From NCBI GenBank assembly GCA_034521975.1, contig JAXHLR010000005.1, forward strand, positions 310,001 through 374,000: a stretch of 64,000 bases of DNA, in the 5' to 3' direction. This DNA is from Acidimicrobiales bacterium. GTDB taxonomy: Bacteria; Actinomycetota; Acidimicrobiia; Acidimicrobiales; SKKL01. A program made the translations under genes and the position numbers. The notes under the pieces are model-generated. The model did no database searches. It worked only from the letters and a program-made list of their open reading frames with translations, and was not told the DNA's origin. This document shows, in pieces, positions 1 to 64,000 of the stretch (positions are counted from its first letter, which is position 1; every line of letters begins with the position of its first letter).

Positions 1-694
1 CGGGCTCGACCTGCAGATCGAGGCGGGGGAGTCGGTGGCGCTGGTCGGGCCAACGGGTGCCGGCAAGAGCACCATCGCCCGGCTCATCCCCCGCTTCTAC
101 GACGTCGAGGAGGGTTGTGTCCTCATCGACGGCGTCGACGTCCGCGACGTGCCGCTGGCCGAGCTGCGACGCGCCGTTGGCATCGTCTTCGAGGAGACCT
201 TCCTGTTCTCCGACACCATCGCCGCCAACATCGCCTTCGCCGACCCCGATGCTCCCGAGGAGCAGATCGAGCGGGCGGCGCGCCTGTCGGGTGCCCACGA
301 CTTCATCACCGAGCTTCCCTTCGGGTACCTCACCGAGATCGGCGAGCGGGGCTTCTCGCTGTCCGGGGGCCAGCGCCAACGCATCGCCATCGCCCGGGCG
401 ATCCTCGCCGACCCCCGGGTGCTGATCCTCGACGACGCCACCTCCTCGGTCGATCCCACCAAGGAGCACGAGATCCGCGACGCCCTCGGCGAGGTGATGG
501 CCGGGCGCACCACGGTCGTGATCGCCCACCGTCCTGCCACCATCGCCCTGGCCGATCGGGTCGTGCTCCTCGACGGTGGCCGCATCATCGCCGAGGGGTC
601 CCACGACGAGCTCCTCCGCTCCAGCGCGCGCTACCGCGAGGTCCTCGCCGCCATCGAGGCACCTGGCGAGCTGACCGGGGAGCCCCAGCAGTGA
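1..694 (+). CDS. ABC exporter ATP-binding half (3' part only)
   Basis: The gene enters from outside the window; the visible 230 residues are the nucleotide-binding domain. Walker A (GPTGAGKST), the signature LSGGQRQR, Walker B (VLILDDATSSVD) and a switch histidine (IAHRP) are all present, so ATP hydrolysis should be intact. The missing upstream part presumably holds the six-helix exporter membrane domain, as in the next gene. Its TGA overlaps the GTG of that gene (GTGA), so the two are translationally coupled and probably form a heterodimeric multidrug- or lipid-type exporter. The substrate cannot be read from sequence. Confidence 0.9.
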   Translation, partial: GLDLQIEAGESVALVGPTGAGKSTIARLIPRFYDVEEGCVLIDGVDVRDVPLAELRRAVGIVFEETFLFSDTIAANIAFADPDAPEEQIERAARLSGAHDFITELPFGYLTEIGERGFSLSGGQRQRIAIARAILADPRVLILDDATSSVDPTKEHEIRDALGEVMAGRTTVVIAHRPATIALADRVVLLDGGRIIAEGSHDELLRSSARYREVLAAIEAPGELTGEPQQ

Positions 695-2487
695 GGGGCG
701 TTCCCGCAGGCATCGACGAGGCCGACAAGCTCGACGCCGAGCAGGCCAAGCACGTGATCCGCCGGGCCCTGGCGATGATGGGCCCCTATCGGCGGCGGCT
801 GTGGATCGCGATCGCGCTGATCGGCACCTACACCACCTGCATCCTGCTCGGGCCTCGCCTGGTCGGCTGGGCGATCGACTCCGGGATCACCCCGCGCGAC
901 ACCGGGGTGCTCAACACGGCGATCGTGCTCTATGTCCTGGTGGCCATCGTCCACTACCTGGCCCAACGCAATGCGATCGTGAGCCTGGCCACGGTGGGCG
1001 AGAGCTTCCTGCGCGACATCCGCGTGCGGGTGTTCGCTCACCTGCAGCGCCTCTCGATGCCGTTCTACGACCGCGAGAAGGCGGGCGTGATCATCTCCCG
1101 CATGACCTCTGACGTCGACGCCATGCAGGAGCTGGTGCAGGTGGGCCTGCTCCACTTCGTGTCGGCGATCATGTTGCTCGGCATCGCCCTGGTGTGGCTG
1201 ACCGTCACCTCGTGGCAGCTGATGCTGGTCTGTGTTGTCGCCGTCCCGTTCGTGGTGATCGCCAGCGTGAAGTTCCAGCGCGACTCCAACCGGGCGTACC
1301 TGACCGTCCGTGACCGGATCGGCAACACCCTCTCGCGCCTCCAGGAGGGCATCGCCGGGGTCCGGGTCATCCAGGCCTACGGCCGTCAAGAGGTCGAGGC
1401 CGGGCGCTTCGCCTCCGACAACCGCGAGCTCTACGACGCTCACATGGAGTCGGTCAAGGTTCAGGCCTGGTACGTGCCGATCATCGAGTTCGCCGGCTAC
1501 TTCACCACCGCCATCGCGTTGGGTGTCGGTGGCTGGATGGTCACCGAGGACATCGTCACCATCGGCGTGGTGGCGTTCTTCGTCCTCACATTGTCGAACC
1601 TGTTCGAGCCGATCCAGCAGCTCAGCCAGCTGTTCAACCAGCTCCAATCGTCGGGGGCCGCGCTGCAGAAGCTGTTCCAGCTCCTCGACACCGACGTCGA
1701 CGTCGAGGAACGGCCCGGTGCGATCGACCTGCCCGAGCGCGGCGACATCGAGGTCGATGGCGTGTCGTTCCGCTACAGCCCCGACGGCGAAGAGGTCCTC
1801 GCCGACGTCGACCTCACCATCTCCGCCGGCGAGCGCCTGGCCCTGGTGGGCCCGACCGGTGCCGGCAAGTCGACCCTCGCCAAGCTCATCGCCCGCATGT
1901 ACGATCCGGTCGGCGGCTCGATCCGCATGGGCGGGGTCGACCTGCGCGACGCGACGCTGCGGTCGCTGCGCGAGCAGATCGTGGTGGTACCCCAGGAGGG
2001 GTTCCTGTTCCACGGCACGGTGCTCGACAACGTGCGGCTCGCGCGGCCCGAGGCGAGCGGCGCCGAGGTGCTGGCCGCCCTGGAGGCGCTCGGTGTCCGC
2101 GAGCGGTTCGAGGCCTTCCCCGAGGGTCTCGACACCGAGGTCAACGAACGCGGCTCACGTCTGTCCGCGGGTGAGAAGCAGCTCGTGTCCCTGGCGCGGG
2201 CAGCCCTGGTCGACCCGGCGGTGCTGGTGCTCGACGAGGCCACCTCCAGCCTCGACCCCGGCACCGAAGCGCTCGTCGAGCAGGCCATGGAGGTGCTGAT
2301 GCGAGGTCGCACGGTCATCGTCATCGCCCACCGCCTGTCCACCTCCGAGCGAGCCGATCGGGTGGGCGTGGTCACCGAGGGGACCCTGCGCGAGCTCGGC
2401 ACCCACGACGAGCTGGTGGCCGCCGGTGGCCACTACGCGGGTCTCTATGCCACCTGGGTCGGGGGCCTGTCCAGCAGCGCGGAGTGA
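691..2487 (+). CDS. ABC transporter, fused membrane and ATP-binding domains
   Basis: A 598-residue half-transporter of the exporter type. Residues about 30-320 carry the hydrophobic helices of an ABC transmembrane domain. Residues about 350-590 form the nucleotide-binding domain with Walker A GPTGAGKST and Walker B VLVLDEATSSLD. The signature reads LSAGEKQL rather than LSGGQ; one degenerate half is common in heterodimeric exporters. The GTG start overlaps the stop of the preceding ABC gene, which also encodes an ATPase domain, so the pair most likely makes one heterodimer. Function beyond export is not predictable. Confidence 0.92.
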   Translation: MRGVPAGIDEADKLDAEQAKHVIRRALAMMGPYRRRLWIAIALIGTYTTCILLGPRLVGWAIDSGITPRDTGVLNTAIVLYVLVAIVHYLAQRNAIVSLATVGESFLRDIRVRVFAHLQRLSMPFYDREKAGVIISRMTSDVDAMQELVQVGLLHFVSAIMLLGIALVWLTVTSWQLMLVCVVAVPFVVIASVKFQRDSNRAYLTVRDRIGNTLSRLQEGIAGVRVIQAYGRQEVEAGRFASDNRELYDAHMESVKVQAWYVPIIEFAGYFTTAIALGVGGWMVTEDIVTIGVVAFFVLTLSNLFEPIQQLSQLFNQLQSSGAALQKLFQLLDTDVDVEERPGAIDLPERGDIEVDGVSFRYSPDGEEVLADVDLTISAGERLALVGPTGAGKSTLAKLIARMYDPVGGSIRMGGVDLRDATLRSLREQIVVVPQEGFLFHGTVLDNVRLARPEASGAEVLAALEALGVRERFEAFPEGLDTEVNERGSRLSAGEKQLVSLARAALVDPAVLVLDEATSSLDPGTEALVEQAMEVLMRGRTVIVIAHRLSTSERADRVGVVTEGTLRELGTHDELVAAGGHYAGLYATWVGGLSSSAE

Positions 2488-2565
2488 GGCGAAGTGGCCT
2501 TCGATCCAATTCAGCCGCCCCTTGGAGAGATACCGTGGGGAATCGACAACGAAGGGAAAGCATCC

Positions 2566-2976
2566 ATGATCCATTGGAGGAAGGGTGTTGTGGTCGCGGT
2601 CGGCGCCACTGCCCTGTTGCTCGGTGCATGTGGCGGCGACGACGACGCCGCGACCTCGACGGAGATCGAGACCGAGGCGACGGAGTTCAAGTTCGATCCG
2701 GACGCCTGGTCGGTGTCCGCAGGTGAGGAGTTCACCATCGAGTTCACCAACTCCGGCTCCGTCGAGCACGAGTGGGCAGTGCTCAAGGAGGGTGAGGACA
2801 TCGAGTCCGAGGACGACTTCGCCGAGGACAAGGTCCTGTTCGAGGTCGAGGCGATCCCGGCCGGTGAGTCGGTGACCGAGTCGTTCACCGTCGAGGATGC
2901 CGGCACGTACCAGGTGATCTGCGCCATCGATGGACACTTCGACGCCGGCATGGAGGGCACCCTCACCGTCGGCTGA
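2566..2976 (+). CDS. cupredoxin-like lipoprotein
   Basis: A 136-residue secreted lipoprotein. The signal peptide ends in the lipobox LLGAC, with the lipidated cysteine at residue 22. The mature part has the type 1 copper ligands of a plastocyanin/azurin-like fold: His68 in VEHEW, then Cys119, His124 and Met129 spaced C-x4-H-x4-M. It is therefore expected to be a membrane-anchored electron carrier or copper protein outside the cell membrane. ATG 2566 was chosen because it begins the signal peptide and follows a purine-rich site (gaagggaaag); an in-frame GTG at 2494 would add a tail before the signal. The redox partner is not evident from the neighbours. Confidence 0.85.
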   Translation: MIHWRKGVVVAVGATALLLGACGGDDDAATSTEIETEATEFKFDPDAWSVSAGEEFTIEFTNSGSVEHEWAVLKEGEDIESEDDFAEDKVLFEVEAIPAGESVTESFTVEDAGTYQVICAIDGHFDAGMEGTLTVG

Positions 2977-2990
2977 GTCTGGGTGGATGC

Positions 2991-3086
2991 CCCACCGGCG
3001 CGAGGTAGACCAGGGGGTCGTCTTCTACCGGCATGTCAGCGACCGCTGCGCTTGGCCTTGTACATGGCGAGGTCGGCACGATGCAG
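2991..3086. repeat. 96-bp direct repeat, copy 1 (diguanylate cyclase array)
   Basis: This stretch matches 4213-4308 at a constant offset of 1222 bp with scattered mismatches. On the minus strand it contains the last codons of the intact GGDEF gene, its stop, and then a relic of the start of a further PAS gene (reads like PVEDDPLVYLAPVG, compared with [14 protein letters not shown] at the intact gene). It marks one end of a former tandem array. Confidence 0.8.
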
Positions 3087-4256
3087 AAACTGCTCGGCCG
3101 TGTCCTCGCCGGGCCCCAGGCTGGTGCCGACGCTGGCGCCGACACGGTACTCGTGGGCGTCATCGACGATCGCGGTGTCGGCGATGGCGTGAGTGACCCG
3201 CTGAGCGACAGCGGTCAGCACCGCGGGATCGGTGAGCCGGGGACAGATCACCACGAACTCGTCGCCGCCGTAGCGTCCCACGACGTCCTCGGCCCGGATG
3301 ACCGAAGCCACACGCTGTGCCACCGCCACGAGCACGTGGTCGCCTGCCTGGTGGCCGTAGGTGTCGTTCACGGCCTTGAAGTCGTCGAGGTCGATGAACA
3401 CCGCCCCGATGTCGCTGCGTCCCGGACTGCGCTCGCACAGGTCGCGGGTGATCCGTTCGAGACTGTGGCGGTTGGGTAGTCCAGTCAGCGGGTCGTGGGC
3501 GGCGCGGTGAGCGAGACCTTCGGAGCGGAGGTGGAGCTCGGTGATGTCCTCGATCGATCCGACGTGTTCGAGGATCCGCCCGTCCGGGGCGGCGATCGGT
3601 TGGGATCGTGCCATCACCCACCGCAGGGTTCCGTCGCGGGTCAGCATCCGGTGGGTGGATTCGAACGGCTCGCGCCGGAGCAGTGCCTCCTGGGCCCGCG
3701 TGTACACCACCTCCTGATCTTCGGGGTGGACGAATCGGAAGACCGACTGCCCGGTGCTCTCGCCGATCTCGTACCCCGCGATCTCCTCCATCCGGCGGTT
3801 GGCCCAGAACAGGGTGCCGTCACGATCGGTGCGGAAGACCCCGATGGGCAGGGCCGAGGTGACCGACCGGAAGCGGGATTCGCTGCGTTGCAGCTCCTCG
3901 ATCACGGTGGTGAGCTCGCTGACGTCGCTCAGGGTGCTGACGAACCGGATCCCGTCTTCCATCGGCTGGTCCAGGCTGCGAACGGTGAGGGCGAGCGCCC
4001 GGTCCCGTGTGTCGGCGAGCCGGATCCGCACCGTCGCCTCGTCGCCTTCTGCGAGGGTGGTGAGCGCAGCCGCTGCGACCGGTCGGTCGTCGGGGTGGAT
4101 GAGCGCCTGGACCCGCTCGAGAGCGATGGGGAACCGATCCCAGCATCCGGAGATCTCTCGCCACCGCCGGTTCGCGTAGAGGACCCGGCCCGCCCCGTCG
4201 GAGTAGGACAGTCCCACCGGGGCGAGGTCGATCAGGGGGTGGCCGTCCACCGGCAC
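3036..4256 (-). CDS. PAS-PAS-GGDEF diguanylate cyclase
   Basis: About 406 residues: two PAS sensor domains (first around [13 protein letters not shown], second around [16 protein letters not shown] with a PAC tail) followed by a GGDEF domain. The catalytic motif is intact (RYGGDEF) and an inhibitory-site RAED lies five residues before it, so it should make cyclic di-GMP with product inhibition. No transmembrane helix is seen, so it is a cytosolic sensor of unknown ligand. The start is uncertain: GTG 4256 begins just before the first PAS domain and lies beside the stop of an upstream GGDEF relic; GTG 4268 and ATG 4301 are alternatives. The gene is bracketed by remnants of tandem copies. Confidence 0.88.
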
Positions 4257-4308
4257 GTCAGCGACCACTGCGCTTGGCCTCGTACATCGCGAGGTCGGCA
4301 CGGTGCAG
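4213..4308. repeat. 96-bp direct repeat, copy 2 (diguanylate cyclase array)
   Basis: Partner of 2991-3086, offset 1222 bp. It spans the 5' end of the intact PAS-GGDEF gene and the 3' end of a lost upstream paralogue. The repeat junction is what a tandem duplication of whole PAS-GGDEF genes would leave. Confidence 0.8.
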
Positions 4309-4311
4309 CAG
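4258..4311 (-). pseudogene. C-terminal relic of a second GGDEF protein
   Basis: On the minus strand, 17 codons reading [17 protein letters not shown] then stop match the C-terminus of the neighbouring intact GGDEF protein ([17 protein letters not shown]) in every position but two. Upstream of these codons the similarity stops abruptly and no GGDEF motif precedes them. It is a 3' remnant of a tandem paralogue whose body has been deleted. Confidence 0.75.
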
Positions 4312-4511
4312 GGAGGGGCTCGGGCGCGCCGGTTGGGGCGTGTGCTCGCCGCCCTCGGGTGTTGGGTGGTGTCCCGACTGCATCACACTGCCCCGGTCGT
4401 GGCCAGGCTCGGTCCTCCTCCCCTCGGTCGGCAGTTCGGGGCCCGATTCGATGGCAACCTCGAGATTTCGTCCTCGGAGGTGCGATCGGGGCGTGGAGTC
4501 TGCGGTCGGAG

Positions 4512-4538
4512 TTGTTACTATCGGCGTAGGAGAAATTC
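4512..4538 (+). promoter_or_regulatory. suf-shared motif upstream of sufB
   Basis: The pattern TT-N3-ACTA-N6-TAGG-N2-AAATTC starts at 4512 and ends about 30 bp before the sufB ATG. The same pattern with identical spacing lies before the second suf operon (12850-12875, minus strand), where the inner arms are a perfect ACTA-N6-TAGT palindrome. TACTAT at 4516-4521 would also serve as a -10 hexamer. It is a candidate operator/promoter for an iron-sulfur-responsive regulator; which one is unknown, since no sufR or iscR lies in the window. Confidence 0.5.
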
Positions 4539-4567
4539 CCGCCGCCGTCACCACGGAGAGACTCCCG

Positions 4568-5971
4568 ATGGCCACCACAGATCTCGCAGTCGACCTCGGG
4601 CGCTACAAGCTCGGTTGGAGCGACGCCGAAGACTACGTCTTCAAGCCCAAGCGGGGCCTCAACGAGGACATCATCCAGGAGATGTCGTGGATGAAGGGGG
4701 AGCCGGACTGGATGCGTCAGAACCGGCTGAAGTCCTATGCCCACTTCCTGAAGCGGCCGATGCCCAACTGGGGCGGCGACATGTCCGAGATCTACTTCGA
4801 CGACATCTTCTACTACATCAAGCCCACCGACCATCAGGTCGACGCCTGGGACGAGCTGCCCGACTCGGTGAAGGAGACCTACGAGAAGCTGGGCATCCCC
4901 GAGGCCGAGCGCAAGTACCTCGCGGGCGTCACCGCCCAGTACGAGTCCGAGGTCGTCTACCACCGCAACCGTGAGGATCTCGAGCAGCAGGGCGTCATCT
5001 TCTGCGACATGGACACCGCGCTGCGCGAGTACCCCGAGATCGTGCGGGCCTACTTCGGCACCGTCATCCCCAAGAACGACAACAAGTTCGCTGCGCTCAA
5101 CACCGCGGTGTGGTCCGGCGGGTCGTTCATCTACGTGCCGCCCGGGGTCGAGGTCGAGATGCCGCTGCAGGCCTACTTCCGGATCAACGCCGAGAACATG
5201 GGTCAGTTCGAGCGCACCCTCATCATCGCCGACGAGGGCTCCAAGGTGCACTACATCGAGGGTTGCTCGGCGCCCACCTACACCACCGACTCGCTGCACT
5301 CGGCGGTGGTCGAGATCATCGTGAAGCCGTCAGCGCGAGTCACCTACACCACGATCCAGAACTGGTCGAACAACGTGTTCAACCTGGTCACCAAGCGGGC
5401 CAAGGTCGAGGCCGAGGGCCACATGGAATGGATCGACGGCAACATCGGCAGCCGCCTCACCATGAAGTACCCGGCGGTCTACATGGTGGGTCCGAAGGCC
5501 TCGGGCGAGGTCCTGTCGGTGGCCTACGCCGGCCAGGGCATGCACCAGGACGCCGGGGCGAAGATGGTCCACGCCGCTCCGGAGACCACATCGAAGATCA
5601 TCTCCAAGTCGATCTCCAAGGACGGTGGCCGCACCAGCTACCGCGGCTTGGTCCACGTCGACGACGACGCCTACGGCTCCAAGAGCTACGTGCAGTGCGA
5701 CGCGCTGCTGCTCGACGAGCACTCCATCTCCGACACCTACCCCTACATGGAGGTCGGGTCCAAGGACGCGGTCATCGGTCACGAGGCCACCGTGTCGCGT
5801 GTCGCCGACGAGCAGCTCTTCTACCTCATGAGCCGCGGTCTCTCCGAGGAGCAGGCGATGGGTATGATCGTCAACGGCTTCGTCGAACCGGTCACCCGCA
5901 CCCTTCCCATGGAGTACGCGGTCGAGTGGAGCCGCCTCATCGAGCTCCAGATGGAGGGATCGGTCGGGTAG
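4568..5971 (+). CDS. sufB: Fe-S cluster assembly scaffold SufB
   Basis: 467 residues, the normal length for SufB, with the family's conserved core (for example the [14 protein letters not shown] segment and the beta-helix repeats) and C-terminal region ending near the [14 protein letters not shown] stretch. SufB forms the SufBC2D scaffold on which cytosolic [4Fe-4S] clusters are built. ATG 4568 follows a purine-rich site (acggagag) and starts the usual N-terminus; longer in-frame openings upstream lack similarity. It is the first gene of the rightward suf operon, with a Cys-rich small gene, sufD, a Rieske gene and sufC behind it. Confidence 0.96.
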
Positions 5972-6004
5972 TGCCGATCACCCACCTCTGTTCCAGGTAC
6001 CGCC

Positions 6005-6361
6005 ATGCCCATGCGACAGGACTGCAAGTACTTCGAGTCCCGCACCTATCCCACCGGTGACACGGTCAGGAAGTGCGATCTCAACCTGGCGCCCGAGGCT
6101 CCCTGGCGGTGCCCCGAGCACTGTCCGAAGTACACGCCGAGGTTGGCCGACGTCGACTGGCGCCACGGCAGCCTCGTCGTCCCACCGACCCCCGATGCGC
6201 CCGACAGCCTGGGCGAGGACGAGAGCATCGCCGATCTGTTGGGTGCCGCCCAGGACATCGTCAACGCGGCTGCGCCCGACATCCTCGACGAGGTCGAGGC
6301 CGAACGGACCCGTAGCCAGCCGCTGTGGCGGCGCATCTTCCGTCGTCCCCGCGGCGACTAG
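6005..6361 (+). CDS. small Cys-rich protein inside the suf operon
   Basis: 118 residues, no recognised family. Four cysteines sit in the first 40 residues, the last two as C-P-E-H-C, preceded by CKYFESR and KCDLN, which looks like a metal- or cluster-binding knuckle. The C-terminal half is acidic then ends in an Arg-rich tail (WRRIFRRPRGD). It lies 33 bp after sufB and 45 bp before sufD on the same strand, so a role in cluster assembly or cluster sensing is a reasonable inference, not a demonstrated one. Confidence 0.75.
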   Translation: MPMRQDCKYFESRTYPTGDTVRKCDLNLAPEAPWRCPEHCPKYTPRLADVDWRHGSLVVPPTPDAPDSLGEDESIADLLGAAQDIVNAAAPDILDEVEAERTRSQPLWRRIFRRPRGD

Positions 6362-6406
6362 CCCCACCCGTCTCGCCACCCTTCCCCGCTGGAGCGTGAC
6401 CCCTCA

Positions 6407-7696
6407 GTGAGCACCTTGACCCCTGACCAGGCCGCATCCCTCGACGGTCCCGATTGGCTCCGCGAGCGCCGCATCGCCGCCGCCGAGCGTTTCGTCGCCG
6501 CCGAGCTGCCCACCCCCGACGAGGAGGTGTGGCGCTACAGCCGTGTCGACGAGGTCGACCTCGACCGGTTCCACCTCGGCACCGACGCCCCGACGGGCGG
6601 GCTGCCGTCGCCGGTGGTCGAGGTGCTGGACCGGGTCACGGACCGTGCCGGGTCGGTGGTGGTGCACAACGGCCATGTGGTCGCAGCCGAGCTCGACGAG
6701 CGGTGGGTGGCCAAGGGAGTCGCCGTCGGCGGCCTCGACCAGGTCGACCTCGATCCGGCTGCCTTCGGTGCCGCCCCCGCCGAGGCCGACGCCTTTGCCG
6801 CGCTCAACGACGCCTTCAGCGTCCAGCCGGTGGTCGTGTCGGTCCCCGCGGGGGTTGCGCTCGACGCCCCCATCGTGGTGGTGCAGTGGATCGACGAGCC
6901 CGGCCTGCTGGTGGTGCCCCGCACCATCGTCTCGACTGGCGCCGACAGCGAGGTGCAGGTGCTCGACTGGGTCGGATCACCCGATGGTGTCGAGGCGCTG
7001 TCGGTGCCGCTCACCGAGCTCACCGTCGGCGATGCCGCCCGGGTCGGCTACTGCAACGTGCAGGTGCTGGGCGACCGCACCTGGCAGATCGGCAGCCAAT
7101 CGTCGGTCGTGGGAGCCCAGGCCACCCTCCGCTCCTTCACCGCGGCGTTCGGTGGCGACTACGCCCGGCTCCGCACCGACTGTCGGCTCGCCGGCCGGGG
7201 CTCCACCGGCGACCTCTTCGCCGTCTACTTCGGCACCGGCGACCAGACCCTCGACTTCCGCACCTTCCAGGACCACACCGCCCCCGACACCACCAGCAAC
7301 CTGTTGTTCAAGGGCGCGCTCGACGATCGCTCCAAGGCGGTCTACACCGGTCTCATCCAGGTTCGACCCCACGCCACCGGCACGAACGCCTTTCAGACCA
7401 ACCGCAACGTCAAGCTGTCACCCGACGCCTGGGCCGAGTCGGTCCCCAACCTCCAGATCGAGAACAACGACGTGCGGTGCAGCCACGCCTCCACGGTGGG
7501 ACCCATCGACGAAGAGCAGGAGTTCTACCTGCAGAGTCGTGGAGTCCCGCCTCAGGTCGCCGAACGCCTCATCGTCGGCGGGTTCTTCGACGAGGTGATC
7601 GATGGCCTCCCGGTCCGGGCTGCCGAACCGTTCATCCGCGAGCGGATCGTCGCCGCCCTGAGCGAGCACACCTGGGTCGAGGAGGTGCAGCAGTGA
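6407..7696 (+). CDS. sufD: Fe-S cluster assembly protein SufD
   Basis: 429 residues, SufB/SufD family. It has the divergent N-terminus typical of SufD and a conserved C-terminal beta-helix with the motif NLQIENNDVRCSHASTVGPIDEEQEFYLQSRG, including the conserved Cys-Ser-His. SufD pairs with SufB and the SufC dimer in the scaffold and is linked to iron acquisition. GTG start at 6407; its TGA overlaps the GTG of the Rieske gene, indicating translational coupling. Confidence 0.95.
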   Translation: MSTLTPDQAASLDGPDWLRERRIAAAERFVAAELPTPDEEVWRYSRVDEVDLDRFHLGTDAPTGGLPSPVVEVLDRVTDRAGSVVVHNGHVVAAELDERWVAKGVAVGGLDQVDLDPAAFGAAPAEADAFAALNDAFSVQPVVVSVPAGVALDAPIVVVQWIDEPGLLVVPRTIVSTGADSEVQVLDWVGSPDGVEALSVPLTELTVGDAARVGYCNVQVLGDRTWQIGSQSSVVGAQATLRSFTAAFGGDYARLRTDCRLAGRGSTGDLFAVYFGTGDQTLDFRTFQDHTAPDTTSNLLFKGALDDRSKAVYTGLIQVRPHATGTNAFQTNRNVKLSPDAWAESVPNLQIENNDVRCSHASTVGPIDEEQEFYLQSRGVPPQVAERLIVGGFFDEVIDGLPVRAAEPFIRERIVAALSEHTWVEEVQQ

Positions 7697-8010
7697 CCGC
7701 CACCCGTGTCTGCGCCCTCGACGACATCGAGCCCGGGGGCACCCACCGCGTCGAGTTCGACGGGACCGCCGTCGCATTGGTCCGCATCGACGACGATGTC
7801 TATGCCATCGGCGACCGTTGCACCCATCAGAACGTCTCGCTGTCCGAGGGCGATGTCGATGCCGACGAGATGACCCTCGAGTGCTGGAAGCACGGCAGTG
7901 CCTTCTCGCTCACCACCGGCGAGCCCACCTCCCTGCCCGCCACCAAGCCCACGCCGGTGTACGAGGTGTCGGTGTCCGACGGCGATGTCTACCTGGAGGC
8001 CCGACCATGA
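7693..8010 (+). CDS. Rieske [2Fe-2S] ferredoxin of the suf operon
   Basis: 105 residues, a small soluble Rieske protein of the NirD/dioxygenase-ferredoxin type. The cluster-binding boxes are CTHQN and, about 20 residues later, CWKHG. It overlaps sufD (GTGA) and sufC (ATGA), so it is made with the scaffold. Rieske or HCP-like ferredoxins occur in actinobacterial suf operons and may supply electrons or act as a client or carrier; the exact job is inferred from position. Confidence 0.9.
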   Translation: MTATRVCALDDIEPGGTHRVEFDGTAVALVRIDDDVYAIGDRCTHQNVSLSEGDVDADEMTLECWKHGSAFSLTTGEPTSLPATKPTPVYEVSVSDGDVYLEARP

Positions 8011-8822
8011 CCGACGAGATCCACGAGCTGCGCATCGAGGGCCTCTGCGCCTCGGTGGCCGGCCTCGACATCCTCAACGGCATCGACCTGGTCGTCCGCT
8101 CCGGCGAGGTCCATGCGGTCATGGGTCCCAACGGGTCGGGTAAGTCCACCCTGTCCCATGTCATCGCCGGTCGGCCCGGCTACGAGGTCACCGCCGGCTC
8201 GGTCACCATCGACGGCGCCGACCTGCTGGCGATGCCGGCATGGAAGCGGGCCAGGGCCGGGCTGTTCCTCGCCATGCAATACCCCACCGAGGTGCCGGGC
8301 GTCGCCCTCGAAGATGTCATGTACGAGTCGTTGGTCGCGGCGGGGCGCCCCTCCACCGAGGTGCGGGCCGCCATGGTCGCCGAGGCCGAACGCATCGGGT
8401 TCGACGAGCGGTTCCTGTCCCGGCCGCTCAACGTCGACCTCTCCGGCGGAGAGAAGAAGCGCAACGAGACCCTGCAGATGGGTGTGCTCGACCCCACGTT
8501 CGCCATCCTCGACGAGCTCGACTCGGGGCTCGACGTCGACGCGCTGCAGATCGTCAGTCGTCGCATCGAGGCCGCCACCAAGGAGCGCAACCTCGGTGTG
8601 CTGGCCATCACCCACTACAGCCGTCTGCTGCACGAGCTCAAACCCGACCGGGTGCACATCCTGGTCAAGGGTCGCATCGTCGCCGAGGGTGGCCCCGAGC
8701 TGGCGGGCGAGCTCGAGGAGACCGGCTACGCCGCCTACCTGCCCGAGGGCGAGGATGAGTCATCGGCGGCCAAGGCGGGTAGTGATCCGTTCGCGGATCC
8801 CTTTGCCGATCCGTTGGCCTGA
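8007..8822 (+). CDS. sufC: Fe-S assembly ATPase SufC (copy 1)
   Basis: 271 residues. Walker A GPNGSGKST (residues 40-48), signature LSGGEKKR, Walker B with the SufC hallmark ILDELDSGLDVDAL, and switch histidine in ITHYSR. It would power the SufBD scaffold. ATG 8007 overlaps the Rieske stop. The C-terminus is longer than usual and ends in a DPFADPFADPLA repeat, absent from the second SufC at 12082-12825. The two SufCs differ widely outside the motifs, so this is not a recent duplication. Confidence 0.95.
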   Translation: MTDEIHELRIEGLCASVAGLDILNGIDLVVRSGEVHAVMGPNGSGKSTLSHVIAGRPGYEVTAGSVTIDGADLLAMPAWKRARAGLFLAMQYPTEVPGVALEDVMYESLVAAGRPSTEVRAAMVAEAERIGFDERFLSRPLNVDLSGGEKKRNETLQMGVLDPTFAILDELDSGLDVDALQIVSRRIEAATKERNLGVLAITHYSRLLHELKPDRVHILVKGRIVAEGGPELAGELEETGYAAYLPEGEDESSAAKAGSDPFADPFADPLA

Positions 8823-8846
8823 CCCCTACCTCTGTGAGGTTCGACC

Positions 8847-9131
8847 ATGCCCGAACCACTCGACGATGCTGCGGTCGACGCCGCTCTGGCCGACCTCGAT
8901 GGCTGGGAGCGCGACGGAGCTGCGATCCACAAGCAGTTCCGGTTCTCCGACTTCAAGGAGGCCTTCGGGTTCATGGCCCACATGGCCCTCGTCTCCGAGA
9001 AGGCCGACCACCACCCCGACTGGGCCAACACCTACAACACGGTCACGGTGAACCTGTCGAGCCACGACGCCGGTGGGATCACCCAGCGCGACCTCGACTG
9101 GGCGGCCGCGGCCGACCGCGTCGTGGGCTGA
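8847..9131 (+). CDS. pterin-4a-carbinolamine dehydratase
   Basis: 94 residues, typical for the PhhB/DCoH family, which dehydrates 4a-hydroxytetrahydrobiopterin. The active-site region EKADHHPDWANTYNTV holds the conserved His-His-Pro-(D/E)-W box, followed by the second His in SSHDAGG. It lies 24 bp after sufC and may ride on the suf transcript. No aromatic amino acid hydroxylase is in the window, so the pterin user is unknown. Confidence 0.9.
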   Translation: MPEPLDDAAVDAALADLDGWERDGAAIHKQFRFSDFKEAFGFMAHMALVSEKADHHPDWANTYNTVTVNLSSHDAGGITQRDLDWAAAADRVVG

Positions 9132-9217
9132 TCGGAACCCAAGGTTCGCTCGGGCCGACCTGGAGACACCACATCGCGTAGAGTCGCACGCAAGGTCTTG
9201 GGCGAAGGAGGGCCGTC

Positions 9218-10330
9218 GTGCGGCTCAGAACCGGTGTGACGATGATCGCCGTGTCGATCGCTGTCGCCTGTGGTGCCTGCGGGGGCGATGACTCATCGGT
9301 GGCGAGCAAGTCTCGGTCCGACGACTTCTTCGCCACCATGACAGACGCTGGAGCGGAGGCAGACGGTGCAGCCGCGAATGATGCGGACGGCGATGGTTCG
9401 GATGGCGACAAGCCCGGCCTTTCCTCGAAGCCCCGGAGCGATGGCGGTGACGAACACGAGGCCACGCCGGTGGTGGAGGTTCCGAGCGGACGGCTGGTGT
9501 TCAGCTCCGACCGCTCCGGCAACCTCGATCTGTGGCTCCTCGAGGCGGGCAGCGACGACCCGCGTCAGCTCACGACCGACGAGAGATGGGACCGGGACCC
9601 GACGTTCGTCCCCGACGCCACCGCGGTGCTGTTCCAATCCGATCGAGTCGCCGGACCCGACTCGCCGACCGGGTTGAGGAGCTACGGCCTGTACCGGTTC
9701 GATCTGGACACCGACGAGGTGACTCACCTCCTTGGCAGCCGTACCTACAACTCCGGCCCGAGCCTGACCCCCGACGGCTCGACACTCAGCTTCGCGAGCG
9801 ACGCCAGTGGAGAGATGCACATCTACTTCGCCGACCCCGACGGGTCTTCGGCTCGTCAGATCACCGAGGAGAACCGGAGCAACGGGGGGCCGGTGTGGTC
9901 GCCGGATGGCACCTCGGCGGTCTACAGCACACGCTCTGGTTCAGACGACTGGGACCTGTGGATCATGGACGCCGACGGCGACAACCGCCGTGCTCTGCTC
10001 GACGGGCCGGAGAACGACAAGAGCGCTGACTGGTCGCCGGATGGCCAGCAACTCGTCTTCCAGTCCGATCGCGATGGCGGCGAAGGCGCCTACGACCTGT
10101 TCGTGCTCGACATCGACACCGGTGAGGTCACCGCCTTGACCAGTGGTCCTGGCAACGACCAGTTCCCGACATGGTCTCCCGACGGGCGCCACGTCGCCTT
10201 CGACAGCGACCGTGACGACACTGGCGAGGTCAGAACCCGAACGAACGTCTACCTGGTCGAGGTCGACACCGGCGACGTCGCGCGGCTCACCGATGGGGAC
10301 AGCGACAGCTTCCCCGACTGGGGCCCCTGA
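9218..10330 (+). CDS. TolB-like beta-propeller lipoprotein
   Basis: 370 residues. The N-terminus is a lipoprotein signal with lipobox ACGAC, followed by an acidic, Ser/Asp-rich linker to about residue 85. The rest consists of PD40/TolB-type repeats, seen as recurring (W)SPDG...F.SDRDG units. It would be an extracytoplasmic membrane-anchored propeller, probably binding protein or polysaccharide. The GTG at 9218 follows a strong ribosome site (gaaggagg). It ends 4 bp from the converging sufU, so the two suf operons meet here. Confidence 0.85.
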   Translation: MRLRTGVTMIAVSIAVACGACGGDDSSVASKSRSDDFFATMTDAGAEADGAAANDADGDGSDGDKPGLSSKPRSDGGDEHEATPVVEVPSGRLVFSSDRSGNLDLWLLEAGSDDPRQLTTDERWDRDPTFVPDATAVLFQSDRVAGPDSPTGLRSYGLYRFDLDTDEVTHLLGSRTYNSGPSLTPDGSTLSFASDASGEMHIYFADPDGSSARQITEENRSNGGPVWSPDGTSAVYSTRSGSDDWDLWIMDADGDNRRALLDGPENDKSADWSPDGQQLVFQSDRDGGEGAYDLFVLDIDTGEVTALTSGPGNDQFPTWSPDGRHVAFDSDRDDTGEVRTRTNVYLVEVDTGDVARLTDGDSDSFPDWGP

Positions 10331-10334
10331 CGCC

Positions 10335-10814
10335 CTACTCCTCTGCCTCGTCGAGGGCGTTGGCCAGGGTGTTCCAGGACAGCGTGGCGCACTTGATGCG
10401 CACCGGGAACTTCACCACCCCGCGCAGTGCCTCGAGGTCGCCGAGCTCGGTGCCGGGCTCGCCGTCGCCGAAGGTCTCCTCGGGCTCGGCGTCGGCGTCG
10501 AGCTCCTGCTCGTGGATCGACATCATGGCCTTGAACGCCTTGATCAGGTCGCGCGCCTCGGACACCGTCTTGCCCTTCACCGCGGCGCTCATCATCGAGG
10601 CTGACGACTGGCTGATGGAACAGCCCTGGCCGCCGATCTTGACGTCGGACACCACCCCGTCGTCGAGGAGCAGGGTGACCACGATCTCGTCGCCGCACAA
10701 CGGGTTGAAGCCCTCGGCCCGGTGGGCAGGGGGCGATTCGAGCTCGCCGCGGTTGCGGGGGCTGCGGTAGTGGTCGAGGATGATCTCGCGGTAGAGGTCT
10801 TCGAGGCCGGGCAT
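10335..10814 (-). CDS. sufU: SufU sulfur-transfer protein
   Basis: 159 residues, IscU/SufU family. The conserved cysteines are in NPLCGD, GQGCSIS and IKCATLSW, with the Asp after the first Cys and a SufU-type insertion between the second and third. In Gram-positive systems SufU is a zinc protein that takes persulfide from SufS and passes it to the scaffold. It follows sufS by 35 bp in the leftward operon sufC2-sufS-sufU. Confidence 0.95.
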   Translation of the reverse strand: MPGLEDLYREIILDHYRSPRNRGELESPPAHRAEGFNPLCGDEIVVTLLLDDGVVSDVKIGGQGCSISQSSASMMSAAVKGKTVSEARDLIKAFKAMMSIHEQELDADAEPEETFGDGEPGTELGDLEALRGVVKFPVRIKCATLSWNTLANALDEAEE

Positions 10815-10849
10815 CAGCAGTCCAGGGTGCGGTCGATGGTCATGTCGGG

Positions 10850-12081
10850 TCAGATGGAGAAGAAGTCCGATGCCGATTCGAGCGCATCGCCGAGGGCGTC
10901 GACATCGGACTCGTCGTTGTAGAGGTAGAGCGACGCCCGCGCGGTGGCGCCGACGCCCATCCTACGCATGAGTGGCTTGGCGCAGTGGTGGCCGGCACGC
11001 ACGCACACGGCTTCCTGGTCGAGCACCTGGGAGATGTCGTGGGGGTGCAGATCGCTGAACGCGAACGACAGGACGCCGCCGCGCGAGGCGGGTTCGGGCG
11101 GTCCGTGGATGGTGAGGTCGTCGCCGAAGCGGTCACCGAGGGTTCGCATGGCGTAGGCGGTGAGCCCGACCTCGTGCTGGCGGATGGCGTCCATGCCCAG
11201 CTGGTCGAGGTAGTCGACCGCGGCGTGCAGGCCGATGGCCTCGGCGATGGGAGGTGTGCCCGCCTCGAAGCGCCAGGGCACTTCGTTGGGCGTGAAGCCG
11301 TCGAGGCGGACGTCGCGGATCATCTCTCCGCCGCCCATGAACGGCGGCATGGCTTCGAGCAGCTCGGCCCGGGCCCAGAGGCCACCGATGCCGGTGGGGC
11401 CCAGCATTTTGTGGCCGGTGAACCCGAAGAAGTCGCAGCCGAGCTCGCCGACGTCGGTCGGCAGGTGTGGCACCCATTGGGCACCATCGACGAGGACCAG
11501 CGCACCGGCACCGTGAGCGGCGTCGATGATGCGCCGCAACGGTGGGATCGTGCCCAACACGTTGGACATGGCCGTGATGCCGACCAGCTTCACGCCGTCG
11601 ATGAGGCGATCGAGGTCGCTGAGGTCGAGCTCGTAGTCGTCGCCGACGGGAAGGTATCGAAGCTCGATGCCGCGCTCGGCCTGGAGCTGCAGCCACGGCA
11701 CGATGTTGGCGTGGTGCTCGATCTCGCTGAGCAGCACGGCATCGCCTTCGGCGAGGTTGGCTCGCCCCCAGGAGTGAGCCACCAGGTTGATGGCCTCGGT
11801 CACGTTCTTGGTGAAGACGATCTCGTGGGGAGAGTCGGCACCGATGAAGCGGGCGAGGGCCGCCCGCGCCCCTTCGAACTGGTGGGTGGCGTCGGCCGCG
11901 ATCTGGTACACACCCCGGTGCACGTTGGCGTGGGTGGTCTCGTAGTAGGTGTCCATGGCCTCGAGCACCTGCCGAGGCTTCTGGGACGAGGCGGCCGAGT
12001 CGAGATAGACCAGACGCCGCCCGTTGACCTCGCGCTCCAGGATCGGGAAGTCGGCCTTGATCTTGGCCACGTCGAGCACGC

Positions 12082-12085
<4 letters not shown>
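10850..12085 (-). CDS. sufS: cysteine desulfurase SufS
   Basis: 411 residues, class V aminotransferase fold. The PLP lysine is Lys226 in GFTGHKMLGP, the PLP-phosphate region is THANVHRGVY, and the catalytic cysteine is in the RAGHHCAKP loop, the short SufS-type (group II) loop. It removes sulfur from cysteine for cluster assembly, with SufU as acceptor. The GTG start overlaps the stop of sufC2 (GTGA), so it is coupled to a SufC paralogue rather than to sufB/sufD. Confidence 0.96.
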
Positions 12086-12825
<740 letters not shown>

Positions 12826-12849
12826 GGGCTCGATTCTAGGCACACCATC

Positions 12850-12875
12850 GAATTTGCACTACCTGCATAGTGCTA
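12850..12875 (-). promoter_or_regulatory. suf-shared palindromic motif upstream of sufC2
   Basis: On the minus strand TT-N3-ACTA-N6-TAGT-N2-AAATTC is followed about 25 bp later by the sufC2 start. The inner part GCACTA-N6-TAGTGC (12856-12873) is a perfect inverted repeat with 6-bp arms. Its layout equals that upstream of sufB (4512-4538), matching at 17 of about 26 positions. A common operator for both suf operons is inferred. Confidence 0.55.
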
Positions 12876-12887
12876 ATCCCGGGTGAG

Positions 12888-13289
12888 TCAGTCGTGATCG
12901 CGGAGGTCTTCCTTCCAGGAGCGGAAGCGGGTGTGGGTCGCTCCGCTGGGGCCGGCCCCCTCGCCGGTGCCGTCGGGGTGGAGCCGGAACGAGTAGGTCC
13001 GCGAGAGGTCACGGGCATCGACGACCAGGTAGCGGGCGTCGGCCCTGGCGGCGGGGCCGGCGCGCCACAGCAGCCAGTCGCCCAGCCGGCGCTTGTAGGT
13101 GATGAGGGGCTGGTCGATGTCGTCGCCCAGGTGGAGCAGTTCGTCGGGGGCCTCGATCCACGCCTCGGCGGGGATGTTGCGGTCGCGGATCGGTGTGGCC
13201 GGCAGGTCCGCGGTGTGGACCGGGGTGTGGTCGACCGGGCGCTCGTCGGCGGGAAGGGCAGAGCCCGGCGATCGACCGTCACCAGCCAC
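12888..13289 (-). CDS. conserved hypothetical protein
   Basis: 133 residues if begun at GTG 13289. No family is recognised. Features are a Trp-rich central strand (RLGDWLLWRAG), a YLVVDARDLSRTYSFRL segment and a charged C-terminus, suggesting a small soluble beta-rich protein. It starts 11 bp inside the end of the metallo-beta-lactamase gene on the same strand, so the two are probably co-transcribed. The open frame runs further upstream but there it overlaps the MBL gene and is Ser/Thr-rich out-of-frame shadow. Confidence 0.65.
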   Translation of the reverse strand: MAGDGRSPGSALPADERPVDHTPVHTADLPATPIRDRNIPAEAWIEAPDELLHLGDDIDQPLITYKRRLGDWLLWRAGPAARADARYLVVDARDLSRTYSFRLHPDGTGEGAGPSGATHTRFRSWKEDLRDHD

Positions 13290-13893
13290 GGTCGACCCAC
13301 TCCTGGAGGTGGGGGCGCTCGTCGCCGATCGTGGTGTCGTCGCCGTGGCCGGGCATGACGATGACGTCTGGGTCGAGCCGGGAGAGGAGCTTCTCGTCGA
13401 TCGAGGTGATGATGGTGTCGAAGTCGCCACCGGGGAAGCTGGTGTTGCCCGGACCGCCGGGGAACAAGGTGTCGCCGCTGAACAGCACGGGCGAGTCGAC
13501 CAGCTTGAACGACATCGAACCCGGCGTGTGGCCGGGGGTGAAGATCGTCTCGAGTCGCAACCGTCCCACCTGCAGCTGGGACTCGGGCTCGAGGATGTAG
13601 TCGTAGGAGTCGAGCATCGACGAGTCCTCGGCGGTGACCCCGACCAGGTAGCCGGCGTCGCGAACCGCGGGGACGGCCTGGATGTGGTCCCAGTGCCCGT
13701 GGGTCTCCAGGACGGTGCGCACGTTCAGCCGCCGACAGAGGTCGAGCAACAGGTCGTGCTCGTTGGCGGCGTCGAGCAGCACCGCGTCGCCGGTCTCGGT
13801 GCAGCGCAGCACGAACACGTTGTTGTCCATGGGGCCGACGACGACCTTGTGGATCTCGGCCCGCTCGTCGGACCAGTGCAGGGTGTCGCTCAT
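13279..13893 (-). CDS. metallo-beta-lactamase-fold hydrolase
   Basis: 204 residues, glyoxalase II-like MBL fold. The zinc motif is HGHWDH (HxHxDH), followed by further ligands in the FTPGHTPGS, SGDTLF and MPGHGD segments, so the binuclear site is complete. It may act as a hydroxyacylglutathione hydrolase-type thioesterase, but members of this group have many substrates. ATG 13893 is the likely start. It precedes and overlaps a hypothetical gene on the same strand. Confidence 0.88.
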   Translation of the reverse strand: MSDTLHWSDERAEIHKVVVGPMDNNVFVLRCTETGDAVLLDAANEHDLLLDLCRRLNVRTVLETHGHWDHIQAVPAVRDAGYLVGVTAEDSSMLDSYDYILEPESQLQVGRLRLETIFTPGHTPGSMSFKLVDSPVLFSGDTLFPGGPGNTSFPGGDFDTIITSIDEKLLSRLDPDVIVMPGHGDDTTIGDERPHLQEWVDRGW

Positions 13894-13961
13894 GTCACTC
13901 AGTGTGCCCCGACCGGGCCCCGAAGCCGACGCCTCCTCGCGAAGCCTCCCTCCTGACGGTC

Positions 13962-13981
13962 CACGCGCCCATGGGCGCGTG
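13962..13981. repeat. 20-bp perfect palindrome
   Basis: The arms CACGCGCCCA and TGGGCGCGTG are exact reverse complements without spacer, between the vapC 3' end and the MBL start. It could be a leftward terminator stem for vapBC or an operator for the MBL gene. No U-run follows it on the minus strand. Confidence 0.6.
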
Positions 13982-14027
13982 AACCGCGCAGCATGGGAGC
14001 AGGGACCGGGGTCGTCGCGGCCGGGCG

Positions 14028-14441
14028 TCAGGGACTGACGGGGGAGATGACCTCGAGGCCGAGCGACGCCGCGGCGGGGATCTGCTGGCGGTCGAAGGTG
14101 AGGTAGCGCACCGGGCGGGGGAGGCGGTCGGCCGCGGCCAGGTGCACCGAGTCGACGCTGCGGACGCCGTAGGCGGCGCCGATCTCGACGGCCCGAGCCA
14201 GGCACTGCTCGTCGACCGGCACCACCACGAACCCATCCCAGTCCTCGCGCAGCGCCGCCCACAGCTGCCGCTGCTGATGGCGCCCCATCGCCACGCGGTG
14301 CAGCGCCACCATGGCCTCGGTCCGGGCCATGGCCGACGCGCACCACACCGGATCCTGGGCCATCGCGTCGAGCACCAGGTCACGCCCCGGTTCGCGCAGG
14401 TACCGCTTGATCAGCGCCGATGCATCGACGGCGAGCGTCAT
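14028..14441 (-). CDS. vapC: VapC-type PIN-domain toxin (pair 1)
   Basis: 137 residues. PIN-domain acidic residues are present: Asp6 (VDASALIKRY), Glu42 in the second helix, and Asp residues in SVDSVHLAAADRL and TFDRQ. Such proteins are metal-dependent ribonucleases, usually cleaving tRNA. The start lies 3 bp after the stop of the antitoxin gene, the usual vapBC order. The RNA target cannot be predicted. Confidence 0.88.
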   Translation of the reverse strand: MTLAVDASALIKRYLREPGRDLVLDAMAQDPVWCASAMARTEAMVALHRVAMGRHQQRQLWAALREDWDGFVVVPVDEQCLARAVEIGAAYGVRSVDSVHLAAADRLPRPVRYLTFDRQQIPAAASLGLEVISPVSP

Positions 14442-14444
14442 CGC

Positions 14445-14744
14445 TCAGCTGCCCCGCAGCTCTTCGAGCACCGTGCCGGTGCGGGCGTCGATCGGCGGGT
14501 CGATCGGCTCGGGTGGTTCGGGGCGGTCGTGGCGCCGCGGCGCCCGGGCCAGCCCCGCGGCGACGAGATCGTCGAGGGTCGGTGTGTCGTCGGTGCTGAG
14601 CGGGCCGAGCTGGGCGACGGGTCGGCCGTCGACGGTGATCACGATGCGTTCGCCCGCACCGGCACGGCGCACCACCGCCGCCACCTGGTTGCGGAGCTCG
14701 CGGATGGCGATGCGATCGCGGGCGTGTTCGGCAGCGGCGTCCAC
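14445..14744 (-). CDS. vapB: VapB/Phd-like antitoxin (pair 1)
   Basis: 99 residues from GTG 14744. The N-terminal half has the Phd/YefM look (IAIRELRNQVAAVVRRAGAGERIVIT then DGRPVAQLGPL), a DNA-binding beta-alpha fold. The C-terminal half is Pro/Asp-rich and probably wraps the toxin. A GTGTACAC palindrome at 14765-14772 in the region shared with the divergent acyl-CoA dehydrogenase gene is a possible autoregulatory operator. Longer starts would run into that neighbouring gene. Confidence 0.82.
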   Translation of the reverse strand: MDAAAEHARDRIAIRELRNQVAAVVRRAGAGERIVITVDGRPVAQLGPLSTDDTPTLDDLVAAGLARAPRRHDRPEPPEPIDPPIDARTGTVLEELRGS

Positions 14745-14862
14745 GGTGCTGGAGCGTAGCACCGGTGTACACAACTTGGGTGGCACACGGTGGCCGAGCT
14801 CTGTAGCTTGTGCACCGAACCGGGAGATCGCCCGGCACGACAGATCCCAGAAGGGGGAGCAC

Positions 14863-15966
14863 GTGAACTTCGCATTCAGCGAGGAGCAGGAAGAGCTCCG
14901 GCGCATCACCCGGCAGTGGCTCGAGAACAAGTCTCCCGAGGCCACCGTTCGAGAGCTGATGGAGACCGAGGACGGCTACGACCCCAAGGTCTGGACCCAG
15001 ATGGGCCAGGAGATGGGCCTGCAGGGCCTCATCATCCCCGAGGAGCACGGCGGCCAGGGCTACAGCTACGTCGAGCTCATCGTCGTGCTCGAGGAGATGG
15101 GCAAGCGGCTGCTGTGCGCCCCCTACTTCTCCACCGTCGCCCTCGCGACCAACGCGCTCCTCCAGGCCGGCACCGACGACGCCAAGAAGTCCCACCTGCC
15201 CGGCATCGCCGCGGGCGAGACCATCGCCACCCTCGCCCTCACCGAGAGCAACGGCCGGTGGGACGAGGAGGGCATCACCCTCGAAGCCTCCGGCGACACC
15301 CTCACCGGCGAGAAGATGTTCGTCCTCGACGGCCACACCGCCAACCTCATCCTCGTCGTCGCCAAGACCGGCAAGGGCCTCGGCATCTACGCCGTCGACG
15401 GCGACGCCTCGGGCCTCACCCGCACCCCGCTGGCCACCATGGACCAGACCCGCAAGCAGGCCAAGCTCACCTTCGACAACACCCCGGCCACCCTCGTGTC
15501 GGCCGACGACCTGGGCTGGGACGCCATCGCCCAGATCCTCGACCTCGCCGCGGTGGCCCTCGCCGCCGAGCAGGTCGGCGGCGCTCAGGAGTGCCTCGAC
15601 ATGGCGGTCCAGTACGCCAAGGACCGCGTGCAGTTCGGCCGGCCCATCGGTTCGTTCCAGGCCATCAAGCACAAGTGCGCCGACATGCTCCTCGAGGTCG
15701 AGTCGGCCCGCTCGGCCGCCTACTACGCCGGCTGGTGCGCCTCCGAGCTCAACGACGAGCTTCCCGCCGTCGCCAGCTTGGCCAAGGCCTACTGCTCCGA
15801 GGCCTACTTCCACGCCTCGGCCGAGAACATCCAGATCCACGGTGGCATCGGCTTCACCTGGGAGCACCCGGCCCACCTCTACTTCAAGCGGGCCAAGTCC
15901 TCCGAGCTGCTCTTCGGCGATCCGGCCTACCACCGCGAGCTGCTCGCCCAGCGCATCGGCATCTGA
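14863..15966 (+). CDS. acyl-CoA dehydrogenase
   Basis: 367 residues, FadE-type flavoprotein of the mycobacterial acyl-CoA dehydrogenase group. The N-terminal helical domain is followed by the FAD/substrate segment (TLALTESNGRWDEEGI) and the C-terminal helices with RVQFGRPIGSFQAIKHKCADM and IQIHGGIGFTWEHPAHLYFKRAK. The C-terminus reads SSELLFGDPAYHRELLA, without the G-T-x-E tail of simple homotetrameric enzymes, so it may pair with another subunit, as steroid-type FadEs do; no partner is adjacent. GTG 14863 follows a strong aaggggga ribosome site. Substrate unknown. Confidence 0.88.
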   Translation: MNFAFSEEQEELRRITRQWLENKSPEATVRELMETEDGYDPKVWTQMGQEMGLQGLIIPEEHGGQGYSYVELIVVLEEMGKRLLCAPYFSTVALATNALLQAGTDDAKKSHLPGIAAGETIATLALTESNGRWDEEGITLEASGDTLTGEKMFVLDGHTANLILVVAKTGKGLGIYAVDGDASGLTRTPLATMDQTRKQAKLTFDNTPATLVSADDLGWDAIAQILDLAAVALAAEQVGGAQECLDMAVQYAKDRVQFGRPIGSFQAIKHKCADMLLEVESARSAAYYAGWCASELNDELPAVASLAKAYCSEAYFHASAENIQIHGGIGFTWEHPAHLYFKRAKSSELLFGDPAYHRELLAQRIGI

Positions 15967-16063
15967 CAGACGGCTCCTTTGGCTCGGGCCGGACCCGGTG
16001 GCGCAGTCCTCGTGGCTGCGCCACCGGCGTCCGGGGGTGGGGTGAGCCGGTACGATCGCCCCC

Positions 16064-16528
16064 GTGCTGACCGTGGCCATCATCGTGATCGGGGGCGCGA
16101 TCGTGTTCGCCATCGCGGCGGTGGCGGTCGGCCAGGTCACCTCCAACCTGGCACGGACGCCCGAGCGGGCCGTCTACGAACCCGAGCAATCGCTCGACTT
16201 CGTGGCCGAGGCCCTGCCCACCGATCTCACCGCCGAGCTGAGCTACGGCGACGTGAGCCGGGTGTTGCGGCTCTTCCACGACTACCTGCACTCCCATGGT
16301 GTCGCCACCACCGCAGGTGATGCCGTCGTCGAGTCTCCCGCGGCGGTGATCGATCCCGACACCGCAACCGACTACGTCCTCGAGCGGGCGGCTCTGGTCG
16401 GCTTCGCCATCAGTCGCGCCGCGGTCGACGCCGTGATCGAGGCCCAACTGGCCTACTTCGAGGCCATCGGCGCGGTGGGTGGTCCCGTCGAGGGCCCCGA
16501 CGATCCTGGAGGCTCACCGAAAAGGTGA
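16064..16528 (+). CDS. conserved protein with one N-terminal membrane helix
   Basis: 154 residues. Residues 1-25 form a hydrophobic helix (LTVAIIVIGGAIVFAIAAVAVG); the rest is soluble, predicted alpha-helical and acidic, with no catalytic motif recognised. It looks like a bitopic protein with a cytosolic domain (Arg after the helix: NLARTPER). GTG start at 16064. Function unknown; it lies just ahead of the tiny-ORF unit at 16573-16775. Confidence 0.75.
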   Translation: MLTVAIIVIGGAIVFAIAAVAVGQVTSNLARTPERAVYEPEQSLDFVAEALPTDLTAELSYGDVSRVLRLFHDYLHSHGVATTAGDAVVESPAAVIDPDTATDYVLERAALVGFAISRAAVDAVIEAQLAYFEAIGAVGGPVEGPDDPGGSPKR

Positions 16529-16552
16529 TCGCACTCGTGGCGCCGCGTTCGC

Positions 16553-16583
16553 TACTGTGTCGGGTACCGAAGAAAGGAGGTGG
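16553..16583 (+). promoter_or_regulatory. -10-like element and extended Shine-Dalgarno of the tiny ORF
   Basis: TACTGT at 16553-16558 is a fair -10 hexamer. AAAGGAGGTGG at 16573-16583, followed by TCCAGC, is nearly the full complement of the 16S rRNA 3' end (the usual complement is AAAGGAGGTGATCCAGC). Such an extended ribosome site is far stronger than others in the window. No convincing -35 box is visible. Confidence 0.55.
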
Positions 16584-16588
16584 TCCAG

Positions 16589-16636
16589 CTGAGTAGTCAC
16601 ATGATTTCTGGGACCTCGGAGGTGGCTGGCCGCTAG
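16589..16636 (+). CDS. tiny ORF (15 residues) with near-perfect ribosome site
   Basis: A CTG at 16589, 8 nt behind the AGGAGG core, opens a 15-codon frame (L/M-SSHMISGTSEVAGR) ending in TAG. An ATG in the same frame lies at 16601, too far for that site. The peptide is too short to fold alone, so the unit may be a leader peptide or ribosome-engaging regulatory RNA. Start codon choice is inferred from spacing only. Comparison with related genomes would show whether the codons or the RNA are conserved. Confidence 0.45.
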   Translation: MSSHMISGTSEVAGR

Positions 16637-16747
16637 ACGGCCCGCTGGACCCCTGGCGAATCTCCGCCATCCACCCTCGGAGCCGACGGCCGGGAACTGG
16701 TCCCGCCTGGTAGCAAACGTCGTCCGGGTTCATCCAGTACGAAGTGG
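16637..16747 (+). ncRNA. structured RNA segment downstream of the tiny ORF
   Basis: Between the tiny ORF and its terminator there is no gene, but several stems can be drawn by eye: TGGCG/CGCCA near 16654-16669, CGGGA/TCCCG near 16691-16705, and GGTGGCTGG (16621-16629) facing CCATCCACC (16667-16675) with one mismatch. Together with the strong ribosome site and terminator, this suggests a discrete transcript of roughly 200 nt. No known RNA family was recognised. Confidence 0.4.
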
Positions 16748-16775
16748 GAAGGGGAGGCCTGCGGGCCTCCCCTTC
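16748..16775 (+). terminator. 12-bp stem terminator with TGCG loop
   Basis: GAAGGGGAGGCC (16748-16759) and GGCCTCCCCTTC (16764-16775) are perfect complements around a TGCG tetraloop. The tail is pyrimidine-rich but short on T. It closes the tiny-ORF transcript and separates it from the gene at 16822. Confidence 0.75.
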
Positions 16776-16821
16776 TCGCGCGCCGGCCACCACGCCGGTC
16801 GTGGGCTTCTAAGCTGACGGC

Positions 16822-17046
16822 ATGGAACGCCCCACTCGCTTCGAGGACCACCGGTTCGTCGGCGACAAGCGGTCACAGGTCGTCTACGACCTCGACGCCG
16901 ACGATGTCGATCCCGACCAGATCGACGAACTGATGAGGTCCCGGCGCTACATCTGCTTCGGACCCGACACCCTCGCCGAGGCCCGCAACCGGGGCTACCG
17001 CCTCTGGCGCGGTCACCAGGAAGGGCGCCAGACCGCCGACGCGTGA
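16822..17046 (+). CDS. small conserved hypothetical protein
   Basis: 74 residues, soluble, rich in Asp and Arg (DLDADDVDPDQIDELMRSRRY). No motif recognised. Its TGA overlaps the GTG of the alpha/beta-hydrolase gene, so the two are translated together with the YbaK-like gene behind. Position is the only functional clue. Confidence 0.75.
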   Translation: MERPTRFEDHRFVGDKRSQVVYDLDADDVDPDQIDELMRSRRYICFGPDTLAEARNRGYRLWRGHQEGRQTADA

Positions 17047-17810
17047 CCGAACACCGCTTCACCGTCGACGGCAACGAGCTGGTGGGCCACCTCGCGCTCC
17101 CGCCCGGGAGCGGCACCCGTGCGCTGCCCGGGGTGGTGATCTGCCACGGGTTCCCCGCCGGCACCGGCGGTGGCGCCAACTCGGCCAGGACCTACCCCGA
17201 GCTGGCCGACCGCCTGGCCAACGAGATGGGCTGGGCCGCGCTGTGCTTCACCTACCGGGGGTGTGGCACCTCCCAGGGAGACTTCTCGCTCGGCGGGTGG
17301 CTCCGCGACACCCTCGGCGCGTTCGAACAGCTGCACCAGCACCCACGGGTCGACCAGGTGTGGGCGGTCGGGTTCGGCACCGGGGGAGCGCTGTGCATCT
17401 GCGCGGCGGCGATCGACGAACGTATCGCCGGAGTGGCGGCCATGGCCGCCCCCGCCGACTTCGACGACTGGGCCAGCCACCCTCGCCGCTTGCTCGATCA
17501 CGCCCGCGAACAGGACGCCATCACCACGTCGAACTACCCGCCCTCGATCGAGCAGTGGTCACGTGACCTGCGCCGGATCCGAGCGGTGGCGTCGGCAGCG
17601 GAGCTCGCACCACGGGCACTGCTGCTCGTGCACGGATCCGAGGACGAGTCGGTTCCGGTGTTCGACGCCCGTGTCACCGGAGACGCGCACGGCGCGGCCG
17701 ACCTGCGCATCATCCAGGGTGCGGGCCACCAGCTTCGCCACGACCCACGAGCCATCGCCGTGCTGCTCGGCTGGCTCGACCGTCAACGACACCTCCAAGG
17801 TGCACCATGA
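17043..17810 (+). CDS. alpha/beta-hydrolase-fold protein lacking the serine nucleophile
   Basis: 255 residues with a clear alpha/beta-hydrolase layout: oxyanion region VVICHGFPAG, nucleophile elbow, late Asp in LLLVHGSEDESVPV and His in IQGAGHQLRHD. The elbow reads G-F-G-T-G instead of G-x-S-x-G, so the catalytic serine is replaced by glycine. It may be non-hydrolytic or use different chemistry. It overlaps the small gene before it and the YbaK-like gene after it (ATGA-type overlap), forming a three-gene operon. Confidence 0.85.
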   Translation: MTEHRFTVDGNELVGHLALPPGSGTRALPGVVICHGFPAGTGGGANSARTYPELADRLANEMGWAALCFTYRGCGTSQGDFSLGGWLRDTLGAFEQLHQHPRVDQVWAVGFGTGGALCICAAAIDERIAGVAAMAAPADFDDWASHPRRLLDHAREQDAITTSNYPPSIEQWSRDLRRIRAVASAAELAPRALLLVHGSEDESVPVFDARVTGDAHGAADLRIIQGAGHQLRHDPRAIAVLLGWLDRQRHLQGAP

Positions 17811-18292
17811 GCCACCCCAACGCCGACCGGGTCGCCCACGCCGCGCGCGCCCTCGGACTCGAGGTCGAGATCCGCGAGTTCCCCGAGGGCACCCGCACCG
17901 CCGACGACGCGGCAACGGCCATCGGGGCCTCGGTCGGCCAGATCGTGAAGTCGCTGGTGTTCTCGGTCGACGACGAGGTCGTGCTCGCCCTGGTGAGCGG
18001 AGCGAACCGGCTCGACGAGGACAAGCTGGCTGCTGCGGCTGGCGGCATCGAGGTGGGGCGGGTGGGGGCCGACACCGTACGGGCGGCGACGGGCTACCCG
18101 ATCGGCGGGGTCCCGCCGGTCGGCCACCTCGCACCCCTGCGGGTGTTCTGCGACGAGGACCTGTTGGGCCACGACGTGGTGTGGGCCGCAGCCGGAACAC
18201 CTCGCCACGTGTTCAGCGCCGAGCCTCGCGCCCTGGTCTCGGCGGCCGGCGCGGCCGTGGCCCCCCTTGCGTCGGAGCGAGCCAGCCCGTGA
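17807..18292 (+). CDS. YbaK/ProX-like aminoacyl-tRNA editing domain protein
   Basis: 161 residues, single YbaK/EbsC-type domain. Hallmarks are the conserved lysine in GQIVKSLVFSVDDEVVLALVSG and the late GYPIGGVPPVGH loop. Such free-standing domains deacylate mischarged tRNAs, mainly Cys- or Ala-tRNA(Pro). ATG 17807 overlaps the stop of the hydrolase gene. The specific substrate is not predictable. Confidence 0.88.
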   Translation: MSHPNADRVAHAARALGLEVEIREFPEGTRTADDAATAIGASVGQIVKSLVFSVDDEVVLALVSGANRLDEDKLAAAAGGIEVGRVGADTVRAATGYPIGGVPPVGHLAPLRVFCDEDLLGHDVVWAAAGTPRHVFSAEPRALVSAAGAAVAPLASERASP

Positions 18293-18307
18293 GCGGCTGA
18301 AGGGGCC

Positions 18308-18739
18308 CTATGCCTTGCCGCGCTCCACCTGATCGCGCAGGTCGGCCACCTCGCGCTCGAGCTGGTCGACCCGCTCGACCAGATGGCGCCACTCGTCGAG
18401 TGTCTGGGTCGCCTTCGTCACCTTGGTCTGGACCTTCTGGGCCACGGGTTCGGCGAGGTCACGGGCGCTCGACACGACCGAGCGGAGCTGGGCGGGTAGG
18501 CCGGCTTCGGAGCCGTCGGTGTCGTCGTGCACCCCCAGCGCTTCGGCGAACTCGTCGAGGTCTGGCTTGTCCTGCTCGTCGGCGGGATGGTGGCCAGGCT
18601 GGTTCTCGGCGGGTACCGGACCACTGCCGGGCTCGTCGCGGGGCGCCGTCGGCTGGGTCGACACCTCGGTCTGCATGTGATCGGGGTCGAGCGGGGTGTT
18701 GCCGCTGCGCTGCAGTTCAGGTTCTTGTGGACGTCCCAT
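18308..18739 (-). CDS. hypothetical acidic protein with C-terminal coiled coil
   Basis: 143 residues. The first 70 are polar, Pro/Glu/Asp-rich and probably disordered; the C-terminal 50 (LDEWRHLVERVDQLEREVADLRDQVERGKA) form a clear heptad coiled coil. No enzyme motif. ATG 18739 is one start; an ATG about 21 codons later is possible. It follows the HhH protein gene on the same strand. Confidence 0.65.
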   Translation of the reverse strand: MGRPQEPELQRSGNTPLDPDHMQTEVSTQPTAPRDEPGSGPVPAENQPGHHPADEQDKPDLDEFAEALGVHDDTDGSEAGLPAQLRSVVSSARDLAEPVAQKVQTKVTKATQTLDEWRHLVERVDQLEREVADLRDQVERGKA

Positions 18740-18783
18740 GGGCGAACATGTACCCGAACCGGTGGATCGGCAAACGGAGGGGG

Positions 18784-19365
18784 TCAGTCCTGTTTGGACC
18801 TGCCCTTGGCCTTCTGTGCCTTCTTCCACTCGCGCACCTTCTGCAGCGACTCGGCCGAGTCGACGTCGGCGACCGAGCGGGGCACGGCGTCGGAGAACGG
18901 GGCGGCCACCTCCTCCCACCCGGCCGGCCGCTTGCCCAGCCGCTTGGCCAGCACCGCGATGAAGATCTTGGTCTTCTCCTCGCCGAAGCCGGGAAGCGCC
19001 GAGACCCGTTCGTGGAGGCCGGCGCCGGTGCGGGTGCGCGACCACACCTTGGCCGCGTCGCCGCCGTAGTGCTCGACCAGATGGGCACACAGATCCTGGA
19101 TCCGGCCGGCCATCGACGCCGGGAACCGGTGGATCGCCGGCTTCTGTCGGCACACCGCCTCGAACTCGTCGGGGTCCATGGTGGCGATGGCCTCGGCGGT
19201 GAACCGCTCGCCCAGACGGTCGCGCAACTTGGCGGGCCCGGAGAAGGCCAGCTCCATCGAGACCTGCTGGTCGAGGAGCATCCCGATGACCAGTGCGAGC
19301 GGGTCGGTCACGAGCAGTGAATCGGAGTCGGGATCTCCGGTGATGGGGATGGTGGGCGTCGACAT
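18784..19365 (-). CDS. HhH-GPD family protein (uncharacterised glycosylase-like)
   Basis: 193 residues, resembling the actinobacterial subgroup of HhH-GPD base-excision proteins. The helix-hairpin-helix reads ALPGFGEEKTKIFIAVLAKRLG, and the N-terminal MLLDQQVSMELAFSGP matches the glycosylase core. The catalytic Lys/Asp pair of EndoIII or AlkA is not evident after the hairpin, so DNA binding is likely but glycosylase activity is unproven. It lies 8 bp behind the stop-to-start gap of aceE on the same strand. Confidence 0.82.
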   Translation of the reverse strand: MSTPTIPITGDPDSDSLLVTDPLALVIGMLLDQQVSMELAFSGPAKLRDRLGERFTAEAIATMDPDEFEAVCRQKPAIHRFPASMAGRIQDLCAHLVEHYGGDAAKVWSRTRTGAGLHERVSALPGFGEEKTKIFIAVLAKRLGKRPAGWEEVAAPFSDAVPRSVADVDSAESLQKVREWKKAQKAKGRSKQD

Positions 19366-19373
19366 GGTGGGGA

Positions 19374-22130
19374 TCAGTCCTCGGGCCAGGTCACCTTGGG
19401 ATCGGTGGCGTCAGGGTCGATGTCATAGCGGCGGATGGCATCGTCGACCAGTTCAGCTTCGATGACACCGTCGCGTGCGAGACCCCACAGCGTCGCCACC
19501 ACGATGTGGCCGGTGTCGATCTCGAAGAAGCGGCGCATGGCCTCGCGGGTGTCGCTGCGGCCGAACCCGTCGGTGCCGAGGGGTACGAAGGTGCGCGGCA
19601 CCCAGCGACCGATCTGGTCGGGGACGAGGGTCATGTGGTCGGTGACCGCCACCACCGGACCCGATCCCTCGCCGAGCAGCTCGGTCACCCGGGGGATGCG
19701 TCCCTGCTCGCCGGGATGGAGCCGGTTCCACCGCTCGGTGCTCATCGCCTGGTCGCGGAGGCCCTTGTAGCTCGTGGCACTCCACAGCTCGGCGCCGACC
19801 CCGTAGTGCTCGGCCAGCTCGGCCTGGGCTGCTCGGGCGCCACCCTGCATGCTGCCCGAGAACAGGATGGCGGCGCCGTGTTCGGCGCCTTCGGGTGCCG
19901 GTGCCCACCGGTAGAGGCCCTCGATGATGCCGTCGTCGACGCCGTCGGGCCGCTCGGGCATCTGGTAGTTCTCGTTGTAGAGGGTGAGGTAGTACATGAC
20001 CTCCTCACCGTCGCCGTACATGCGGGCGATGCCCTCGCGGACGATGACCGCCATCTCGTAGGCGAACGCGGGGTCATAGGCCCGGATGGTGGGGACCGTC
20101 GCGGCCAGCACGTGGCTGTGACCGTCCTGGTGCTGCAGACCCTCGCCCAACAGCGTGGTGCGGCCCGCGGTCGCGCCGCAGAGGAAGCCCTTGGCCCGGG
20201 CGTCGGCCGCGGCCCAGATGAGGTCGCCCACCCGCTGGAACCCGAACATCGAGTAGAAGGTGAAGAACGGCACCATCGGTACGCCGTGCACCGAGTACGA
20301 GGTGCCGGCGGCGGTGAAGCTGGCCATCGAGCCGGCTTCGGTGATGCCCTCCTCGAGGATCTGGCCGTCCTGGCCCTCGGTGTAGGACAGCAGCAACTGG
20401 GCGTCGACCGGTTCGTAGAGCTGGCCCTGCGAGGCGTAGATCTTGAACTCGCGGAACATGGCGTCCATGCCGAAGGTGCGTGCCTCGTCGGGGATGATCG
20501 GCACCACCCGGGGCCCGAACTCGCCGTCGCGCATGAGGTTGCGGAGCACCCGGGTGAAGGCGGTGGTGGTGGACACCTCCTGGTCGCCGGATCCCGAGTA
20601 GAGCTCCTCGAACGGACCGTCGGTGGCCATGGTGAGGGCCCGACGCTCGCGCACCACCCGTTGGGGCACGGGGCCGTCGAACGCCTTGCGACGGTCCATC
20701 AGGTACTGGTACTCGACCGAGTCGGTGTCGAAGCGCACATAGGGCGGATCGGCGTCGTCGGCCAGAGCATCCTCGGCGATGTCGTCGTGGAGATGCAGCC
20801 GGTCGCGCAGGTTCCGCAACTGCTGCATCGTCATCTTCTTGATCTGGTGGGTGGCGTTGCGACCCTCGACGTCGGGACCGAGGGTCCAGCCCTTGACGGT
20901 CTTGGCGAGGATGACGGTGGGGGCACCCTCCTGCTCGGTCGCCATGCGGTACGCCGCGTAGAGCTTGCGGTGGTCGTGGCCCCCGCGGGGCAGCGCCCGC
21001 AGATCCTCGTCGGAGAGGTGGTCGACGAGCTGGCGCAGCCGGGGATCGGGACCGAAGAAGTGCTCGCGGATGTATGCGCCGGACTCGACGGCATAGCGTT
21101 GGAACTCGCCGTCGACGGTGTCGTTCATCTTGTTGAGCAGCACGCCGTCGACGTCGCGGGCGAGCAGCTCGTCCCAGCGCGAGCCCCACACGACCTTGAT
21201 GACGTTCCAGCCCGCACCCCGGAAGATCGCTTCGAGCTCCTGGATGATCTTGCCGTTGCCCCGCACCGGACCGTCGAGGCGCTGGAGGTTGCAGTTGACG
21301 ACCCACACCAGGTTGTCGAGGCGCTCACGCGCGGCGAGCGAGATCGATCCGAGGGTCTCGGGCTCGTCGACCTCACCGTCGCCGAGGAAGCACCACACCC
21401 GGCTCTGGCTGGTGTCGTCGACCCGGCGGTGATGCAGGTAGCGGTTGAACCGCGCCTGGTAGATCGAGTTGATGGGACCCAGCCCCATCGACACGGTGGG
21501 GAACTCCCAGAAGTTGGGCATCAGCCGGGGGTGGGGGTAGCTCGACAGGCCGCCCCCGCCGATCTCGCGGCGGAACCGGTCGAGCTCGGACTCGGTGAGG
21601 CGGCCCTCGAGGTACGCCCGCGCGTAGATGCCCGGAGCGGCGTGGCCCTGGATGTACACCTGGTCGCCGGCGAGGCCGCTGTCCTTGCCCCGGAAGAAGT
21701 GGTTGAACCCCACCTCGTAGAGCGACGCCGACGAGGCGAAGGTGGACAGGTGGCCACCGATCCCGTCGGCGGCCTCGTTGGCCTTGATGACCATGACGGC
21801 CGCGTTCCACCGGATGAAGCGCCGGATGCGACGTTCGACGTCCTCGTCGCCGGGGAACCACGGTTCTTCCTCGCTGGGGATGGTGTTGACGTAGGGGGTC
21901 GAGACGCTGGCCGGCACCCCGACCTGCAGCTCTCGGGCACGGACGAGCAACTTGGAGAGCAGGTAGCGGGCGCGTGAGGATCCGCGGGTCCCGACGACCG
22001 CGTCGAGCGAGTCCAACCACTCTTCGGTCTCGGTGGGGTCGATGTCTGGGAGCTGGTGGACGAAGCCGTCGATGATCACTGCTGGGGCATCCTTCACTCG
22101 GGGGTCGCGAAGCGCAGGTCCGTTCACCAT
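19374..22130 (-). CDS. aceE: pyruvate dehydrogenase E1, homodimeric type
   Basis: 918 residues, matching actinobacterial AceE. The thiamine-diphosphate motif is GDGEVDEPE...NCNLQRLDG; other family blocks include [20 protein letters not shown] and the C-terminal [19 protein letters not shown]. It decarboxylates pyruvate and reductively acetylates the lipoyl E2. E2 and E3 genes are not adjacent, but an lpd-E2-lipBA cluster at 44715-49237 could supply them. A divergent RNase H gene begins 58 bp upstream. Confidence 0.96.
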
Positions 22131-22188
22131 ACCGAGCCTGCACGCACACCGACGGCGGGCATCGCGGCCTGTGGCATGCTCGTCGGCG

Positions 22189-23223
22189 ATGACGCTCGTG
22201 GCCTACACCGACGGTGCCTGCAGCGGGAACCCCGGACCGGGAGGGTGGGCGTGGGTCCGACCCGATGGCCCCTGGGCCAGCGGCGCAGAGCGGCGCTCCA
22301 CGAACCAGCGCATGGAGATCACCGCCGCGTTCGAAGCCGTGCGGGCGGCGAAGGGTCCGATCGAGATCGTGTCGGACTCGACCTATGTCGTGAACTGCTT
22401 CCGCGACCGGTGGTGGGAGGGTTGGCTGCGGCGGGGGTGGACCAACTCGAAGAAGGAGCCGGTCGCCAACCGGGACCTGTGGGAGCCGTTCATCGACCTC
22501 GTCCTCGAGCGGGGCGATGTCAGCTTCCGGTGGGTGAAGGGCCACGGCGGCGATCCGCTCAACGACATGGCCGACCGGTTGGCGGTGGCCGCCGCCGCCG
22601 AGCAGCGGGGGCGGTCGGGGGCGACCCTGCCCGACGTGTCGAAGCTGCCCACCGACGCGACCGGGGCCGCCGGGGCCCCCCTCGCGGGGGCGCGGCGCGA
22701 CCACCGCCTGCCCGACCTGGCGATCGCCGAGCACGGCGTGGCGGTGTTCGGCCACCGGCCTCCTGCGCTCGGGGGCTACGACGACAACCCCGTCGCTCGG
22801 GGGGTCCGGCACTCGCTGGCGGAGATCCTCGCGGCCCGCCGTGAGCTCGATCCCGACCTGGTCGTGGTGTCGGGCCTGCGTCTGGGAGCCGAACAGCTCG
22901 GTGCCGAAGCGGCGATCGAGGTCGGCCTCCCCCTGGTGGCCGTGCTTCCCCACCCCGACCCGGACTCACGTTGGCCACCTGCTGCTCGCCGGCACTTCGC
23001 CGAACTGCTCGAGGCTGCCGCCGAGACCGTCACCCTCGAACGGAAGGTCCCCGCGACGGCCCAGGCGGCCGGTGCATCGCTGGCTCGTCGCGACGCCTGG
23101 CTGGCCCGCAACGTCGCGTCGGCGATCCTCGTCTGGGACCGCCAGGACCCGAGCTTGTCGCGGCTGGCGTCGAGCCTCGAGGACCATCTGGGTGCCGAGG
23201 TGTGGTACCTGGAACCGGCGTGA
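22189..23223 (+). CDS. RNase HI fused to a SLOG/YpsA-like domain
   Basis: 344 residues. Residues 1-145 are RNase HI: MTLVAYTDGACSGNPGPGGW with Asp8, RMEITAAFEAV with Glu43, SDSTYVVN with Asp63 and NDMADRLA with Asp129, so the DEDD site is complete for cutting RNA in RNA-DNA hybrids. After an acidic linker, residues about 175-344 (IAEHGVAVFGHRPPAL...LVVVSGLRLGAEQLGAEAA...PLVAVLPHPD) look like a Rossmann-type SLOG domain, a nucleotide-ligand or DprA-like fold. The fusion hints at nucleotide-linked control of hybrid removal. Confidence 0.85.
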   Translation: MTLVAYTDGACSGNPGPGGWAWVRPDGPWASGAERRSTNQRMEITAAFEAVRAAKGPIEIVSDSTYVVNCFRDRWWEGWLRRGWTNSKKEPVANRDLWEPFIDLVLERGDVSFRWVKGHGGDPLNDMADRLAVAAAAEQRGRSGATLPDVSKLPTDATGAAGAPLAGARRDHRLPDLAIAEHGVAVFGHRPPALGGYDDNPVARGVRHSLAEILAARRELDPDLVVVSGLRLGAEQLGAEAAIEVGLPLVAVLPHPDPDSRWPPAARRHFAELLEAAAETVTLERKVPATAQAAGASLARRDAWLARNVASAILVWDRQDPSLSRLASSLEDHLGAEVWYLEPA

Positions 23224-23244
23224 GAGGGACTCAGGCGCTCACCG

Positions 23245-24192
23245 TCAGGGGACGATGATCTCGTCGGCCGGGCTCGAGGAGCCGGATCCGCCGGGGGTGA
23301 TGATCTCGTCGGCCGGGTTCGAGGGGTCGGATTCGCCGGGGGTGGTGGTGGAGGTCGTCGACGTGGTCGGAGGTGCGGTCGTGGTCGTCGACGGCGGGGT
23401 CGTCGTCGACGTGGTGGTGGTGGGGGGCGCGCCGCGGGAGATGTAGAGGATGAGCCGTGAGCCGCGCGGTGCCTGTTCGTCGGCTTCGGGTTCGGTCGAC
23501 ACCGCGCTGCCCCTGCTGACCCAACCGGAGTAGCGGTCGAGGATGTGGACCTCGAACCCGGCGTCCTCGAGGATCCGGACCGCGTCTCGTTCAGGCTCGC
23601 GCCGCACGTCGGGGATGTCGATCATCGGCGGACCCGTGGACAGCACGACGTCGATGGTGCTGCCGCGCTCGATCAGCTTGCCGGGAGCGGGATCCTGGCT
23701 GAGCACCTCGTCGGCGGCGGCGTCGCTCTGCTGGTAGCTGACCTCGCCGACCGACAGCCCGTAGGCAGCGAGGAGCAGGAACAGCTCGTGGCTGGGTGAG
23801 CCGCGCAGGTCGGGGGCGCGGGCAAACTCGTCGCCGACGCTGACTCTCACCTCGACCGAGGTTCCGTTCGGGACGCTCTCACCGGCCGATGGTTCCTGGG
23901 CGGTGACCTCGCCGGGTGGGACCTGCACGTTCTGGGCGGTGATGATCACCGGGACCAGCCCTGCTTCCTGCAGCTCCGTGCGCGCCTGCTGCTCGTCGTC
24001 GCCGACGAGGTCGGGCACCTCGACCAGGGTCGGGCCTCCTTCCAGGATTCCGGCCCCGACCAGGCCCGCCAACGAGGTGCTGGCCACCACCGCGGCGACG
24101 GCCACGATGGCCAGGAGGAGCATGAACGGCAGCGGATGGGTGCCAAGGGGCAGATCGCCGGCACCCGGATCAGATGCAGGATCGCGAGTCAC
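23245..24192 (-). CDS. membrane protein with three PASTA domains
   Basis: 315 residues: short cytosolic tail, one transmembrane helix (about residues 22-48), then three PASTA repeats (VEVPDLVGDDEQQARTELQEAGL; RAPDLRGSPSHELFLLLAAYGL; IDIPDVRREPERDAVRILEDAGF), a Thr/Pro-rich stalk and a C-terminal tandem repeat (NPADEIITPGGSG / SPADEIIVP). PASTA domains bind peptidoglycan or muropeptides and usually belong to PknB kinases, but no kinase domain is attached here. It probably sits at the cell surface. Confidence 0.85.
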   Translation of the reverse strand: MTRDPASDPGAGDLPLGTHPLPFMLLLAIVAVAAVVASTSLAGLVGAGILEGGPTLVEVPDLVGDDEQQARTELQEAGLVPVIITAQNVQVPPGEVTAQEPSAGESVPNGTSVEVRVSVGDEFARAPDLRGSPSHELFLLLAAYGLSVGEVSYQQSDAAADEVLSQDPAPGKLIERGSTIDVVLSTGPPMIDIPDVRREPERDAVRILEDAGFEVHILDRYSGWVSRGSAVSTEPEADEQAPRGSRLILYISRGAPPTTTTSTTTPPSTTTTAPPTTSTTSTTTPGESDPSNPADEIITPGGSGSSSPADEIIVP

Positions 24193-24240
24193 CCATCAGT
24201 GATACCCCAATCCGGGTCAAGATATGCAGCGGGGATCTGC

Positions 24241-24807
24241 TCAGAGGTCGTTGGTCAGTCGGTAGATCCGACGGAGGTCGCTGAACGCGGCGTTGATCTG
24301 CGACATCGTGCTCTCGGCACGGGCACGGGCGGTCAGGTCGCTGCTGCCGTGGCGGTCGGGATGGTGCTGCTTGGCCAGCTGGCGGTGGCGCCGGGCGACC
24401 TCGGGCCACGATGCATCCGATGTCAGGCCGAGGACATCCCAGGGGGTGTGCCCGTTCTGGTCGACCGGCTCGGGTTCCGGCGGAGCCGCCCACGCAAAGA
24501 CGTCCTCGGGAGCCCAGCTGGACCGTGGTGGGTTGGGGCGGGTCGGATCGGAGGACGGTGATGGTGGCCGGCGAGGGGCGGTGGAGCCCTCCGGGGCGAA
24601 GGCGGCGTCGGCCAGACGTCGCGCCCGGGCGGCCTGGCCATGGGGCTTCGGGTCGACCAGGTTGTCGAGGGTGTCCCGTTGGGCCCACCAGGCGTGACCG
24701 GTGTCGTCGTCCATCTGGACCGAGTCGTCCGCCTCATTCCGGGCGCGACGTCGCCCGAAGGCACGGATCCGCCGGGCGGATCGAGGCGAGAGCTCGTCTT
24801 CGGGCAT
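24241..24807 (-). CDS. C-terminal J-domain protein
   Basis: 188 residues from ATG 24807. The N-terminal two-thirds are polar, Arg/Pro-rich and low-complexity. The last 65 residues are a J domain with the HPD motif (QHHPDRHG) preceded by TPWDVLGLTSDASWPEVARRHRQLAK. A J domain at the C-terminus, without Gly/Phe or zinc regions, is the type III arrangement and implies recruitment of DnaK to one particular task. Partner unknown. Confidence 0.78.
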   Translation of the reverse strand: MPEDELSPRSARRIRAFGRRRARNEADDSVQMDDDTGHAWWAQRDTLDNLVDPKPHGQAARARRLADAAFAPEGSTAPRRPPSPSSDPTRPNPPRSSWAPEDVFAWAAPPEPEPVDQNGHTPWDVLGLTSDASWPEVARRHRQLAKQHHPDRHGSSDLTARARAESTMSQINAAFSDLRRIYRLTNDL

Positions 24808-24957
24808 CTGGTTCGTGGCATCCCGACGGGGGTCGGCCCCGCCGTCGACCGCAATGCTAGAGCGATCGGTGGGGCGGTGCAGCGGGTCGATCGGCTCATT
24901 CTCGGGGGGATGGGTGGCCGGGGGATCCGGGTGCAGGTCCCAGCTACCGTGACCGCC

Positions 24958-26742
24958 ATGCGGATCGGTTCGGACACCGGCGGTACCTTCACCGATCTGG
25001 TCGCCGCCGACGGTCGCATCGCGAAGGTCCTGTCGACCCCTCAGGACCCCGGCGTCGCCGTGGCCGAGGGTGTGGCCGAGCTCGGTTCCTCCGACGACCT
25101 GACCCTTGCCCACGGCACCACCGTTGCCACCAACGCGCTCCTCGAGGGCCGGGTTGCGTCGGTCGCGCTGGTCACCACCGTCGGCCTGGCCGACGTGATC
25201 GAGATCGCCCGCCAGGACCGCCCCTCGCTCTATGACCCGACGGTGCGACGGCCGGTGCCCCTCGTCGCTCGCGCATTGCGGTTCGAGGTGCGCGGGCGGA
25301 TGGCGGCCGATGGAACCGAGCTGGAGCCGGTGCAGTTGGGTGACGTGCCGGCCGTGATCGATGCGGATGCGGTGGCGATCTGCTTCCTCCACGCCGACCT
25401 CGAACCCGGACACGAGGACGTGGTCGCGGAACTGCTCGGCGCAGGCGGTCGCGACGTGTGCTGCTCCCACGACGTGTCGCCGGAGGTCCGCGAGTACGAG
25501 CGCACGGTCACCACGGTCGTGAACGCCGCGCTGCGTCCGATCCTGCGCGAGTACCTCACCGATCTGGCCGGCACCGCCCACGAGGTGATGGTCATGACCT
25601 CGGCGGGTGGGCTGGTCCCGGCCCGCACTGCGAGCGAGCTCCCCGCCTCGTTGCTGCTGTCCGGGCCTGCGGGCGGGGTGCGGGCGGGTGCCGCGGTCGC
25701 GGCGGCCCACGGATTCGCCGACGCGGTGACCCTCGACATGGGCGGGACCAGCACCGACGTGTGCCTCGTGCTCGACGGGGCACCCGCCCCCGCGGCCCAG
25801 CGGGAGGTCGCGGGCTTCACGGTGCGGTTTCCCGCGCTCGACGTGTTCACCATCGGCGCCGGGGGCGGGTCCATCGCGTCGATCGACCCCGGGGGCGCGC
25901 TGGTGGTCGGCCCCCGCAGCGCAGGCGCCCGCCCCGGCCCCGCCTGCTATGGCCGAGGTGGTGATGAGCCCACCGTCACCGACGCCAACGTGGCCGCGGG
26001 GCGCATCCCCGCTGGGGCGACCTTCGGCGGCATCAGCCTCGACGATCGGCGAGCAGCGGAGGCGCTCGAGCGAGCGGGTGTCGGCGCCGAGGGGGTGCTG
26101 GCGGTGGTGAACGCCAACATGGAGCGCGCCTTGCGTGCGGCCACCGTCGAACGGGGGGTCGACCCCCGTTCGCTCGCCTTGGTTGCCTTCGGTGGGGCAG
26201 GTCCGCTCCACGCGGCCGAGCTGGCCGATGCGTTGGGCATCGCCACCGTGATCGTCCCGGCGCGGGCCGGCGTGCTGTCGGCGGTGGGCATCCTGACCTC
26301 GCCCGTTCAACGTGATCTGGTGCAGTCGTGGCCGACCCCGACCGGCCATGCCGGCCTGGACGAGGCATTGGATGCGCTGGCGGCCGAGGCCACCGCGCTG
26401 GTGGGCCAGGGGGCGGTCGCCACCACGACGGTCGACTGTCGCTACCTGGGCCAGAGCCACGAGATCACCGTGGCGTCGGTCGACGCGTTCGAGGACGAAC
26501 ACCGGCGTCGCAACGGCTACAGCCGTGCCGGTGATCCGGTCGAGGTGATCGCCATCAGGGCCACCGCAGTCCGTCCCTCCCCGGTGTCGATCGAGGACCT
26601 GGCACCGGTGGAGCGGCCCGCACACATCGTCGTGGGACCGGCCACCATCGCCGATCCCGACTCCACGACGTGGGTCCCGGACCGCTGGCAGGCCGAGCCA
26701 GGACTCGACGGTGCGCTGGTGCTGACCCGGCGGTCGCGGTGA
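24958..26742 (+). CDS. hydantoinase/oxoprolinase HyuA-like subunit
   Basis: 594 residues. N-terminal RIGSDTGGTFTDLVAADGR and the LAHGTTVATNALLEG, LDMGGTSTDVCLVLDG and GAGGGSIASIDPGGALVVGP blocks identify the ATP-dependent hydantoinase A/oxoprolinase family. It is about 90 residues shorter than usual, the loss being at the C-terminal end. It hydrolyses cyclic amides (hydantoin, 5-oxoproline or carboxylase-type substrates) with the partner HyuB. ATG 24958 starts the conserved N-terminus; its TGA overlaps the GTG of hyuB. Confidence 0.9.
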   Translation: MRIGSDTGGTFTDLVAADGRIAKVLSTPQDPGVAVAEGVAELGSSDDLTLAHGTTVATNALLEGRVASVALVTTVGLADVIEIARQDRPSLYDPTVRRPVPLVARALRFEVRGRMAADGTELEPVQLGDVPAVIDADAVAICFLHADLEPGHEDVVAELLGAGGRDVCCSHDVSPEVREYERTVTTVVNAALRPILREYLTDLAGTAHEVMVMTSAGGLVPARTASELPASLLLSGPAGGVRAGAAVAAAHGFADAVTLDMGGTSTDVCLVLDGAPAPAAQREVAGFTVRFPALDVFTIGAGGGSIASIDPGGALVVGPRSAGARPGPACYGRGGDEPTVTDANVAAGRIPAGATFGGISLDDRRAAEALERAGVGAEGVLAVVNANMERALRAATVERGVDPRSLALVAFGGAGPLHAAELADALGIATVIVPARAGVLSAVGILTSPVQRDLVQSWPTPTGHAGLDEALDALAAEATALVGQGAVATTTVDCRYLGQSHEITVASVDAFEDEHRRRNGYSRAGDPVEVIAIRATAVRPSPVSIEDLAPVERPAHIVVGPATIADPDSTTWVPDRWQAEPGLDGALVLTRRSR

Positions 26743-28283
26743 CGCTCGATCCCGCGGCGCTCCAGGTCCTGATCTCGCGCCTCACCGGCGTGGCCGAGGA
26801 GATGGGCGCGGTGCTGCGTCGATCGGCGTTCAGCCCCAACATCAAGGAGCGGGCCGACTGCTCGGCCGCCCTCTTCACCGCCGACGGCGCGCTGCTGGTC
26901 CAGGCCGAGCACATCCCCGTCCACCTGGGCTCGATGCCGGCGAGTGTGCAGGCGGCGATCGACGCGTTCGGCGATCAGCTCTCACCCGGGGACCAGATCG
27001 TGCTCAACGATCCGTTCGCGGGTGGGACCCATCTCAACGACATCACCGTGGTGGCCCCCTGCTTCGTGGACGGGCGCCTGGTCGGTTTCGCCGCCAACCG
27101 TGCCCATCACGCCGATGTCGGAGGTTCGGCCCCCGGGTCGATCCCCGCCGATGCCACCGAGATCTACCAGGAGGGGTTGCGCATCCCGCCCACTCGCCTC
27201 GACGAGGGTCTGCGTGGTCTGCTGCTGGCCAACTCGCGGACTCCCATGGAGCGGGCCGGCGATCTGGACGCCCAGGTGGGGGCCAACGTCTTGGGCGTCG
27301 AGCGCCTGGCGCGGTTCGCCGACGCTCCGCTCGACGAGGTGATCGACTACGGCGAACGGCGGATGCGGGCGGCGCTGGCCGAGCTGCCCGACGGCACGTG
27401 GAGGTTCAGCGACGTCGTCGACTCGACCGGGGCCGCTGCCGACCAGCAGAGGCCCGCCCGCATCGTGGTCGCCGTGGAGGTGGTCGGCGACCGGGTGCGC
27501 TTCGACTTCACCGGGACCGATCCTCAGCGACGGGGAAACGTCAACGCCGTCGAAGCTGTGACCGTGTCGTCGGTGGCGTTCGCGCTCCGGGCGGTTCTCG
27601 ATCCCACGATTCCCGCGAACGGGGGAGCGTTCCGAGCGGTCGAGGTGGTCACCGTCGCAGGCAGCATCGTGGCCGCGCTCTCACCAGCGGCGGTCGGGGC
27701 CGGCAACGTGGAGGTCAGCCAGCGGGTGGCCGATGTGTGCTTCGGCGCGCTCGCCCAGGTGGTGCCCGACCGGGTCCCGGCAGCCTCGCAGGGAACGATG
27801 AACAACGTGCTGATCGGCGGCGCCGGGTGGGTGTACTACGAGACCGTCGGCGGCGGCCAGGGTGGTGGCCCGTCGGGTCCGGGGATGAGCGGTGTCCACA
27901 CCGCGATGACTAATACGAAGAACACACCGATCGAGGCACTGGAACGGGCGTTCCCCATGAGAGTGCTGCGCTATCGACTGCGCCGGGGAAGCGGCGGTAC
28001 CGGATGGTCTCCGGGCGGGGAGGGCATCGAGCGCGATCTGCAGATGCTGGAGGATGTGACCGTGAGCCTGATCACCGAGCGCCGTGTCAGCCAGCCGTGG
28101 GGTCTCGCTGGGGGCGAGCCAGGTGCGGTGGGGGAGAACTGGCTGCTGCCTGGGGGTGACGAGGCCCGAGCCGAGCGCCTCCCCGACAAGTGCACGCTCC
28201 GCCTCGCGACTGGCGACGTGCTGCGAATGCTGACGCCGGGCGGAGGCGGCTGGGGGAGGGCTACCGGAACGGGTTCCACCTGA
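26739..28283 (+). CDS. hydantoinase/oxoprolinase HyuB-like subunit
   Basis: 514 residues, HyuB family, with LVQAEHIPVHLGSMP, DQIVLNDPFAGGTHLNDITV and GGGQGGGPSGPGMSGVHTAMTNTKNTP as landmarks and the usual TPGGGGWG end. It overlaps hyuA and should act with it. The last 350 bp of its coding region (27906-28255) recur at 32168-32517 beyond a 3.9 kb island. After that block the present C-terminus (RATGTGST) is island-specific. The 3' end also overlaps the converging membrane-protein gene by 23 bp. Confidence 0.92.
   Translation: MTLDPAALQVLISRLTGVAEEMGAVLRRSAFSPNIKERADCSAALFTADGALLVQAEHIPVHLGSMPASVQAAIDAFGDQLSPGDQIVLNDPFAGGTHLNDITVVAPCFVDGRLVGFAANRAHHADVGGSAPGSIPADATEIYQEGLRIPPTRLDEGLRGLLLANSRTPMERAGDLDAQVGANVLGVERLARFADAPLDEVIDYGERRMRAALAELPDGTWRFSDVVDSTGAAADQQRPARIVVAVEVVGDRVRFDFTGTDPQRRGNVNAVEAVTVSSVAFALRAVLDPTIPANGGAFRAVEVVTVAGSIVAALSPAAVGAGNVEVSQRVADVCFGALAQVVPDRVPAASQGTMNNVLIGGAGWVYYETVGGGQGGGPSGPGMSGVHTAMTNTKNTPIEALERAFPMRVLRYRLRRGSGGTGWSPGGEGIERDLQMLEDVTVSLITERRVSQPWGLAGGEPGAVGENWLLPGGDEARAERLPDKCTLRLATGDVLRMLTPGGGGWGRATGTGST
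27906..28255 (+). repeat. 350-bp direct repeat, left copy (hyuB 3' end)
   Basis: This block matches 32168-32517 at constant offset 4262 with 9 mismatches counted by eye, no gaps. All nine fall at third codon positions and are synonymous in the hyuB frame. It forms the left edge of the island. Confidence 0.9.
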
Positions 28284-28758
28284 AGGTCACCTCGTCACGG
28301 ATCAGCTCAGCGAGGAAGGCATCGTGGTCGCGCAGCGGCGCAAGCTCGTCGTGAAGGTCAGCGATGTTCATTCCAGCGTCGTCGGACATTGCGGGTTGGC
28401 CCCACGCTTCGTTCATCAGCCTGCCAGCAATTCGACGGTGGTCTTCGACGGCGGTCCGATACCCGTCGTAGAGCTTCGGGGCTTCGGCCCCGATCCAGAT
28501 CGAGGCCTCGGTCAGTTCGCGTTGGATTGCCATTACCTCGGTCGAGATCCGACGTCGCTCCGCTTCTGGGTTGGACTCGTCCCGGCGGCGGATGACGTAG
28601 GGGTACTCGCGGTAGGAGGCGAGGGCACCTACGGCCTTCGCCAGTACCTCACGCTTGCGCAGTCGTCGTTCCGCCGCAGCGGTGAATGCTGGGCTGAGGA
28701 GAGCAACGAGGAGCGCGAACCCACCTGCGATGAGGGCCGGGACGTACGCCGGGTTCAT
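28261..28758 (-). CDS. one-helix membrane protein, candidate CBASS effector
   Basis: 165 residues. Residues 4-30 form a single hydrophobic helix (YVPALIAGGFALLVALLSPAF), followed by a basic stretch (RRLRKREV) and a helical, charged cytosolic domain ending TFRWNPFR. No known effector domain (nuclease, phospholipase, TIR, Cap15 barrel) is recognised. It is the third gene of an operon with ATGA overlaps behind a CD-NTase and an E2-like protein, the position an effector takes in CBASS. A membrane-damaging or membrane-anchored role is inferred. Its end overlaps hyuB tail to tail. Confidence 0.7.
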   Translation of the reverse strand: MNPAYVPALIAGGFALLVALLSPAFTAAAERRLRKREVLAKAVGALASYREYPYVIRRRDESNPEAERRRISTEVMAIQRELTEASIWIGAEAPKLYDGYRTAVEDHRRIAGRLMNEAWGQPAMSDDAGMNIADLHDELAPLRDHDAFLAELIRDEVTFRWNPFR

Positions 28759-29180
28759 GCTGCGACCTTCGGGCTGTGCGCCGCTTCGGGACCCAACCAC
28801 TCGCCGGTCTCTCGCCAATGGGCTTCTCTGTAGAGGTGGAGGGCGATGTGGTCGATGAGGTCGCCCAGCCCGTCGCCGAACACCCACCGGTTCGTCTCGG
28901 CATCATCGGGATGCCACATGCACAGATGGTCGTCCGGGTAGCGATGCGGGGACTCGTTGGGGCCGTCGACCTCGACGCGGACGAAGGTCGGAGCATCGGC
29001 CCGAAAGCTGATTGTCGCCGTCCGATCCTCGAAGTGGCCGAGGACGATTGGAACGATGTACTCGATGCCCTCGCCGCTACGATGCCGATGGAAGGGCAGG
29101 CGACGTGCTCGTGCGGCCAGTTCGAACCGAGCCCGTTCGGTGTCGTTACCGAACCACGGCCCGTGGTAGCGCTTCCTCAT
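28755..29180 (-). CDS. E2-like (ubiquitin-conjugating-fold) protein of CBASS type
   Basis: 141 residues. The candidate catalytic cysteine is Cys87 in SPHRYPDDHLCMWHPDD, the arrangement of bacterial E2-like proteins: a histidine, then L-C followed by an aromatic and histidine. The C-terminal block HIALHLYREAHWRETGEWLGPEAAH is also typical of them. No E1 or JAB gene is present, matching the short form of type II CBASS, where an E2 alone joins the cyclase C-terminus to a target. ATG 29180 overlaps the CD-NTase stop, and its own TGA overlaps the next ATG, so the three proteins are translationally coupled. Confidence 0.78.
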   Translation of the reverse strand: MRKRYHGPWFGNDTERARFELAARARRLPFHRHRSGEGIEYIVPIVLGHFEDRTATISFRADAPTFVRVEVDGPNESPHRYPDDHLCMWHPDDAETNRWVFGDGLGDLIDHIALHLYREAHWRETGEWLGPEAAHSPKVAA

Positions 29181-30169
29181 CCCCCGAACGACCGAGTGGT
29201 CTTGACCTGGCTGCCAGCACCTACGGCGATCCCGCTCGCCGTGTAGCGAGCACCTTCGTTTCCGCCTCGGAGTGAAGCGGAGATCGATGCCTGGGACTGG
29301 CGGTCGGCCGGCTCCAGGTAGTTCGGAAAGGCAGCGGCGATGAGGTCCTGCACCTCGTCGTCGTCGTCCGATTCGAGCGCCTTGGCCAATGAGGAAGCGA
29401 GAGCGGTCAGCCGGCTGACCACGATGGCTCGATCGATGAGCAGCTTGATTGGCGGCGACACATCGGCCGGGTCGGGCGTGAGGCGCTTGGCCAGGTCGGT
29501 CGCCCCGTAGTCGGCGATGGCATGAAGGGCCTCCGGGACACCCATGCCGGACTCGACGGCCGAGAGAGCGAGTGCCTCGAGGTTGAAGCTGCACAGGCCC
29601 GGCTGCGTCGGCTGCTTGTTCCACGTCTTGGCCAAGCGAATCGCTCGTGCCCGGGTCACCCGGAGCGCCTTCGGGCCGTCGGTGAGCAGCTCGGTGTGCC
29701 GTTCAGGATGAGAGGCATCCCAGCTGCCCGCATGGAGGTTCGGGATCCAGAGACCGACAGCGTTCTTCCGGGTGAGCCCGACGATGAGGTCGACGCTCGG
29801 CCCGTCAGGGAACTTCACTTCGATCGCTCGCTTCGTCAGCCGCGTCGACACATCCCATCCGTCGTCGTTGAGGTCGGAGCGAACCTTGCTGCGGACCTGC
29901 TCCACAGCGTGGCCTGGGCCGTCGTCGTCGCCGTCCGGTCCGAGCGCACTCCAGACTCGCCTGTCGAGCACGACCCCACAGTCGGCATCAGTGTCGTCGT
30001 TGGCCGTTCCGTGGGCGATCGAGCCGGAGCGATAGGTGCGAAGCGCTCCGTCGAAGGACCCGGCTGAAGACAAGACAGCGTCCCGGTGCTCGCGGGCAGT
30101 GTTCAGAGTGGTGTCGCTCGGAGCGACGTCGTCGCGGATCTGATCGAGCAGGTCATGAATCTTGGACAT
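29177..30169 (-). CDS. CD-NTase-like nucleotidyltransferase (CBASS cyclase)
   Basis: 330 residues. The nucleotidyltransferase core is visible as Gly49-Ser50 (RSGSIAHGT), the acidic pair at Asp61/Asp63 (DTDADCG) and a third Asp127 in PSVDLIVGL. Such enzymes make cyclic di- or trinucleotides on phage infection. The protein ends in VKTTRSFGG: a flexible tail with terminal Gly-Gly, as expected for a cyclase that is conjugated by the adjacent E2-like protein. ATG 30169 follows an AAGGA ribosome site. It heads the leftward operon cyclase-E2-membrane protein. The nucleotide product is not predictable. Confidence 0.83.
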   Translation of the reverse strand: MSKIHDLLDQIRDDVAPSDTTLNTAREHRDAVLSSAGSFDGALRTYRSGSIAHGTANDDTDADCGVVLDRRVWSALGPDGDDDGPGHAVEQVRSKVRSDLNDDGWDVSTRLTKRAIEVKFPDGPSVDLIVGLTRKNAVGLWIPNLHAGSWDASHPERHTELLTDGPKALRVTRARAIRLAKTWNKQPTQPGLCSFNLEALALSAVESGMGVPEALHAIADYGATDLAKRLTPDPADVSPPIKLLIDRAIVVSRLTALASSLAKALESDDDDEVQDLIAAAFPNYLEPADRQSQASISASLRGGNEGARYTASGIAVGAGSQVKTTRSFGG

Positions 30170-30346
30170 CAGCAGGTCCTTCAGGCGGTCATCGGATTAC
30201 AGGCGTGTGGTTTGCCTCGGGTGTCAGTATGCGGGCGGGGTGTGACATTCGACCTGGGGATATCCAGGCACGGCTTGTATCGTAGCTCTTGACGCAGGTA
30301 TGTCACTTGTGGCATTTATTAAGTCCTGCCCCAGGAGAACGGACTC
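30170..30346. promoter_or_regulatory. divergent regulatory region of the CBASS operon and HTH gene
   Basis: This AT-richer gap separates the cyclase gene (leftward) from the HTH gene (rightward). CCTGG-GGATAT-CCAGG (30253-30268) is a perfect inverted repeat and a candidate operator. TTGACG at 30289-30294 is a good -35 box for the HTH gene, with AT-rich -10 candidates near 30312-30320. The HTH protein is the obvious candidate to bind here; that is inference. Confidence 0.5.
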
Positions 30347-30790
30347 ATGCGAAACTCACCCGTGAACGTTGTCGACCCCGCCGACCTTGCTGATGACGAG
30401 CGCGAGAAGCTTCGTCACGTCGCCGAGGATGCTGCGACCAGCGGCAAGATCGATCTTGAGTCGCTCCCTGAGGCCGTACGAGCCCAGCTTCTGTTTGCGG
30501 TTGCTGCCTACTCGCGTGGCGAATCCGTCGCGGCAGTCGCCACCGGCAAGCCCCTGACCTCGAACGAGGCAGCGAAGCTGCTCGGCGTGTCACGCACCCA
30601 TCTGACACGCCTCTGCGAAGAAGGCCGCATCGAGAGCTTCCCCGTTGGCAACGCAGTGCGTGTCCCTGCCGACGAGGTCATGCGCATCTTGACCGAACGG
30701 GGCCGAGCCAAGACGCAGGCCCGTGAGGCTGTGGCCACCGCCGACGATCGTCGTCGCGCCCGAGCCGCACGCGCAGCCGGCCTCCAGTAG
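30347..30790 (+). CDS. HTH (excisionase-fold) protein, antitoxin- or regulator-like
   Basis: 147 residues. A helical N-terminal half is followed by a MerR/excisionase-type winged HTH (LTSNEAAKLLGVSRTHLTRLCEEGRIESFPVGNAVRVPADEVMRI) and a basic, Ala/Arg-rich tail. This architecture is common in antitoxins paired with PIN toxins, but no PIN gene follows; instead a DUF3039-like gene converges 10 bp away. Placed divergently from the cyclase, it may control the CBASS operon, or may be a relic antitoxin or island excision factor. ATG 30347 follows an AGGAGA site. Confidence 0.78.
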   Translation: MRNSPVNVVDPADLADDEREKLRHVAEDAATSGKIDLESLPEAVRAQLLFAVAAYSRGESVAAVATGKPLTSNEAAKLLGVSRTHLTRLCEEGRIESFPVGNAVRVPADEVMRILTERGRAKTQAREAVATADDRRRARAARAAGLQ

Positions 30791-30800
30791 TCCTGGCAGG

Positions 30801-31853
30801 TCAGGACTCGGATGAGCCCTTGAGACGTCGGAGTAGGTCGAGGTTCTCCTGGCAACTCGGACAAATGGGGAACTTCTCGTAGTCCCGGTGGGCAACGACG
30901 CTGGCACCGCAGATGGCGACGATCTCGATGCCGGTCGCGTACGCCAAGGTCACTGTGGACCCCTTCGCGAGGTGGCTGAAGTGCTCGGAGCCGTCGCTCA
31001 ATGGGTTGACCGGTGTCCAGGCGTCGCCGTTGGTCAGCAGATCGTCGAGCTCGGCGGAGGTGGCCATGTGCTCGACCCACTCCTCGGTCACATAGGTGAA
31101 CCAGGAGTGCGGTGAGTCGTCATTCCTGCGCGGCGGGAGGTAGTCCCAGTCATCGATGCTCTCGCGTCCGGGCACCATGGCAAGCACGTCCATGGGAAAG
31201 CGATCCTGGTGTTCGAACTGAGCGAACTCCCAGCTCAGCTCCAGCACGGCCATGCCGCCCTCGTCGGGCATGACTCTCATCGACAGCGTGGCACCAAACA
31301 CCTCGGCGTCGACCGTTGATCCACGGGATCGGGCGGCGGCAAGGAGAGCACCCAGGACCTGGCCGTGCGCCTCCCGTTCGACTCCACACTCGACCTCGTA
31401 GGCCTCTTCGAGTCGGCGGTAGCGTTCGTCGGCCTCGGTTGGGGCGATGGGCGACGAGTCCGTCGCGAACCGCTCGAGATCCCGGTAGAAGTCACCGGAC
31501 CCGTCGTCCTTGCGCCGACCGGCGGCGAGGAGCCACCAGATACCGTCGTCGTCTTGCCACAGCGCGGCACGGCGGTCGCCGGTCTTCACCTTGATCACGT
31601 GACGGTCTGTGATGGCCACGATCCGCTCTCGAGGTGCCGCGTCGTCGCTGGCGATCAGGTTCGCCTTGTCGAGGACAGGGTGCTCCGCGTCCACCAGGGA
31701 GCAAGGTAGGAGATGCGTGGGGTCGGCGCCCATGTCCTCGACGACCGTCCGAAGCGCCACTCGAAGCTCGTCCGGCCCTACCTCCAGCGCAAGGTCGTCG
31801 ACCAGACATCGGAGCGTGGGCCGCACCAGTCGTTTGTCGTCCGAATCCGTCAT
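30801..31853 (-). CDS. uncharacterised protein with DUF3039-like Cys tail
   Basis: 350 residues from ATG 31853. The C-terminal 60 residues (SEHFSHLAKGSTVTLAYATG...AICGASVV...FPICPSCQ) resemble DUF3039, with cysteines in ICG and CPSC that could bind zinc. The N-terminal part includes TDRHVIKVKTGDRRAALWQDDDGIWWLLAAGRRKDD, reminiscent of small RelE/HigB-like folds, then a long region without known motif. It converges with the HTH gene. It could be a toxin or second defence component of the island; no direct evidence. Confidence 0.6.
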   Translation of the reverse strand: MTDSDDKRLVRPTLRCLVDDLALEVGPDELRVALRTVVEDMGADPTHLLPCSLVDAEHPVLDKANLIASDDAAPRERIVAITDRHVIKVKTGDRRAALWQDDDGIWWLLAAGRRKDDGSGDFYRDLERFATDSSPIAPTEADERYRRLEEAYEVECGVEREAHGQVLGALLAAARSRGSTVDAEVFGATLSMRVMPDEGGMAVLELSWEFAQFEHQDRFPMDVLAMVPGRESIDDWDYLPPRRNDDSPHSWFTYVTEEWVEHMATSAELDDLLTNGDAWTPVNPLSDGSEHFSHLAKGSTVTLAYATGIEIVAICGASVVAHRDYEKFPICPSCQENLDLLRRLKGSSES

Positions 31854-32068
31854 CGCTCGCTCCAGCTCGCAGCCGCATGGCCACGTCGATGATGCCCGAC
31901 ACAGTGGCGTGAGCCGCTGACCCTGGCCGTAGACAAGTGTCCGCCTCACGCATTGCACTCAGTCGACGCGTGCGTCGAGCCATGGCTGGTTCAGCTGCAG
32001 GTAGTACCTGGATCCACACCGCAATGGCCGACGCAGATCAAGTTGACTGCTGATTGGTGGCGGGAGTT
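31854..32068. other. island right-hand non-coding stretch
   Basis: No convincing gene in either direction. The sequence is AT-richer than its surroundings and presumably carries the promoter of the leftward gene at 30801-31853. It leads into the tandem 32-bp repeats and the second hyuB 3' copy. Confidence 0.5.
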
Positions 32069-32100
32069 CCTGGCCAGTCGGGAATTCACACGTGCATGAC
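32069..32100 (+). repeat. 32-bp tandem repeat, copy 1
   Basis: A 32-bp unit beginning CCTGGCCAGTCGGGAATTCA recurs 72 bp downstream with one mismatch. In frame it encodes PGQSGIHTCMT, a HyuB family motif. Confidence 0.85.
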
Positions 32101-32140
32101 CAACGCTGTCGACGAAGGACACCAGTCGGTGGTGGGCGTG

Positions 32141-32172
32141 CCTGGCCAGTCGGGAATTCATACGTGCATGAC
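32141..32172 (+). repeat. 32-bp tandem repeat, copy 2
   Basis: Second copy of the unit at 32069-32100, running directly into the right-hand 350-bp hyuB repeat. It marks the right edge of the island. Confidence 0.85.
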
Positions 32173-32517
32173 AAATACGAAGAACACACCGATCGAGGCA
32201 CTGGAACGGGCGTTCCCCATGAGAGTGCTGCGCTATCGACTGCGCCGGGGGAGCGGCGGTACCGGATGGTCTCCGGGCGGGGAGGGCATCGAGCGCGATC
32301 TGCAGATGCTGGAGGACGTGACCGTGAGCCTGATCACCGAGCGCCGTGTCAGCCAGCCGTGGGGTCTCGCTGGGGGCGAGCCCGGTGCGGTGGGGGAGAA
32401 CTGGCTACTGCCTGGGGGTGACGAGGCCCGAGCCGAGCGCCTGCCCGACAAGTGCACGCTCCGCCTCGCGACTGGCGACGTGCTGCGAATGCTGACGCCC
32501 GGCGGCGGCGGGTGGGG
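32168..32517 (+). repeat. 350-bp direct repeat, right copy (hyuB 3' end)
   Basis: Partner of 27906-28255. Similarity stops sharply after the TGGGG of the GGGGWG codons; the sequence beyond is unrelated in the two copies. Confidence 0.9.
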
Positions 32518-32605
32518 CCCATCAGTGCGGTCTGGCGATCTCTGACCGTCCGAACGAGTCGTGCGGCTCTACGCCAACTGGGAGCAGGCTGGTAGGCTCA
32601 TCCCA

Positions 32606-32842
32606 ATGGAAGCTACCGTTGACGAGGTCGGTCGGATCGTGGTCCCCAAGGCCTTGCGAGACAGGCTGCGGCTCACGCCAGGCATGAAGGTCGATGTCAG
32701 CGAATACGGGGACGGGCTGCACATCACTCCAGTGAGCCGTACTGCTCGACTCGAGGATCGCGATGGGCGCCTCGTTGCCGTCGCGGAAACACCTGTCACC
32801 GATGACGACGTGTTGGCGCTGGTCGACGCCGGCCGTCGATGA
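32606..32842 (+). CDS. vapB: AbrB-type VapB antitoxin (pair 2)
   Basis: 78 residues. The N-terminus EATVDEVGRIVVPKALRDRLRLTPGMKVDVSEYGDGLHI is a SpoVT-AbrB swapped-hairpin DNA-binding domain; the C-terminal 30 residues would cover the toxin. ATG 32606 starts the domain. Its TGA overlaps the ATG of the PIN gene, the standard coupled antitoxin-toxin order. It lies just outside the island's right repeat. Confidence 0.88.
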   Translation: MEATVDEVGRIVVPKALRDRLRLTPGMKVDVSEYGDGLHITPVSRTARLEDRDGRLVAVAETPVTDDDVLALVDAGRR

Positions 32843-33249
32843 CCGAGGTGGTCCTGGACACCAGCGTGGCTGTCCCGTTGCTCGTGACCTCGCATGTCGC
32901 TCACCGAGCTGTCGGTGCGTCGCTCGGCGATCGGTCGGCCGCGCTCGCCGGGCATGCCTTGCACGAGACGTACGCGGTCCTCACTCGGCTACCGGGCGAC
33001 GCACGTGTCGCCCCGGCGGACGCTGTCCGTCTCCTGCGGGAGCGATTCGAGCCGGCGGCGCTCCTCGATGCCAAGTCGGTTCGCTCGGCCCCAGCCGTCC
33101 TTGCCGGTGCCGGCGTCGCAGGCGGAGCCACCTACGACGGGTTGGTCGCCCTTGCTGCGCTGTCGGCGGGCGTTCCGCTCGCAAGCCGGGATCGACGCGC
33201 GCTGAGCACCTACCGCCTCCTGGGTGTGTCGGTAGAGACGTTCGGTTGA
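32839..33249 (+). CDS. vapC: VapC PIN-domain toxin (pair 2)
   Basis: 136 residues. Acidic PIN residues Asp7 (VVLDTSVAVPLL), Glu43, Asp100 (GATYDGLVALAAL) and Asp118 (ASRDRRA) are all present, so the ribonuclease site is complete. It overlaps its antitoxin gene by 4 bp. RNA target unknown. Confidence 0.88.
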   Translation: MTEVVLDTSVAVPLLVTSHVAHRAVGASLGDRSAALAGHALHETYAVLTRLPGDARVAPADAVRLLRERFEPAALLDAKSVRSAPAVLAGAGVAGGATYDGLVALAALSAGVPLASRDRRALSTYRLLGVSVETFG

Positions 33250-33298
33250 GCACAGCCGGTCCGTCACCGGCTCTGGCGAACCATGTTGACAAAGGTTT

Positions 33299-33631
33299 GT
33301 GGCCGACACCATCGTCGAGGACCCTGGTGGAGACTCCGACCGGCCGCGCGAGGAGCCAGCTGACTCGACACGGAGCGACCACCGGCGACGCAACAGCGGT
33401 TGGTTGGCTCGCTTCGTCGGCCTCGTCATCGGGGGGATCGTCCTCAGCGGTGCACTGCTGCTGTGGATCGTGGTCTCGGTCGGTGAGCCATCCGAGTTCA
33501 GGGCACCCGAGACGGGGAGCCTGCTCGGCTCGACCGGTTCGTGTTCGCGAGCCAGTGTGATTGCAAAGTGCAGCGAGCGCGCTAGCGTTTTGCGACATGA
33601 AGATCCTCTACCTTCGAAACGTCCCGGATGA
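33299..33631 (+). CDS. possible small single-helix membrane protein
   Basis: 110 residues from GTG 33299 after an AAAGG site. A charged N-terminus precedes one hydrophobic helix ([27 protein letters not shown]). The last 12 codons overlap the start of the next antitoxin gene, and no family is recognised. It may be real or a chance frame; an earlier natural end is not visible. Confidence 0.35.
33561..33588 (+). promoter_or_regulatory. candidate promoter of vapBC pair 3
   Basis: TTGCAA (33561-33566) and TAGCGT (33583-33588), 16 bp apart, lie just before the antitoxin ATG at 33597. The palindromes AGCGCGCT and CGCTAGCG between and over the boxes could serve as autoregulatory operator. No room remains for a leader, so the transcript would be leaderless or nearly so. 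Confidence 0.4.
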
Positions 33632-33818
33632 GGTCGGCGAGCGGCTCGAACGATTGGCTGCCCGTGAGGGGCTGTCGGTCTCCGCGTTCGCGACCCGCGA
33701 GCTGGCCGTCGTCGCCCGCCGGGCCGACAATCCCGCCCTGCTTGCGGACCTTCCCGACCTGGGTGTGGATGCGGCGGTCACCGTCGGCGATGTCGAGGCT
33801 GGTCGCGGCGAGCGGTGA
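33597..33818 (+). CDS. vapB: ribbon-helix-helix antitoxin (pair 3)
   Basis: 73 residues. [36 protein letters not shown] is a FitA/VapB-type ribbon-helix-helix DNA-binding domain, followed by a short toxin-binding tail. The stop overlaps the GTG of the PIN gene. This antitoxin fold differs from pairs 1 and 2, so the three vapBC sets are not duplicates of each other. Confidence 0.88.
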
Positions 33819-34198
33819 TCGTGATCGACGCCTCGGCGGCAGTGCTCGGTCTGCTCAACGATGGCGACGCCAGAGCGATGCTCCGTGAGGCCTCGGTCGT
33901 CTGTCCTCACCTGGCCGACTCGGAGGTGGTCCAGGCGCTCCGCGCCCAGGTCTTGCGGGGCGAGGTCAACGCGACCGATGCCACTCGAGCCGTCGAGGTG
34001 TGGCGGCGCCTCGGCATCGAGCGTGTTGGTGTCACGGGTCTGCTCGCTCGCATGTGGGAGCTGCGCGACAACGTCGGTGCCTACGACGCCACCTACGTCG
34101 CGGTCGCGGAGGCGCTGGAGGCGCCGCTCGTCACCGCTGATGGTCGACTTGCTCGCGCTCCAGGACCTCGGTGCACGGTCACCGTCATTCGCCGTTGA
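33815..34198 (+). CDS. vapC: VapC PIN-domain toxin (pair 3)
   Basis: 127 residues with Asp5 ([13 protein letters not shown]), Glu37, Asp91 ([14 protein letters not shown]) and Asp109 ([10 protein letters not shown]). The PIN active site is complete. GTG start overlaps the antitoxin stop. Ribonuclease toxin; target not predictable. Confidence 0.88.
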
Positions 34199-34242
34199 CC
34201 GGCCACCTGAGGCCTGCCTCGCTCGTCCTCGTCGAGCCGGGG

Positions 34243-35124
34243 TCAGGCGATCGGCAGCTCGAGCTCGGAACCATCAGCGTCGAGGTAGCGGACCGTGTCG
34301 CTGCCCAAGCGTTTGCGCATCACGTCGATCGCCTCGGGGTTCTGGTCCACGAGGACGAAACGCCGACCGAGCTCACGGGCGACGGCACCGGTGGTGCCGG
34401 AGCCGGCGAAGAAGTCGAGCACCGGCTCGCCAGGGGCTGACGATGCCGAGATGACTCGGCGGAGGATCCCCTCGGGCTTCTGGTTCGGGTAGCCGGTCTT
34501 CTCGTTGCCGTTGGTGGGGACGATGGTGTGCCACCACACGTCGGTGGGGAGCTTGCCCCGCTCGCGCTTGTCGGTGCTGACGAGCCCGGGCGCCATGTAG
34601 GGGATCCGTTCGATCGCGTCCTGGTCGAAGTGGTGGGCGCCGCGCTCCTTCACATAGACGAGGAGCGTGTCGTGCTTCTGGGGCCAACGGTCCTTGGCCC
34701 GGCCCCCGTAGTCGTAGGCCCAGATCACCTCGTTGAGGAAGTTCTGGCGGCCGAAGATCGAGTCGAGTGCGACCTTGCAGTAGTGCGCCTCCCGCTGGTC
34801 GAGGTGGAGGTAGAGGGTGCCGTCTCGGCGCAGCAGTCGGTGGGCGTGCTCGAGCAGTGGCCCGATGAACCCGAGGTAGTCGTCGTAGGCGTCGAGATAC
34901 CCGATGCGCGAGAGCTCGGTGGTGGCGTAGCTGTGTCCCCCGAACCCGACGCGGTCGCCGCTGGCGGAGCGTTCGGTCCGCAACGTCGAGCGCTGCTGCG
35001 CCGTGCCGGTGTTGAACGGCGGGTCGATGTAGATGAGCTGGAAGCTCTCGTCGGCGAGGGCGGGGAGAAGCGACGCCGCGTCGGCCAGGATCACGTGGTC
35101 GCCGTGCCGGTCGAGGCTCAGCAT
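34243..35124 (-). CDS. solitary DNA methyltransferase (N6-adenine/N4-cytosine)
   Basis: 293 residues. The catalytic DPPF motif (34-37) precedes the SAM-binding motif DFFAGSGTTG near residue 240, the order of beta-class amino-methyltransferases. No restriction endonuclease gene is adjacent, so it is an orphan enzyme, possibly regulatory like CcrM, or a survivor of a restriction system. It converges with vapC pair 3, next to the accessory region. Recognition sequence unknown. Confidence 0.88.
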   Translation of the reverse strand: MLSLDRHGDHVILADAASLLPALADESFQLIYIDPPFNTGTAQQRSTLRTERSASGDRVGFGGHSYATTELSRIGYLDAYDDYLGFIGPLLEHAHRLLRRDGTLYLHLDQREAHYCKVALDSIFGRQNFLNEVIWAYDYGGRAKDRWPQKHDTLLVYVKERGAHHFDQDAIERIPYMAPGLVSTDKRERGKLPTDVWWHTIVPTNGNEKTGYPNQKPEGILRRVISASSAPGEPVLDFFAGSGTTGAVARELGRRFVLVDQNPEAIDVMRKRLGSDTVRYLDADGSELELPIA

Positions 35125-35147
35125 GCCCCGAACGTACTATCGGGGCC

Positions 35148-35513
35148 ATGGAGTCCACCCGCATCGACCGCTGGCTGTGGGCCATCCGTCTGTGCAAGAC
35201 CCGCTCCGACGCCACCACCTTGTGCCGCGGCGGCCATGTCCAGCTCAACGACCGGCCGGCCAAGCCCGCCTCGCCGGTCAGGGTGGGCGACACCGTCTCG
35301 GCCCGGATCCACGGCCGTGATCGTGTGGTCGAGGTGGTCGAGGTGATCGACAAGCGGGTCGGTGCCTCGGTCGCCGCCGGCTGCTACCTCGACCACTCGC
35401 CGCCGGTGCCCGAGACCGACCGCACCCCCACGCTGGTGCGCGACCGGGGTGCGGGCCGACCTACCAAGCGCGAGCGCCGCCAGCTCGACCGCTGGCGTTC
35501 GACGGGAGGCTGA
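35148..35513 (+). CDS. S4-domain RNA-binding protein (Hsp15-like)
   Basis: 121 residues. The S4 fold is seen in STRIDRWLWAIRLCKTRSDATTLCRGGHVQLNDRPAKPASPVRVGDTV, with a basic C-terminal extension (GRPTKRERRQLDRWR) as in HslR/Hsp15, which rescues stalled 50S subunits. It starts 24 bp from the divergent methyltransferase and ends 4 bp before engB, likely a two-gene operon. Confidence 0.88.
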   Translation: MESTRIDRWLWAIRLCKTRSDATTLCRGGHVQLNDRPAKPASPVRVGDTVSARIHGRDRVVEVVEVIDKRVGASVAAGCYLDHSPPVPETDRTPTLVRDRGAGRPTKRERRQLDRWRSTGG

Positions 35514-35517
35514 TCGG

Positions 35518-36099
35518 GTGAGCGCGCCGCTGCGGCTGCAGTTCGTGACCTCCGCCCCGCGGATCGACCAGCTCCCCGACACCCGCGCCGAGGTGGCCGT
35601 GGTCGGGCGGTCGAACGTCGGCAAGTCCTCGCTGCTCAACGCCTTGGCCAACCGCAAGAACCTGGCTCAGACCTCCAAGAGCCCGGGACGCACCCGCCTG
35701 CTCAACGTGTTCGCGCTCGACGACGGCACCGCCCTGGTCGACTGTCCCGGCTACGGCTATGCCTCGGCCCCCAAGGCGGTGCAGGCCAAGTGGCAGCAGA
35801 TGATGGAGCGCTACCTGGTCGAGCGTGAGCAGCTCGACATGATCATGGTGCTCATCGACGGCGAGATCGGTCCCACCAAGCTCGACCGCCAGATGCTCGA
35901 CTGGCTGCGGTCCCATGGGTTGCCCCACACCGTCATCGCCACCAAGGCCGACAAGGTCAAGGCCTCGGTCCGCGGCAAGCGTCAACGCGAGCTGGCCGAG
36001 CGGTGCGACCTCGACCCGGGCGATGTGGTGTGGGTGAGCGCCACCAAGGGCAGCGGGCTCGACCCCCTGCGCGACCTGGTGCGCACCTGGCTGAGCTGA
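35518..36099 (+). CDS. engB: ribosome-assembly GTPase EngB/YsxC
   Basis: 193 residues, normal for EngB. G1 GRSNVGKSS, G3 DCPGYGYAS and G4 TKADK are intact, as is G2 SKSPGRTRLLN. It is needed for 50S ribosome assembly. The GTG at 35518 is chosen because it begins the conserved LQFVTSAP segment and follows the S4 gene closely. Confidence 0.95.
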   Translation: MSAPLRLQFVTSAPRIDQLPDTRAEVAVVGRSNVGKSSLLNALANRKNLAQTSKSPGRTRLLNVFALDDGTALVDCPGYGYASAPKAVQAKWQQMMERYLVEREQLDMIMVLIDGEIGPTKLDRQMLDWLRSHGLPHTVIATKADKVKASVRGKRQRELAERCDLDPGDVVWVSATKGSGLDPLRDLVRTWLS

Positions 36100-36200
36100 C
36101 GGTCGCGGGCAAGGGTTCCCGAGACAGACGGGACCTTCGTCCTCCACCATTCGAGGACAAGGCCCCGGGACGGATTGGTACAACTGTGAACAGAATGGCC

Positions 36201-36233
36201 TCCAAGTGCAAGCCGAGATTCGGCTCACTTGGA
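36201..36233 (+). promoter_or_regulatory. strong hairpin in the leader of the 36250 gene
   Basis: TCCAAGTG (36201-36208) pairs with CACTTGGA (36226-36233) and AGCCGA (36211-36216) with TCGGCT (36220-36225), leaving a 2-nt bulge and a GAT loop. The stem ends 2 nt before the ribosome site (CGAGGTG, 36235-36241). It could gate translation or be an operator. Confidence 0.6.
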
Positions 36234-36249
36234 ACGAGGTGAACCCCCA

Positions 36250-36738
36250 ATGATGAAGAAGGCATTTCCGATCGCTCTCATCGTGCTCGGTGTCGTGTTC
36301 GGCGCGGCCGGTCTCTACACCGTCTACCGCGGCCTCGACGCCAAGGATCAGGTCAGAGAAGAGCTGCAGGCCCAGAACATCGTCACCCCTGGCGATGCTC
36401 GGATCCCCAACACCCAGGTCAAGGACATCGACACCGCCCAGGCGATGGCCGACATCATCCAAGTGCACGCGATGGAGGCGACCGGCGGACTGACCTACGC
36501 GGAGATGGATCGCGACGACCCGGCCCGAGGCACCGCGCTCAACGCCGCCAACCTGCGCACCAGCCTCTACACCTCGGTCATGGCGTTCGAGGTCGGCAAT
36601 CTGGTGATCGGCCTGGGTCTGATGATCGTGGTGATGGGCGTCGCCGTCGGCGGGCTCGGTGTGGCCATGGCCTCCCTGGTCATCCCGACCCTTGCCGAGA
36701 AGGTGCACGTCCACCCGGTCGTCGAGGACGAGGAGTGA
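36250..36738 (+). CDS. two-helix membrane protein of unknown function
   Basis: 162 residues. A first membrane helix (about 4-24, FPIALIVLGVVFGAAGLYTVY) is followed by about 95 residues predicted outside, then a long second helix (about 115-150) and a short acidic tail (VVEDEE). ATG 36250 fits the CGAGGTG ribosome site; a TTG at 36229 would start within the hairpin. No domain recognised. Confidence 0.78.
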   Translation: MMKKAFPIALIVLGVVFGAAGLYTVYRGLDAKDQVREELQAQNIVTPGDARIPNTQVKDIDTAQAMADIIQVHAMEATGGLTYAEMDRDDPARGTALNAANLRTSLYTSVMAFEVGNLVIGLGLMIVVMGVAVGGLGVAMASLVIPTLAEKVHVHPVVEDEE

Positions 36739-36799
36739 ACCTCGGCACCCAGCCCGCGGTGTCCCAGCCTGGCACCTGAGCACATCACCCACAGTCGGT

Positions 36800-36820
36800 G
36801 CCCCGGCCCAGCGCCGGGGC
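36800..36820 (+). terminator. GC-rich stem-loop downstream of the 36250 gene
   Basis: GCCCCGGC and GCCGGGGC are perfect 8-bp arms around CCAGC. It lies between the membrane protein gene and the cNMP-binding gene. There is no T-run after it, so termination strength is doubtful. Confidence 0.4.
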
Positions 36821-36875
36821 GCCGGCGCGTCGGCCCGGATGACGCAGGTTCGAGCGCCGAGTAGCCTCCGCTGCC

Positions 36876-37292
36876 ATGGCTGATTACCTGGAACACCTCG
36901 GCAAGGTCTCGCTGTTCGCCGGTGCCGACCACAAGGAGCTGGTCGAGATCTCCAAGGCCACCACCGAGCACACCGTCGATGCCGGCACCGTGCTGGTGCG
37001 CCAGGGCGAGACCGGGCGCGAGGCGTTCATCGTGGTCGAGGGCGAGGCCACGGTCACCGTCGACGGCAAGGAGGTGGCCCACCTCGGTCCCGGCGACACC
37101 ATCGGCGAGATGTCGCTGCTCGACAAGGGGTTGCGCAGCGCCACCGTCACCGCCGACTCCCCGATGAAGCTGTTGGTCCTCGACCCCCGCGAGTTCAAGG
37201 GCCTGATGATGGCCATCCCCGCCATCGCGGTGAAGGTGGCGACCGCCCTCGCCGCCAGGGTCCGCGAGCTCGACACCAAGCTCTACGGCTAG
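36876..37292 (+). CDS. single-domain cyclic-nucleotide-binding protein
   Basis: 138 residues, entirely a CRP-type beta-roll domain. The phosphate-binding cassette reads IGEMSLLDKGLRSATVTA, close to the usual GE-x-x-L-x(3)-x-R-x-A, so cAMP or cGMP binding is plausible. No DNA-binding domain, kinase or transporter is attached, so it probably acts through a partner protein. ATG 36876. Confidence 0.85.
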   Translation: MADYLEHLGKVSLFAGADHKELVEISKATTEHTVDAGTVLVRQGETGREAFIVVEGEATVTVDGKEVAHLGPGDTIGEMSLLDKGLRSATVTADSPMKLLVLDPREFKGLMMAIPAIAVKVATALAARVRELDTKLYG

Positions 37293-37568
37293 GCCAGCTC
37301 CCCCTCGAGAGCCAGCGCGGCCAGCTTCGAGGGGTTGCGCATCAGGTGCACGCGGCTGACCTGGCCGTCGACCACCGTGAACGACGCCGCGAGGAACGGC
37401 TGCCGGTCGAACGAGCACGACCAGGCCGGACTCTAGGTCCGACCGCTGCAGACGGAACCACGCCTCTTGGACCACGTCCTCGGCGTCGAGCCGGGAGCCG
37501 AGGATGCGGTAGGCGAGGCCGACGAGACGGGCACGCTCGGAGGCGAAGAGGACCTCTGGTGAGTCCAT
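37289..37568 (-). pseudogene. internally deleted ECF sigma factor (SigJ-like)
   Basis: From ATG 37568 the minus strand encodes sigma region 2 (DSPEVLFASERARLVGLAYRILGSRLDAEDVVQEAWFRLQRSDL). Near 37430 the match stops; in another frame the sequence continues with PFLAASFTVVDGQVSRVHLMRNPSKLAAL and a TAG at 37289, the end of the SnoaL-like C-terminal domain of SigJ-type factors. Regions 3-4 and most of the SnoaL domain, some 200 residues, are gone and the frame is broken. Confidence 0.75.
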
Positions 37569-37597
37569 GGAGCCAAGTGTTGCTCGCTCGGGCACCG

Positions 37598-38209
37598 TCA
37601 GCTCGCCACCGTTGGGGAAGCACGGCGCGCGGCGAGGTGGCCGGCCGCTGCCCCGCTGGTCAGCGACGCATCGGCCAGGTTGCCCTCCGGGCCGATCCAG
37701 TCGCCGGCGACCAGGATCCGGTCGTCGCCGGTGGAGGTGATGGACGGTCGGCCCGCCATCCCGCCGTTCTCGGGCACCGGCATGGACGAGGTGACCGTCA
37801 TCCGGTGGAGGTAGCGGGCCTCGGCGATCGTCTCTGGAGCCACCCCTGCGAGCCCGAGGTGCTCCTCGAGCGCGCGGCGACCTCGGTCGGGGCTCGATGT
37901 CTCGTCGCTTCGGAGGTACCGCATCACGTGGACGACGAACGCCCCCCTCGCGTGCCAGCCGCGCACCGGTGGCCGACCACCCCGGGGCTCGATCCCGAGT
38001 GAGCGAAGGACGGCCGCTCCCGGGCCGCGGTCGTACAGCGCGTGCGCCCCCCGGTTGAAGAGGAACCGCCCCACGCGGTCGGTTGCGGCCCTGCCTCCGA
38101 CGCCGTCGCGGTCGACCACGACCACCGTCGATCCCGCCCGAGCTGCGGTCGCTGCTGCGGCCCAGCCGGCGAGCCCACCGCCGATGACCGCCACGTCATG
38201 GCGCTCCAT
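37598..38209 (-). pseudogene. internally shortened FAD-dependent oxidoreductase
   Basis: 203 codons, open. The N-terminus is the FAD-binding motif DVAVIGGGLAGWAAAATAARAGSTVVVVDRD of phytoene-desaturase/amine-oxidase-like proteins; the C-terminus is the matching closing motif (ILVAGDWIGPEGNLADASLTSGAAAGHLAA). Full proteins of this type are roughly 400 residues or more, so the substrate domain between, around residue 85, seems deleted in frame. Upstream of the broken sigma factor gene on the same strand, it is probably a relic, though a product could be made. Confidence 0.65.
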
Positions 38210-38306
38210 CTCACGTCTCCTGTCCTGTGTGTCGGGGTATGACGAACTGACGAGACAGCGGGGCCGGATGTGACAGCGCCGGGGTGCGCCTGGCTAGCCT
38301 GCGGCC

Positions 38307-39086
38307 ATGGATCTGAACGGAGCATCAGCACTGGTCACCGGCGGCGCATCCGGACTCGGTGAGTCCACGGCCCGGCGTCTCGCCGACCGGGGCGCACGAG
38401 TGGTGATCGTCGACATGAACGCCGAGGCGGGTGAGGCGGTCGCCAACGACATCGGTGGCGTCTTCGCCCAGGCCGACGTGGCCGACACCGATCAGGTCAT
38501 CGCTGCTGTCGAAGCGGCCAAGGAGCTCGGCCCGCTGCGTGCGGTGGTCACCGCCGCCGGCATCGGGTTCGCCAGCCGCACCATCGGGCGCGACGGCACC
38601 TACGAGTCGGCCCACGACCTCGGTGCGTTCAACAAGGTCCTGTCGGTCAACCTCGTCGGCACGTTCAACACCGCCCGGCTGGCCGCCACCGCCATGTCCC
38701 AGACCGAGCCCATCGACGCCGACGGCCAGCGGGGAGCGATCGTCACCGTCACCTCGGTGGCGGGCATCGAGGGCCAGATCGGCCAGGTGTCCTACTCGGC
38801 CTCCAAGGGCGGCGTGATCGGCATGACCCTGCCGATGGCGCGCGACCTCTCGGTGGCCGGCATCCGGGTGAACTGCATCGCCCCCGGCCTGATCGACACC
38901 CCGATCTACGGGTCGGGGCCGGGCTCGGACGAGTTCAAGTCCAAGCTCAAGCGCGACGTCCTGTTCCCCGACCGTTTGGGTTCGGCCGAGGAGTTCGCGT
39001 CGATGGCGCTCGAGCTGCTCACCAACGACTACATGAACGCCGAGCTGGTGCGGGTCGACGGAGGGCTTCGCTTCCAGCCCAAGTGA
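38307..39086 (+). CDS. SDR oxidoreductase (3-hydroxyacyl-CoA dehydrogenase-like)
   Basis: 259 residues, classical short-chain dehydrogenase. NAD motif TGGASGLGESTARRLADRG with an Asp at the end of the second strand (VVIVDMN), favouring NAD over NADP. Catalytic Ser/Tyr/Lys in TSVAG and YSASKGG. The overall pattern (AAGIGFASR, NCIAPGLIDTP) resembles type-2 3-hydroxyacyl-CoA dehydrogenases (HSD17B10 group). Single gene. Confidence 0.88.
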   Translation: MDLNGASALVTGGASGLGESTARRLADRGARVVIVDMNAEAGEAVANDIGGVFAQADVADTDQVIAAVEAAKELGPLRAVVTAAGIGFASRTIGRDGTYESAHDLGAFNKVLSVNLVGTFNTARLAATAMSQTEPIDADGQRGAIVTVTSVAGIEGQIGQVSYSASKGGVIGMTLPMARDLSVAGIRVNCIAPGLIDTPIYGSGPGSDEFKSKLKRDVLFPDRLGSAEEFASMALELLTNDYMNAELVRVDGGLRFQPK

Positions 39087-39139
39087 TCAGGCCGGGCGGC
39101 GCATCCGTCGCCGCCCGTCTCCGATTGCTCCAGCCAAGG

Positions 39140-39604
39140 TCAGCCGGTCGACGAGGTGGACACCACCTCTTCGAGGCGCTCGAGGGTGCGCTCCATCGCT
39201 GGCGGGTGTTTCGTCGGGTAGCCGGCCAGTTCGATTCCCTTCGGCCACAGCGCCTTTGACCAGTCGAAGCTCTCGACCACCTCGGTGCCGCCCTCGACGG
39301 GCGTGAGCTCGTAGCGCCATATGTGACGACCGAAGTGTCGCCAGGCGATCAGTCGGTCCTGCTCGTACTCCACGACGGTGTTGGTGATCGGGTACGGCAC
39401 CCCCATCTTCATCCGCATGCCGAACTTCGCGCCGAGCTCGAGCGGTTCGGGTTTGGCATCACGCGTGCCGCGCACCGTTCCCGACCCGTCGATCAGGGCA
39501 TGCCTCGACGCATCCGAGAGGATGGAGAAGATGTCGCGTGCCGGCGCCGGAATGAGGCGGCTGACCGACACCACACGTTGTTCGCGCACTTCAGGCTCTG
39601 GCAT
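39140..39604 (-). CDS. SRPBCC (START-like) lipid/ligand-binding protein
   Basis: 154 residues of the polyketide cyclase/START-like fold: VSVSRLIPAPARDIFSILSDASRHALIDGSG at the start, a central beta-sheet (RLIAWRHFGRHIWRYELTPVEGGTEVVESFDW) and a long C-terminal helix. It likely binds a hydrophobic ligand. It is followed on the same strand, after it in transcription, by nothing close; the TIGR01777 gene lies 21 bp upstream. Confidence 0.82.
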   Translation of the reverse strand: MPEPEVREQRVVSVSRLIPAPARDIFSILSDASRHALIDGSGTVRGTRDAKPEPLELGAKFGMRMKMGVPYPITNTVVEYEQDRLIAWRHFGRHIWRYELTPVEGGTEVVESFDWSKALWPKGIELAGYPTKHPPAMERTLERLEEVVSTSSTG

Positions 39605-39625
39605 CTGGACTCCTGGGTGGATGGA

Positions 39626-40531
39626 TCAGGCGGGCCGGTCGAGGATGTCGCGCAGCGCCGGCTCGAGGCTGGCGTGGGTGAACTCGTAGCCGCTGGCTTC
39701 GAGCACGCTGGGGATAGCCCGCTGGCTCACCAGCAGCAGGGTCTCGACCAGCTCCCGTCCGTACAGCAGTGCGGGGGCGAAGATCGGGATGGGCAACAGC
39801 GTCGGTCGTCTGAGCACCCGACCGAGGGTCTTGGTGAACTCGCCGTTGGTGACCGGGTTCGGGGCGGTGAGGTTGACCGGGCCCTCGACGTCGGCCTCGA
39901 GCAGGTGACAGATGGCGCCGACCTCGTCGGCGAGGGAGACCCAGCTCTGCCACTGACGCCCCGAACCCAACCGGCCACCGACGCCGAGCTTGAAGGGGAG
40001 CAGCTGGCGGGCGAGTGCGCCTTCCTCGGTGGCCAGAACGACACCGGTCCGGGTGTTGACGGTGCGGATCCCGGCGGCCGCGGCCAGCTGCGACGACGCT
40101 TCCCACTTCACACAGACCTCGGCGACGAAGTCGTCGCCCGGGCCGCTCGCCTCGGTGAGCACCTCGTCGCCTCGATCGCCGTAGTAGCCGATCGCCGACG
40201 CGCTGATGAACACGCCCGGCCGCTGGTCGAGGCCGACCAGCGCCTCGGCCAACAACGTGGTGCCACGGGTCCGGCTGTTCAAGATCCTGGCCTTCTGCTC
40301 GTCGGTCCAGCGCCGGGCGCCGATGTTCTCGCCGGCCAGGTGCACCACCGCGTCGACCCCGTCGAGGCTCCGGTGGTCGATCGTGCCGCCGTCGGGATCC
40401 CATTCGATGGCTCGCTCGCCGTCGCGCACCTCGCGGCGGACGAGGGGGATGGGGGTATGGCCCCGCTCGCGCAGGCCGGCCTGCAACGCGGTGCCGACCA
40501 GGCCGCTGGCCCCTGAGATCACGACGTCCAT
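39626..40531 (-). CDS. TIGR01777-type NAD(P)-binding epimerase-like protein
   Basis: 301 residues. Extended SDR fold with VVISGASGLVGTALQAGLRERGH, VDAVVHLAGENIGARRWTDEQKARILNSRT and SASAIGYYGDRGDEVLTE, all hallmarks of the YfcH/SULA-like TIGR01777 family. Function of the family is poorly known. ATG 40531 begins the Rossmann strand; it is probably co-transcribed with the SRPBCC gene. Confidence 0.88.
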   Translation of the reverse strand: MDVVISGASGLVGTALQAGLRERGHTPIPLVRREVRDGERAIEWDPDGGTIDHRSLDGVDAVVHLAGENIGARRWTDEQKARILNSRTRGTTLLAEALVGLDQRPGVFISASAIGYYGDRGDEVLTEASGPGDDFVAEVCVKWEASSQLAAAAGIRTVNTRTGVVLATEEGALARQLLPFKLGVGGRLGSGRQWQSWVSLADEVGAICHLLEADVEGPVNLTAPNPVTNGEFTKTLGRVLRRPTLLPIPIFAPALLYGRELVETLLLVSQRAIPSVLEASGYEFTHASLEPALRDILDRPA

Positions 40532-40649
40532 CTGGGCTCCTCTGCTGGTCGGTGCTGACAGTCTGCCGCCAGCTCGGCCCCGAGACACGATCGGGGCCGG
40601 GGACGAACGGCTACGGTCTCGGTGGTGACCGAGCGGGGAGGACGACGCA

Positions 40650-40883
40650 GTGGCAGATGAAGAGAACGATGGTGGGCTCCAGATCAGCGCCGGCCTCGTG
40701 GGCCTCACCCTGGTGGCGGTGCTGTTGGCGGTGTTCATCTTCCAGAACACCGACGACCAGCCGGTGAGCATCTATCTCTGGGAGGTGACCGCCCCGATGT
40801 GGCTGATCCTCCTCGCCACCGCGCTGGTGACCCTGGTGCTCACCGAGGTCGCAGGGTTCATCCGCCGACGTCGGCGGCGCTGA
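40650..40883 (+). CDS. LapA/DUF1049-like small membrane protein
   Basis: 77 residues, two membrane helices separated by the family motif VFIFQNTDDQPVSIYLWEVTAPMWLILL, then a poly-Arg tail. LapA proteins are inner-membrane proteins linked to envelope assembly. GTG start at 40650 after gggaggacg. Confidence 0.82.
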   Translation: MADEENDGGLQISAGLVGLTLVAVLLAVFIFQNTDDQPVSIYLWEVTAPMWLILLATALVTLVLTEVAGFIRRRRRR

Positions 40884-40943
40884 ATCGACGCGACCCCAGC
40901 CTGCCCGACGCCGGGGTCACACCGGCGTCCTAACCTGGCAGCC

Positions 40944-41033
40944 ATGAGCACCCGCCGTCTCATCGTTGCCGCCCTGTTGTGCGGGCTCGCCATCCTGGTG
41001 GCGTTCACCATCCAGGTGCTGATCGCGACCTGA
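40944..41033 (+). CDS. 29-residue membrane peptide
   Basis: ATG 40944 to TGA 41033. After MSTRR the peptide is one hydrophobic helix (LIVAALLCGLAILVAFTIQVLIAT). It sits between lapA and the ATP-grasp gene on the same strand. The coding bias and clean helix support it, but no family is known and the ribosome site is weak. Confidence 0.5.
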   Translation: MSTRRLIVAALLCGLAILVAFTIQVLIAT

Positions 41034-41079
41034 TGCGCGGCGAAACGTTGCGTTCACAGCCGGTGGATACGGTGAGGCC

Positions 41080-42675
41080 ATGACCGGGGGACTGTTCGCC
41101 GGATACGACCACGATGGCTTCTTCGACGAGGTCTTCACCGCCGACGGCGAGGTTCGCCCGCACTACCGGGCACTGGTGGCGCGCCTCGGCCTCTTCAGCG
41201 CCGACGAGCTGGCTCGTCGCGAGCGGCTCCGCGATGCCGCCTTTCGAACCCAGGGCATCACCTTCACCGTCTACGGCGAGGAGGAAGACGTCGAGCGGAC
41301 CTTCCCCATGGATCTCATCCCCCGGATCATCCCGCCCGACGAGTGGGCCGAGGTCGAGCGCGGTCTGGTGCAGCGCGTCGACGCGCTCAACCGGTTCCTC
41401 GACGACCTCTACGTCGGCGAGCAGGCCATCATCCGCGACGGCATCGTCCCGCGCTGGATGGTGCTCTCCTCCGACGGGTTCGAGCGCCAGGCCGCGGGCC
41501 TCGCCGTCCCCCACTCGTCGCGGTGTGTCGTGGCCGGCATCGACCTGGTGCGCGACGCCGATGGCACCTACCGGGTGCTCGAGGACAACCTTCGCAATCC
41601 CAGCGGCATCTCCTACGTGCTCGAGAACCGGGCGGCGATGACCCGTGTGCTGTCGCTGGCCTTCACCGATCATCGGGTGAGGTCGGTCGACCACTACGGC
41701 GCGATGCTGCTCGGGGCGCTGCGGCACGTTGCGCCCCCCGCCGCGGGTGACGATCCCACCGTGGTCGTGCTCACCCCCGGTGTCTACAACTCGGCCTACT
41801 TCGAGCACGCCTTCCTGGCCCGCCAGATGGGCGTCGAGCTGGTCGAGGGCCGCGACCTCGTGGTCGACGACCACGTGGTCTCGATGCGCACCACCCACGG
41901 CCTGCGCCGGGTCGACGTGATCTACCGACGCATCGATGACGACTTCCTCGATCCGGTGGTGTTCCGCCCCGACTCCCAGCTCGGGGTGCCGGGGCTCATG
42001 GCCGCGGCCAGGGCCGGCACCGTCACCATCGCCAACGCCGCGGGGAACGGCGTCGCCGACGACAAGGCCATCTACGCCTTCGTGCCCGAGATCATCCGCT
42101 ACTACCTCGGCGAGGACCCCATCCTCGCCAGTGTTCCCACCTACCTGCTCGACGAGCCCGACCACCGGGCCGAGGTGCTCGACCGTCTCGGCGACCTGGT
42201 CGTGAAGCCGGTCGCCGAGTCGGGCGGCTACGGCATGCTCATCGGTCCCGCCGCCTCCGACGCCGAGATCGAGGCGTTCCGTCACAAGCTCGAAGCCGAC
42301 CCCCGCGGGTACATCGCCCAGGAGGTGGTGTCGCTGTCGCGGCACCCGACGCTCATCGACGATCACCTCGAAGGTCGTCACGTCGATCTACGGCCCTTCG
42401 TCATCTCGGGCGAGAAGATCGAAGTCATCCCCGGCGGGCTCACCCGGGTGGCGTTGCGGCGCGGCTCGCTGGTGGTCAACTCGTCCCAGGGTGGCGGATC
42501 GAAGGACACCTGGGTCCTGGCCCCCGACCGCGACCTGAAGCGGCCCGGCGATCGGGCCGAGGGTGCCGAGCTCGAACGGGTCGAGGGCGACGATCGGCGT
42601 GAGACCACCCAGATGCCGGCGGTTGGGGTCGACGGCGACCAGACCGAGCACACCCCCGGAGGTGTTCAGCCATGA
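41080..42675 (+). CDS. circularly permuted ATP-grasp protein (type 2)
   Basis: 531 residues of the DUF404/DUF407 group. Recognisable segments: GITFTVYGEEEDVERTFPMDLIPRIIP, VLEDNLRNPSGISYVLENR, VVKPVAESGGYGML and the late VNSSQGGGSKDTWVL. Members are thought to ligate amino acids or peptides and occur with an alpha-E protein and a transglutaminase-like protease, exactly the next two genes. The C-terminal 40 residues are acidic and probably disordered. Its TGA overlaps the next ATG. Confidence 0.9.
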   Translation: MTGGLFAGYDHDGFFDEVFTADGEVRPHYRALVARLGLFSADELARRERLRDAAFRTQGITFTVYGEEEDVERTFPMDLIPRIIPPDEWAEVERGLVQRVDALNRFLDDLYVGEQAIIRDGIVPRWMVLSSDGFERQAAGLAVPHSSRCVVAGIDLVRDADGTYRVLEDNLRNPSGISYVLENRAAMTRVLSLAFTDHRVRSVDHYGAMLLGALRHVAPPAAGDDPTVVVLTPGVYNSAYFEHAFLARQMGVELVEGRDLVVDDHVVSMRTTHGLRRVDVIYRRIDDDFLDPVVFRPDSQLGVPGLMAAARAGTVTIANAAGNGVADDKAIYAFVPEIIRYYLGEDPILASVPTYLLDEPDHRAEVLDRLGDLVVKPVAESGGYGMLIGPAASDAEIEAFRHKLEADPRGYIAQEVVSLSRHPTLIDDHLEGRHVDLRPFVISGEKIEVIPGGLTRVALRRGSLVVNSSQGGGSKDTWVLAPDRDLKRPGDRAEGAELERVEGDDRRETTQMPAVGVDGDQTEHTPGGVQP

Positions 42676-43649
42676 TGCTGTCCCGCCACGCCGAGAGCCT
42701 GTTCTGGCTCGGCCGCCATCTCGAGCGGGCCGAGTACTCGACGCGGATGCTCGACGTCACCTACCACAGCCTGCTCGAGTCGGCGGCGTGGGAGTCCGAG
42801 CGGGCCTGGCGCGACCTGCTCCAGGTGCTGCGCTCGGAATCATCGTTCGACGAGCTCGGCCGGCCCGCCACCTCCGAGGCGGTCAACCGGTTCGTGATGG
42901 TCCAGCGCTCCAATGCCGACAGCGTGGTCGCGTGCATCGAGCGGGCTCGCGAGAACGCCCGCAGCGTGCGCGAGCTGATCCCCACCGAGCTGTGGCAGTC
43001 GCTCAACTCGTTCTACCTCGCCTTGCACTCCCGAGACGTGGCCACCGACCTAACCGAGCAGCCCTACGACCTCTACGAGATGGTCAAGCAACGGTGCCAG
43101 ACCATCACCGGGGTGCTGGCCGACACCATGGCCCGCGACGACGGCTGGCGGTTCGTGACCATCGGCCGGTACCTCGAACGAGCCCAGATGATGTGCCGGC
43201 TCCTCGCCATCCGCTATCAGAACCTGAGCGACGTGTCGTTCCACCAGTGGCTCGCCGCCCTCAAGTCGGCGTCGGCGGCCGAGGCGTTCCGCAAGGCCTA
43301 TCGCGGCTCGCAGGACCCCACCGACGTCATCGAGTTCCTCCTGTTGTCGCCGGTGTTTCCCCGCAGCGTGTTCTTCTCGTTGCGCCAGGCCGAAGCCGAG
43401 CTCGACATCCTCGGCGCCCAGTTCGGCCGGATCACCCGACCCCAACGGCTGCTGGGTCGGATCCGCGCCGGACTCGAGTTCACCGACATCCACGAGCTGC
43501 TCCAGAGCGACCTGCGGCTCTACCTGGTCGATGTCGAAGGCGGCATCCGGTGGGTGGGCGAGTCGGTCGCCACCGAGTACTTCCGCAACTCGCACGAGTT
43601 CGCGCCCTTCGTGCCCACCGGGCCGGTTCCCACCGGAGGTCGATCATGA
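42672..43649 (+). CDS. alpha-E domain protein
   Basis: 325 residues, mostly helical. Hallmarks are MLSRHAESLFWLGRHLERAEYSTRMLDV and the FLLLSPVFPRSVFFSLRQAEAELD segment. Alpha-E proteins accompany permuted ATP-grasp enzymes in a peptide-forming system of unknown product. Start and stop both overlap the neighbours by 4 bp. Confidence 0.9.
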   Translation: MMLSRHAESLFWLGRHLERAEYSTRMLDVTYHSLLESAAWESERAWRDLLQVLRSESSFDELGRPATSEAVNRFVMVQRSNADSVVACIERARENARSVRELIPTELWQSLNSFYLALHSRDVATDLTEQPYDLYEMVKQRCQTITGVLADTMARDDGWRFVTIGRYLERAQMMCRLLAIRYQNLSDVSFHQWLAALKSASAAEAFRKAYRGSQDPTDVIEFLLLSPVFPRSVFFSLRQAEAELDILGAQFGRITRPQRLLGRIRAGLEFTDIHELLQSDLRLYLVDVEGGIRWVGESVATEYFRNSHEFAPFVPTGPVPTGGRS

Positions 43650-44560
43650 GGTTCGACATCCGCTACCGCTCCACCTTCACCTACGAGGGGTTGGTGCGCG
43701 AGTCCCAGAACGAGCTGCGGGCCTGCCCCACCTCGGACGACCGTCAGCAGCTCATCGGCTACCGCGTCACCACCAACCCGTCGGCTCGGGTGGCGTCGTC
43801 GTTCGACTACTGGGGCACCCGCGTCGACGCCTTCGGCATCAGGGCCCCGCACCTGTCGCTCGAGGTCGTGGCCGAAGCCGCGGTCGAGACCAGCCAGGGC
43901 CCGATGGTCACCACCGCCCCCCGGCTCGATGCGTTGGCCGACGAGCAGTTCGTCGACACCCACTGGGAGTACCTGCAACCGTCCGGCCACACCCATTGGG
44001 GCGACGCCGTCGCCGCCGCGGCGGCCCGCCAGCGCGACTACGTGGGCACCGACGTCGTGAGCCTGGTGCTGGCCCTGCACCGCTTGGCCGGGGCATCGAT
44101 CACCTACACGTCCGGGTCGACCGCCATCGGCGTCGACGTCGAGGAGATCCTCGCCGCGGGCCAGGGCGTGTGCCAGGACTTCGCACACCTGGCGGTGGCG
44201 CTGTGCCGGACGGTCGGTGTGCCCGCACGGTATGTGTCGGGGTACTTCTTCGCCGCCGACGATGCTACCGGGGCCGACGCCGACGCCGAGGTGGTCGAGG
44301 TGGCGACCCACGCCTGGTTCGAGGCGGCGATCCCGGGGTTCGGGTGGTTGGCGCTCGACCCGACCAACCAGCGCGAGGTCGGGTTGCGCCACGTCAAGAT
44401 CGGTCACGGCCGCGACTACGACGACGTGCCCCCGCTGCGGGGCACTGTCGCCGGTACGGCCGAGCACGGCGTCGATGCCGCGGTGGAGATTCGCCGGGTC
44501 GCGGCGGTCGGCCCGCAGTGGCAGCTCGCCCAGCAACAGCAACAGCAGCAGCGGGGATAG
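43646..44560 (+). CDS. transglutaminase-like cysteine protease
   Basis: 304 residues. An N-terminal beta domain (RFDIRYRSTFTYEGLVRESQNELRACP) precedes the transglutaminase core with Cys in GQGVCQDFAHL, His in ATHAWFEAAIPG and Asp in ALDPTNQ. It completes the ATP-grasp/alpha-E/transglutaminase operon and probably trims or transfers the peptide product. The protein ends in an unusual run of glutamines (QLAQQQQQQQRG). Confidence 0.9.
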   Translation: MRFDIRYRSTFTYEGLVRESQNELRACPTSDDRQQLIGYRVTTNPSARVASSFDYWGTRVDAFGIRAPHLSLEVVAEAAVETSQGPMVTTAPRLDALADEQFVDTHWEYLQPSGHTHWGDAVAAAAARQRDYVGTDVVSLVLALHRLAGASITYTSGSTAIGVDVEEILAAGQGVCQDFAHLAVALCRTVGVPARYVSGYFFAADDATGADADAEVVEVATHAWFEAAIPGFGWLALDPTNQREVGLRHVKIGHGRDYDDVPPLRGTVAGTAEHGVDAAVEIRRVAAVGPQWQLAQQQQQQQRG

Positions 44561-44587
44561 GGCTAGTCGATCCGTCGCCGACACCTT

Positions 44588-44632
44588 TCTGTGAAGCGAA
44601 AAGCGCCACCCAGGTCGGAAACTCTTCACAGA
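44588..44632. promoter_or_regulatory. widely spaced inverted repeat upstream of lpd
   Basis: TCTGTGAAG (44588-44596) and CTTCACAGA (44624-44632) are perfect 9-bp complements 27 nt apart, in the 154-bp gap between the transglutaminase gene and lpd. Each arm contains a TGTGA/TCACA half-site. It could be an operator pair or a long-loop terminator. Confidence 0.45.
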
Positions 44633-44714
44633 TCGGTGCCAGGGGGTCGAGTGGTCCGGCGCACCCGGTCAGAGCGGGAAGGTTCGGCGGTAGGCTCCAC
44701 GGTCGAACGCATCG

Positions 44715-46163
44715 TTGGAGGTGGTCCCTACGGCTGAGAACGAGAACCCCGAGTCCGGCACCGGGTCGGAGCACTTCGATGTGGTGATCATCGGCGGGGG
44801 CCCCGGTGGTTACGCCTCGGCGCTCTATGGCGCGTCGGCGGGACTGAACATCGCGATGATCGAGCGCAACAAGATCGGCGGCACCTGTCTGCACGTCGGC
44901 TGCATCCCGGCCAAGGCGCTGCTCGAGACCGCGACGGTGCTGCGAACCACCGACCACGCCAAGGACTTCGGTGTGCTCGCCGAGTCGTCGGGGGTGGACC
45001 TTGGTGTCACCCAGGACCGCAAGCAGGGGATCGTCGACAAGCTGGCCGGCGGGCTCGTCGGGTTGCTCGAGAACCGCTCCGTCACCCTGTTCGACGGCAC
45101 CGGCAGCCTCGATGCCGACCATCGCACCGTGCAGGTCAGCGGTGGCGAGTCGGGCGATGTCGCCATCACCGGCGACTCGGTGATCCTCGCTGCCGGCTCG
45201 GTGCCGCGCACCATCCCCGGCTTCGACATCGACGGCGAGTTGGTCGTGACCTCCGACGAGGTGCTCGAGATCCGCGACCTTCCCGAGAGGGCGGTCGTGA
45301 TCGGTGGCGGCGCCATCGGGTGCGAGTTCGCATCCCTGCTGTCCGATCTGGGTTCGAAGGTCACCGTGCTCGAGGCGCTGCCCAAGATCCTGCCCGGTCT
45401 CGACTCCGACATCACCAAGGTGGTCGAGCGCTCGTTCAAGAAGCGCAAGGTCGAGGTCCGCACCGATGTCAAGGTCACCGGCCACACCCCGGGCGAGTCG
45501 GGCACCAGCGTCGAGTTCGGCGACGGCGAGTCGGTCGACGCCGACCTGGTCGTCGTCTCGGTCGGACGGCGCCCGTATCCCGACTTGTTGGGACTCGACC
45601 AGACCGAGGTGTCGGTGTCGGATCGTGGCTTCGTCGAGGTCGACGAGAACTGCCGCACCTCGGTCGAGGGCGTGTGGGCGGTCGGCGACCTCATCGCCAC
45701 CCCCCAGCTCGCCCACATCGGCTTCGCCGAGGGCATGGTCGCCATCCGCGACATCCTCGGCGAGGATCCCCAGCCCATCGACTACGACCGGGTGCCGTGG
45801 TGCATCTACTGCCACCCCGAGGTCGCCTTCTCCGGACTCTCCGAGGATGCCGCCAAGGAGGCCGGCCACGACGTGGTGGTGGCCAAGCATCGCTTCGGAG
45901 GCAACGGTCGGGCGATGATCGTCGGCGAGGCCGAGGGCATGGTGAAGGTCATCGCCGAGAAGAACGATGACGGCACCGGCGGCCAGGTCCTCGGCGTGCA
46001 CCTGGTCGGCCCCTGGGCCACCGAGCTGCTCGGCCAGGCGTACCTGTCGGTCAACTGGGAGGCCACCGTCGCCGAGGTCGCCCACTTCATCCAGCCCCAC
46101 CCCACGCTCGGCGAGGCGTTCGGCGAGACGATGATGTCGCTCACCGGTCGCTCGCTGCACTAG
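44715..46163 (+). CDS. lpdA: dihydrolipoyl dehydrogenase (E3)
   Basis: About 482 residues. FAD motif VVIIGGGPGGYASALYGA, redox disulfide GGTCLHVGCIPAKALLE, NAD motif VVIGGGAIGCEFASLL and the C-terminal His-Glu in HPTLGEAFGE. It reoxidises the lipoyl arm of the E2 encoded next. The start is uncertain: TTG 44715 and GTG 44721 both lie inside or against the GGAGGTGG element at 44717-44724, so translation may begin a few codons later. E2 and the fused LipBA gene follow on the same strand. Confidence 0.94.
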   Translation: MEVVPTAENENPESGTGSEHFDVVIIGGGPGGYASALYGASAGLNIAMIERNKIGGTCLHVGCIPAKALLETATVLRTTDHAKDFGVLAESSGVDLGVTQDRKQGIVDKLAGGLVGLLENRSVTLFDGTGSLDADHRTVQVSGGESGDVAITGDSVILAAGSVPRTIPGFDIDGELVVTSDEVLEIRDLPERAVVIGGGAIGCEFASLLSDLGSKVTVLEALPKILPGLDSDITKVVERSFKKRKVEVRTDVKVTGHTPGESGTSVEFGDGESVDADLVVVSVGRRPYPDLLGLDQTEVSVSDRGFVEVDENCRTSVEGVWAVGDLIATPQLAHIGFAEGMVAIRDILGEDPQPIDYDRVPWCIYCHPEVAFSGLSEDAAKEAGHDVVVAKHRFGGNGRAMIVGEAEGMVKVIAEKNDDGTGGQVLGVHLVGPWATELLGQAYLSVNWEATVAEVAHFIQPHPTLGEAFGETMMSLTGRSLH

Positions 46164-46196
46164 CCCCCGAACCCTCAACCGGAGGACTCTCCCCCC

Positions 46197-47576
46197 ATGT
46201 CCGAGGTCACGATGCCCCAGCTCGGTGAGACCGTCACCGAGGGCACCATCACCAAGTGGTTCAAGCAGGTCGGCGAGCAGGTCGCGGTCGACGAGGTGCT
46301 CTTCGAGGTCTCGACCGACAAGGTCGACTCCGAGGTGCCGTCCCCCGAGGCCGGCTACCTGGCCGAGATCAAGGTGCCCGAGGGCGAGACCGTCGATGTC
46401 GGCACCGTGCTGGCGGTGCTCAGCGATGCGCCGCCGGACGGTTCCGCTCCCGCCGGCGACACCGCCGAGGCCGAGCCCGAACCCGCCGGCGACACCGCCG
46501 AGGCCGAGCCCGAGCCTGCTCCAGCCGAAGAGCCCGAGCCAGCAGCACCGGCACCGGCACCGGCACCAGCACCGGCACCTGCGCCCGCGACCAAGCCCTC
46601 GGGCGACGGCCTGCTGTTGTCGCCGGTGGTTCGTCGCCTGGTCAACGAGCACCAGATCGACCCCTCCCAGGTCGAGGGCACCGGACCGGGGGGCCGCATC
46701 ACCCGCTCCGATGTGCAGAAGGCGATCGAGAACGGCACCGCCCGCACCGGCGAGCCCACCCCCGCCACCCCTTCCGACACCGCGCCTGCCGCCGCATCGG
46801 CACCCGCGCCCGCCGCTGCGGCCCCGTCGCGGGCGGCGCCCAGGCCGTTGGTCCGCACCGGTGAGCGCGACGTCTCGGTGCCGCTCAACAACATCCGAAA
46901 GCGCACCGGCGAGCACATGGTGATGTCCAAGGCGACCTCACCGCACGTGCTCACCGCCGTCGAGGTCGACTTCGAGTCGGTCGAGCGGATGCGTCGGGCC
47001 CACGGCGCCGAGTGGAAGGCCCAGGAGGGCTACTCGCTCACCTACCTGCCCTTCATCGCCCGGGCCCTGGTCGATGCCATCCGCGACTTTCCCCACGTCA
47101 ACGCCTCGGTCGGCGAGGGCGAACTGATCGTCCACGACTACGTGAACCTGGGGATCGCGGTCGACATCGACTTCGAGGGTCTGCTGGCCCCGGTGCTGCG
47201 CGACGCCGAGACCAAGCGGCTGCGGGCCATCGCCCGAGAGATCGTCGATCTCGCCAACCGGACCCGTTCCAAGCAGCTCTCGCCCGACGATCTGGCGGGC
47301 GGGACCATCACCATCACCAACCCCGGCCAGTACGGCACGATGATGCAGTTCCCGATCATCAACCAGCCCCAGGTGGCGATCCTCTCCACCGACGGCATCA
47401 GCCGCAAGCCGGTGGTGGTCACCGACGAGCACGGCGACGAGTCGATCGCCATCCACTCGGTGGGCGTGCTCGCCTTGGCCTGGGACCACCGGGCTTTCGA
47501 CGGCGCCTACGTGGCCGCGTTCCTCGACCGCGTGCGCGAGGTCATCCAGACCCGCGACTGGGAGGCCGAGCTGTAG
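46197..47576 (+). CDS. 2-oxoacid dehydrogenase E2 (lipoyl acyltransferase)
   Basis: 459 residues. One lipoyl domain with the acceptor Lys42 (STDKVDSE), an Ala/Pro/Glu-rich linker containing a repeated (G)DTAEAEPEPA and a run of AP pairs, a peripheral-subunit-binding domain (LLLSPVVRRLVNEHQIDPSQVEGTG) and a catalytic domain ending in DHRAFDGAYVAAF. It could serve pyruvate (with AceE at 19374-22130) or 2-oxoglutarate dehydrogenase; sequence alone does not decide. The stop overlaps the GTG of lipBA. Confidence 0.93.
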   Translation: MSEVTMPQLGETVTEGTITKWFKQVGEQVAVDEVLFEVSTDKVDSEVPSPEAGYLAEIKVPEGETVDVGTVLAVLSDAPPDGSAPAGDTAEAEPEPAGDTAEAEPEPAPAEEPEPAAPAPAPAPAPAPAPATKPSGDGLLLSPVVRRLVNEHQIDPSQVEGTGPGGRITRSDVQKAIENGTARTGEPTPATPSDTAPAAASAPAPAAAAPSRAAPRPLVRTGERDVSVPLNNIRKRTGEHMVMSKATSPHVLTAVEVDFESVERMRRAHGAEWKAQEGYSLTYLPFIARALVDAIRDFPHVNASVGEGELIVHDYVNLGIAVDIDFEGLLAPVLRDAETKRLRAIAREIVDLANRTRSKQLSPDDLAGGTITITNPGQYGTMMQFPIINQPQVAILSTDGISRKPVVVTDEHGDESIAIHSVGVLALAWDHRAFDGAYVAAFLDRVREVIQTRDWEAEL

Positions 47577-49237
47577 TGCTGCGGGTCCGCTGGCTCGGGC
47601 GGGTCGCCTACCGCGACGCCCACGCGCTCCAGCACGGGCTGTTCGAGCGATCGTCCGACGATCACCTGCTGCTACTCGAACACCCCCACGTCTACACCCT
47701 CGGGGCCCGCGCCGATCGTTCACACGTGCTGGTCGATCCGGCCACGGTGGGCGCCGAGCTGGTCGATGCCGACCGGGGCGGCGACGTCACCTATCACGGG
47801 CCCGGCCAGCTGGTCGGGTACCCCATCGTGTCGGTTCCCGGCGTGCGGGGTGGGGGTATGGCCGACACCGTCGCTTACGTCACCTCGGTCGAACAGCTCC
47901 TGATCGACACCCTCACCGACCTCGGCTTTGCCGACGTGGGCCGGCTGCCGGGCTATCCCGGGATCTGGTTCGGTCCCGACTCCGACCGTCCTCGCAAGGT
48001 GGCGGCCATCGGGGTGCGACTCTCACGTGGTCGGTCGATGCACGGGTTCGCGCTCAACATCAACCCCGACATGGCCATGTTCGACCACATCGTCCCCTGT
48101 GGGCTCGACGCCATGGAGGTCACGTCGCTGGCGGAGGAAGGCTTCGACGGCGAGCTTCGCGACGTGGTCGAGGCCCTCGTGCCCCGCGCCGTCGAACGGT
48201 GGGGGAGCAGCGGCTGGGAGCGCGCCGACGTGGTGTGGCGCGAGCGGCCCGAGGACCTCACGCCGTTCAGTCGGGGTGCCGGGAGCGGGCCCCCCGAGAC
48301 GTCGGTGCGACTGTCGGGCCGCCTCGCCGAGGCCGGGGTCACCGACCGGGTGGCCATCGACGAGCGCAAGCCCGACTGGATGCGGGTCCAGCTGCGCACC
48401 AGTCCCGACTACCTGCGGCTCAAGTCCACCATGCGCGAGCTCGACCTGGTGACCGTGTGCGAGGAGGCGGGCTGTCCCAACATCTACGAGTGTTGGGACG
48501 ACGGCACCGCCACCTTCATGATCAACGGCGAGCGCTGCACCCGGGCCTGCGGGTTCTGCCTGGTCGACACCCGCAAGCCCGCGCCGCCGGACCCGTCCGA
48601 GCCCGAGCACGTCGCCGAGGCGGTCGAGCGCATGGGCCTCGACTACGTGGTGCTCACCACCGTCGCCCGCGACGATCTCGACGACGGAGGAGCGGGCCAG
48701 TTCGCGGCCACGATCGGGGCGATTCGGTCCCGGCGGCCCGAGGCCATCGTCGAGGTGCTCATCTCCGACCTCAAGGGCGACCCCGCCTCGTTGCAGATCG
48801 TCCTCGATGCCCGGCCCGACGTGGTCAACCACAACGTCGAGACCGTCCCCCGACTCCAGCGGGTGGCCCGCCCCTCGGCGTCCTACGCCCGCAGCCTGGC
48901 CGTGCTCGCCCGGGCGAAGGCTGCCGGGTTCACCACCAAGTCGGGCCTGGTGCTGGGCATGGGCGAGACCTTCGACGAGGTCGTCGCCACCCTCGCCGAT
49001 CTGGCGGCGGTCGGCGTCGACATCGTCACCGCCGGCCAGTACCTGCGACCCACCGCCAACCACCTGCCGGTGGCCCGGTGGTGGACCCCCGACGAGTTCG
49101 ACGCCCTGGCGGTCGAGGGCGAGCGTCTGGGCATCGCCCACGTCGAGGCCACCCCGCTCACCCGGTCGAGCCACCACGCCAAGGCTGCGGCCGCCAGCGC
49201 CGGGTTGAGCGTCGAGGCGCACCTGGCCGAGGCCTGA
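47576..49237 (+). CDS. LipB-LipA fusion: octanoyltransferase and lipoyl synthase
   Basis: 553 residues in one uninterrupted frame. Residues 1-230 are LipB, with RGGDVTYHGPGQLVGYP, Lys141 (KVAAIGV) and the catalytic Cys175 (HIVPCGL). Residues about 265-553 are LipA, with the auxiliary cluster cysteines C295-x4-C300-x5-C306, the radical-SAM C321-x3-C325-x2-C328 and the RSSHHA end. It would both load octanoate and insert sulfur on the E2 made just upstream. The GTG start overlaps the E2 stop by one base. LipB and LipA are normally separate proteins. Confidence 0.9.
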   Translation: MLRVRWLGRVAYRDAHALQHGLFERSSDDHLLLLEHPHVYTLGARADRSHVLVDPATVGAELVDADRGGDVTYHGPGQLVGYPIVSVPGVRGGGMADTVAYVTSVEQLLIDTLTDLGFADVGRLPGYPGIWFGPDSDRPRKVAAIGVRLSRGRSMHGFALNINPDMAMFDHIVPCGLDAMEVTSLAEEGFDGELRDVVEALVPRAVERWGSSGWERADVVWRERPEDLTPFSRGAGSGPPETSVRLSGRLAEAGVTDRVAIDERKPDWMRVQLRTSPDYLRLKSTMRELDLVTVCEEAGCPNIYECWDDGTATFMINGERCTRACGFCLVDTRKPAPPDPSEPEHVAEAVERMGLDYVVLTTVARDDLDDGGAGQFAATIGAIRSRRPEAIVEVLISDLKGDPASLQIVLDARPDVVNHNVETVPRLQRVARPSASYARSLAVLARAKAAGFTTKSGLVLGMGETFDEVVATLADLAAVGVDIVTAGQYLRPTANHLPVARWWTPDEFDALAVEGERLGIAHVEATPLTRSSHHAKAAAASAGLSVEAHLAEA

Positions 49238-49277
49238 CCCTCGAGATCGCCCCTGGCCTGGGCAGCACCACCGTCGC

Positions 49278-50564
49278 TCACCGGCGGTCGGCGGTGTCTT
49301 CCAGTTCGTGGCCTCGGGTCTCGGGGAGCAGGGCGAGCAGCCCGGCCATGAGCGCGGCGGGCACGAAGACGACCACCGCGGCGAGATCGAACCGGTCGAA
49401 CCGGTCGGCGATCGCCCCGAAGGCCAGCAGTCCCACGACCGCGCCCGACACCCCGGCGGCCACGGTCCAGCCGGCGACGGTCGCCCGGATCGAGGTGGGG
49501 AACAGCTCGGCGTGCAGGGCCCCCGCGGCGGGGGCGAACACCGATCCGGCGAGCACCGCGAGGAGGTAGCCACCTGCTGCTGCGGGCGCGGTGCCGCTGT
49601 AGGTGACCATGCCCGCCACCGCCACACCGACCAGTCCCACGCCGGCGGTCGGTCTCCGACCGTACCGGTCGGCCCCCCACCGGCCGAGCAAGAGGCCCGC
49701 CAGACCGGTGAACCCGGCACCCACGACCAGTCCGGCGGTCACCACCGTCGACAGTTCCAGGATGCCCTCGGCGTAGAGGAACACGAAGCTGTTGGCCGGT
49801 CCGGTCACCACGGCGATGCCGAAGCCCACGCCGAGCACCGGCAGCAGGCGCCCACGGAACCGACGTTGCACCGCACCCAGCACCGGCAGGGCATGTTCGG
49901 CCTCGACCGTGGCGATCTGGAAGCGGTCCGGTTCGCTGACCCAGCGGCTGGCCGCGACCACCAGCACCATGGCCACCAGGGCCAGGGCGAACACCGGCCG
50001 GAAGCTGACGTCGTCGCCGAGGAGGCCGCGGAGCACCGCGAACAGGCCGGCACCGATCCCGAACCCCGCAGCCAGCAGGGCGATGGCACGGGTGCGGTGC
50101 TCGGAGCTGGTCTGTTCCGCCGCGCTGGTTGCGGCCACGGCGTTGGCGGCGGTGAGGAGTGGGCGGCTCAGCGCGAAGAGGGCGACGAACCACCAGTAGC
50201 CGGGGCTGAGCGCCGCCAATCCGACGATCGAGAGGCCGACGGCGGCGAAGCCGATCAGGGTGCGACGCCTCCCGGCGCGGTCGGCGATCCCGGCGAGGGG
50301 GAGGCTGAGGATCGACGCCGACCGGATGATGGCCAGACCGATACCGAGCACGGTGCCCGAGAGTCCCGCCTGCTCGGCCAGGGAGAGGTCGTCGCCGTCG
50401 GTGACGGTGCCGAACTCGGCGGCCACGTCGGCCAGCGCAGCGACCACTCCGAACTGTCCGAACCCCGCGGCGGCGGCCACCAACGCCAGGCTGAGCACGG
50501 GGGCATCGAGCCAGCCGTGGAGCTGTGGAGCGCGTGGGGCAGGTGGCGGCGCGGTCGGGTCCAT
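49278..50564 (-). CDS. MFS transporter
   Basis: 428 residues, about twelve hydrophobic helices. The loop after helix 2 reads GIADRAGRRRTLIGF and the equivalent in the second half is GRWGADRYGRRPTAGV, the MFS signature pair; HAELFPTSIRATVAGW resembles the metabolite/sugar-type subfamily. Substrate unknown. Single gene, converging with lipBA. Confidence 0.9.
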   Translation of the reverse strand: MDPTAPPPAPRAPQLHGWLDAPVLSLALVAAAAGFGQFGVVAALADVAAEFGTVTDGDDLSLAEQAGLSGTVLGIGLAIIRSASILSLPLAGIADRAGRRRTLIGFAAVGLSIVGLAALSPGYWWFVALFALSRPLLTAANAVAATSAAEQTSSEHRTRAIALLAAGFGIGAGLFAVLRGLLGDDVSFRPVFALALVAMVLVVAASRWVSEPDRFQIATVEAEHALPVLGAVQRRFRGRLLPVLGVGFGIAVVTGPANSFVFLYAEGILELSTVVTAGLVVGAGFTGLAGLLLGRWGADRYGRRPTAGVGLVGVAVAGMVTYSGTAPAAAGGYLLAVLAGSVFAPAAGALHAELFPTSIRATVAGWTVAAGVSGAVVGLLAFGAIADRFDRFDLAAVVVFVPAALMAGLLALLPETRGHELEDTADRR

Positions 50565-50603
50565 CGGTGGCCGGAACCTACCCGACCTCGGGTGGGCGAC
50601 GGG

Positions 50604-50897
50604 TCAGGTCCGGCGCGAGGGGACCGTGCAGGCGCCGTCGTTGCGCTCGGCCTGCCGGATGAGCCACAGGCCCCGTCCGGTGCCGGCGACCCAGACCGAG
50701 GCGATGATGATTCCGGCGAGTACCGCGTGGTCGCGGAGCACAGCCCCCACTGCGGTGCCTCCGAGCACGACGGCGAGGATGCCGAGGGTGAGCGGAAGGT
50801 GGCACGGGCAGGCGAGGAAGGACACCAACAGCCACAGGCGGCCCCGCTTCTCGAGATCGACCGGTTCGATCGGTCGGGGCGAGGTGGTGAGCTCCAT
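50604..50897 (-). CDS. MerE-like small membrane protein
   Basis: 97 residues, two membrane helices. FLACPCHLPLTLGILAVVLGGTAVGAVL closely matches the TCPCHLPI helix of the mercury-uptake protein MerE, with the Cys-Pro-Cys pair in the membrane. A metal-transport role is therefore plausible. ATG 50897 lies 10 bp from a TACCCC/GGGGTA operator. No mer reductase or regulator is in the window. Confidence 0.72.
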   Translation of the reverse strand: MELTTSPRPIEPVDLEKRGRLWLLVSFLACPCHLPLTLGILAVVLGGTAVGAVLRDHAVLAGIIIASVWVAGTGRGLWLIRQAERNDGACTVPSRRT

Positions 50898-50907
50898 CCG
50901 CCCATGA

Positions 50908-50921
50908 TACCCCAAGGGGTA
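50908..50921. promoter_or_regulatory. CsoR-like operator upstream of the MerE-like gene
   Basis: TACCCC-AA-GGGGTA, perfect 6-bp arms. CsoR/RcnR-type copper or metal sensors bind G/C tracts bounded by TA in this arrangement. It lies immediately before the MerE-like start and about 60 bp from the divergent peptidase gene. No CsoR gene is visible nearby. Confidence 0.5.
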
Positions 50922-50981
50922 CTCCGACGGGCGCCGGTGCCGCCGGTCCCGGTGGGTGGCGCCGCCATCTACGCTGGTGGG

Positions 50982-52112
50982 ATGGTCAGCCAGCGCGCCG
51001 ACGCGATGTTCGCCAATCGACTCGACCGGGTGCGGTCGGCGATGATCGACCAGGGCGTCGATGTCCTGATGCTGTCGGTGGGCGCCGACCTTCCGTGGCT
51101 CACCGGCTACCACGCCATGCCCCTCGAACGGCTCACCATGCTGGTGGTGCCCGTGGACGGCCAGCCGACCATGCTCGTTCCCCGCTTGGAGGTGCCGCGG
51201 GTGGTCGAGCGGCCCGAGGTGTTCACCGTGGTCGGCTGGGACGAGACCGACGACCCGATCGAGGCCACCGCCCGCCTGGCCGGACCCGCCCGCACCGTCG
51301 CTGTCGGCGATCAGACCTGGGCGCGGTTCCTGGTCGAGCTGTTGCCGCTGATGCCACAGGCCGCGTGGCGGCGGGCCAGCGAGGTGATCGGCCCGCTGCG
51401 GGCGGTGAAGGAGCCCGCCGAGGTCGACGCGCTGCGCCGAGCGGCCGAAGCGGTCGATCGGGTGGCCGTCGCGCTGGCGGGCGGCGACATCCCCCTCATC
51501 GGTCGCACCGAGGCCGAGATCTCCGCCGAGCTGGGGCGCCGCATCATCGACGAGGGCCACGAGCGGGTGAACTTCGCCATCGTGGCCGCGGGCGACAACG
51601 CGTCCAGCCCCCACCACCACCCCGGGTCGCGGGTCATCGGCCCGGGCGAGGGCATCCTCTGCGACTTCGGCGGCACTCTTGTCGAAGACGACGGGGTCGG
51701 CTACTGCTCCGACATCTCCCGGTGCGTGTTCACCGGCGAACCCCCGCCCCAGTTCGCCGAGCTGTACTCGGTGTTGCAGGCCGCCCAGGCCAAGGCGGTG
51801 GAGGCCGCCACGGTGGGCACCCCTGCCGGCGCGGTCGACGCCGTCGCCCGCGACCTCATCGCCGCCGGCGGGTACGACGGCTACTTCATCCACCGGCTCG
51901 GCCACGGCATCGGTGTCGAGGAGCACGAAGATCCGTACCTGGTCGACGGCAACGAGGCGCCGCTGGTGGCCGGCAACGCGTTCTCGATCGAGCCGGGGAT
52001 CTATGTACCCGAACGATGGGGTGCCCGGATCGAGGACATCGTGGTGGCCGCTCCCGATGGTCCCACGGCGTTGAACCAGGCCAGCCACGACCTCGCCGTG
52101 GTGGAGGCATGA
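50982..52112 (+). CDS. M24 family metallopeptidase (Xaa-Pro dipeptidase-like)
   Basis: 376 residues with a creatinase N-terminal domain and a pita-bread catalytic domain. Metal ligands are visible as Asp in CDFGGT, Asp in YCSDISR, His in LGHGIGVEEHED, Glu in SIEPGIY and Glu in RIEDIV. It probably cleaves Xaa-Pro dipeptides. ATG 50982 begins the N-terminal domain; the following gene starts 22 bp after the stop. Confidence 0.9.
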   Translation: MVSQRADAMFANRLDRVRSAMIDQGVDVLMLSVGADLPWLTGYHAMPLERLTMLVVPVDGQPTMLVPRLEVPRVVERPEVFTVVGWDETDDPIEATARLAGPARTVAVGDQTWARFLVELLPLMPQAAWRRASEVIGPLRAVKEPAEVDALRRAAEAVDRVAVALAGGDIPLIGRTEAEISAELGRRIIDEGHERVNFAIVAAGDNASSPHHHPGSRVIGPGEGILCDFGGTLVEDDGVGYCSDISRCVFTGEPPPQFAELYSVLQAAQAKAVEAATVGTPAGAVDAVARDLIAAGGYDGYFIHRLGHGIGVEEHEDPYLVDGNEAPLVAGNAFSIEPGIYVPERWGARIEDIVVAAPDGPTALNQASHDLAVVEA

Positions 52113-52134
52113 CGCCTCGGGTGGTGCGGGCGCG

Positions 52135-52992
52135 GTGATCGCACTCGACGCGGCCACCGTCTTGTTGCAGTGGGCGGTGGGGGGCCTCTTCTTCCTCTGG
52201 ATCACCACCCGCCGCCGCGAGGTGGGCATCGGGTACGGCTGGTTGATGCGGAGCACCTATGGGCTGATGGCCCTCGCCGCGCTGGGCATCGGTGTGCGCT
52301 TCGGCGGTGACGCCCCCGTGCGGGACATCTCGTCGGCCCTTGTCGTTCTGGCGACCGGCGTCGCGCTGGTGGTGTCGGTGCAGCGCCGCACGGCCGGGGT
52401 ATCGGGTCAGCGTCAGCTCGCCGAGCAGCGATCGGCACGGGTCGCGACCATGACCGGCATCGAACGGGCCGAAGCCGACAAGGACGCGGAGGCACCCGAG
52501 TTCCCGCCGATGCTCGACCTCGTCGCGCCTGCCATCGGCCTGGTCGGCCTGGTCGCCGGTGGCGTTGCTGCCGGCGAACCGGTCGCCCTGTCGATCGCTC
52601 GGATCGTCGCGGGGGCGGCCTTCCTCGGCGCGGTGTCCGACGCCATGCTTCTCGGCCACTGGTACCTGGTGCAGCCGGGGTTGGCTCGCGGCCCGCTGCT
52701 CGAGCTGGTCTGGTGGACCGCGGGGATCTGGCCGGTGCACCTGGTGGCCTTCCTCTGGCCCACCGGCATGATGTCGGCCGTCGCCGGCGACATCGACGAC
52801 GGCTACAACGGGTTGCTGTCGTGGTTCTGGGTGGCGTGCGCGGCGACCACCATCGGTTTGGTGTTGGTGACCAGGGCGGCGCTGCGCGAGCGGCAGTACT
52901 CGGCGGTCATGGCCGCCACCGGCCTGCTGTACCTCGCGATCTTGACCGCCTTCGGCCAGGATCTGGTGGCCCGGGCGATCCTCGCGCCCTGA
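52135..52992 (+). CDS. polytopic membrane protein of unknown function
   Basis: 285 residues with about eight hydrophobic helices and a charged central loop (residues about 90-125, RTAGVSGQRQLAEQRSARVATMTGIERAEADKD). No family motif recognised. GTG 52135 start, downstream of and probably co-transcribed with the M24 peptidase. Confidence 0.78.
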   Translation: MIALDAATVLLQWAVGGLFFLWITTRRREVGIGYGWLMRSTYGLMALAALGIGVRFGGDAPVRDISSALVVLATGVALVVSVQRRTAGVSGQRQLAEQRSARVATMTGIERAEADKDAEAPEFPPMLDLVAPAIGLVGLVAGGVAAGEPVALSIARIVAGAAFLGAVSDAMLLGHWYLVQPGLARGPLLELVWWTAGIWPVHLVAFLWPTGMMSAVAGDIDDGYNGLLSWFWVACAATTIGLVLVTRAALRERQYSAVMAATGLLYLAILTAFGQDLVARAILAP

Positions 52993-53062
52993 TCGGCACG
53001 CGACGGCTCGAAGCGGCGTAGGCTGCGGCGAGGTCCCGTCGATGTGGCAGGAGGAAGCCAGC

Positions 53063-53479
53063 ATGCATCAGATGGTCGTCGGGTTCGCCGACGTCGACAC
53101 GGCTCGCCAAGTGGTTCGCGAGGCGGCCGAGCTCGCAGCCCAGACGGGTGCATCGATGCACATCGTCACCGCCATCGACGAAGACGCCACAACCGTGGTC
53201 GACATCGGAACCGATCACTGGGAGATCCGCACCCTCGACCAGGCCGAGGAGGCGGTGCGCAACTTCATGGTGACCCTGTCCGACAAGGTCGACTACACCG
53301 TCGGCGTGTTCGAGGGGAAGCCCGCCGACGTGTTGATCGCGGAGGCCGAGCGTCTCGACGCCGACCTCATCGTGGTTGGCAACGTGCGCATGCAGGGGCC
53401 GGGGCGCCTGCTCGGCAGCGTGGGCAGCGCCGTCGCCCACCATGCCCCGTGCTCGGTGCTGATCGTCAAGACGACCTGA
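53063..53479 (+). CDS. universal stress protein (UspA family)
   Basis: 138 residues. The alpha/beta fold ends in DLIVVGNVRMQGPGRLLGSVGSAVAHHAPCSVLIVK, with the G-x2-G...G-S pattern of ATP-binding Usps slightly altered. ATG 53063 is chosen because CAGGAGG lies 6-12 bases before it; the in-frame ATG 53042 would place that site inside the gene. Confidence 0.88.
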   Translation: MHQMVVGFADVDTARQVVREAAELAAQTGASMHIVTAIDEDATTVVDIGTDHWEIRTLDQAEEAVRNFMVTLSDKVDYTVGVFEGKPADVLIAEAERLDADLIVVGNVRMQGPGRLLGSVGSAVAHHAPCSVLIVKTT

Positions 53480-53520
53480 ATCACCCGAGGTCTCATCGCT
53501 CCATCCGCTCATGGCACGGG

Positions 53521-53549
53521 CTAGAGTCAGAATACAGTTTTGATTCTAG
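53521..53549 (+). promoter_or_regulatory. TetR-type operator A
   Basis: CTAGAGTCA and TGATTCTAG form an imperfect inverted repeat (8 of 9) just before the AGGAGG of the VOC gene; inside it, AGAAT at 53529 faces ATTCT at 53543. Related palindromes precede other genes of the cluster (55936, 59741, 63769). Confidence 0.5.
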
Positions 53550-53559
53550 GAGGTGGGAA

Positions 53560-54372
53560 GTGGTTGAGCGACCCCTCTTCGATCACGTGGCGATCGTGGT
53601 CGATAGCTGGAGAGACGGGTTCTCCATGCTGGTCGACCGTCTCGGCGGTCGCTGGTGTCGGGGAGGGGCCGCAGGTGATTTCGCGCCCTGCCAGTTCGCC
53701 TTCGTCGATGACATGAAGGTGGAGCTGCTCCAGCCGGGAGAGGTCGAGGGGTTCGTCGAGCGGTTCCTGGAACGGCAGGGTCCTGGTGCCCACCACCTCA
53801 CCTGGCACGTTCCCGATCTGGACGACTTCATCGCGGGTTGCGACCTCCTCGGACTCGAGGTCATGCCGGACCATCTCGACCTTCCTGGGCGAAGGGAGGC
53901 GTTCGTTCATCCCAAGGTGAGCGGCTTCGGAACCCTTGTGCAGGCGATCGAGAGCGACGAACGCTACGACGAGGCCCAGTCCCATCCGCCCGACATCCCA
54001 CTGCCCACCGGCGAGCCCATGGAACTGGTCTGGGTCGCGTTGGCGGTGCCCGACCTGGACCTCGCCACCGCGTTCTTCGGACGCACGGTCTCAGGCACCC
54101 GCCTGGCGTCCGGACGTGGCTGGTCCATCATGACCTGGGAGCGCGGTCGACGGCTGCTCTTCCTCGACATGGGTGTCCGACATCTCGAGGGGCCGGGTGT
54201 CGACCACCTCTGCTTCGCTCCCTCGGGTGGTGCCATCCCGGAGGTGGACCAGCTCCTGGGGGTGGTCGATGACCTGTCGATCGAGCGCACCGGTGTCCGG
54301 TACGTGGTGCTCGACGGCAGCGAAGCCGATGCGGCGATGCGGGTTCGTCCCCAACCGGAGAGCCGAGGATGA
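53560..54372 (+). CDS. VOC/glyoxalase-fold protein, two modules
   Basis: 270 residues. The first module begins FDHVAIVVDSWRDGFSMLVDRLGG and contains HHLTWHVPDLDDFI, like methylmalonyl-CoA epimerase-type proteins; the second begins LVWVALAVPDLDLATAFFGRTVSG and has VDHLCFAPSGG. Metal ligands look partly preserved. It probably isomerises or cleaves a CoA-linked intermediate. GTG 53560 follows AGGAGG with 6 bp spacing, and its TGA overlaps the ATG of the SDR gene. Confidence 0.82.
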   Translation: MVERPLFDHVAIVVDSWRDGFSMLVDRLGGRWCRGGAAGDFAPCQFAFVDDMKVELLQPGEVEGFVERFLERQGPGAHHLTWHVPDLDDFIAGCDLLGLEVMPDHLDLPGRREAFVHPKVSGFGTLVQAIESDERYDEAQSHPPDIPLPTGEPMELVWVALAVPDLDLATAFFGRTVSGTRLASGRGWSIMTWERGRRLLFLDMGVRHLEGPGVDHLCFAPSGGAIPEVDQLLGVVDDLSIERTGVRYVVLDGSEADAAMRVRPQPESRG

Positions 54373-55190
54373 GAACCGAGCACCACCCTTCGCAAGGGGA
54401 GTCCCCCGTCGACCGGGGAGTTGCTGTGGTGACCGGTGCCAGCCGCGGCATCGGTGCCGCCATCGCGCTCGAGCTAGCTGATGCCGGGTTCAGTGTTGCC
54501 GCGGTTGCCAGGACCGCAGAGTCGACCGAGCGCGCAGATGGTTCCCTCGCCGAGACGGTGGCATCCATACGGGCCCTCGGTGGGCAGGCCGAAGTAGTGG
54601 TCGCGGACCTCGCTGCACCCGACCAACGGGCCGGTCTGATCGATCGCATCGAGGCATCGATGGGGCCGGTGGAGGCGCTGGTCAACAACGCCGCCGTCGC
54701 CTACTACGAGCCGGTGAGCGATCTGTTTCCCAAGCGGTTGAACCTGCTTCTCGAGCTCAACGTGGCGGCGCCCTTCGAGCTGCTCAGCCAAGCCGTCCGG
54801 CTCATGCGGGAGCGCGGCCGTGGATGGATCGTCAACGTCTCGTCAGTCACCGCCAAGGTGCCCGACACCGGTGATGGGCCTTCCTCCCTGCCGCTCACTG
54901 CCTATGGTCTCACCAAGGCGGCGCTCGACCGACTCACGACCGGTGCGGCTACAGAACTGCGGGGCGAAGGCATCGTGGTCAACTCGCTCTCGCCTGTCGC
55001 TGGTGTCGCCACTCCAGGTGCAGTGGCCCGGGGAGTGATCGATCCCGGTTCGCCCGGTGCCGAGCCGCCTGATCTCATGGCCAGGGCCACGCGCCTGCTG
55101 GTGACGTGCGAGCCCGAGCTGACCGGTCAGGTGCTCTTCACCGCGCCGTTCCTCGCTCAGCGGGACGGCTCGGTGCGCGGTGGCGCTTGA
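54369..55190 (+). CDS. SDR oxidoreductase
   Basis: 273 residues, classical SDR. Nucleotide motif VTGASRGIGAAIALELADAGF, NNAAV box, catalytic Ser in NVSSVTA and Tyr-Lys in AYGLTKAA. The strand-2 end reads AVARTAES, favouring NADP. Coupled by ATGA overlap to the VOC gene, it is the second gene of the catabolic cluster. Its 3' end overlaps a decayed MFS gene on the other strand. Confidence 0.88.
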   Translation: MRTEHHPSQGESPVDRGVAVVTGASRGIGAAIALELADAGFSVAAVARTAESTERADGSLAETVASIRALGGQAEVVVADLAAPDQRAGLIDRIEASMGPVEALVNNAAVAYYEPVSDLFPKRLNLLLELNVAAPFELLSQAVRLMRERGRGWIVNVSSVTAKVPDTGDGPSSLPLTAYGLTKAALDRLTTGAATELRGEGIVVNSLSPVAGVATPGAVARGVIDPGSPGAEPPDLMARATRLLVTCEPELTGQVLFTAPFLAQRDGSVRGGA

Positions 55191-55924
55191 CGGGCCCGCC
55201 ACCAGCCTGTCGCTCCGATCTCGGCAGCGCTCACCGCACTTCGCGCCGAAACAGTCCGGTGGCCCATCGCGAAGCCGCACATCGTCACGACGATCACCGT
55301 GCCCATCCCGAGCATGGTGGCGGGAAGGCCGATGGCATCGGCGAGCATTCCAATGGACAGTGCTGCGAGGCCGAAGCCGCTGTAGCCGAGCATCACGGTG
55401 GCCCTAGCCTGAGCGTTCCCTGGCGCGCACGGTGGCGAGACCGGCGGCGACCTTCGCTCAGTGCAGATGGCGTCATCCCGCTGGTTCGGGAACGAGGGCG
55501 GGGGAGGCGCAGCGTCAGCGCGATGCTGACCGCGCAGAGGGCCGCGCCGGCCAGCAACACGGCACCGGCACCGAACCGGGCCACGCTGATGAGCACGCCT
55601 GCGGCTGCTGGGCCGGCGATGCGGGTGCTCTCCATGCTCATCCGTCCGAGGACGATGGCGTTGTTGAGCGACTCCTTGTCGACGAGGTCGGCGGTCAGGG
55701 CCATGCGGGCCGGTCCGTAGGCGAAGGCTGCCGCCTGGATGCTGCTGGCGACCACCAGCATCCAGTAGGCGATCCACCCGAGCACGATCGCCGCGCCGAT
55801 CCATGCAGAAGTGGTGAGGAGAGCGAACGTGCACCAGGACAGGATCGCTCGCTTGGAGTAGCGGTCCGCGATCACAACCGCCCCAAGGGGAGGTGAGCAA
55901 CATGGCGAGCCCGAAGCCGACCAT
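55157..55924 (-). pseudogene. decayed MFS transporter (EntS-like)
   Basis: From ATG 55924, MVGFGLAMLLTSP is typical MFS, but the following GAVVIADRYSKRAILSW lies in another frame; the shift is in a CCCC run near 55890. That frame continues through several helices to about 55440, then the sequence jumps, in the first frame again, to ATVMLGYSGFGLAALSIGMLADAIGLPATM, a late MFS segment. The first helix and a central block are missing. At least two frame breaks and deletions make it non-functional. Confidence 0.8.
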
Positions 55925-55930
55925 GACATT

Positions 55931-55959
55931 GAAGTAGAATCGTATTCTGACTATACTTC
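55931..55959 (+). promoter_or_regulatory. TetR-type operator B
   Basis: AGAAT-CGT-ATTCT (55936-55948) is a perfect inverted repeat with 5-bp arms, nested in GAAGTA (55931) and TACTTC (55954). It lies about 110 bp upstream of the acyl-CoA dehydrogenase start and abuts the decayed MFS start on the other side. Confidence 0.6.
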
Positions 55960-56061
55960 TCTCGAGGAAGGGCGCACGACTCCCTCATCGGGGGGCGCAG
56001 CTCGCCAGCAATATGCCCAACTGTCGATCGAACCAGCGACGCAGGTCGCTTGGGGGGTGTC

Positions 56062-57303
56062 ATGGACTTCAACGAGAATCCCGAGGAGGCCCGCTTTCGG
56101 GCCGAGGTGCGTGCCTGGCTCGAAGCGAACGCTCCAGAGCCGGAAGCTGAGGGATCGCTTACAGGAGGCTTGAGTGACGCCTTCTCCGACGACGAGGCCG
56201 AGCACGTCAAGCGGGCCAAGGATTGGCAGCGCACTCTGTACGACGCGGGTTGGGCGGGAATCACTTGGCCCAAGGAGTTCGGCGGCCGTGGGGGAAACCC
56301 GATCGAGGCCGCGATCTTTGCCGAGGAGGAGGCCAAGGTCGCTGCGCCTGCTGGCATCTTCGCCGTGGGGATCGGCATGGCTGGCCCGACCTTGATCTCC
56401 CACGGCACCGAGGCACAGAAGCAGCGATTCCTCGATCCCATGTTGCGCGGTGATGAGGTGTGGTGCCAGCTCTTCTCTGAACCGGGTGCCGGCTCGGACC
56501 TGGCGGGGCTCGCGACCCGTGCCGAGCGCGACGGAGACGAGTTCGTCGTGAACGGACAGAAGGTGTGGACCTCCGGGGCCCACTACAGCGACTGGGGCAT
56601 CCTTCTCGCTCGCACCAATCCCGATGCTCCGAAGCATCGAGGCATCACCTACTTCGTCGTGGACATGAGCACCCCCGGCATCGAGGTGCGGCCCCTGCGT
56701 CAGATCACTGGAGCCGCGCACTTCAACGAGGTGTTCCTCACCGACGTGCGGGTTCCTGCTGGCCAGGTCATCGGCGAGGTCGACGACGGATGGCGCGTCA
56801 CCATGACCACCCTGACCAACGAACGATCCCTGATCGGTGGAGGCGGTGGGGGCAATGATCTGTTCGCCGACCTCCACTCGACCGCCCAGCGGCGGGGGCG
56901 CACCAACGACCGTCTCGTGCGGCAGGAGCTCGCGCGGGCTTACACCCACCTGCGGATCATGTCCTACCTGGGGATGCGGGCTCGCACCGCGCTCAGCCAG
57001 GGTCTGCCCCCGGGTCCCGAGACCTCGGTCATGAAACTTGCCTACTCGGTCAACTCCGCCCGCTACGCCAATCTCGCCATGGCGATCCAGCAGAGCTGGG
57101 GCATGCTCGCGGAGGGCGATCAGGATGTCCAGCGCTGGCACGACTACTTCCTGGGTCACTGGGCCAGCCGCATCGGCGGTGGTACCGACCAGGTGCAACG
57201 GAACGTGATTGGTGAGCGCGTGCTCGGGCTCCCTGGTGACATCCGCGTCGACAAGGACCGGCCATTCCGTGAAGTCGCCAGATCGGCGAGCGGTACTCGC
57301 TGA
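56062..57303 (+). CDS. acyl-CoA dehydrogenase
   Basis: 413 residues, FadE-type. FAD/substrate region QLFSEPGAGSDLAGLATRAERDGDEFVVNGQKVWTSGA, EVFLTDVRVPAGQVIGEVDDGW and the C-terminal ASRIGGGTDQVQRNVIGERVLGLPGD are all characteristic. It introduces a double bond into an acyl-CoA. ATG 56062 follows a GGGGGGTG site. The thiolase-like gene follows 31 bp later. Operator B lies upstream. Confidence 0.92.
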   Translation: MDFNENPEEARFRAEVRAWLEANAPEPEAEGSLTGGLSDAFSDDEAEHVKRAKDWQRTLYDAGWAGITWPKEFGGRGGNPIEAAIFAEEEAKVAAPAGIFAVGIGMAGPTLISHGTEAQKQRFLDPMLRGDEVWCQLFSEPGAGSDLAGLATRAERDGDEFVVNGQKVWTSGAHYSDWGILLARTNPDAPKHRGITYFVVDMSTPGIEVRPLRQITGAAHFNEVFLTDVRVPAGQVIGEVDDGWRVTMTTLTNERSLIGGGGGGNDLFADLHSTAQRRGRTNDRLVRQELARAYTHLRIMSYLGMRARTALSQGLPPGPETSVMKLAYSVNSARYANLAMAIQQSWGMLAEGDQDVQRWHDYFLGHWASRIGGGTDQVQRNVIGERVLGLPGDIRVDKDRPFREVARSASGTR

Positions 57304-57334
57304 CAGCGGGCGACCGATCACAGATGGAGGGACC

Positions 57335-58873
57335 ATGACCGAACATTCGCGCCGGCCGGTGTTGGTGGGTGCTTCCCAGTGGCTCGACCGCGACCCGGAT
57401 CCCGAGCTGGCCCCTGCTCCGATCGATGTGCTCGAGCAGGTGGTGCGCGACGCCGCGAACGATGCCGGTCTCGCGGCGCTCGCGGCCGTCGACACCCTAG
57501 GACTCATCCCCCCGGCGGGGTGGGAGGCGCAGAACGCGCCAGGAGCCCTCGCCGCACGGCTGGGGATGGCTCCCTCCGAGTTGGTCGACACCGGCAACGG
57601 GGGGGAGGTCGGCGTGCGGGCCATCAACTGGATGGCCCAGCGGATCGTCAACGGTGAGTCCGACGTGGCGGTGCTCTGCGGGGCCAACAACATGCGGACC
57701 CTCGAGCTGGCCGCCCGCCGGGGGCTCACGATCGACTGGACCCACGACACCGAGGGCAGTCCGCACCTCTTCTCGCCACCGCGCTCCGACGCGGCGACCC
57801 AGATGGAGGCGATGTCGGGGATCAGGACCTCGGAGGCATCGATCGGCCTGTCCTTGCCGCCCCAGATGTACCCACTCTTCGAGAACGCGCTGGCGCATCA
57901 CTTCGGGCGAGGCATCGACGAGCACATGAAGCTGGTGGGCGAGCTCTTCTCCCGTTTCACCCGCGTTGCTGCCGCCAATCCCTACGCCTGGTTTCCCATC
58001 GAGCGCAGCCCCGAGGAGCTGATCACCCCGAAGCCGTCGAACCGGATGGTGTCGTTCCCCTACACCAAGTACCTCAACGCCATTCTCAACACCGATCAGG
58101 CCGCGGCCCTGGTGATGGTCTCGGTCGAACGGGCCCGGGCCCTCGGGATCCCCGAGGAACGGTGGGTCCACTGGTGGGGCGGCAATCACGCCCAGGAAGA
58201 GGCCTACTACGTCAGCACTCGTCCCGACTTCTCGGCGTGCCCGTCGATGCTCGACAGCCACGCTGGTGCCCTCGCCAACGCAGAGGTCGACCTCGATGAG
58301 ATCGACCTCTTCGACTTCTACTCGTGCTTCCCTTCGGCGGTCGAGATGGCCTGTCGCATGCTCGATCTGGAACTGGATGATCCGCGCAACTTCACCATCA
58401 CTGGTGGGCTTCCCTATGCCGGTGGGCCAGGATCGGCCTACCCGCTGCACTCGCTGGCCACCATGCACCAGCGCCTGCGGGAGCGCCCTGACGCAAAGGC
58501 CCTCATCACCGGCAACGGGTTCTACCTGACCAAGCACGCGGCGAGCGTGTGGTCCGGCCTGCCATTCGAGGGTGGCCAACCGTCGAGCACGCGTTCGGGT
58601 CGCTTCGCACGCGGGTTCGAGCGGGCGCCGATGGAGCCGGTGACCCGCTCCGGCACGGGTGTGGTCGAGACGTTCACTGTGGTACACGCTCGTGATGGTG
58701 GGCCCGAGCGGGCCATCGCGCTCGGGCGCTTCGAGAATGATCGGAGCCGGTTCGTGGCGATCGGACCCGACGATGCCAGTCTCATGCGGTCGTTCGAGGA
58801 CGATGGCCTCATCGGTCGTCGGGTTGCGCTGGAGGCTGGTGAAGGGCTGTGCCGCTTCTCTCCCCTGGATTGA
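57335..58873 (+). CDS. thiolase-like protein (SCP-x/acetyl-CoA acetyltransferase group)
   Basis: 512 residues. The thiolase superfamily is seen in AINWMAQRIVNGESDVAVLCGANNM, DFYSCFPSAVEMACRMLDL and GNGFYLTKHAASVW, with the late His preserved. At the position of the first nucleophile the sequence is DTGNGGEVGV, without cysteine, as in several actinobacterial thiolase-like proteins, so cleavage chemistry may differ. An OB-like C-terminal domain follows. ATG 57335 has a GGAGGG site. It acts downstream of the acyl-CoA dehydrogenase by position. Confidence 0.83.
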   Translation: MTEHSRRPVLVGASQWLDRDPDPELAPAPIDVLEQVVRDAANDAGLAALAAVDTLGLIPPAGWEAQNAPGALAARLGMAPSELVDTGNGGEVGVRAINWMAQRIVNGESDVAVLCGANNMRTLELAARRGLTIDWTHDTEGSPHLFSPPRSDAATQMEAMSGIRTSEASIGLSLPPQMYPLFENALAHHFGRGIDEHMKLVGELFSRFTRVAAANPYAWFPIERSPEELITPKPSNRMVSFPYTKYLNAILNTDQAAALVMVSVERARALGIPEERWVHWWGGNHAQEEAYYVSTRPDFSACPSMLDSHAGALANAEVDLDEIDLFDFYSCFPSAVEMACRMLDLELDDPRNFTITGGLPYAGGPGSAYPLHSLATMHQRLRERPDAKALITGNGFYLTKHAASVWSGLPFEGGQPSSTRSGRFARGFERAPMEPVTRSGTGVVETFTVVHARDGGPERAIALGRFENDRSRFVAIGPDDASLMRSFEDDGLIGRRVALEAGEGLCRFSPLD

Positions 58874-58966
58874 AGGATCCGCCGAAGTAGCGGCCAGCTC
58901 AACTAAGTTTGGAACCGCCGCAGGATCGGGTACGAGTTCGGATCTGTCGGAAGGTGGAGAAGCAGC

Positions 58967-59614
58967 GTGCGCAATGACCTGGAAGTGGTGGATGGCCGAG
59001 CCGAGAACCCACCGCCTGATCCCGACAACCTGATCCCCAGTCAGCAGGCCCGTCGGCGCCGGATCGTCCAGGCGGCGCTCCACCTCCTCGAGGAGCGGCC
59101 CTACGAGAAGATCCAGATGCGCGATGTCGCCGACGAGGCGTCGGTGGCGCTCGGTACCGTCTATCGGTATTTCGCCTCCAAGGAGCACCTGTTCGCGGCG
59201 GTCCTGGTCGACTGGAGCGGCCAGCTCGGCGATCGGGTGAAGCGGCGGCCCTTGAGAGGTTCGAACCCAAAAGAGCGGCTGAGCGACATGATGAACCGTG
59301 TGCTGAGCTCGTTCGAGCGTTGGCCCCAGTTCTTCGGTGTGGTGATGCAGCTCCAGACGACCTCCGACATCTATGCTCAGATGGTCTACGCGGAGTTCGC
59401 CAAGCGCACCACCGGTACGTTCAGGGAGGCGCTCGAGGGACTTCATCCCGACGATGTCACTGCCGTGACGGAGGTCATCAACGCGGTGCTCGATGAGGTT
59501 GGACGCTTCTGGACCCTCGGCCAGCTGTCGATGACCGGGGCCCGAGAGCGGATGCAGCGGGCGATCGATCTGGTCCTCGGCCCGCCACCTCGGATGGTGC
59601 ACGCACCAGACTGA
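58967..59614 (+). CDS. TetR-family regulator (KstR-like)
   Basis: 215 residues. N-terminal HTH: RRRIVQAALHLLEERPYEKIQMRDVADEASVALGTVYRYFASKEHLFAAVL, typical TetR with the conserved TVYRYF recognition helix. The C-terminal ligand domain resembles lipid/acyl-CoA-sensing KstR-type repressors. It lies inside the catabolic cluster, whose upstream regions carry AGAATC-N-GATTCT-like palindromes, the obvious candidate operators. GTG 58967 start. Confidence 0.9.
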   Translation: MRNDLEVVDGRAENPPPDPDNLIPSQQARRRRIVQAALHLLEERPYEKIQMRDVADEASVALGTVYRYFASKEHLFAAVLVDWSGQLGDRVKRRPLRGSNPKERLSDMMNRVLSSFERWPQFFGVVMQLQTTSDIYAQMVYAEFAKRTTGTFREALEGLHPDDVTAVTEVINAVLDEVGRFWTLGQLSMTGARERMQRAIDLVLGPPPRMVHAPD

Positions 59615-59926
59615 CCTCGGGTTCGCCGGGTTGCGGCCACGAGCTGAGCAAGTGTCTGAGACCTGGTGGCCTCGGCGCGCCAGTACAGAGCTCGGTTTCC
59701 GTATCGGAAGTCGGCTCGTCACTTTTGCTTGACCAGAACTAGAATCCGATGTAAGTTTTTGGAATCGGCTCTGGGCTTCGGGGCGAGGAGCCCCATTCCT
59801 CGGATGGGCAAGGGTCCAGGAGTCGAGGTGGATGCTCGCGCCGGGCCAGTTCGTGAACTTCGACGGATCGTTCGGCTCCAGTGCCGAGATCTGACAACCC
59901 AAGTGACATCAAGGAGGAATCACCGC
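59615..59926 (+). promoter_or_regulatory. upstream region with degenerate operator C
   Basis: No gene in this 312-bp gap. CTAGAATCCGATGTAAG (59739-59755) matches operator D (AGAATCAGATTCTAG) at 11 of 15 positions, within an AT-rich patch (59720-59765). The ribosome site AAGGAGGA for the amidohydrolase gene ends the region. Confidence 0.45.
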
Positions 59927-60805
59927 ATGGCCAAGCCGAGCGGGGTGGGGATCGTCGACACGATGATCGGGTTCCCTGCCGCTGACCCCAGCCAGCAATA
60001 CGCGTTCATCACACAGCAGACCAAGGACCGTGAATCCAAGGAGAGCTTCAGCTTCCCTGCGCAGTACATGTTCAAAGACGTACCTCAGGACAAGCTGGAT
60101 GGAGCAGACGATCCCATCGGCTACACCCTCGAGCAGATGGACCGGTGGGGGATCGAGAAGGGGCTCATCGGCGTCTCGACCGAGGACAGCACCGGCGGTG
60201 AGGCACTCAAGCGCTATCCGGACCGCTTCATCCCCTCGGCAAGCTGTGACCCGAACCAGGGGATGGAGGGGATCCGAGATCTGGTCCGCCTCCACGAGGA
60301 GTATGGGATACGGGCCATCGGGGCCTTCCCCGCCGGAACGTTTCCGCAGGTGCCGATCAACGACAAGAAGATGTACCCGATCTACGCCAAATGCGTGGAG
60401 TTGGGCATACCCATCTTCTGCTGCGCGGGGGTGCCCGGACCCCGTCTACGCATGGCGCCTCAGCACGTCGAGCTGATCGACGAGGTGATGTACGACTTCC
60501 CCGATCTGATCTTCGTGACCCGACACGGTTGCGAGCCGTGGCAGGACCTGGCTGTCAAGCTGATGCTCAAGTGGCCGGGGCTGCACTATTCGACCAGCGC
60601 CTTCGCCCCCAAGCACTACCCCAAGGCGATCATCGACTATGCCAACACGAGAGGCGCGGACAAGATCATCTACGCCGGGTACTTCCCCATGGGGCTCTCT
60701 CTGGAACGCATCACGACCGAGCTCGACGACGTGCCGTTCAAGGATGAGGTCTGGCCCAAGTTCCTGCGGGGCAACGCGCTGCGCGTGCTCGGAATTGAGG
60801 ACTGA
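59927..60805 (+). CDS. amidohydrolase-fold protein with altered metal motif
   Basis: 292 residues, amidohydrolase-2 type TIM barrel. The first ligand motif reads VDTMIGFP instead of D-x-H, His is present in FVTRHGCEPW, and the usual terminal S-D-x-P is AGYFPMG. At least two normal metal ligands are therefore missing. It may still bind CoA-linked or aromatic acids, or act as a decarboxylase-like enzyme; function is uncertain. ATG 59927 is preceded by a strong AAGGAGGA. Confidence 0.82.
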   Translation: MAKPSGVGIVDTMIGFPAADPSQQYAFITQQTKDRESKESFSFPAQYMFKDVPQDKLDGADDPIGYTLEQMDRWGIEKGLIGVSTEDSTGGEALKRYPDRFIPSASCDPNQGMEGIRDLVRLHEEYGIRAIGAFPAGTFPQVPINDKKMYPIYAKCVELGIPIFCCAGVPGPRLRMAPQHVELIDEVMYDFPDLIFVTRHGCEPWQDLAVKLMLKWPGLHYSTSAFAPKHYPKAIIDYANTRGADKIIYAGYFPMGLSLERITTELDDVPFKDEVWPKFLRGNALRVLGIED

Positions 60806-60884
60806 ACCTCGACGAACCGAGCACCGGGGTGGACTCATTGCGGGGGGTCCGCCCCGGTGGCTGGTTGCGCTGGTCCACCTGTGC

Positions 60885-62399
60885 TCATGGGGTGATCGCG
60901 GTACGACGGAGCGGCTGGGTCGGCGCTTGCCTGCGGGCGAGTGCCAGGTCCAGGGCACCGAGCAGCGCGTTCCGCGTCTCCCGTGGATCGATCAGCTCGT
61001 CGAAGCCGAGACGGCTGGCCGAGGCGTAGGACGCCTCGAGCTCGGCTTGGCGGAGTGCCGTAGCTTGCTCGACCTCGGCACCCATCGCCCGCCCGCTGGC
61101 AGCTGCGCTCATCGCGCCCAGCGTCGCACCGGGGAAGGCGAACGAGGCGGTCTGGCCTTCAAAGGCTCCCATCGCCATCACCATGGAGCCGAAGCCGTAG
61201 GCCTTGCGGAAGGTCACGTGCAGTTTGATGGTGTCCGCCAGCGTCTGCGCGGCGTACATCCGCGCTCCGCTTCGCAGGATCCCCTCTCGTTCGGAGCGAG
61301 ACCCGGGGAGCATCCCAGGGTTGTCTGAAAGGAACACGATCGGCAGGTGGAAGGCGTCGGCCACCGAGATGAAGTGGGCGGCCTTGTCGGCCGCGTCGCT
61401 GTCGAGTGCTCCCGCGAGGATCAGCGGTTGGTTTGCGACCACCGCGACGGGGTGGCCCCCGAGGTGCGCCAGGGCGCAGATCAAAGAGTCGCCGAACCCT
61501 GCCTGCACCTCCATCCACGACTGGCCGTCGAAGACCGCTTCAATCGCCCGCTTCATGTCATAGGCGCTTCGGTTGTCGCGCGGGATGATCTGCAGCAGCT
61601 CCGGAAGCTCTCGTTCCTCGGTGTCGCCAGTATCCGAGTCGGGTGGATAGGACCAAGCGCTCGAGGGGAAGTAGGCGAGGTATTGGGCGATGATGTCGAG
61701 GACGTCGAAATCGTCATTGGCGAGTGCATGGATCAGACCGCTCGGGATGGCGACCGATGGACCACCGAGGTCGAGCTTGTCGATCTGCTCGCCGGTGGCC
61801 TCGAGCACCACCGGCGGCCCAGCGGTGAAGATGGAGGCCTGCTGGGTCATGATGGTGAAGTCCGACATGGGCGCGACCAAGGCTCCATGTCCTGCGGAGG
61901 CACCCATCACGGCAGTGATGACGGGGACCTTGCCCGAGCACTGCGCTTGCATCACGAGGTCGGTGGGCGAACGTCCGTGACCCGCGTCCGTGGGTCGGAA
62001 CCCGGCGCCCTCGAGCATCATGATCAGCGGCACTCGTTCCTGCACGGCCAGCTCAGCGATGCGGTACCGCTTTGCATTGCTGCCCCCAGCGATGGTGCCC
62101 GCCAGTGTGGTGAAGTCTTCGGCTCCCACCATGACAGGCCGAGCGTCGATCGTGCCGGTTCCTGCCACGAACCCGTCGGCGGGCACGTCGCCACCGACGA
62201 GGGTTCCGATCTCTCGAAAGGTGCCGGGGTCGAGCAGTTCGCACACGCGGGCCCGGGCGTCGAGCTTGCCGGCTGCATGGTGGCGCTCGAGCCGTTCTGG
62301 GCCGCCCATGGCCCGAGCCGCCGACCGACGCCGGTCGAGGTCCTCGAGAGACTCCTCCCAGCCATGCGACGATGTGGGCTGGTCGTTCGAGGTCGCCAT
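60885..62399 (-). CDS. acyl-CoA carboxylase carboxyltransferase subunit
   Basis: 504 residues. The crotonase-like carboxyltransferase domains are complete: LIMMLEGAGFRPTDAGHG, GKVPVITAVMGASAGHGALVAPMSDFTIM and, in the second half, SDNPGMLPGSRSEREGILRSGARM and YGFGSMVMAMGAFEG. It transfers carboxyl from biotin to an acyl-CoA; propionyl-, methylcrotonyl- and other substrates are possible. ATG 62399 follows GAAGGAA; ATG 62435 is an alternative. No biotin carboxylase/carrier (alpha) subunit is in the window. Confidence 0.92.
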   Translation of the reverse strand: MATSNDQPTSSHGWEESLEDLDRRRSAARAMGGPERLERHHAAGKLDARARVCELLDPGTFREIGTLVGGDVPADGFVAGTGTIDARPVMVGAEDFTTLAGTIAGGSNAKRYRIAELAVQERVPLIMMLEGAGFRPTDAGHGRSPTDLVMQAQCSGKVPVITAVMGASAGHGALVAPMSDFTIMTQQASIFTAGPPVVLEATGEQIDKLDLGGPSVAIPSGLIHALANDDFDVLDIIAQYLAYFPSSAWSYPPDSDTGDTEERELPELLQIIPRDNRSAYDMKRAIEAVFDGQSWMEVQAGFGDSLICALAHLGGHPVAVVANQPLILAGALDSDAADKAAHFISVADAFHLPIVFLSDNPGMLPGSRSEREGILRSGARMYAAQTLADTIKLHVTFRKAYGFGSMVMAMGAFEGQTASFAFPGATLGAMSAAASGRAMGAEVEQATALRQAELEASYASASRLGFDELIDPRETRNALLGALDLALARRQAPTQPLRRTAITP

Positions 62400-62500
62400 G
62401 TTTCCTTCAGAGTTCGCTGGCTGCACCTGATTCATCCTCGGGTTCAGAGGTGAGTGGGGGAAGCGATCACCCCTGAACCCGAGGCGAAGGGGACGTCGTG

Positions 62501-63697
62501 TCAGACGGGACGCCGTTGGGACAACGCGATCCCGTTGTCGCGCATGATCATCTGACACTCGTCTTCTGGGAAGCTGAAGTTCCGCAGATCCTTGATGTAG
62601 GAAGAGGGTTCAGCCAGGCCCTCGGCATGGGGATAGTCCGACCCCATGAGGATGCGTTCGGAACCGATCAGGTCGCGGAGCCGGTCGAGCTGGTCCTCGT
62701 AGAACGGCGACACCGAGACGTGACGCTTGAAGGTCTCGCGCGGATCCTCCGGATAAGCCTGAGGGGTTTGCCCGTATGACTTGGTGAGCTTCTCGTACAG
62801 GTGGAAGACCCAGTCCGATCCGGTCTCGATCGAGGCGATCCGCAGGTTCGGGAACCGCTCGAACAGGCCCTGGGCCAGGTAGTTGGCCATGGTGTCCTGG
62901 ATGGCGTTGCTCGACACCAGCGACCGGAACGGGTTCTGCCGGAAGGCCTCCATCTCCCGTGTCTCGCCCCAATCTCGGATGTAGCTGCTGTACCAGCTGT
63001 CGCCACCGTGTAGGACCACCGTGACGCCCGAGTCGTTGAGCAGCTGCCAGAGGCGGTCGTACTCGGGTCCGGCCGGGGACCTGCCACCGGCAGGGGTCAT
63101 GGCAGGCCCGGGCAGCATCAGGACGAAGCGGGCATCTTGTTCGAGCGCCCACTCGAGCTCGGCGACCGCGGCCTCAGGGTCGACGAGGGTGAGCAGCGGG
63201 GCGGCGAAGATGCGCTCCTGGTAGGCGAAGCCCCAGTCCTCGTCCATCCAACGGTTGAAAGCCCGGAACGCTGCAACCAGGGCCTCGGGGTCGTGGAGCA
63301 GGGGTTGCTCCATGCCCACACCGAGAGTGGGGAGGAAGATCGCTCCCTGCATGCCCTGTTCGTCCATCAACCGGAGCCTGGCCTCGCGATCGCGGTACTC
63401 GGGATGGTCTTCCATTCGATCGAGCTCGCCGAAGAGCTCACGGGTGTCGGAGCCCTTGGGATTGCGGCCCCGGAAGTACTCATCCAGCGCGCCCGGTTTG
63501 GAGATCGGGTCGAACGTGGGATTGGGGATGAAGCGGTTGACCTTCTCGGCGACGAGAAGACGAGTCTTGCCATCGCTCTCGGCCCATTGCATCGTGCGCT
63601 TCTTGAACTCGGGCTCGATGTGCCGGGTGAAGGCGTCGAGCGGCTCGTAGAAGTGGTTGTCGCAGTCGAAGTACTCAAAGTCCACGTGGGTAGCCAT
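62501..63697 (-). CDS. amidohydrolase-2 family protein
   Basis: 398 residues. Metal motif YFDCDNHFYEP (D-x-H type), His in VVLHGGDSW, HVSVSPFYED and Asp in LMGSDYPHAEG, so the site looks complete. Members hydrolyse or decarboxylate aromatic or CoA-linked acids in mycobacterial-type catabolic clusters. Operator D lies 72 bp upstream. It converges on no gene to its left; the carboxyltransferase gene follows on the same strand after about 100 bp. Confidence 0.88.
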   Translation of the reverse strand: MATHVDFEYFDCDNHFYEPLDAFTRHIEPEFKKRTMQWAESDGKTRLLVAEKVNRFIPNPTFDPISKPGALDEYFRGRNPKGSDTRELFGELDRMEDHPEYRDREARLRLMDEQGMQGAIFLPTLGVGMEQPLLHDPEALVAAFRAFNRWMDEDWGFAYQERIFAAPLLTLVDPEAAVAELEWALEQDARFVLMLPGPAMTPAGGRSPAGPEYDRLWQLLNDSGVTVVLHGGDSWYSSYIRDWGETREMEAFRQNPFRSLVSSNAIQDTMANYLAQGLFERFPNLRIASIETGSDWVFHLYEKLTKSYGQTPQAYPEDPRETFKRHVSVSPFYEDQLDRLRDLIGSERILMGSDYPHAEGLAEPSSYIKDLRNFSFPEDECQMIMRDNGIALSQRRPV

Positions 63698-63768
63698 GGC
63701 CGTCCTCTTTCATGTCGCGGGGTGCGTTCACGTTGGGAACCGGTCTGGTTCCCGTGCCCCGACCCAAC

Positions 63769-63783
63769 AGAATCAGATTCTAG
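63769..63783 (-). promoter_or_regulatory. TetR-type operator D
   Basis: AGAATC-A-GATTCT followed by AG: a perfect inverted repeat with 6-bp arms, 72-86 bp upstream of the amidohydrolase start on the minus strand. It shares the AGAAT...ATTCT core with operators A and B. Confidence 0.6.
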
Positions 63784-63886
63784 TCACCTCGTCCGGTGTG
63801 TGGCAAGGGCCGTCCTTCTACTTGCTGAAACTAGGATCTCGTCCTTGGGGAGTGCCTCTCCCCATCACGCGTCGGCGGCCGTGCCC

Positions 63887-64000
63887 TCAGCCACTGGACA
63901 GGGCCTGCATGATCACCACCTCGTCGACGCCGTCGGCTCGACAGGTCGCGGCAGCGTTCGTCGCCGAAAAGATCGACATGTGCGGTCGGAGTCGACCCTG
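63887..64000 (-). CDS. C-terminal end of a gene running out of the window
   Basis: The minus strand keeps an open frame from the window edge to TGA at 63887, encoding 37 residues ending MSIFSATNAAATCRADGVDEVVIMQALSSG. The composition suits a real C-terminus, but no family can be assigned from this much. The gap 63784-63886 in front holds a GGGGAG/CTCCCC stem (63847-63863), possibly its terminator. Confidence 0.45.
   Translation of the reverse strand, partial: QGRLRPHMSIFSATNAAATCRADGVDEVVIMQALSSG

Follow-up and report, generated by a model that had tools for sequence, protein, structure and literature searches.

A predicted short type II CBASS operon with a 1TM-family effector adjoining hyuB in an Acidimicrobiales genome

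Within the 64,000-nucleotide stretch of Acidimicrobiales DNA analysed here (the window), a compact operon ending in a gene for a small membrane protein raises the question of which defence class the locus belongs to and what that last protein would do. Three ORFs on the minus strand, joined by ATGA, occupy 28261-30169: a CD-NTase (oligonucleotide cyclase; 29177-30169) of 330 aa with the C-terminal tail TTRSFGG, a stand-alone E2-like protein (28755-29180) of 141 aa with Cys87 as its active-site residue, and a protein of 165 aa (28261-28758) whose N-terminal transmembrane (TM) helix is predicted to continue into a cytosolic helical bundle. The ATGA overlaps fall at 29177-29180 between cyclase and E2 and at 28755-28758 between E2 and the putative effector. 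These ORF positions and overlaps are exactly those of the initial annotation, which had also recognized the layout of a short type II CBASS. In support of that assignment, PADLOC models matched all three proteins of the operon far beyond chance, namely PDLC00777 for the cyclase (E=1.9e-106), PDLC00867 for the E2 (E=4.7e-31) and the '1TM' models PDLC00666 (E=3e-22) and PDLC00665 (E=4e-16) for the effector, and the gene order is kept in relatives. Family models and a conserved three-gene order thus support reading 28261-30169 as an E2-only, short type II CBASS operon whose effector is of the 1TM class.

The cyclase had been identified from Gly49-Ser50, Asp61/Asp63 and Asp127, and this identification stood, as none of these residues varies among eight aligned cyclases, the others of which are 30-49% identical to the window protein. 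Pfam gave a weak SMODS match and nothing else, and the match to NCBIfam CBASS_cyclase_b (E=1.3e-19) was under that model's cut-off. A profile of the cyclase clade, when searched against the PDB, found 6p82 (deposited as 'Nucleotidyltransferase') at E=6e-29, CdnD 9ntn at E=3e-12 and CdnC 6p80 at E=1e-7. The C-terminus in relatives consists of a conserved TR[SA][FYW]G followed by zero to eight residues of varying kind, so that the final residue is variable among them; the window cyclase itself ends in Gly-Gly. Cyclases of Cap2-type CBASS have a conserved Gly or Ala at their final position (PMC10097602). Since the cyclase tail here does not have that fixed terminal Gly/Ala, E2 chemistry may differ in this clade. 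PMC11153139 cites a short type II study as proposing cyclase-cyclase conjugation. Trimming of the tail would reconcile the variable overhang with a Cap2-type Gly/Ala end. A biochemical paper on a Serratia E2 from a short type II system is said to describe both processing of the cyclase tail and cyclase-to-cyclase conjugation, and in the short type II literature the trimming is reportedly done by the E2 itself.

Our results also bear out the earlier description of the second protein as E2-like, with Cys87 and with no E1 or JAB gene beside it. In addition to the PADLOC match, Cys87 is invariant in an alignment of fifteen E2 sequences, and neither an E1 nor a JAB gene is present in the insert that holds the operon (28256-32167). 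The predicted structure (pLDDT 85.9) has the topology H-E-E-E-E-(Cys)-H, in the order found in E2 enzymes. Its 13 top Foldseek neighbours were all UFC1 E2 proteins, with a best E-value of 0.12 and none at E<=0.001.

To place the operon among its relatives, GTDB genomes were searched with an alignment of three cyclase sequences, which yielded 24 loci from Actinobacteria, Dehalococcoidia, Dormibacterota and one Bacillota MAG. Two of these end at a contig edge inside the cyclase; in all 22 complete loci of this cyclase-seeded sample, CD-NTase, E2 and 1TM genes follow one another in that order on one strand. Searches seeded by the effector instead found an E2 gene adjoining it in 8 of 10 matched loci, and they also led to Rhodococcus, Streptomyces and Sinomonas plasmids with the same neighbour genes. 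The 1TM protein is therefore the standard partner of the cyclase/E2 pair and not an odd one. A scan of GTDB contigs with the single effector protein gave zero matches, and one further effector match, in G021 (loci L004/L017), was rejected, as it was marginal (E=2.5e-4) and lay within an ATPase-like ORF. An effector relative was not found in the phage collection and a cyclase scan of viral contigs gave zero matches; a phage origin is therefore not supported.

The third protein had been described as an unfamiliar effector of 165 residues with one N-terminal membrane helix and no recognised effector fold. Its length and single hydrophobic segment are as described, and known folds and families did not match it: Pfam gave zero family matches, Foldseek searches with the effector model returned generic helical bundles only from the PDB (best E 0.91) and from BFVD (best E 0.80), and no relative emerged when PDB sequences were searched with a profile of the effector family. 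However, the protein is not unfamiliar, as PADLOC lists its family as '1TM' and the DefenseFinder paper counts 1TM among the CBASS effector classes (PMC9090908). For the same reason, the earlier suggestion that the output may be new is not supported. We found no biochemical or phage data for this clade in the literature. The operon is best described as an intact and unexceptional representative of a defence class already known, its effector being catalogued but little understood.

An alignment of 23 effectors (A3), in which the window protein is 25-34% identical to its relatives, defines a set of constrained positions. R34, Y49, R58, E67, R68, Q79, R108, G112 and W119 are invariant, and E51, P53, Y54, R59, R70, S72, L82, E92, D127 and L157 nearly so; the conserved motif YxExPYxIRRR lies within the resulting Arg/Tyr/Trp-rich patch. 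Each of the 23 proteins has essentially one hydrophobic segment near its N-terminus followed by a basic stretch. Under the positive-inside rule, this predicts a cytosolic location for the C-terminal part; the Pro/Thr/Ser-rich N-terminal extension of some relatives would then sit outside the cytosol. In the AlphaFold model (pLDDT 92.6, pTM 0.79), the first helix (H5-50) spans 46 residues as TM segment plus stalk and runs continuously into the helical bundle. A polar, Arg- and aromatic-rich invariant patch of this kind suggests a phosphate-bearing ligand.

The position of the operon suggests how it may have arrived. The effector gene, the last of the operon, overlaps the stop of the convergent hyuB gene. 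The hyuB 3' end adjoining the operon (27906-28255, plus strand) is 97.4% identical to a detached hyuB 3' fragment (32168-32517, plus strand), the two forming a 350-bp direct repeat that marks the left and right boundaries. In view of this duplication, the ~4.26 kb from 27906 to 32167 is best read as an insertion that supplied hyuB with a new 3' end, the original one now lying downstream. Detached hyuB 3' fragments with about the same start occur in roughly 12 genomes; in other families of the order, they share a common start at about residues 375-390 of the 514-aa form (~codon 388, TGACNAAYAC) and mostly reach the gene end. In four genomes (L071, L073, L075 and L082), a gene for a large serine recombinase with Resolvase, Recombinase and zinc-ribbon domains begins ~20 bp from the hyuB breakpoint. 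Elsewhere the cargo at the site is defence-like: BrxC/D- and PbeA-like genes accompany a type I RM methylase in L065, an OLD-like ATPase occurs in L075 and, together with a type II methylase, in L078, and a type III RM system adjoins a hyuB fragment away from the hyuB locus in L068. Site-specific integration is favoured over homologous recombination, given that the breakpoint is fixed and that serine recombinases lie next to it in other genomes, and hyuB ~codon 388 looks like an order-wide integration site. Integration of phage 21 and e14 at icd, with replacement of the 3' end of the target gene, is a textbook parallel. The genome of the window contains no PF00239 recombinase, so the copy described here would be a relic, have moved in trans or have come from homologous recombination.

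Several further features were noted at this site. A tandem 72-bp unit (GGCCAGTCGGGAATTCACACGTGCATGAC...) occupies 32056-32175, directly before the detached hyuB fragment, and DNA similar to it is found at the same point in or adjoining hyuB in other families (G003, G010, G060, G068 and G502), in some cases as an apparent insertion within full-length hyuB. Near-identical AAA ATPases of 395 aa from two families stand alone between hyuB and a detached 3' fragment (L080, 2323-3507; L081, 1807-2994), in the manner of a single-gene cassette. The insertion in the window also holds two genes besides the operon. The first, divergent from it, encodes an HTH_17/excisionase-like DNA-binding protein (30347-30790, plus strand; Pfam HTH_17 E=4e-11, TIGR01764 E=2e-10), and the second is an ORF with a C-terminal DUF3039 domain (30801-31958, minus strand; Pfam E=2e-11) whose translation probably begins at an internal ATG (31853). 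One Acidimicrobiales MAG (L041) carries the block from the cyclase rightward, including both genes, at 80% identity. We rejected both ORFs as CBASS parts, since they adjoin the operon in L041 only; the DUF3039 ORF is a passenger, and the HTH_17 protein is a passenger or possibly a regulator of the operon. Directly downstream of the insertion lie two toxin-antitoxin-like pairs, one of MazE type with a PIN protein and the other a short antitoxin-like ORF with a PIN protein (32561-33249 and 33597-34198), adjoined by a solitary N6/N4 DNA methylase (34243-35124). Compared with G001, a relative from the same genus, the stretch between hyuB and an S4-domain gene is different.

Judged by its sequence, then, the locus combines members of the cyclase, E2 and 1TM families with conserved active-site residues in a conserved gene order, and it seems likely that it encodes a short type II CBASS in which a nucleotide signal triggers breach of the membrane by the 1TM effector. 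By what is known of CBASS biology, phage infection would lead the CD-NTase to make a cyclic (oligo)nucleotide, with the E2 controlling the cyclase through the action of Cys87 on its C-terminal tail. From anatomy only, the nucleotide would then bind the conserved Arg/Tyr/Trp patch of the cytosolic bundle, which may oligomerise or shift, move the rigidly joined membrane helix and so breach the inner membrane; the infected cell would halt growth or die ahead of phage release. Movement of a membrane helix upon nucleotide binding is favoured by analogy with Csx23, in which the cytosolic domain, on binding cA4, perturbs the TM domain (PMC11014256), and with CBASS membrane effectors that oligomerise (reviewed in PMC10419184). 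An unlikely alternative is that killing is not the role of the 1TM protein, which would instead act as a membrane anchor or a regulator and keep the cyclase and E2 at the inner membrane, the output lying elsewhere. A small protein with no recognised enzymatic domain, whose coupling to E2 and cyclase is strict (22 of 22 loci), might serve such a purpose; however, no other effector candidate was seen in the window operon, and both PADLOC and DefenseFinder class the 1TM family as an effector.

Two other readings appear less probable still. The operon might be a decayed or silent relic on an immobile insertion, as the absence of a PF00239 serine recombinase from the genome and the remnant nature of the adjoining hyuB fragment could indicate, but all three of its genes remain intact and no invariant residue is missing, and its closest relative (L041, 80% DNA identity, with a contig that ends inside the cyclase) has the same arrangement as far as it is present. 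It is equally doubtful that the system works by inhibition, with a constitutively made nucleotide silencing the membrane protein until phage depletion of that nucleotide releases it. Decoy or inhibitory nucleotide signals do appear in reports on Panoptes-type systems (PMC12657218, PMC12657230). However, an E2 in the window operon implies regulated activation. Moreover, the Panoptes synthase is of the mini-Cas10/CRISPR-polymerase type rather than a CD-NTase, and no E2 is known to accompany it. Returning to nucleotide-triggered membrane breach as the preferred reading, we tentatively extend it to a proposal that we consider plausible but short of probable: 1TM may be a structurally new cyclic-nucleotide receptor, an all-helical bundle with an invariant patch (YxExPYxIRRR, E67-R68, Q79, R108 and W119) that signals through one continuous helix into the membrane. 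Control would lie with an E2 whose substrate is the cyclase tail (TR[SA][FYW]G and its variable overhang), trimming of the tail being needed beforehand.

The locus is a further intact case of E2-only CBASS, and the conserved residue map obtained for the catalogued 1TM class makes the questions of nucleotide sensing and membrane action directly testable. The hyuB attachment site points to one way in which defence genes of this kind may move through the order. Among known systems, the Cap15/2TM effectors, which combine two TM helices with a beta-barrel or a Nudix/SAVED sensor, do not describe the 1TM protein, with its one TM helix, all-helical model and lack of a Pfam match. Csx23, a membrane effector of type III CRISPR, resembles 1TM in joining an N-terminal TM domain to a cytosolic sensor domain, but it has two TM helices and another fold, and no sequence relation between the two is shown. 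Type II CBASS of the Cap2/Cap3 kind (E1-E2 plus JAB) has the E2-type cysteine in common with the window operon, and its conjugation logic is assumed to be alike, whereas the window operon has no E1 domain or JAB protease and its cyclase clade no fixed C-terminal Gly/Ala. The catalogued 1TM proteins of PADLOC and DefenseFinder agree with the window effector in the single N-terminal TM helix and in operon position, and it is to the PADLOC model that it matches by HMM, although at 25-34% identity to its relatives in A3 it is a divergent member. The remaining comparison is with the short type II CBASS itself (CD-NTase, stand-alone E2 and effector). The window operon differs from it in a cyclase clade (Actinobacteria, Dehalococcoidia) nearest the solved CdnD-like enzymes and in the TR[SA][FYW]G tail with its variable overhang, but gene content, gene order, ATGA coupling and the absence of E1 and JAB are all alike.

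Follow-up and report, generated by a model that had tools for sequence, protein, structure and literature searches.

The window analysed here is a 64,000-nucleotide stretch of an Acidimicrobiales genome and it contains an intact hyuB gene (hydantoinase B / oxoprolinase; 26739-28283, plus strand) followed by an island. The gene is a 514-aa open frame that matches PF02538 (1.7e-184) and is free of the linker units described below. Its putative native attB (PGMSGVHTA-MTN-TKNTPIE) is located at 27879-27935 on the plus strand, with the crossover dinucleotide AC inferred for this copy at 27909-27910. The placement is based on the junctions of complete elements in relatives, which pass from foreign to hyuB sequence at [AT]TGAC^NAA. 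Three minus-strand genes follow, namely a CBASS-like 1TM effector that overlaps the hyuB stop (28261-28887; PADLOC PDLC00666, 2e-22), a CBASS-like E2 protein with an approximate start (28755-29200; PADLOC PDLC00867, 2e-30) and a CD-NTase / oligonucleotide cyclase (29177-30169; PADLOC PDLC00777, 1.9e-106), for which the SMODS Pfam match was below cutoff. The cyclase, E2 and 1TM effector models supply the CD-NTase, ancillary gene and effector expected of CBASS cargo, with activity being predicted only. Further right are an HTH_17 DNA-binding protein (30347-30790, plus strand; PF12728, 3.8e-11) and a DUF3039 protein of uncertain start (30801-31958, minus strand; PF11238, 2.1e-11). The HTH_17 protein also shows a weak match to PADLOC mad1 and could be excisionase-like or a defence regulator.

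A second hyuB 3' end is found at 32168-32545 (plus strand; PF02538 profile positions 387-518) and is 97.7% identical to the intact copy over 344 nt. It is followed on the same strand by a MazE-like antitoxin and PIN toxin pair (32561-33249; PF04014 and PF01850; homologs in L091, L033 and L140), which also occurs directly 3' of hyuB ends in other genomes, and by a second toxin-antitoxin-like pair (33581-34201). This second pair shares 78.6% identity with the cargo of a G286 mini-cassette, whose structure was read in L095. Apart from these pairs and one weak match for 33299-33628, no relatives of the island genes were observed at other hyuB loci. A third hyuB remnant was sought further right within the window and none was found.

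Two copies of a 32-base repeat precede the second hyuB 3' end (32069-32100 and 32141-32172). They follow one pattern exactly except for a single C/T position, are spaced by exactly 72 bp and both translate to PGQSGIHTCMTN in the hyuB frame, where 10 of the 12 codons differ from those of CCGGGGATGAGCGGTGTCCACACCGCGATGACTAAT in the intact gene (27879-27914). The repeats continue without a gap into the second 3' end, whose segment 32168-32517 is 97.7% identical to 27906-28255 of intact hyuB. The first-pass annotation, which had described two copies 72 bp apart carrying a hyuB motif in other codons and running into the right hyuB repeat, is therefore upheld on these points. Its 32-bp repeat unit has to be amended, as the true repeat length is 72 bp (24 codons) and a decayed third motif copy (TCCACACCGCAATGGCC...) starts near 32012. 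With this third copy, the array therefore comprises two linkers and three hyuB-type cores (32024, 32096 and 32168). The reading frame across the array contains a single stop, a TGA in the first linker.

All features of the array are on the plus strand. The decayed B half-site and core (IHTAMAD) of the oldest unit are located at 32012-32029 and were placed by local alignment of 32012-32053 with units of another genome, G254 (score 56). Linker 1 (ADQVDC*LVAGV; 32030-32068) is a class-B P' half-site that includes CAGATCAAGTTGACT and the one stop codon, and it is followed by the first recoded putative attB copy (32069-32101). Linker 2 (AVDEGHQSVVGV; 32102-32140) is a class-A P' half-site that includes GTCGACGAAGGACACC; it matches the class-A P half-site and is 61/72 identical to the second G254 unit. 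The second recoded putative attB copy (32141-32173) completes the array. The first linker unit shares 59 of 72 positions with units of another genome where the maximum over sampled windows was 42, so the similarity is not due to chance. A GGTAGT near 32000 was considered as a P half-site and excluded because it lies 27 nt from the core and not 23 (counted by eye). No clear P half-site was seen to the left of 32012.

No other copy of the 32-base unit was found in the 3.3-Mb genome when up to three mismatches were allowed. An exact search with a 27-base unit across 84,980 named genomes also gave no match. Since the exact letters of the unit are not preserved, relatives were sought at the protein and whole-genome level instead. 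The hyuB gene was searched in 99 and then in 397 genomes of Acidimicrobiales; named matches are MAGs, mostly labelled Acidimicrobiales, Acidimicrobiia or Microthrixaceae. Many additional hyuB 3' pieces in these genomes were observed to begin at one common codon. Within continuous hyuB frames, in-frame units of the form MTNT-linker-PGQSGIHTxMTNT are seen directly in the sequence, with 26 stop-free units of 24, 25 or 29 codons in 17 of 57 distinct contexts. As an example, a Microthrixaceae MAG (G254, JAMLGJ010000007.1) carries five units of classes B-A-B-B-B. The site is empty in G131, a member of a sister genus, and a linker-free hyuB followed by displaced fragments was also found in G105 and G143. 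A search for the array in viral contigs did not find it. In a low-confidence AlphaFold model of the five-unit HyuB (mean pLDDT 52.6), which was not counted as evidence, the array is nothing but coil, at a pLDDT of about 20. The hyuB gene of G340 (L134/L096) appears to be frameshifted past about residue 412, and this restored gene may be broken or misassembled.

The recoded PGQSGIHTxMTNT segment was found in the hyuB genes of many families of the order, and the earlier suggestion of a recoded target segment is retained. The codons TCG GGA ATT CAC are typical of later motif copies, and AGC GGC GTG CAC of first or native copies. Mean identity is 0.82 among later copies and 0.74 among first copies, and a common origin of the later copies is therefore probable. 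The recoded letters might be retained through recombinase binding or through recent spread, and the evidence does not decide between the two.

Genes of one large serine recombinase (LSR) family were found to adjoin displaced hyuB 3' ends and to point away from the hyuB sequence; in classes A and B, about 25 bp separate the start codon and the junction. This location is observed directly. Where the flank suffices, all recombinases that are at least about 45% identical adjoin a hyuB 3' fragment (G340, G057, G336, G060, G010, G016, G122, G254 and G409/SSF4), and recombinase gene fragments are also located beside hyuB in G219 and G305. A relative with 38% identity (G124) is located away from hyuB, and phage integrases are only about 29% similar to these recombinases. 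The enzymes of the relatives have the Resolvase, Recombinase and Zn-ribbon domains of LSRs. The recombinase tree sorts the sequences according to linker class; G060 and G057 have long branches and their placement is uncertain. A recombinase of this family was absent from the window and its genome at the search sensitivity used.

The sequence between the start codon and the junction (P) mirrors the linker (P') as its reverse complement, with equal spacing from the core, and this pairing is again seen directly. The letters shared by P and P' are GGTAGTCAA in class B, GGTGTC in class A and CGGTAGsC in class C; in SSF4, for example, CATAGGTAGTCAAAGACTATTGAGTTG-AC is matched by GATCGGTAGTCAACTTGATCTGTGTTG on the reverse complement. 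Classes A and B gave own-pair scores of 13-17 of 27 with a background near 7, and the fraction of random windows reaching these scores ranged from 0 of 5000 up to 0.01. The scores in the pairing matrix form blocks that correspond to the classes; class C is clearly separated, whereas A and B are partly similar and less well separated from each other. The class-C linker (SQAATGS in G340) scored 8 of 27 against a wrong-partner P; its own P, which pairs in the same register, was located next to the recombinase of G300 and where contig C65 of G340 begins. Half-sites with dyad symmetry about a 2-bp core, as required of an LSR attP, are thus present in three classes. The G300 contig (G300:C50; L099, L100 and L082) is mirror-symmetric, with a hyuB piece and recombinase in both orientations, and is probably an assembly artefact.

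We consider it likely that the repeats are attachment-site units left by LSR integrative elements that inserted within hyuB, where the activity of the recombinases, the exact crossover and the use of the recoded segment as attB are inferred. In the proposed mechanism, the LSR would join the attP of a circular element to an attB at about codon 390 of hyuB, with the crossover inferred at the AC of ATGACNAA, and this codon would serve as attB for three LSR classes. Half-site P of the attP would overlap the start of the recombinase gene, and the other half-site, P', would be encoded as a linker in the hyuB frame (class A ...VDEGHQS..., class B ...DQVDYRS..., class C ...SQAATGS...). In the element the linker would be followed by the recoded PGQSGIHTxMTNT, a fresh attB, and then by about 350 bp of hyuB 3' end. 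Insertion would leave hyuB open with 24, 25 or 29 additional codons, recreate the target for the next element and push the old 3' end of the host to the right of the island. Repeated insertion would build a ladder of units in HyuB with the newest last and the downstream elements in reverse order, and islands with phage-defence and toxin-antitoxin genes would accumulate at hyuB.

The order of elements in one genome bears on this prediction. The hyuB gene of G340 carries linker C and then linker B; downstream are a class-B element with its recombinase and right junction and then, close to where the contig stops, a recombinase of class C. The right junction of class C was located where a different contig begins, and the final link spans an assembly gap. 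This nested order (linkers C-B, elements B-C) is itself seen in the sequence and is what repeated use of a regenerated target would predict, an inference that rests on this one genome. Linkers of different classes in tandem and stacked elements downstream agree with the earlier reading of layered insertions at one protein-coding site, which held. The expectation that islands always end in the motif failed for the right end. Complete elements have the unit at the left end, within the restored hyuB, and their right end is the other half-site, beside the recombinase gene. We also noticed P-core-P' junctions in L140 (1-120) and in L025 (around 4875), as though one element had entered beside another at a hybrid site. 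Such junctions (G003 and the left end of SSF4) require insertion into a hybrid site, and this counts against the mechanism as proposed.

The hyuB 3' ends were also observed directly to be mosaic, with 3' halves common to different families and 5' halves not. In five class-B carriers the 3' segment has a mean identity of 88.3% and the 5' segment 72.6%, whereas 171 pairs of plain hyuB genes gave 78.0% and 74.3%, respectively, and none of the 169 plain pairs with a 5' identity of up to 82% reached 86% in the 3' segment. The five carriers were selected after a first comparison; all eight class-B carriers gave 84.6% (3') and 73.2% (5'). When G060 was compared with its sister genome G131, the displaced 3' end was 89.1% identical, the element-borne end 87.4% and the 5' part 94.5%. 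This evidence is weak, as the identity of the displaced end to G131 exceeds that of the element-borne end by a small margin only. Judged from sequence alone, the hyuB 3' end of unit carriers is likely to be foreign.

An alternative is that the units are ordinary tandem duplications in HyuB, produced by slippage or unequal crossover without any role of a recombinase, and that the adjacent islands are coincidental. The period of 24 codons, which is fixed in most cases, and the similar or near-identical neighbouring units in G060, FR_3 and G068 would be in favour of this explanation. However, adjacent linkers are often unrelated (A beside B, C beside B), and duplication would copy the native motif whereas the later copies have common recoded codons. 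Furthermore, the linkers pair with half-sites beside recombinase genes and the hyuB 3' halves are mosaic. We therefore regard tandem duplication as highly improbable.

Complete elements in relatives indicate the cargo that attachment-site insertion may bring to hyuB. The SSF4 element (about 9 kb) and the G340 element (about 10 kb) have a TrwC-type relaxase, a recombinase and defence-like genes, the last comprising across the two elements methylases, TIR and 8xMP proteins and a pPIWI-associated nuclease. With recombinase and relaxase on one element, both probably represent integrative and mobilizable elements, although this assignment is inferred from their gene content. A DUF6414 protein of the SSF4 element (L140:7050-8018) shows a weak match to the candidate defence model PDC-S02. 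Cassettes of less than a kilobase, whose sole content is an apparent toxin-antitoxin pair, were found in G105 and G286; these pairs were identified by reading and by similarity to the window, without a family search of each. The 37-kb insert of G060 (L106/L107, G060:C22:155500-194500) contains four additional, distant serine recombinases (about 26-32% identical), perhaps of other nested elements.

As for the window, its right-hand hyuB copy is probably what remains of a gene restored at an earlier stage, with a class-B and then a class-A fossil unit, an interpretation inferred from the sequence; the right edge shows units because it is such a remnant. The two 3' ends have nine third-position differences and no amino-acid changes over 115 codons, so both were under selection until recently. 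The island is not bounded by the attL and attR of one element, since the intact hyuB is linker-free and the right edge has no visible P half-site, and a TrwC relaxase is not among the annotated genes of the island. The linker-free hyuB counts against LSR entry at this position, as insertion by a recombinase of class A, B or C would have left a linker; the lack of a clear P half-site and of a recombinase of the family likewise counts against it.

A rival explanation for this last step alone, which accepts the attachment-site origin of the units, is homologous recombination. In this scenario, the CBASS island and a 3' end with units would have arrived on a circle or on transformed DNA, which then crossed over in the 350-bp hyuB 3' end of a plain host gene. 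It accounts for the linker-free intact hyuB and for the absence of a P half-site and a recombinase, and it also explains why the 3' ends are 97.7% identical and all of their coding differences synonymous; plain hyuB genes with displaced fragments after them are present in G105 and G143 too. Against it, no empty or donor relative of the exact island was found, and an identical picture would result if the intact copy had since undergone gene conversion or if a half-site had decayed. We find this rival as easy to accept as to reject. If the island entered in this way, the stop in the first linker is younger than the displacement. The event that placed the CBASS-like island beside a linker-free hyuB is thus unresolved by the evidence, homologous exchange and later conversion both being possible.

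A further rival is that the array is the target of a homing endonuclease, group II intron or diversity-generating retroelement with a recoded exon. Homing elements typically show recoded sequence near their point of insertion where this falls in a conserved protein motif. However, an Rfam search of 26-34 kb gave no match, the annotated genes of the island include no reverse transcriptase or endonuclease and the relatives show serine recombinases with dyad att sites instead. This explanation can be nearly ruled out.

A bolder form of the attachment-site reading has three parts, which we hold only jointly and would narrowly bet against. First, hyuB would be a self-renewing landing pad, integron-like but built with serine recombinases. 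Second, non-autonomous mini-cassettes whose sole cargo is a toxin-antitoxin pair or a defence system (G105, G286 and perhaps the CBASS block of the window) would be inserted by recombinases acting in trans, each restoring the gene and its target. Third, the HyuB protein would hold a translated, time-ordered record of insertions.

With the attachment site written as protein, a site in the middle of a conserved enzyme gene may serve islands as a permanent entry without loss of the gene. The linker ladder could then be read as an insertion history that includes lost elements. In addition, hyuB loci of Acidimicrobiales are worth searching for defence and toxin-antitoxin cargo, and the attP and attB sequences predicted for the three recombinase classes are open to direct testing.

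The closest comparison is with SCC/ECC cassettes, which use the CcrAB large serine recombinases, an attB in the 3' region of rlmH, dyad att sites and variable cargo (PMC6222049), and in which successive stacking of SCC elements is known. The hyuB elements resemble them in the use of LSRs, a conserved protein gene as target, dyad-symmetric att sites and variable cargo. They differ in that the target is hyuB rather than rlmH and that one recombinase gene is located beside the junction where SCC has a ccrAB pair; whether the enzymes belong to the ccr family is open on domain content alone. The inferred hyuB crossover is also about 115 codons before the stop, so the element brings about 350 bp of the gene, and translation of the P' half-site yields an additional peptide, after which the element supplies a recoded putative attB, an arrangement that leads to a ladder inside the protein. 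LSRs that hit conserved coding sequences, with diverse LSRs on one site such as prolyl isomerase, have been described (Durrant et al. 2022, PMC10083194). The diverse hyuB-site LSRs similarly share one conserved coding-sequence site; that study treats the target genes as disrupted, whereas the hyuB element would restore both gene and target. Neither a target in a hydantoinase gene nor an attachment half-site that is translated was found in the open-licence literature searched. Islands of the e14/icd type and SGI1 at trmE supply a replacement 3' end and displace the old one, as the hyuB element is proposed to do. Those islands use tyrosine recombinases and short gene ends and, to our knowledge, have no translated half-site or regenerated recoded target. 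Integrons rely on a tyrosine integrase (IntI) with attI/attC; the junction enzymes at hyuB are serine recombinases with attP/attB, and on this enzyme evidence, rather than on attC folds, the hyuB loci are not integrons. The likeness to integrons is that small toxin-antitoxin cassettes accumulate in order at a single site.
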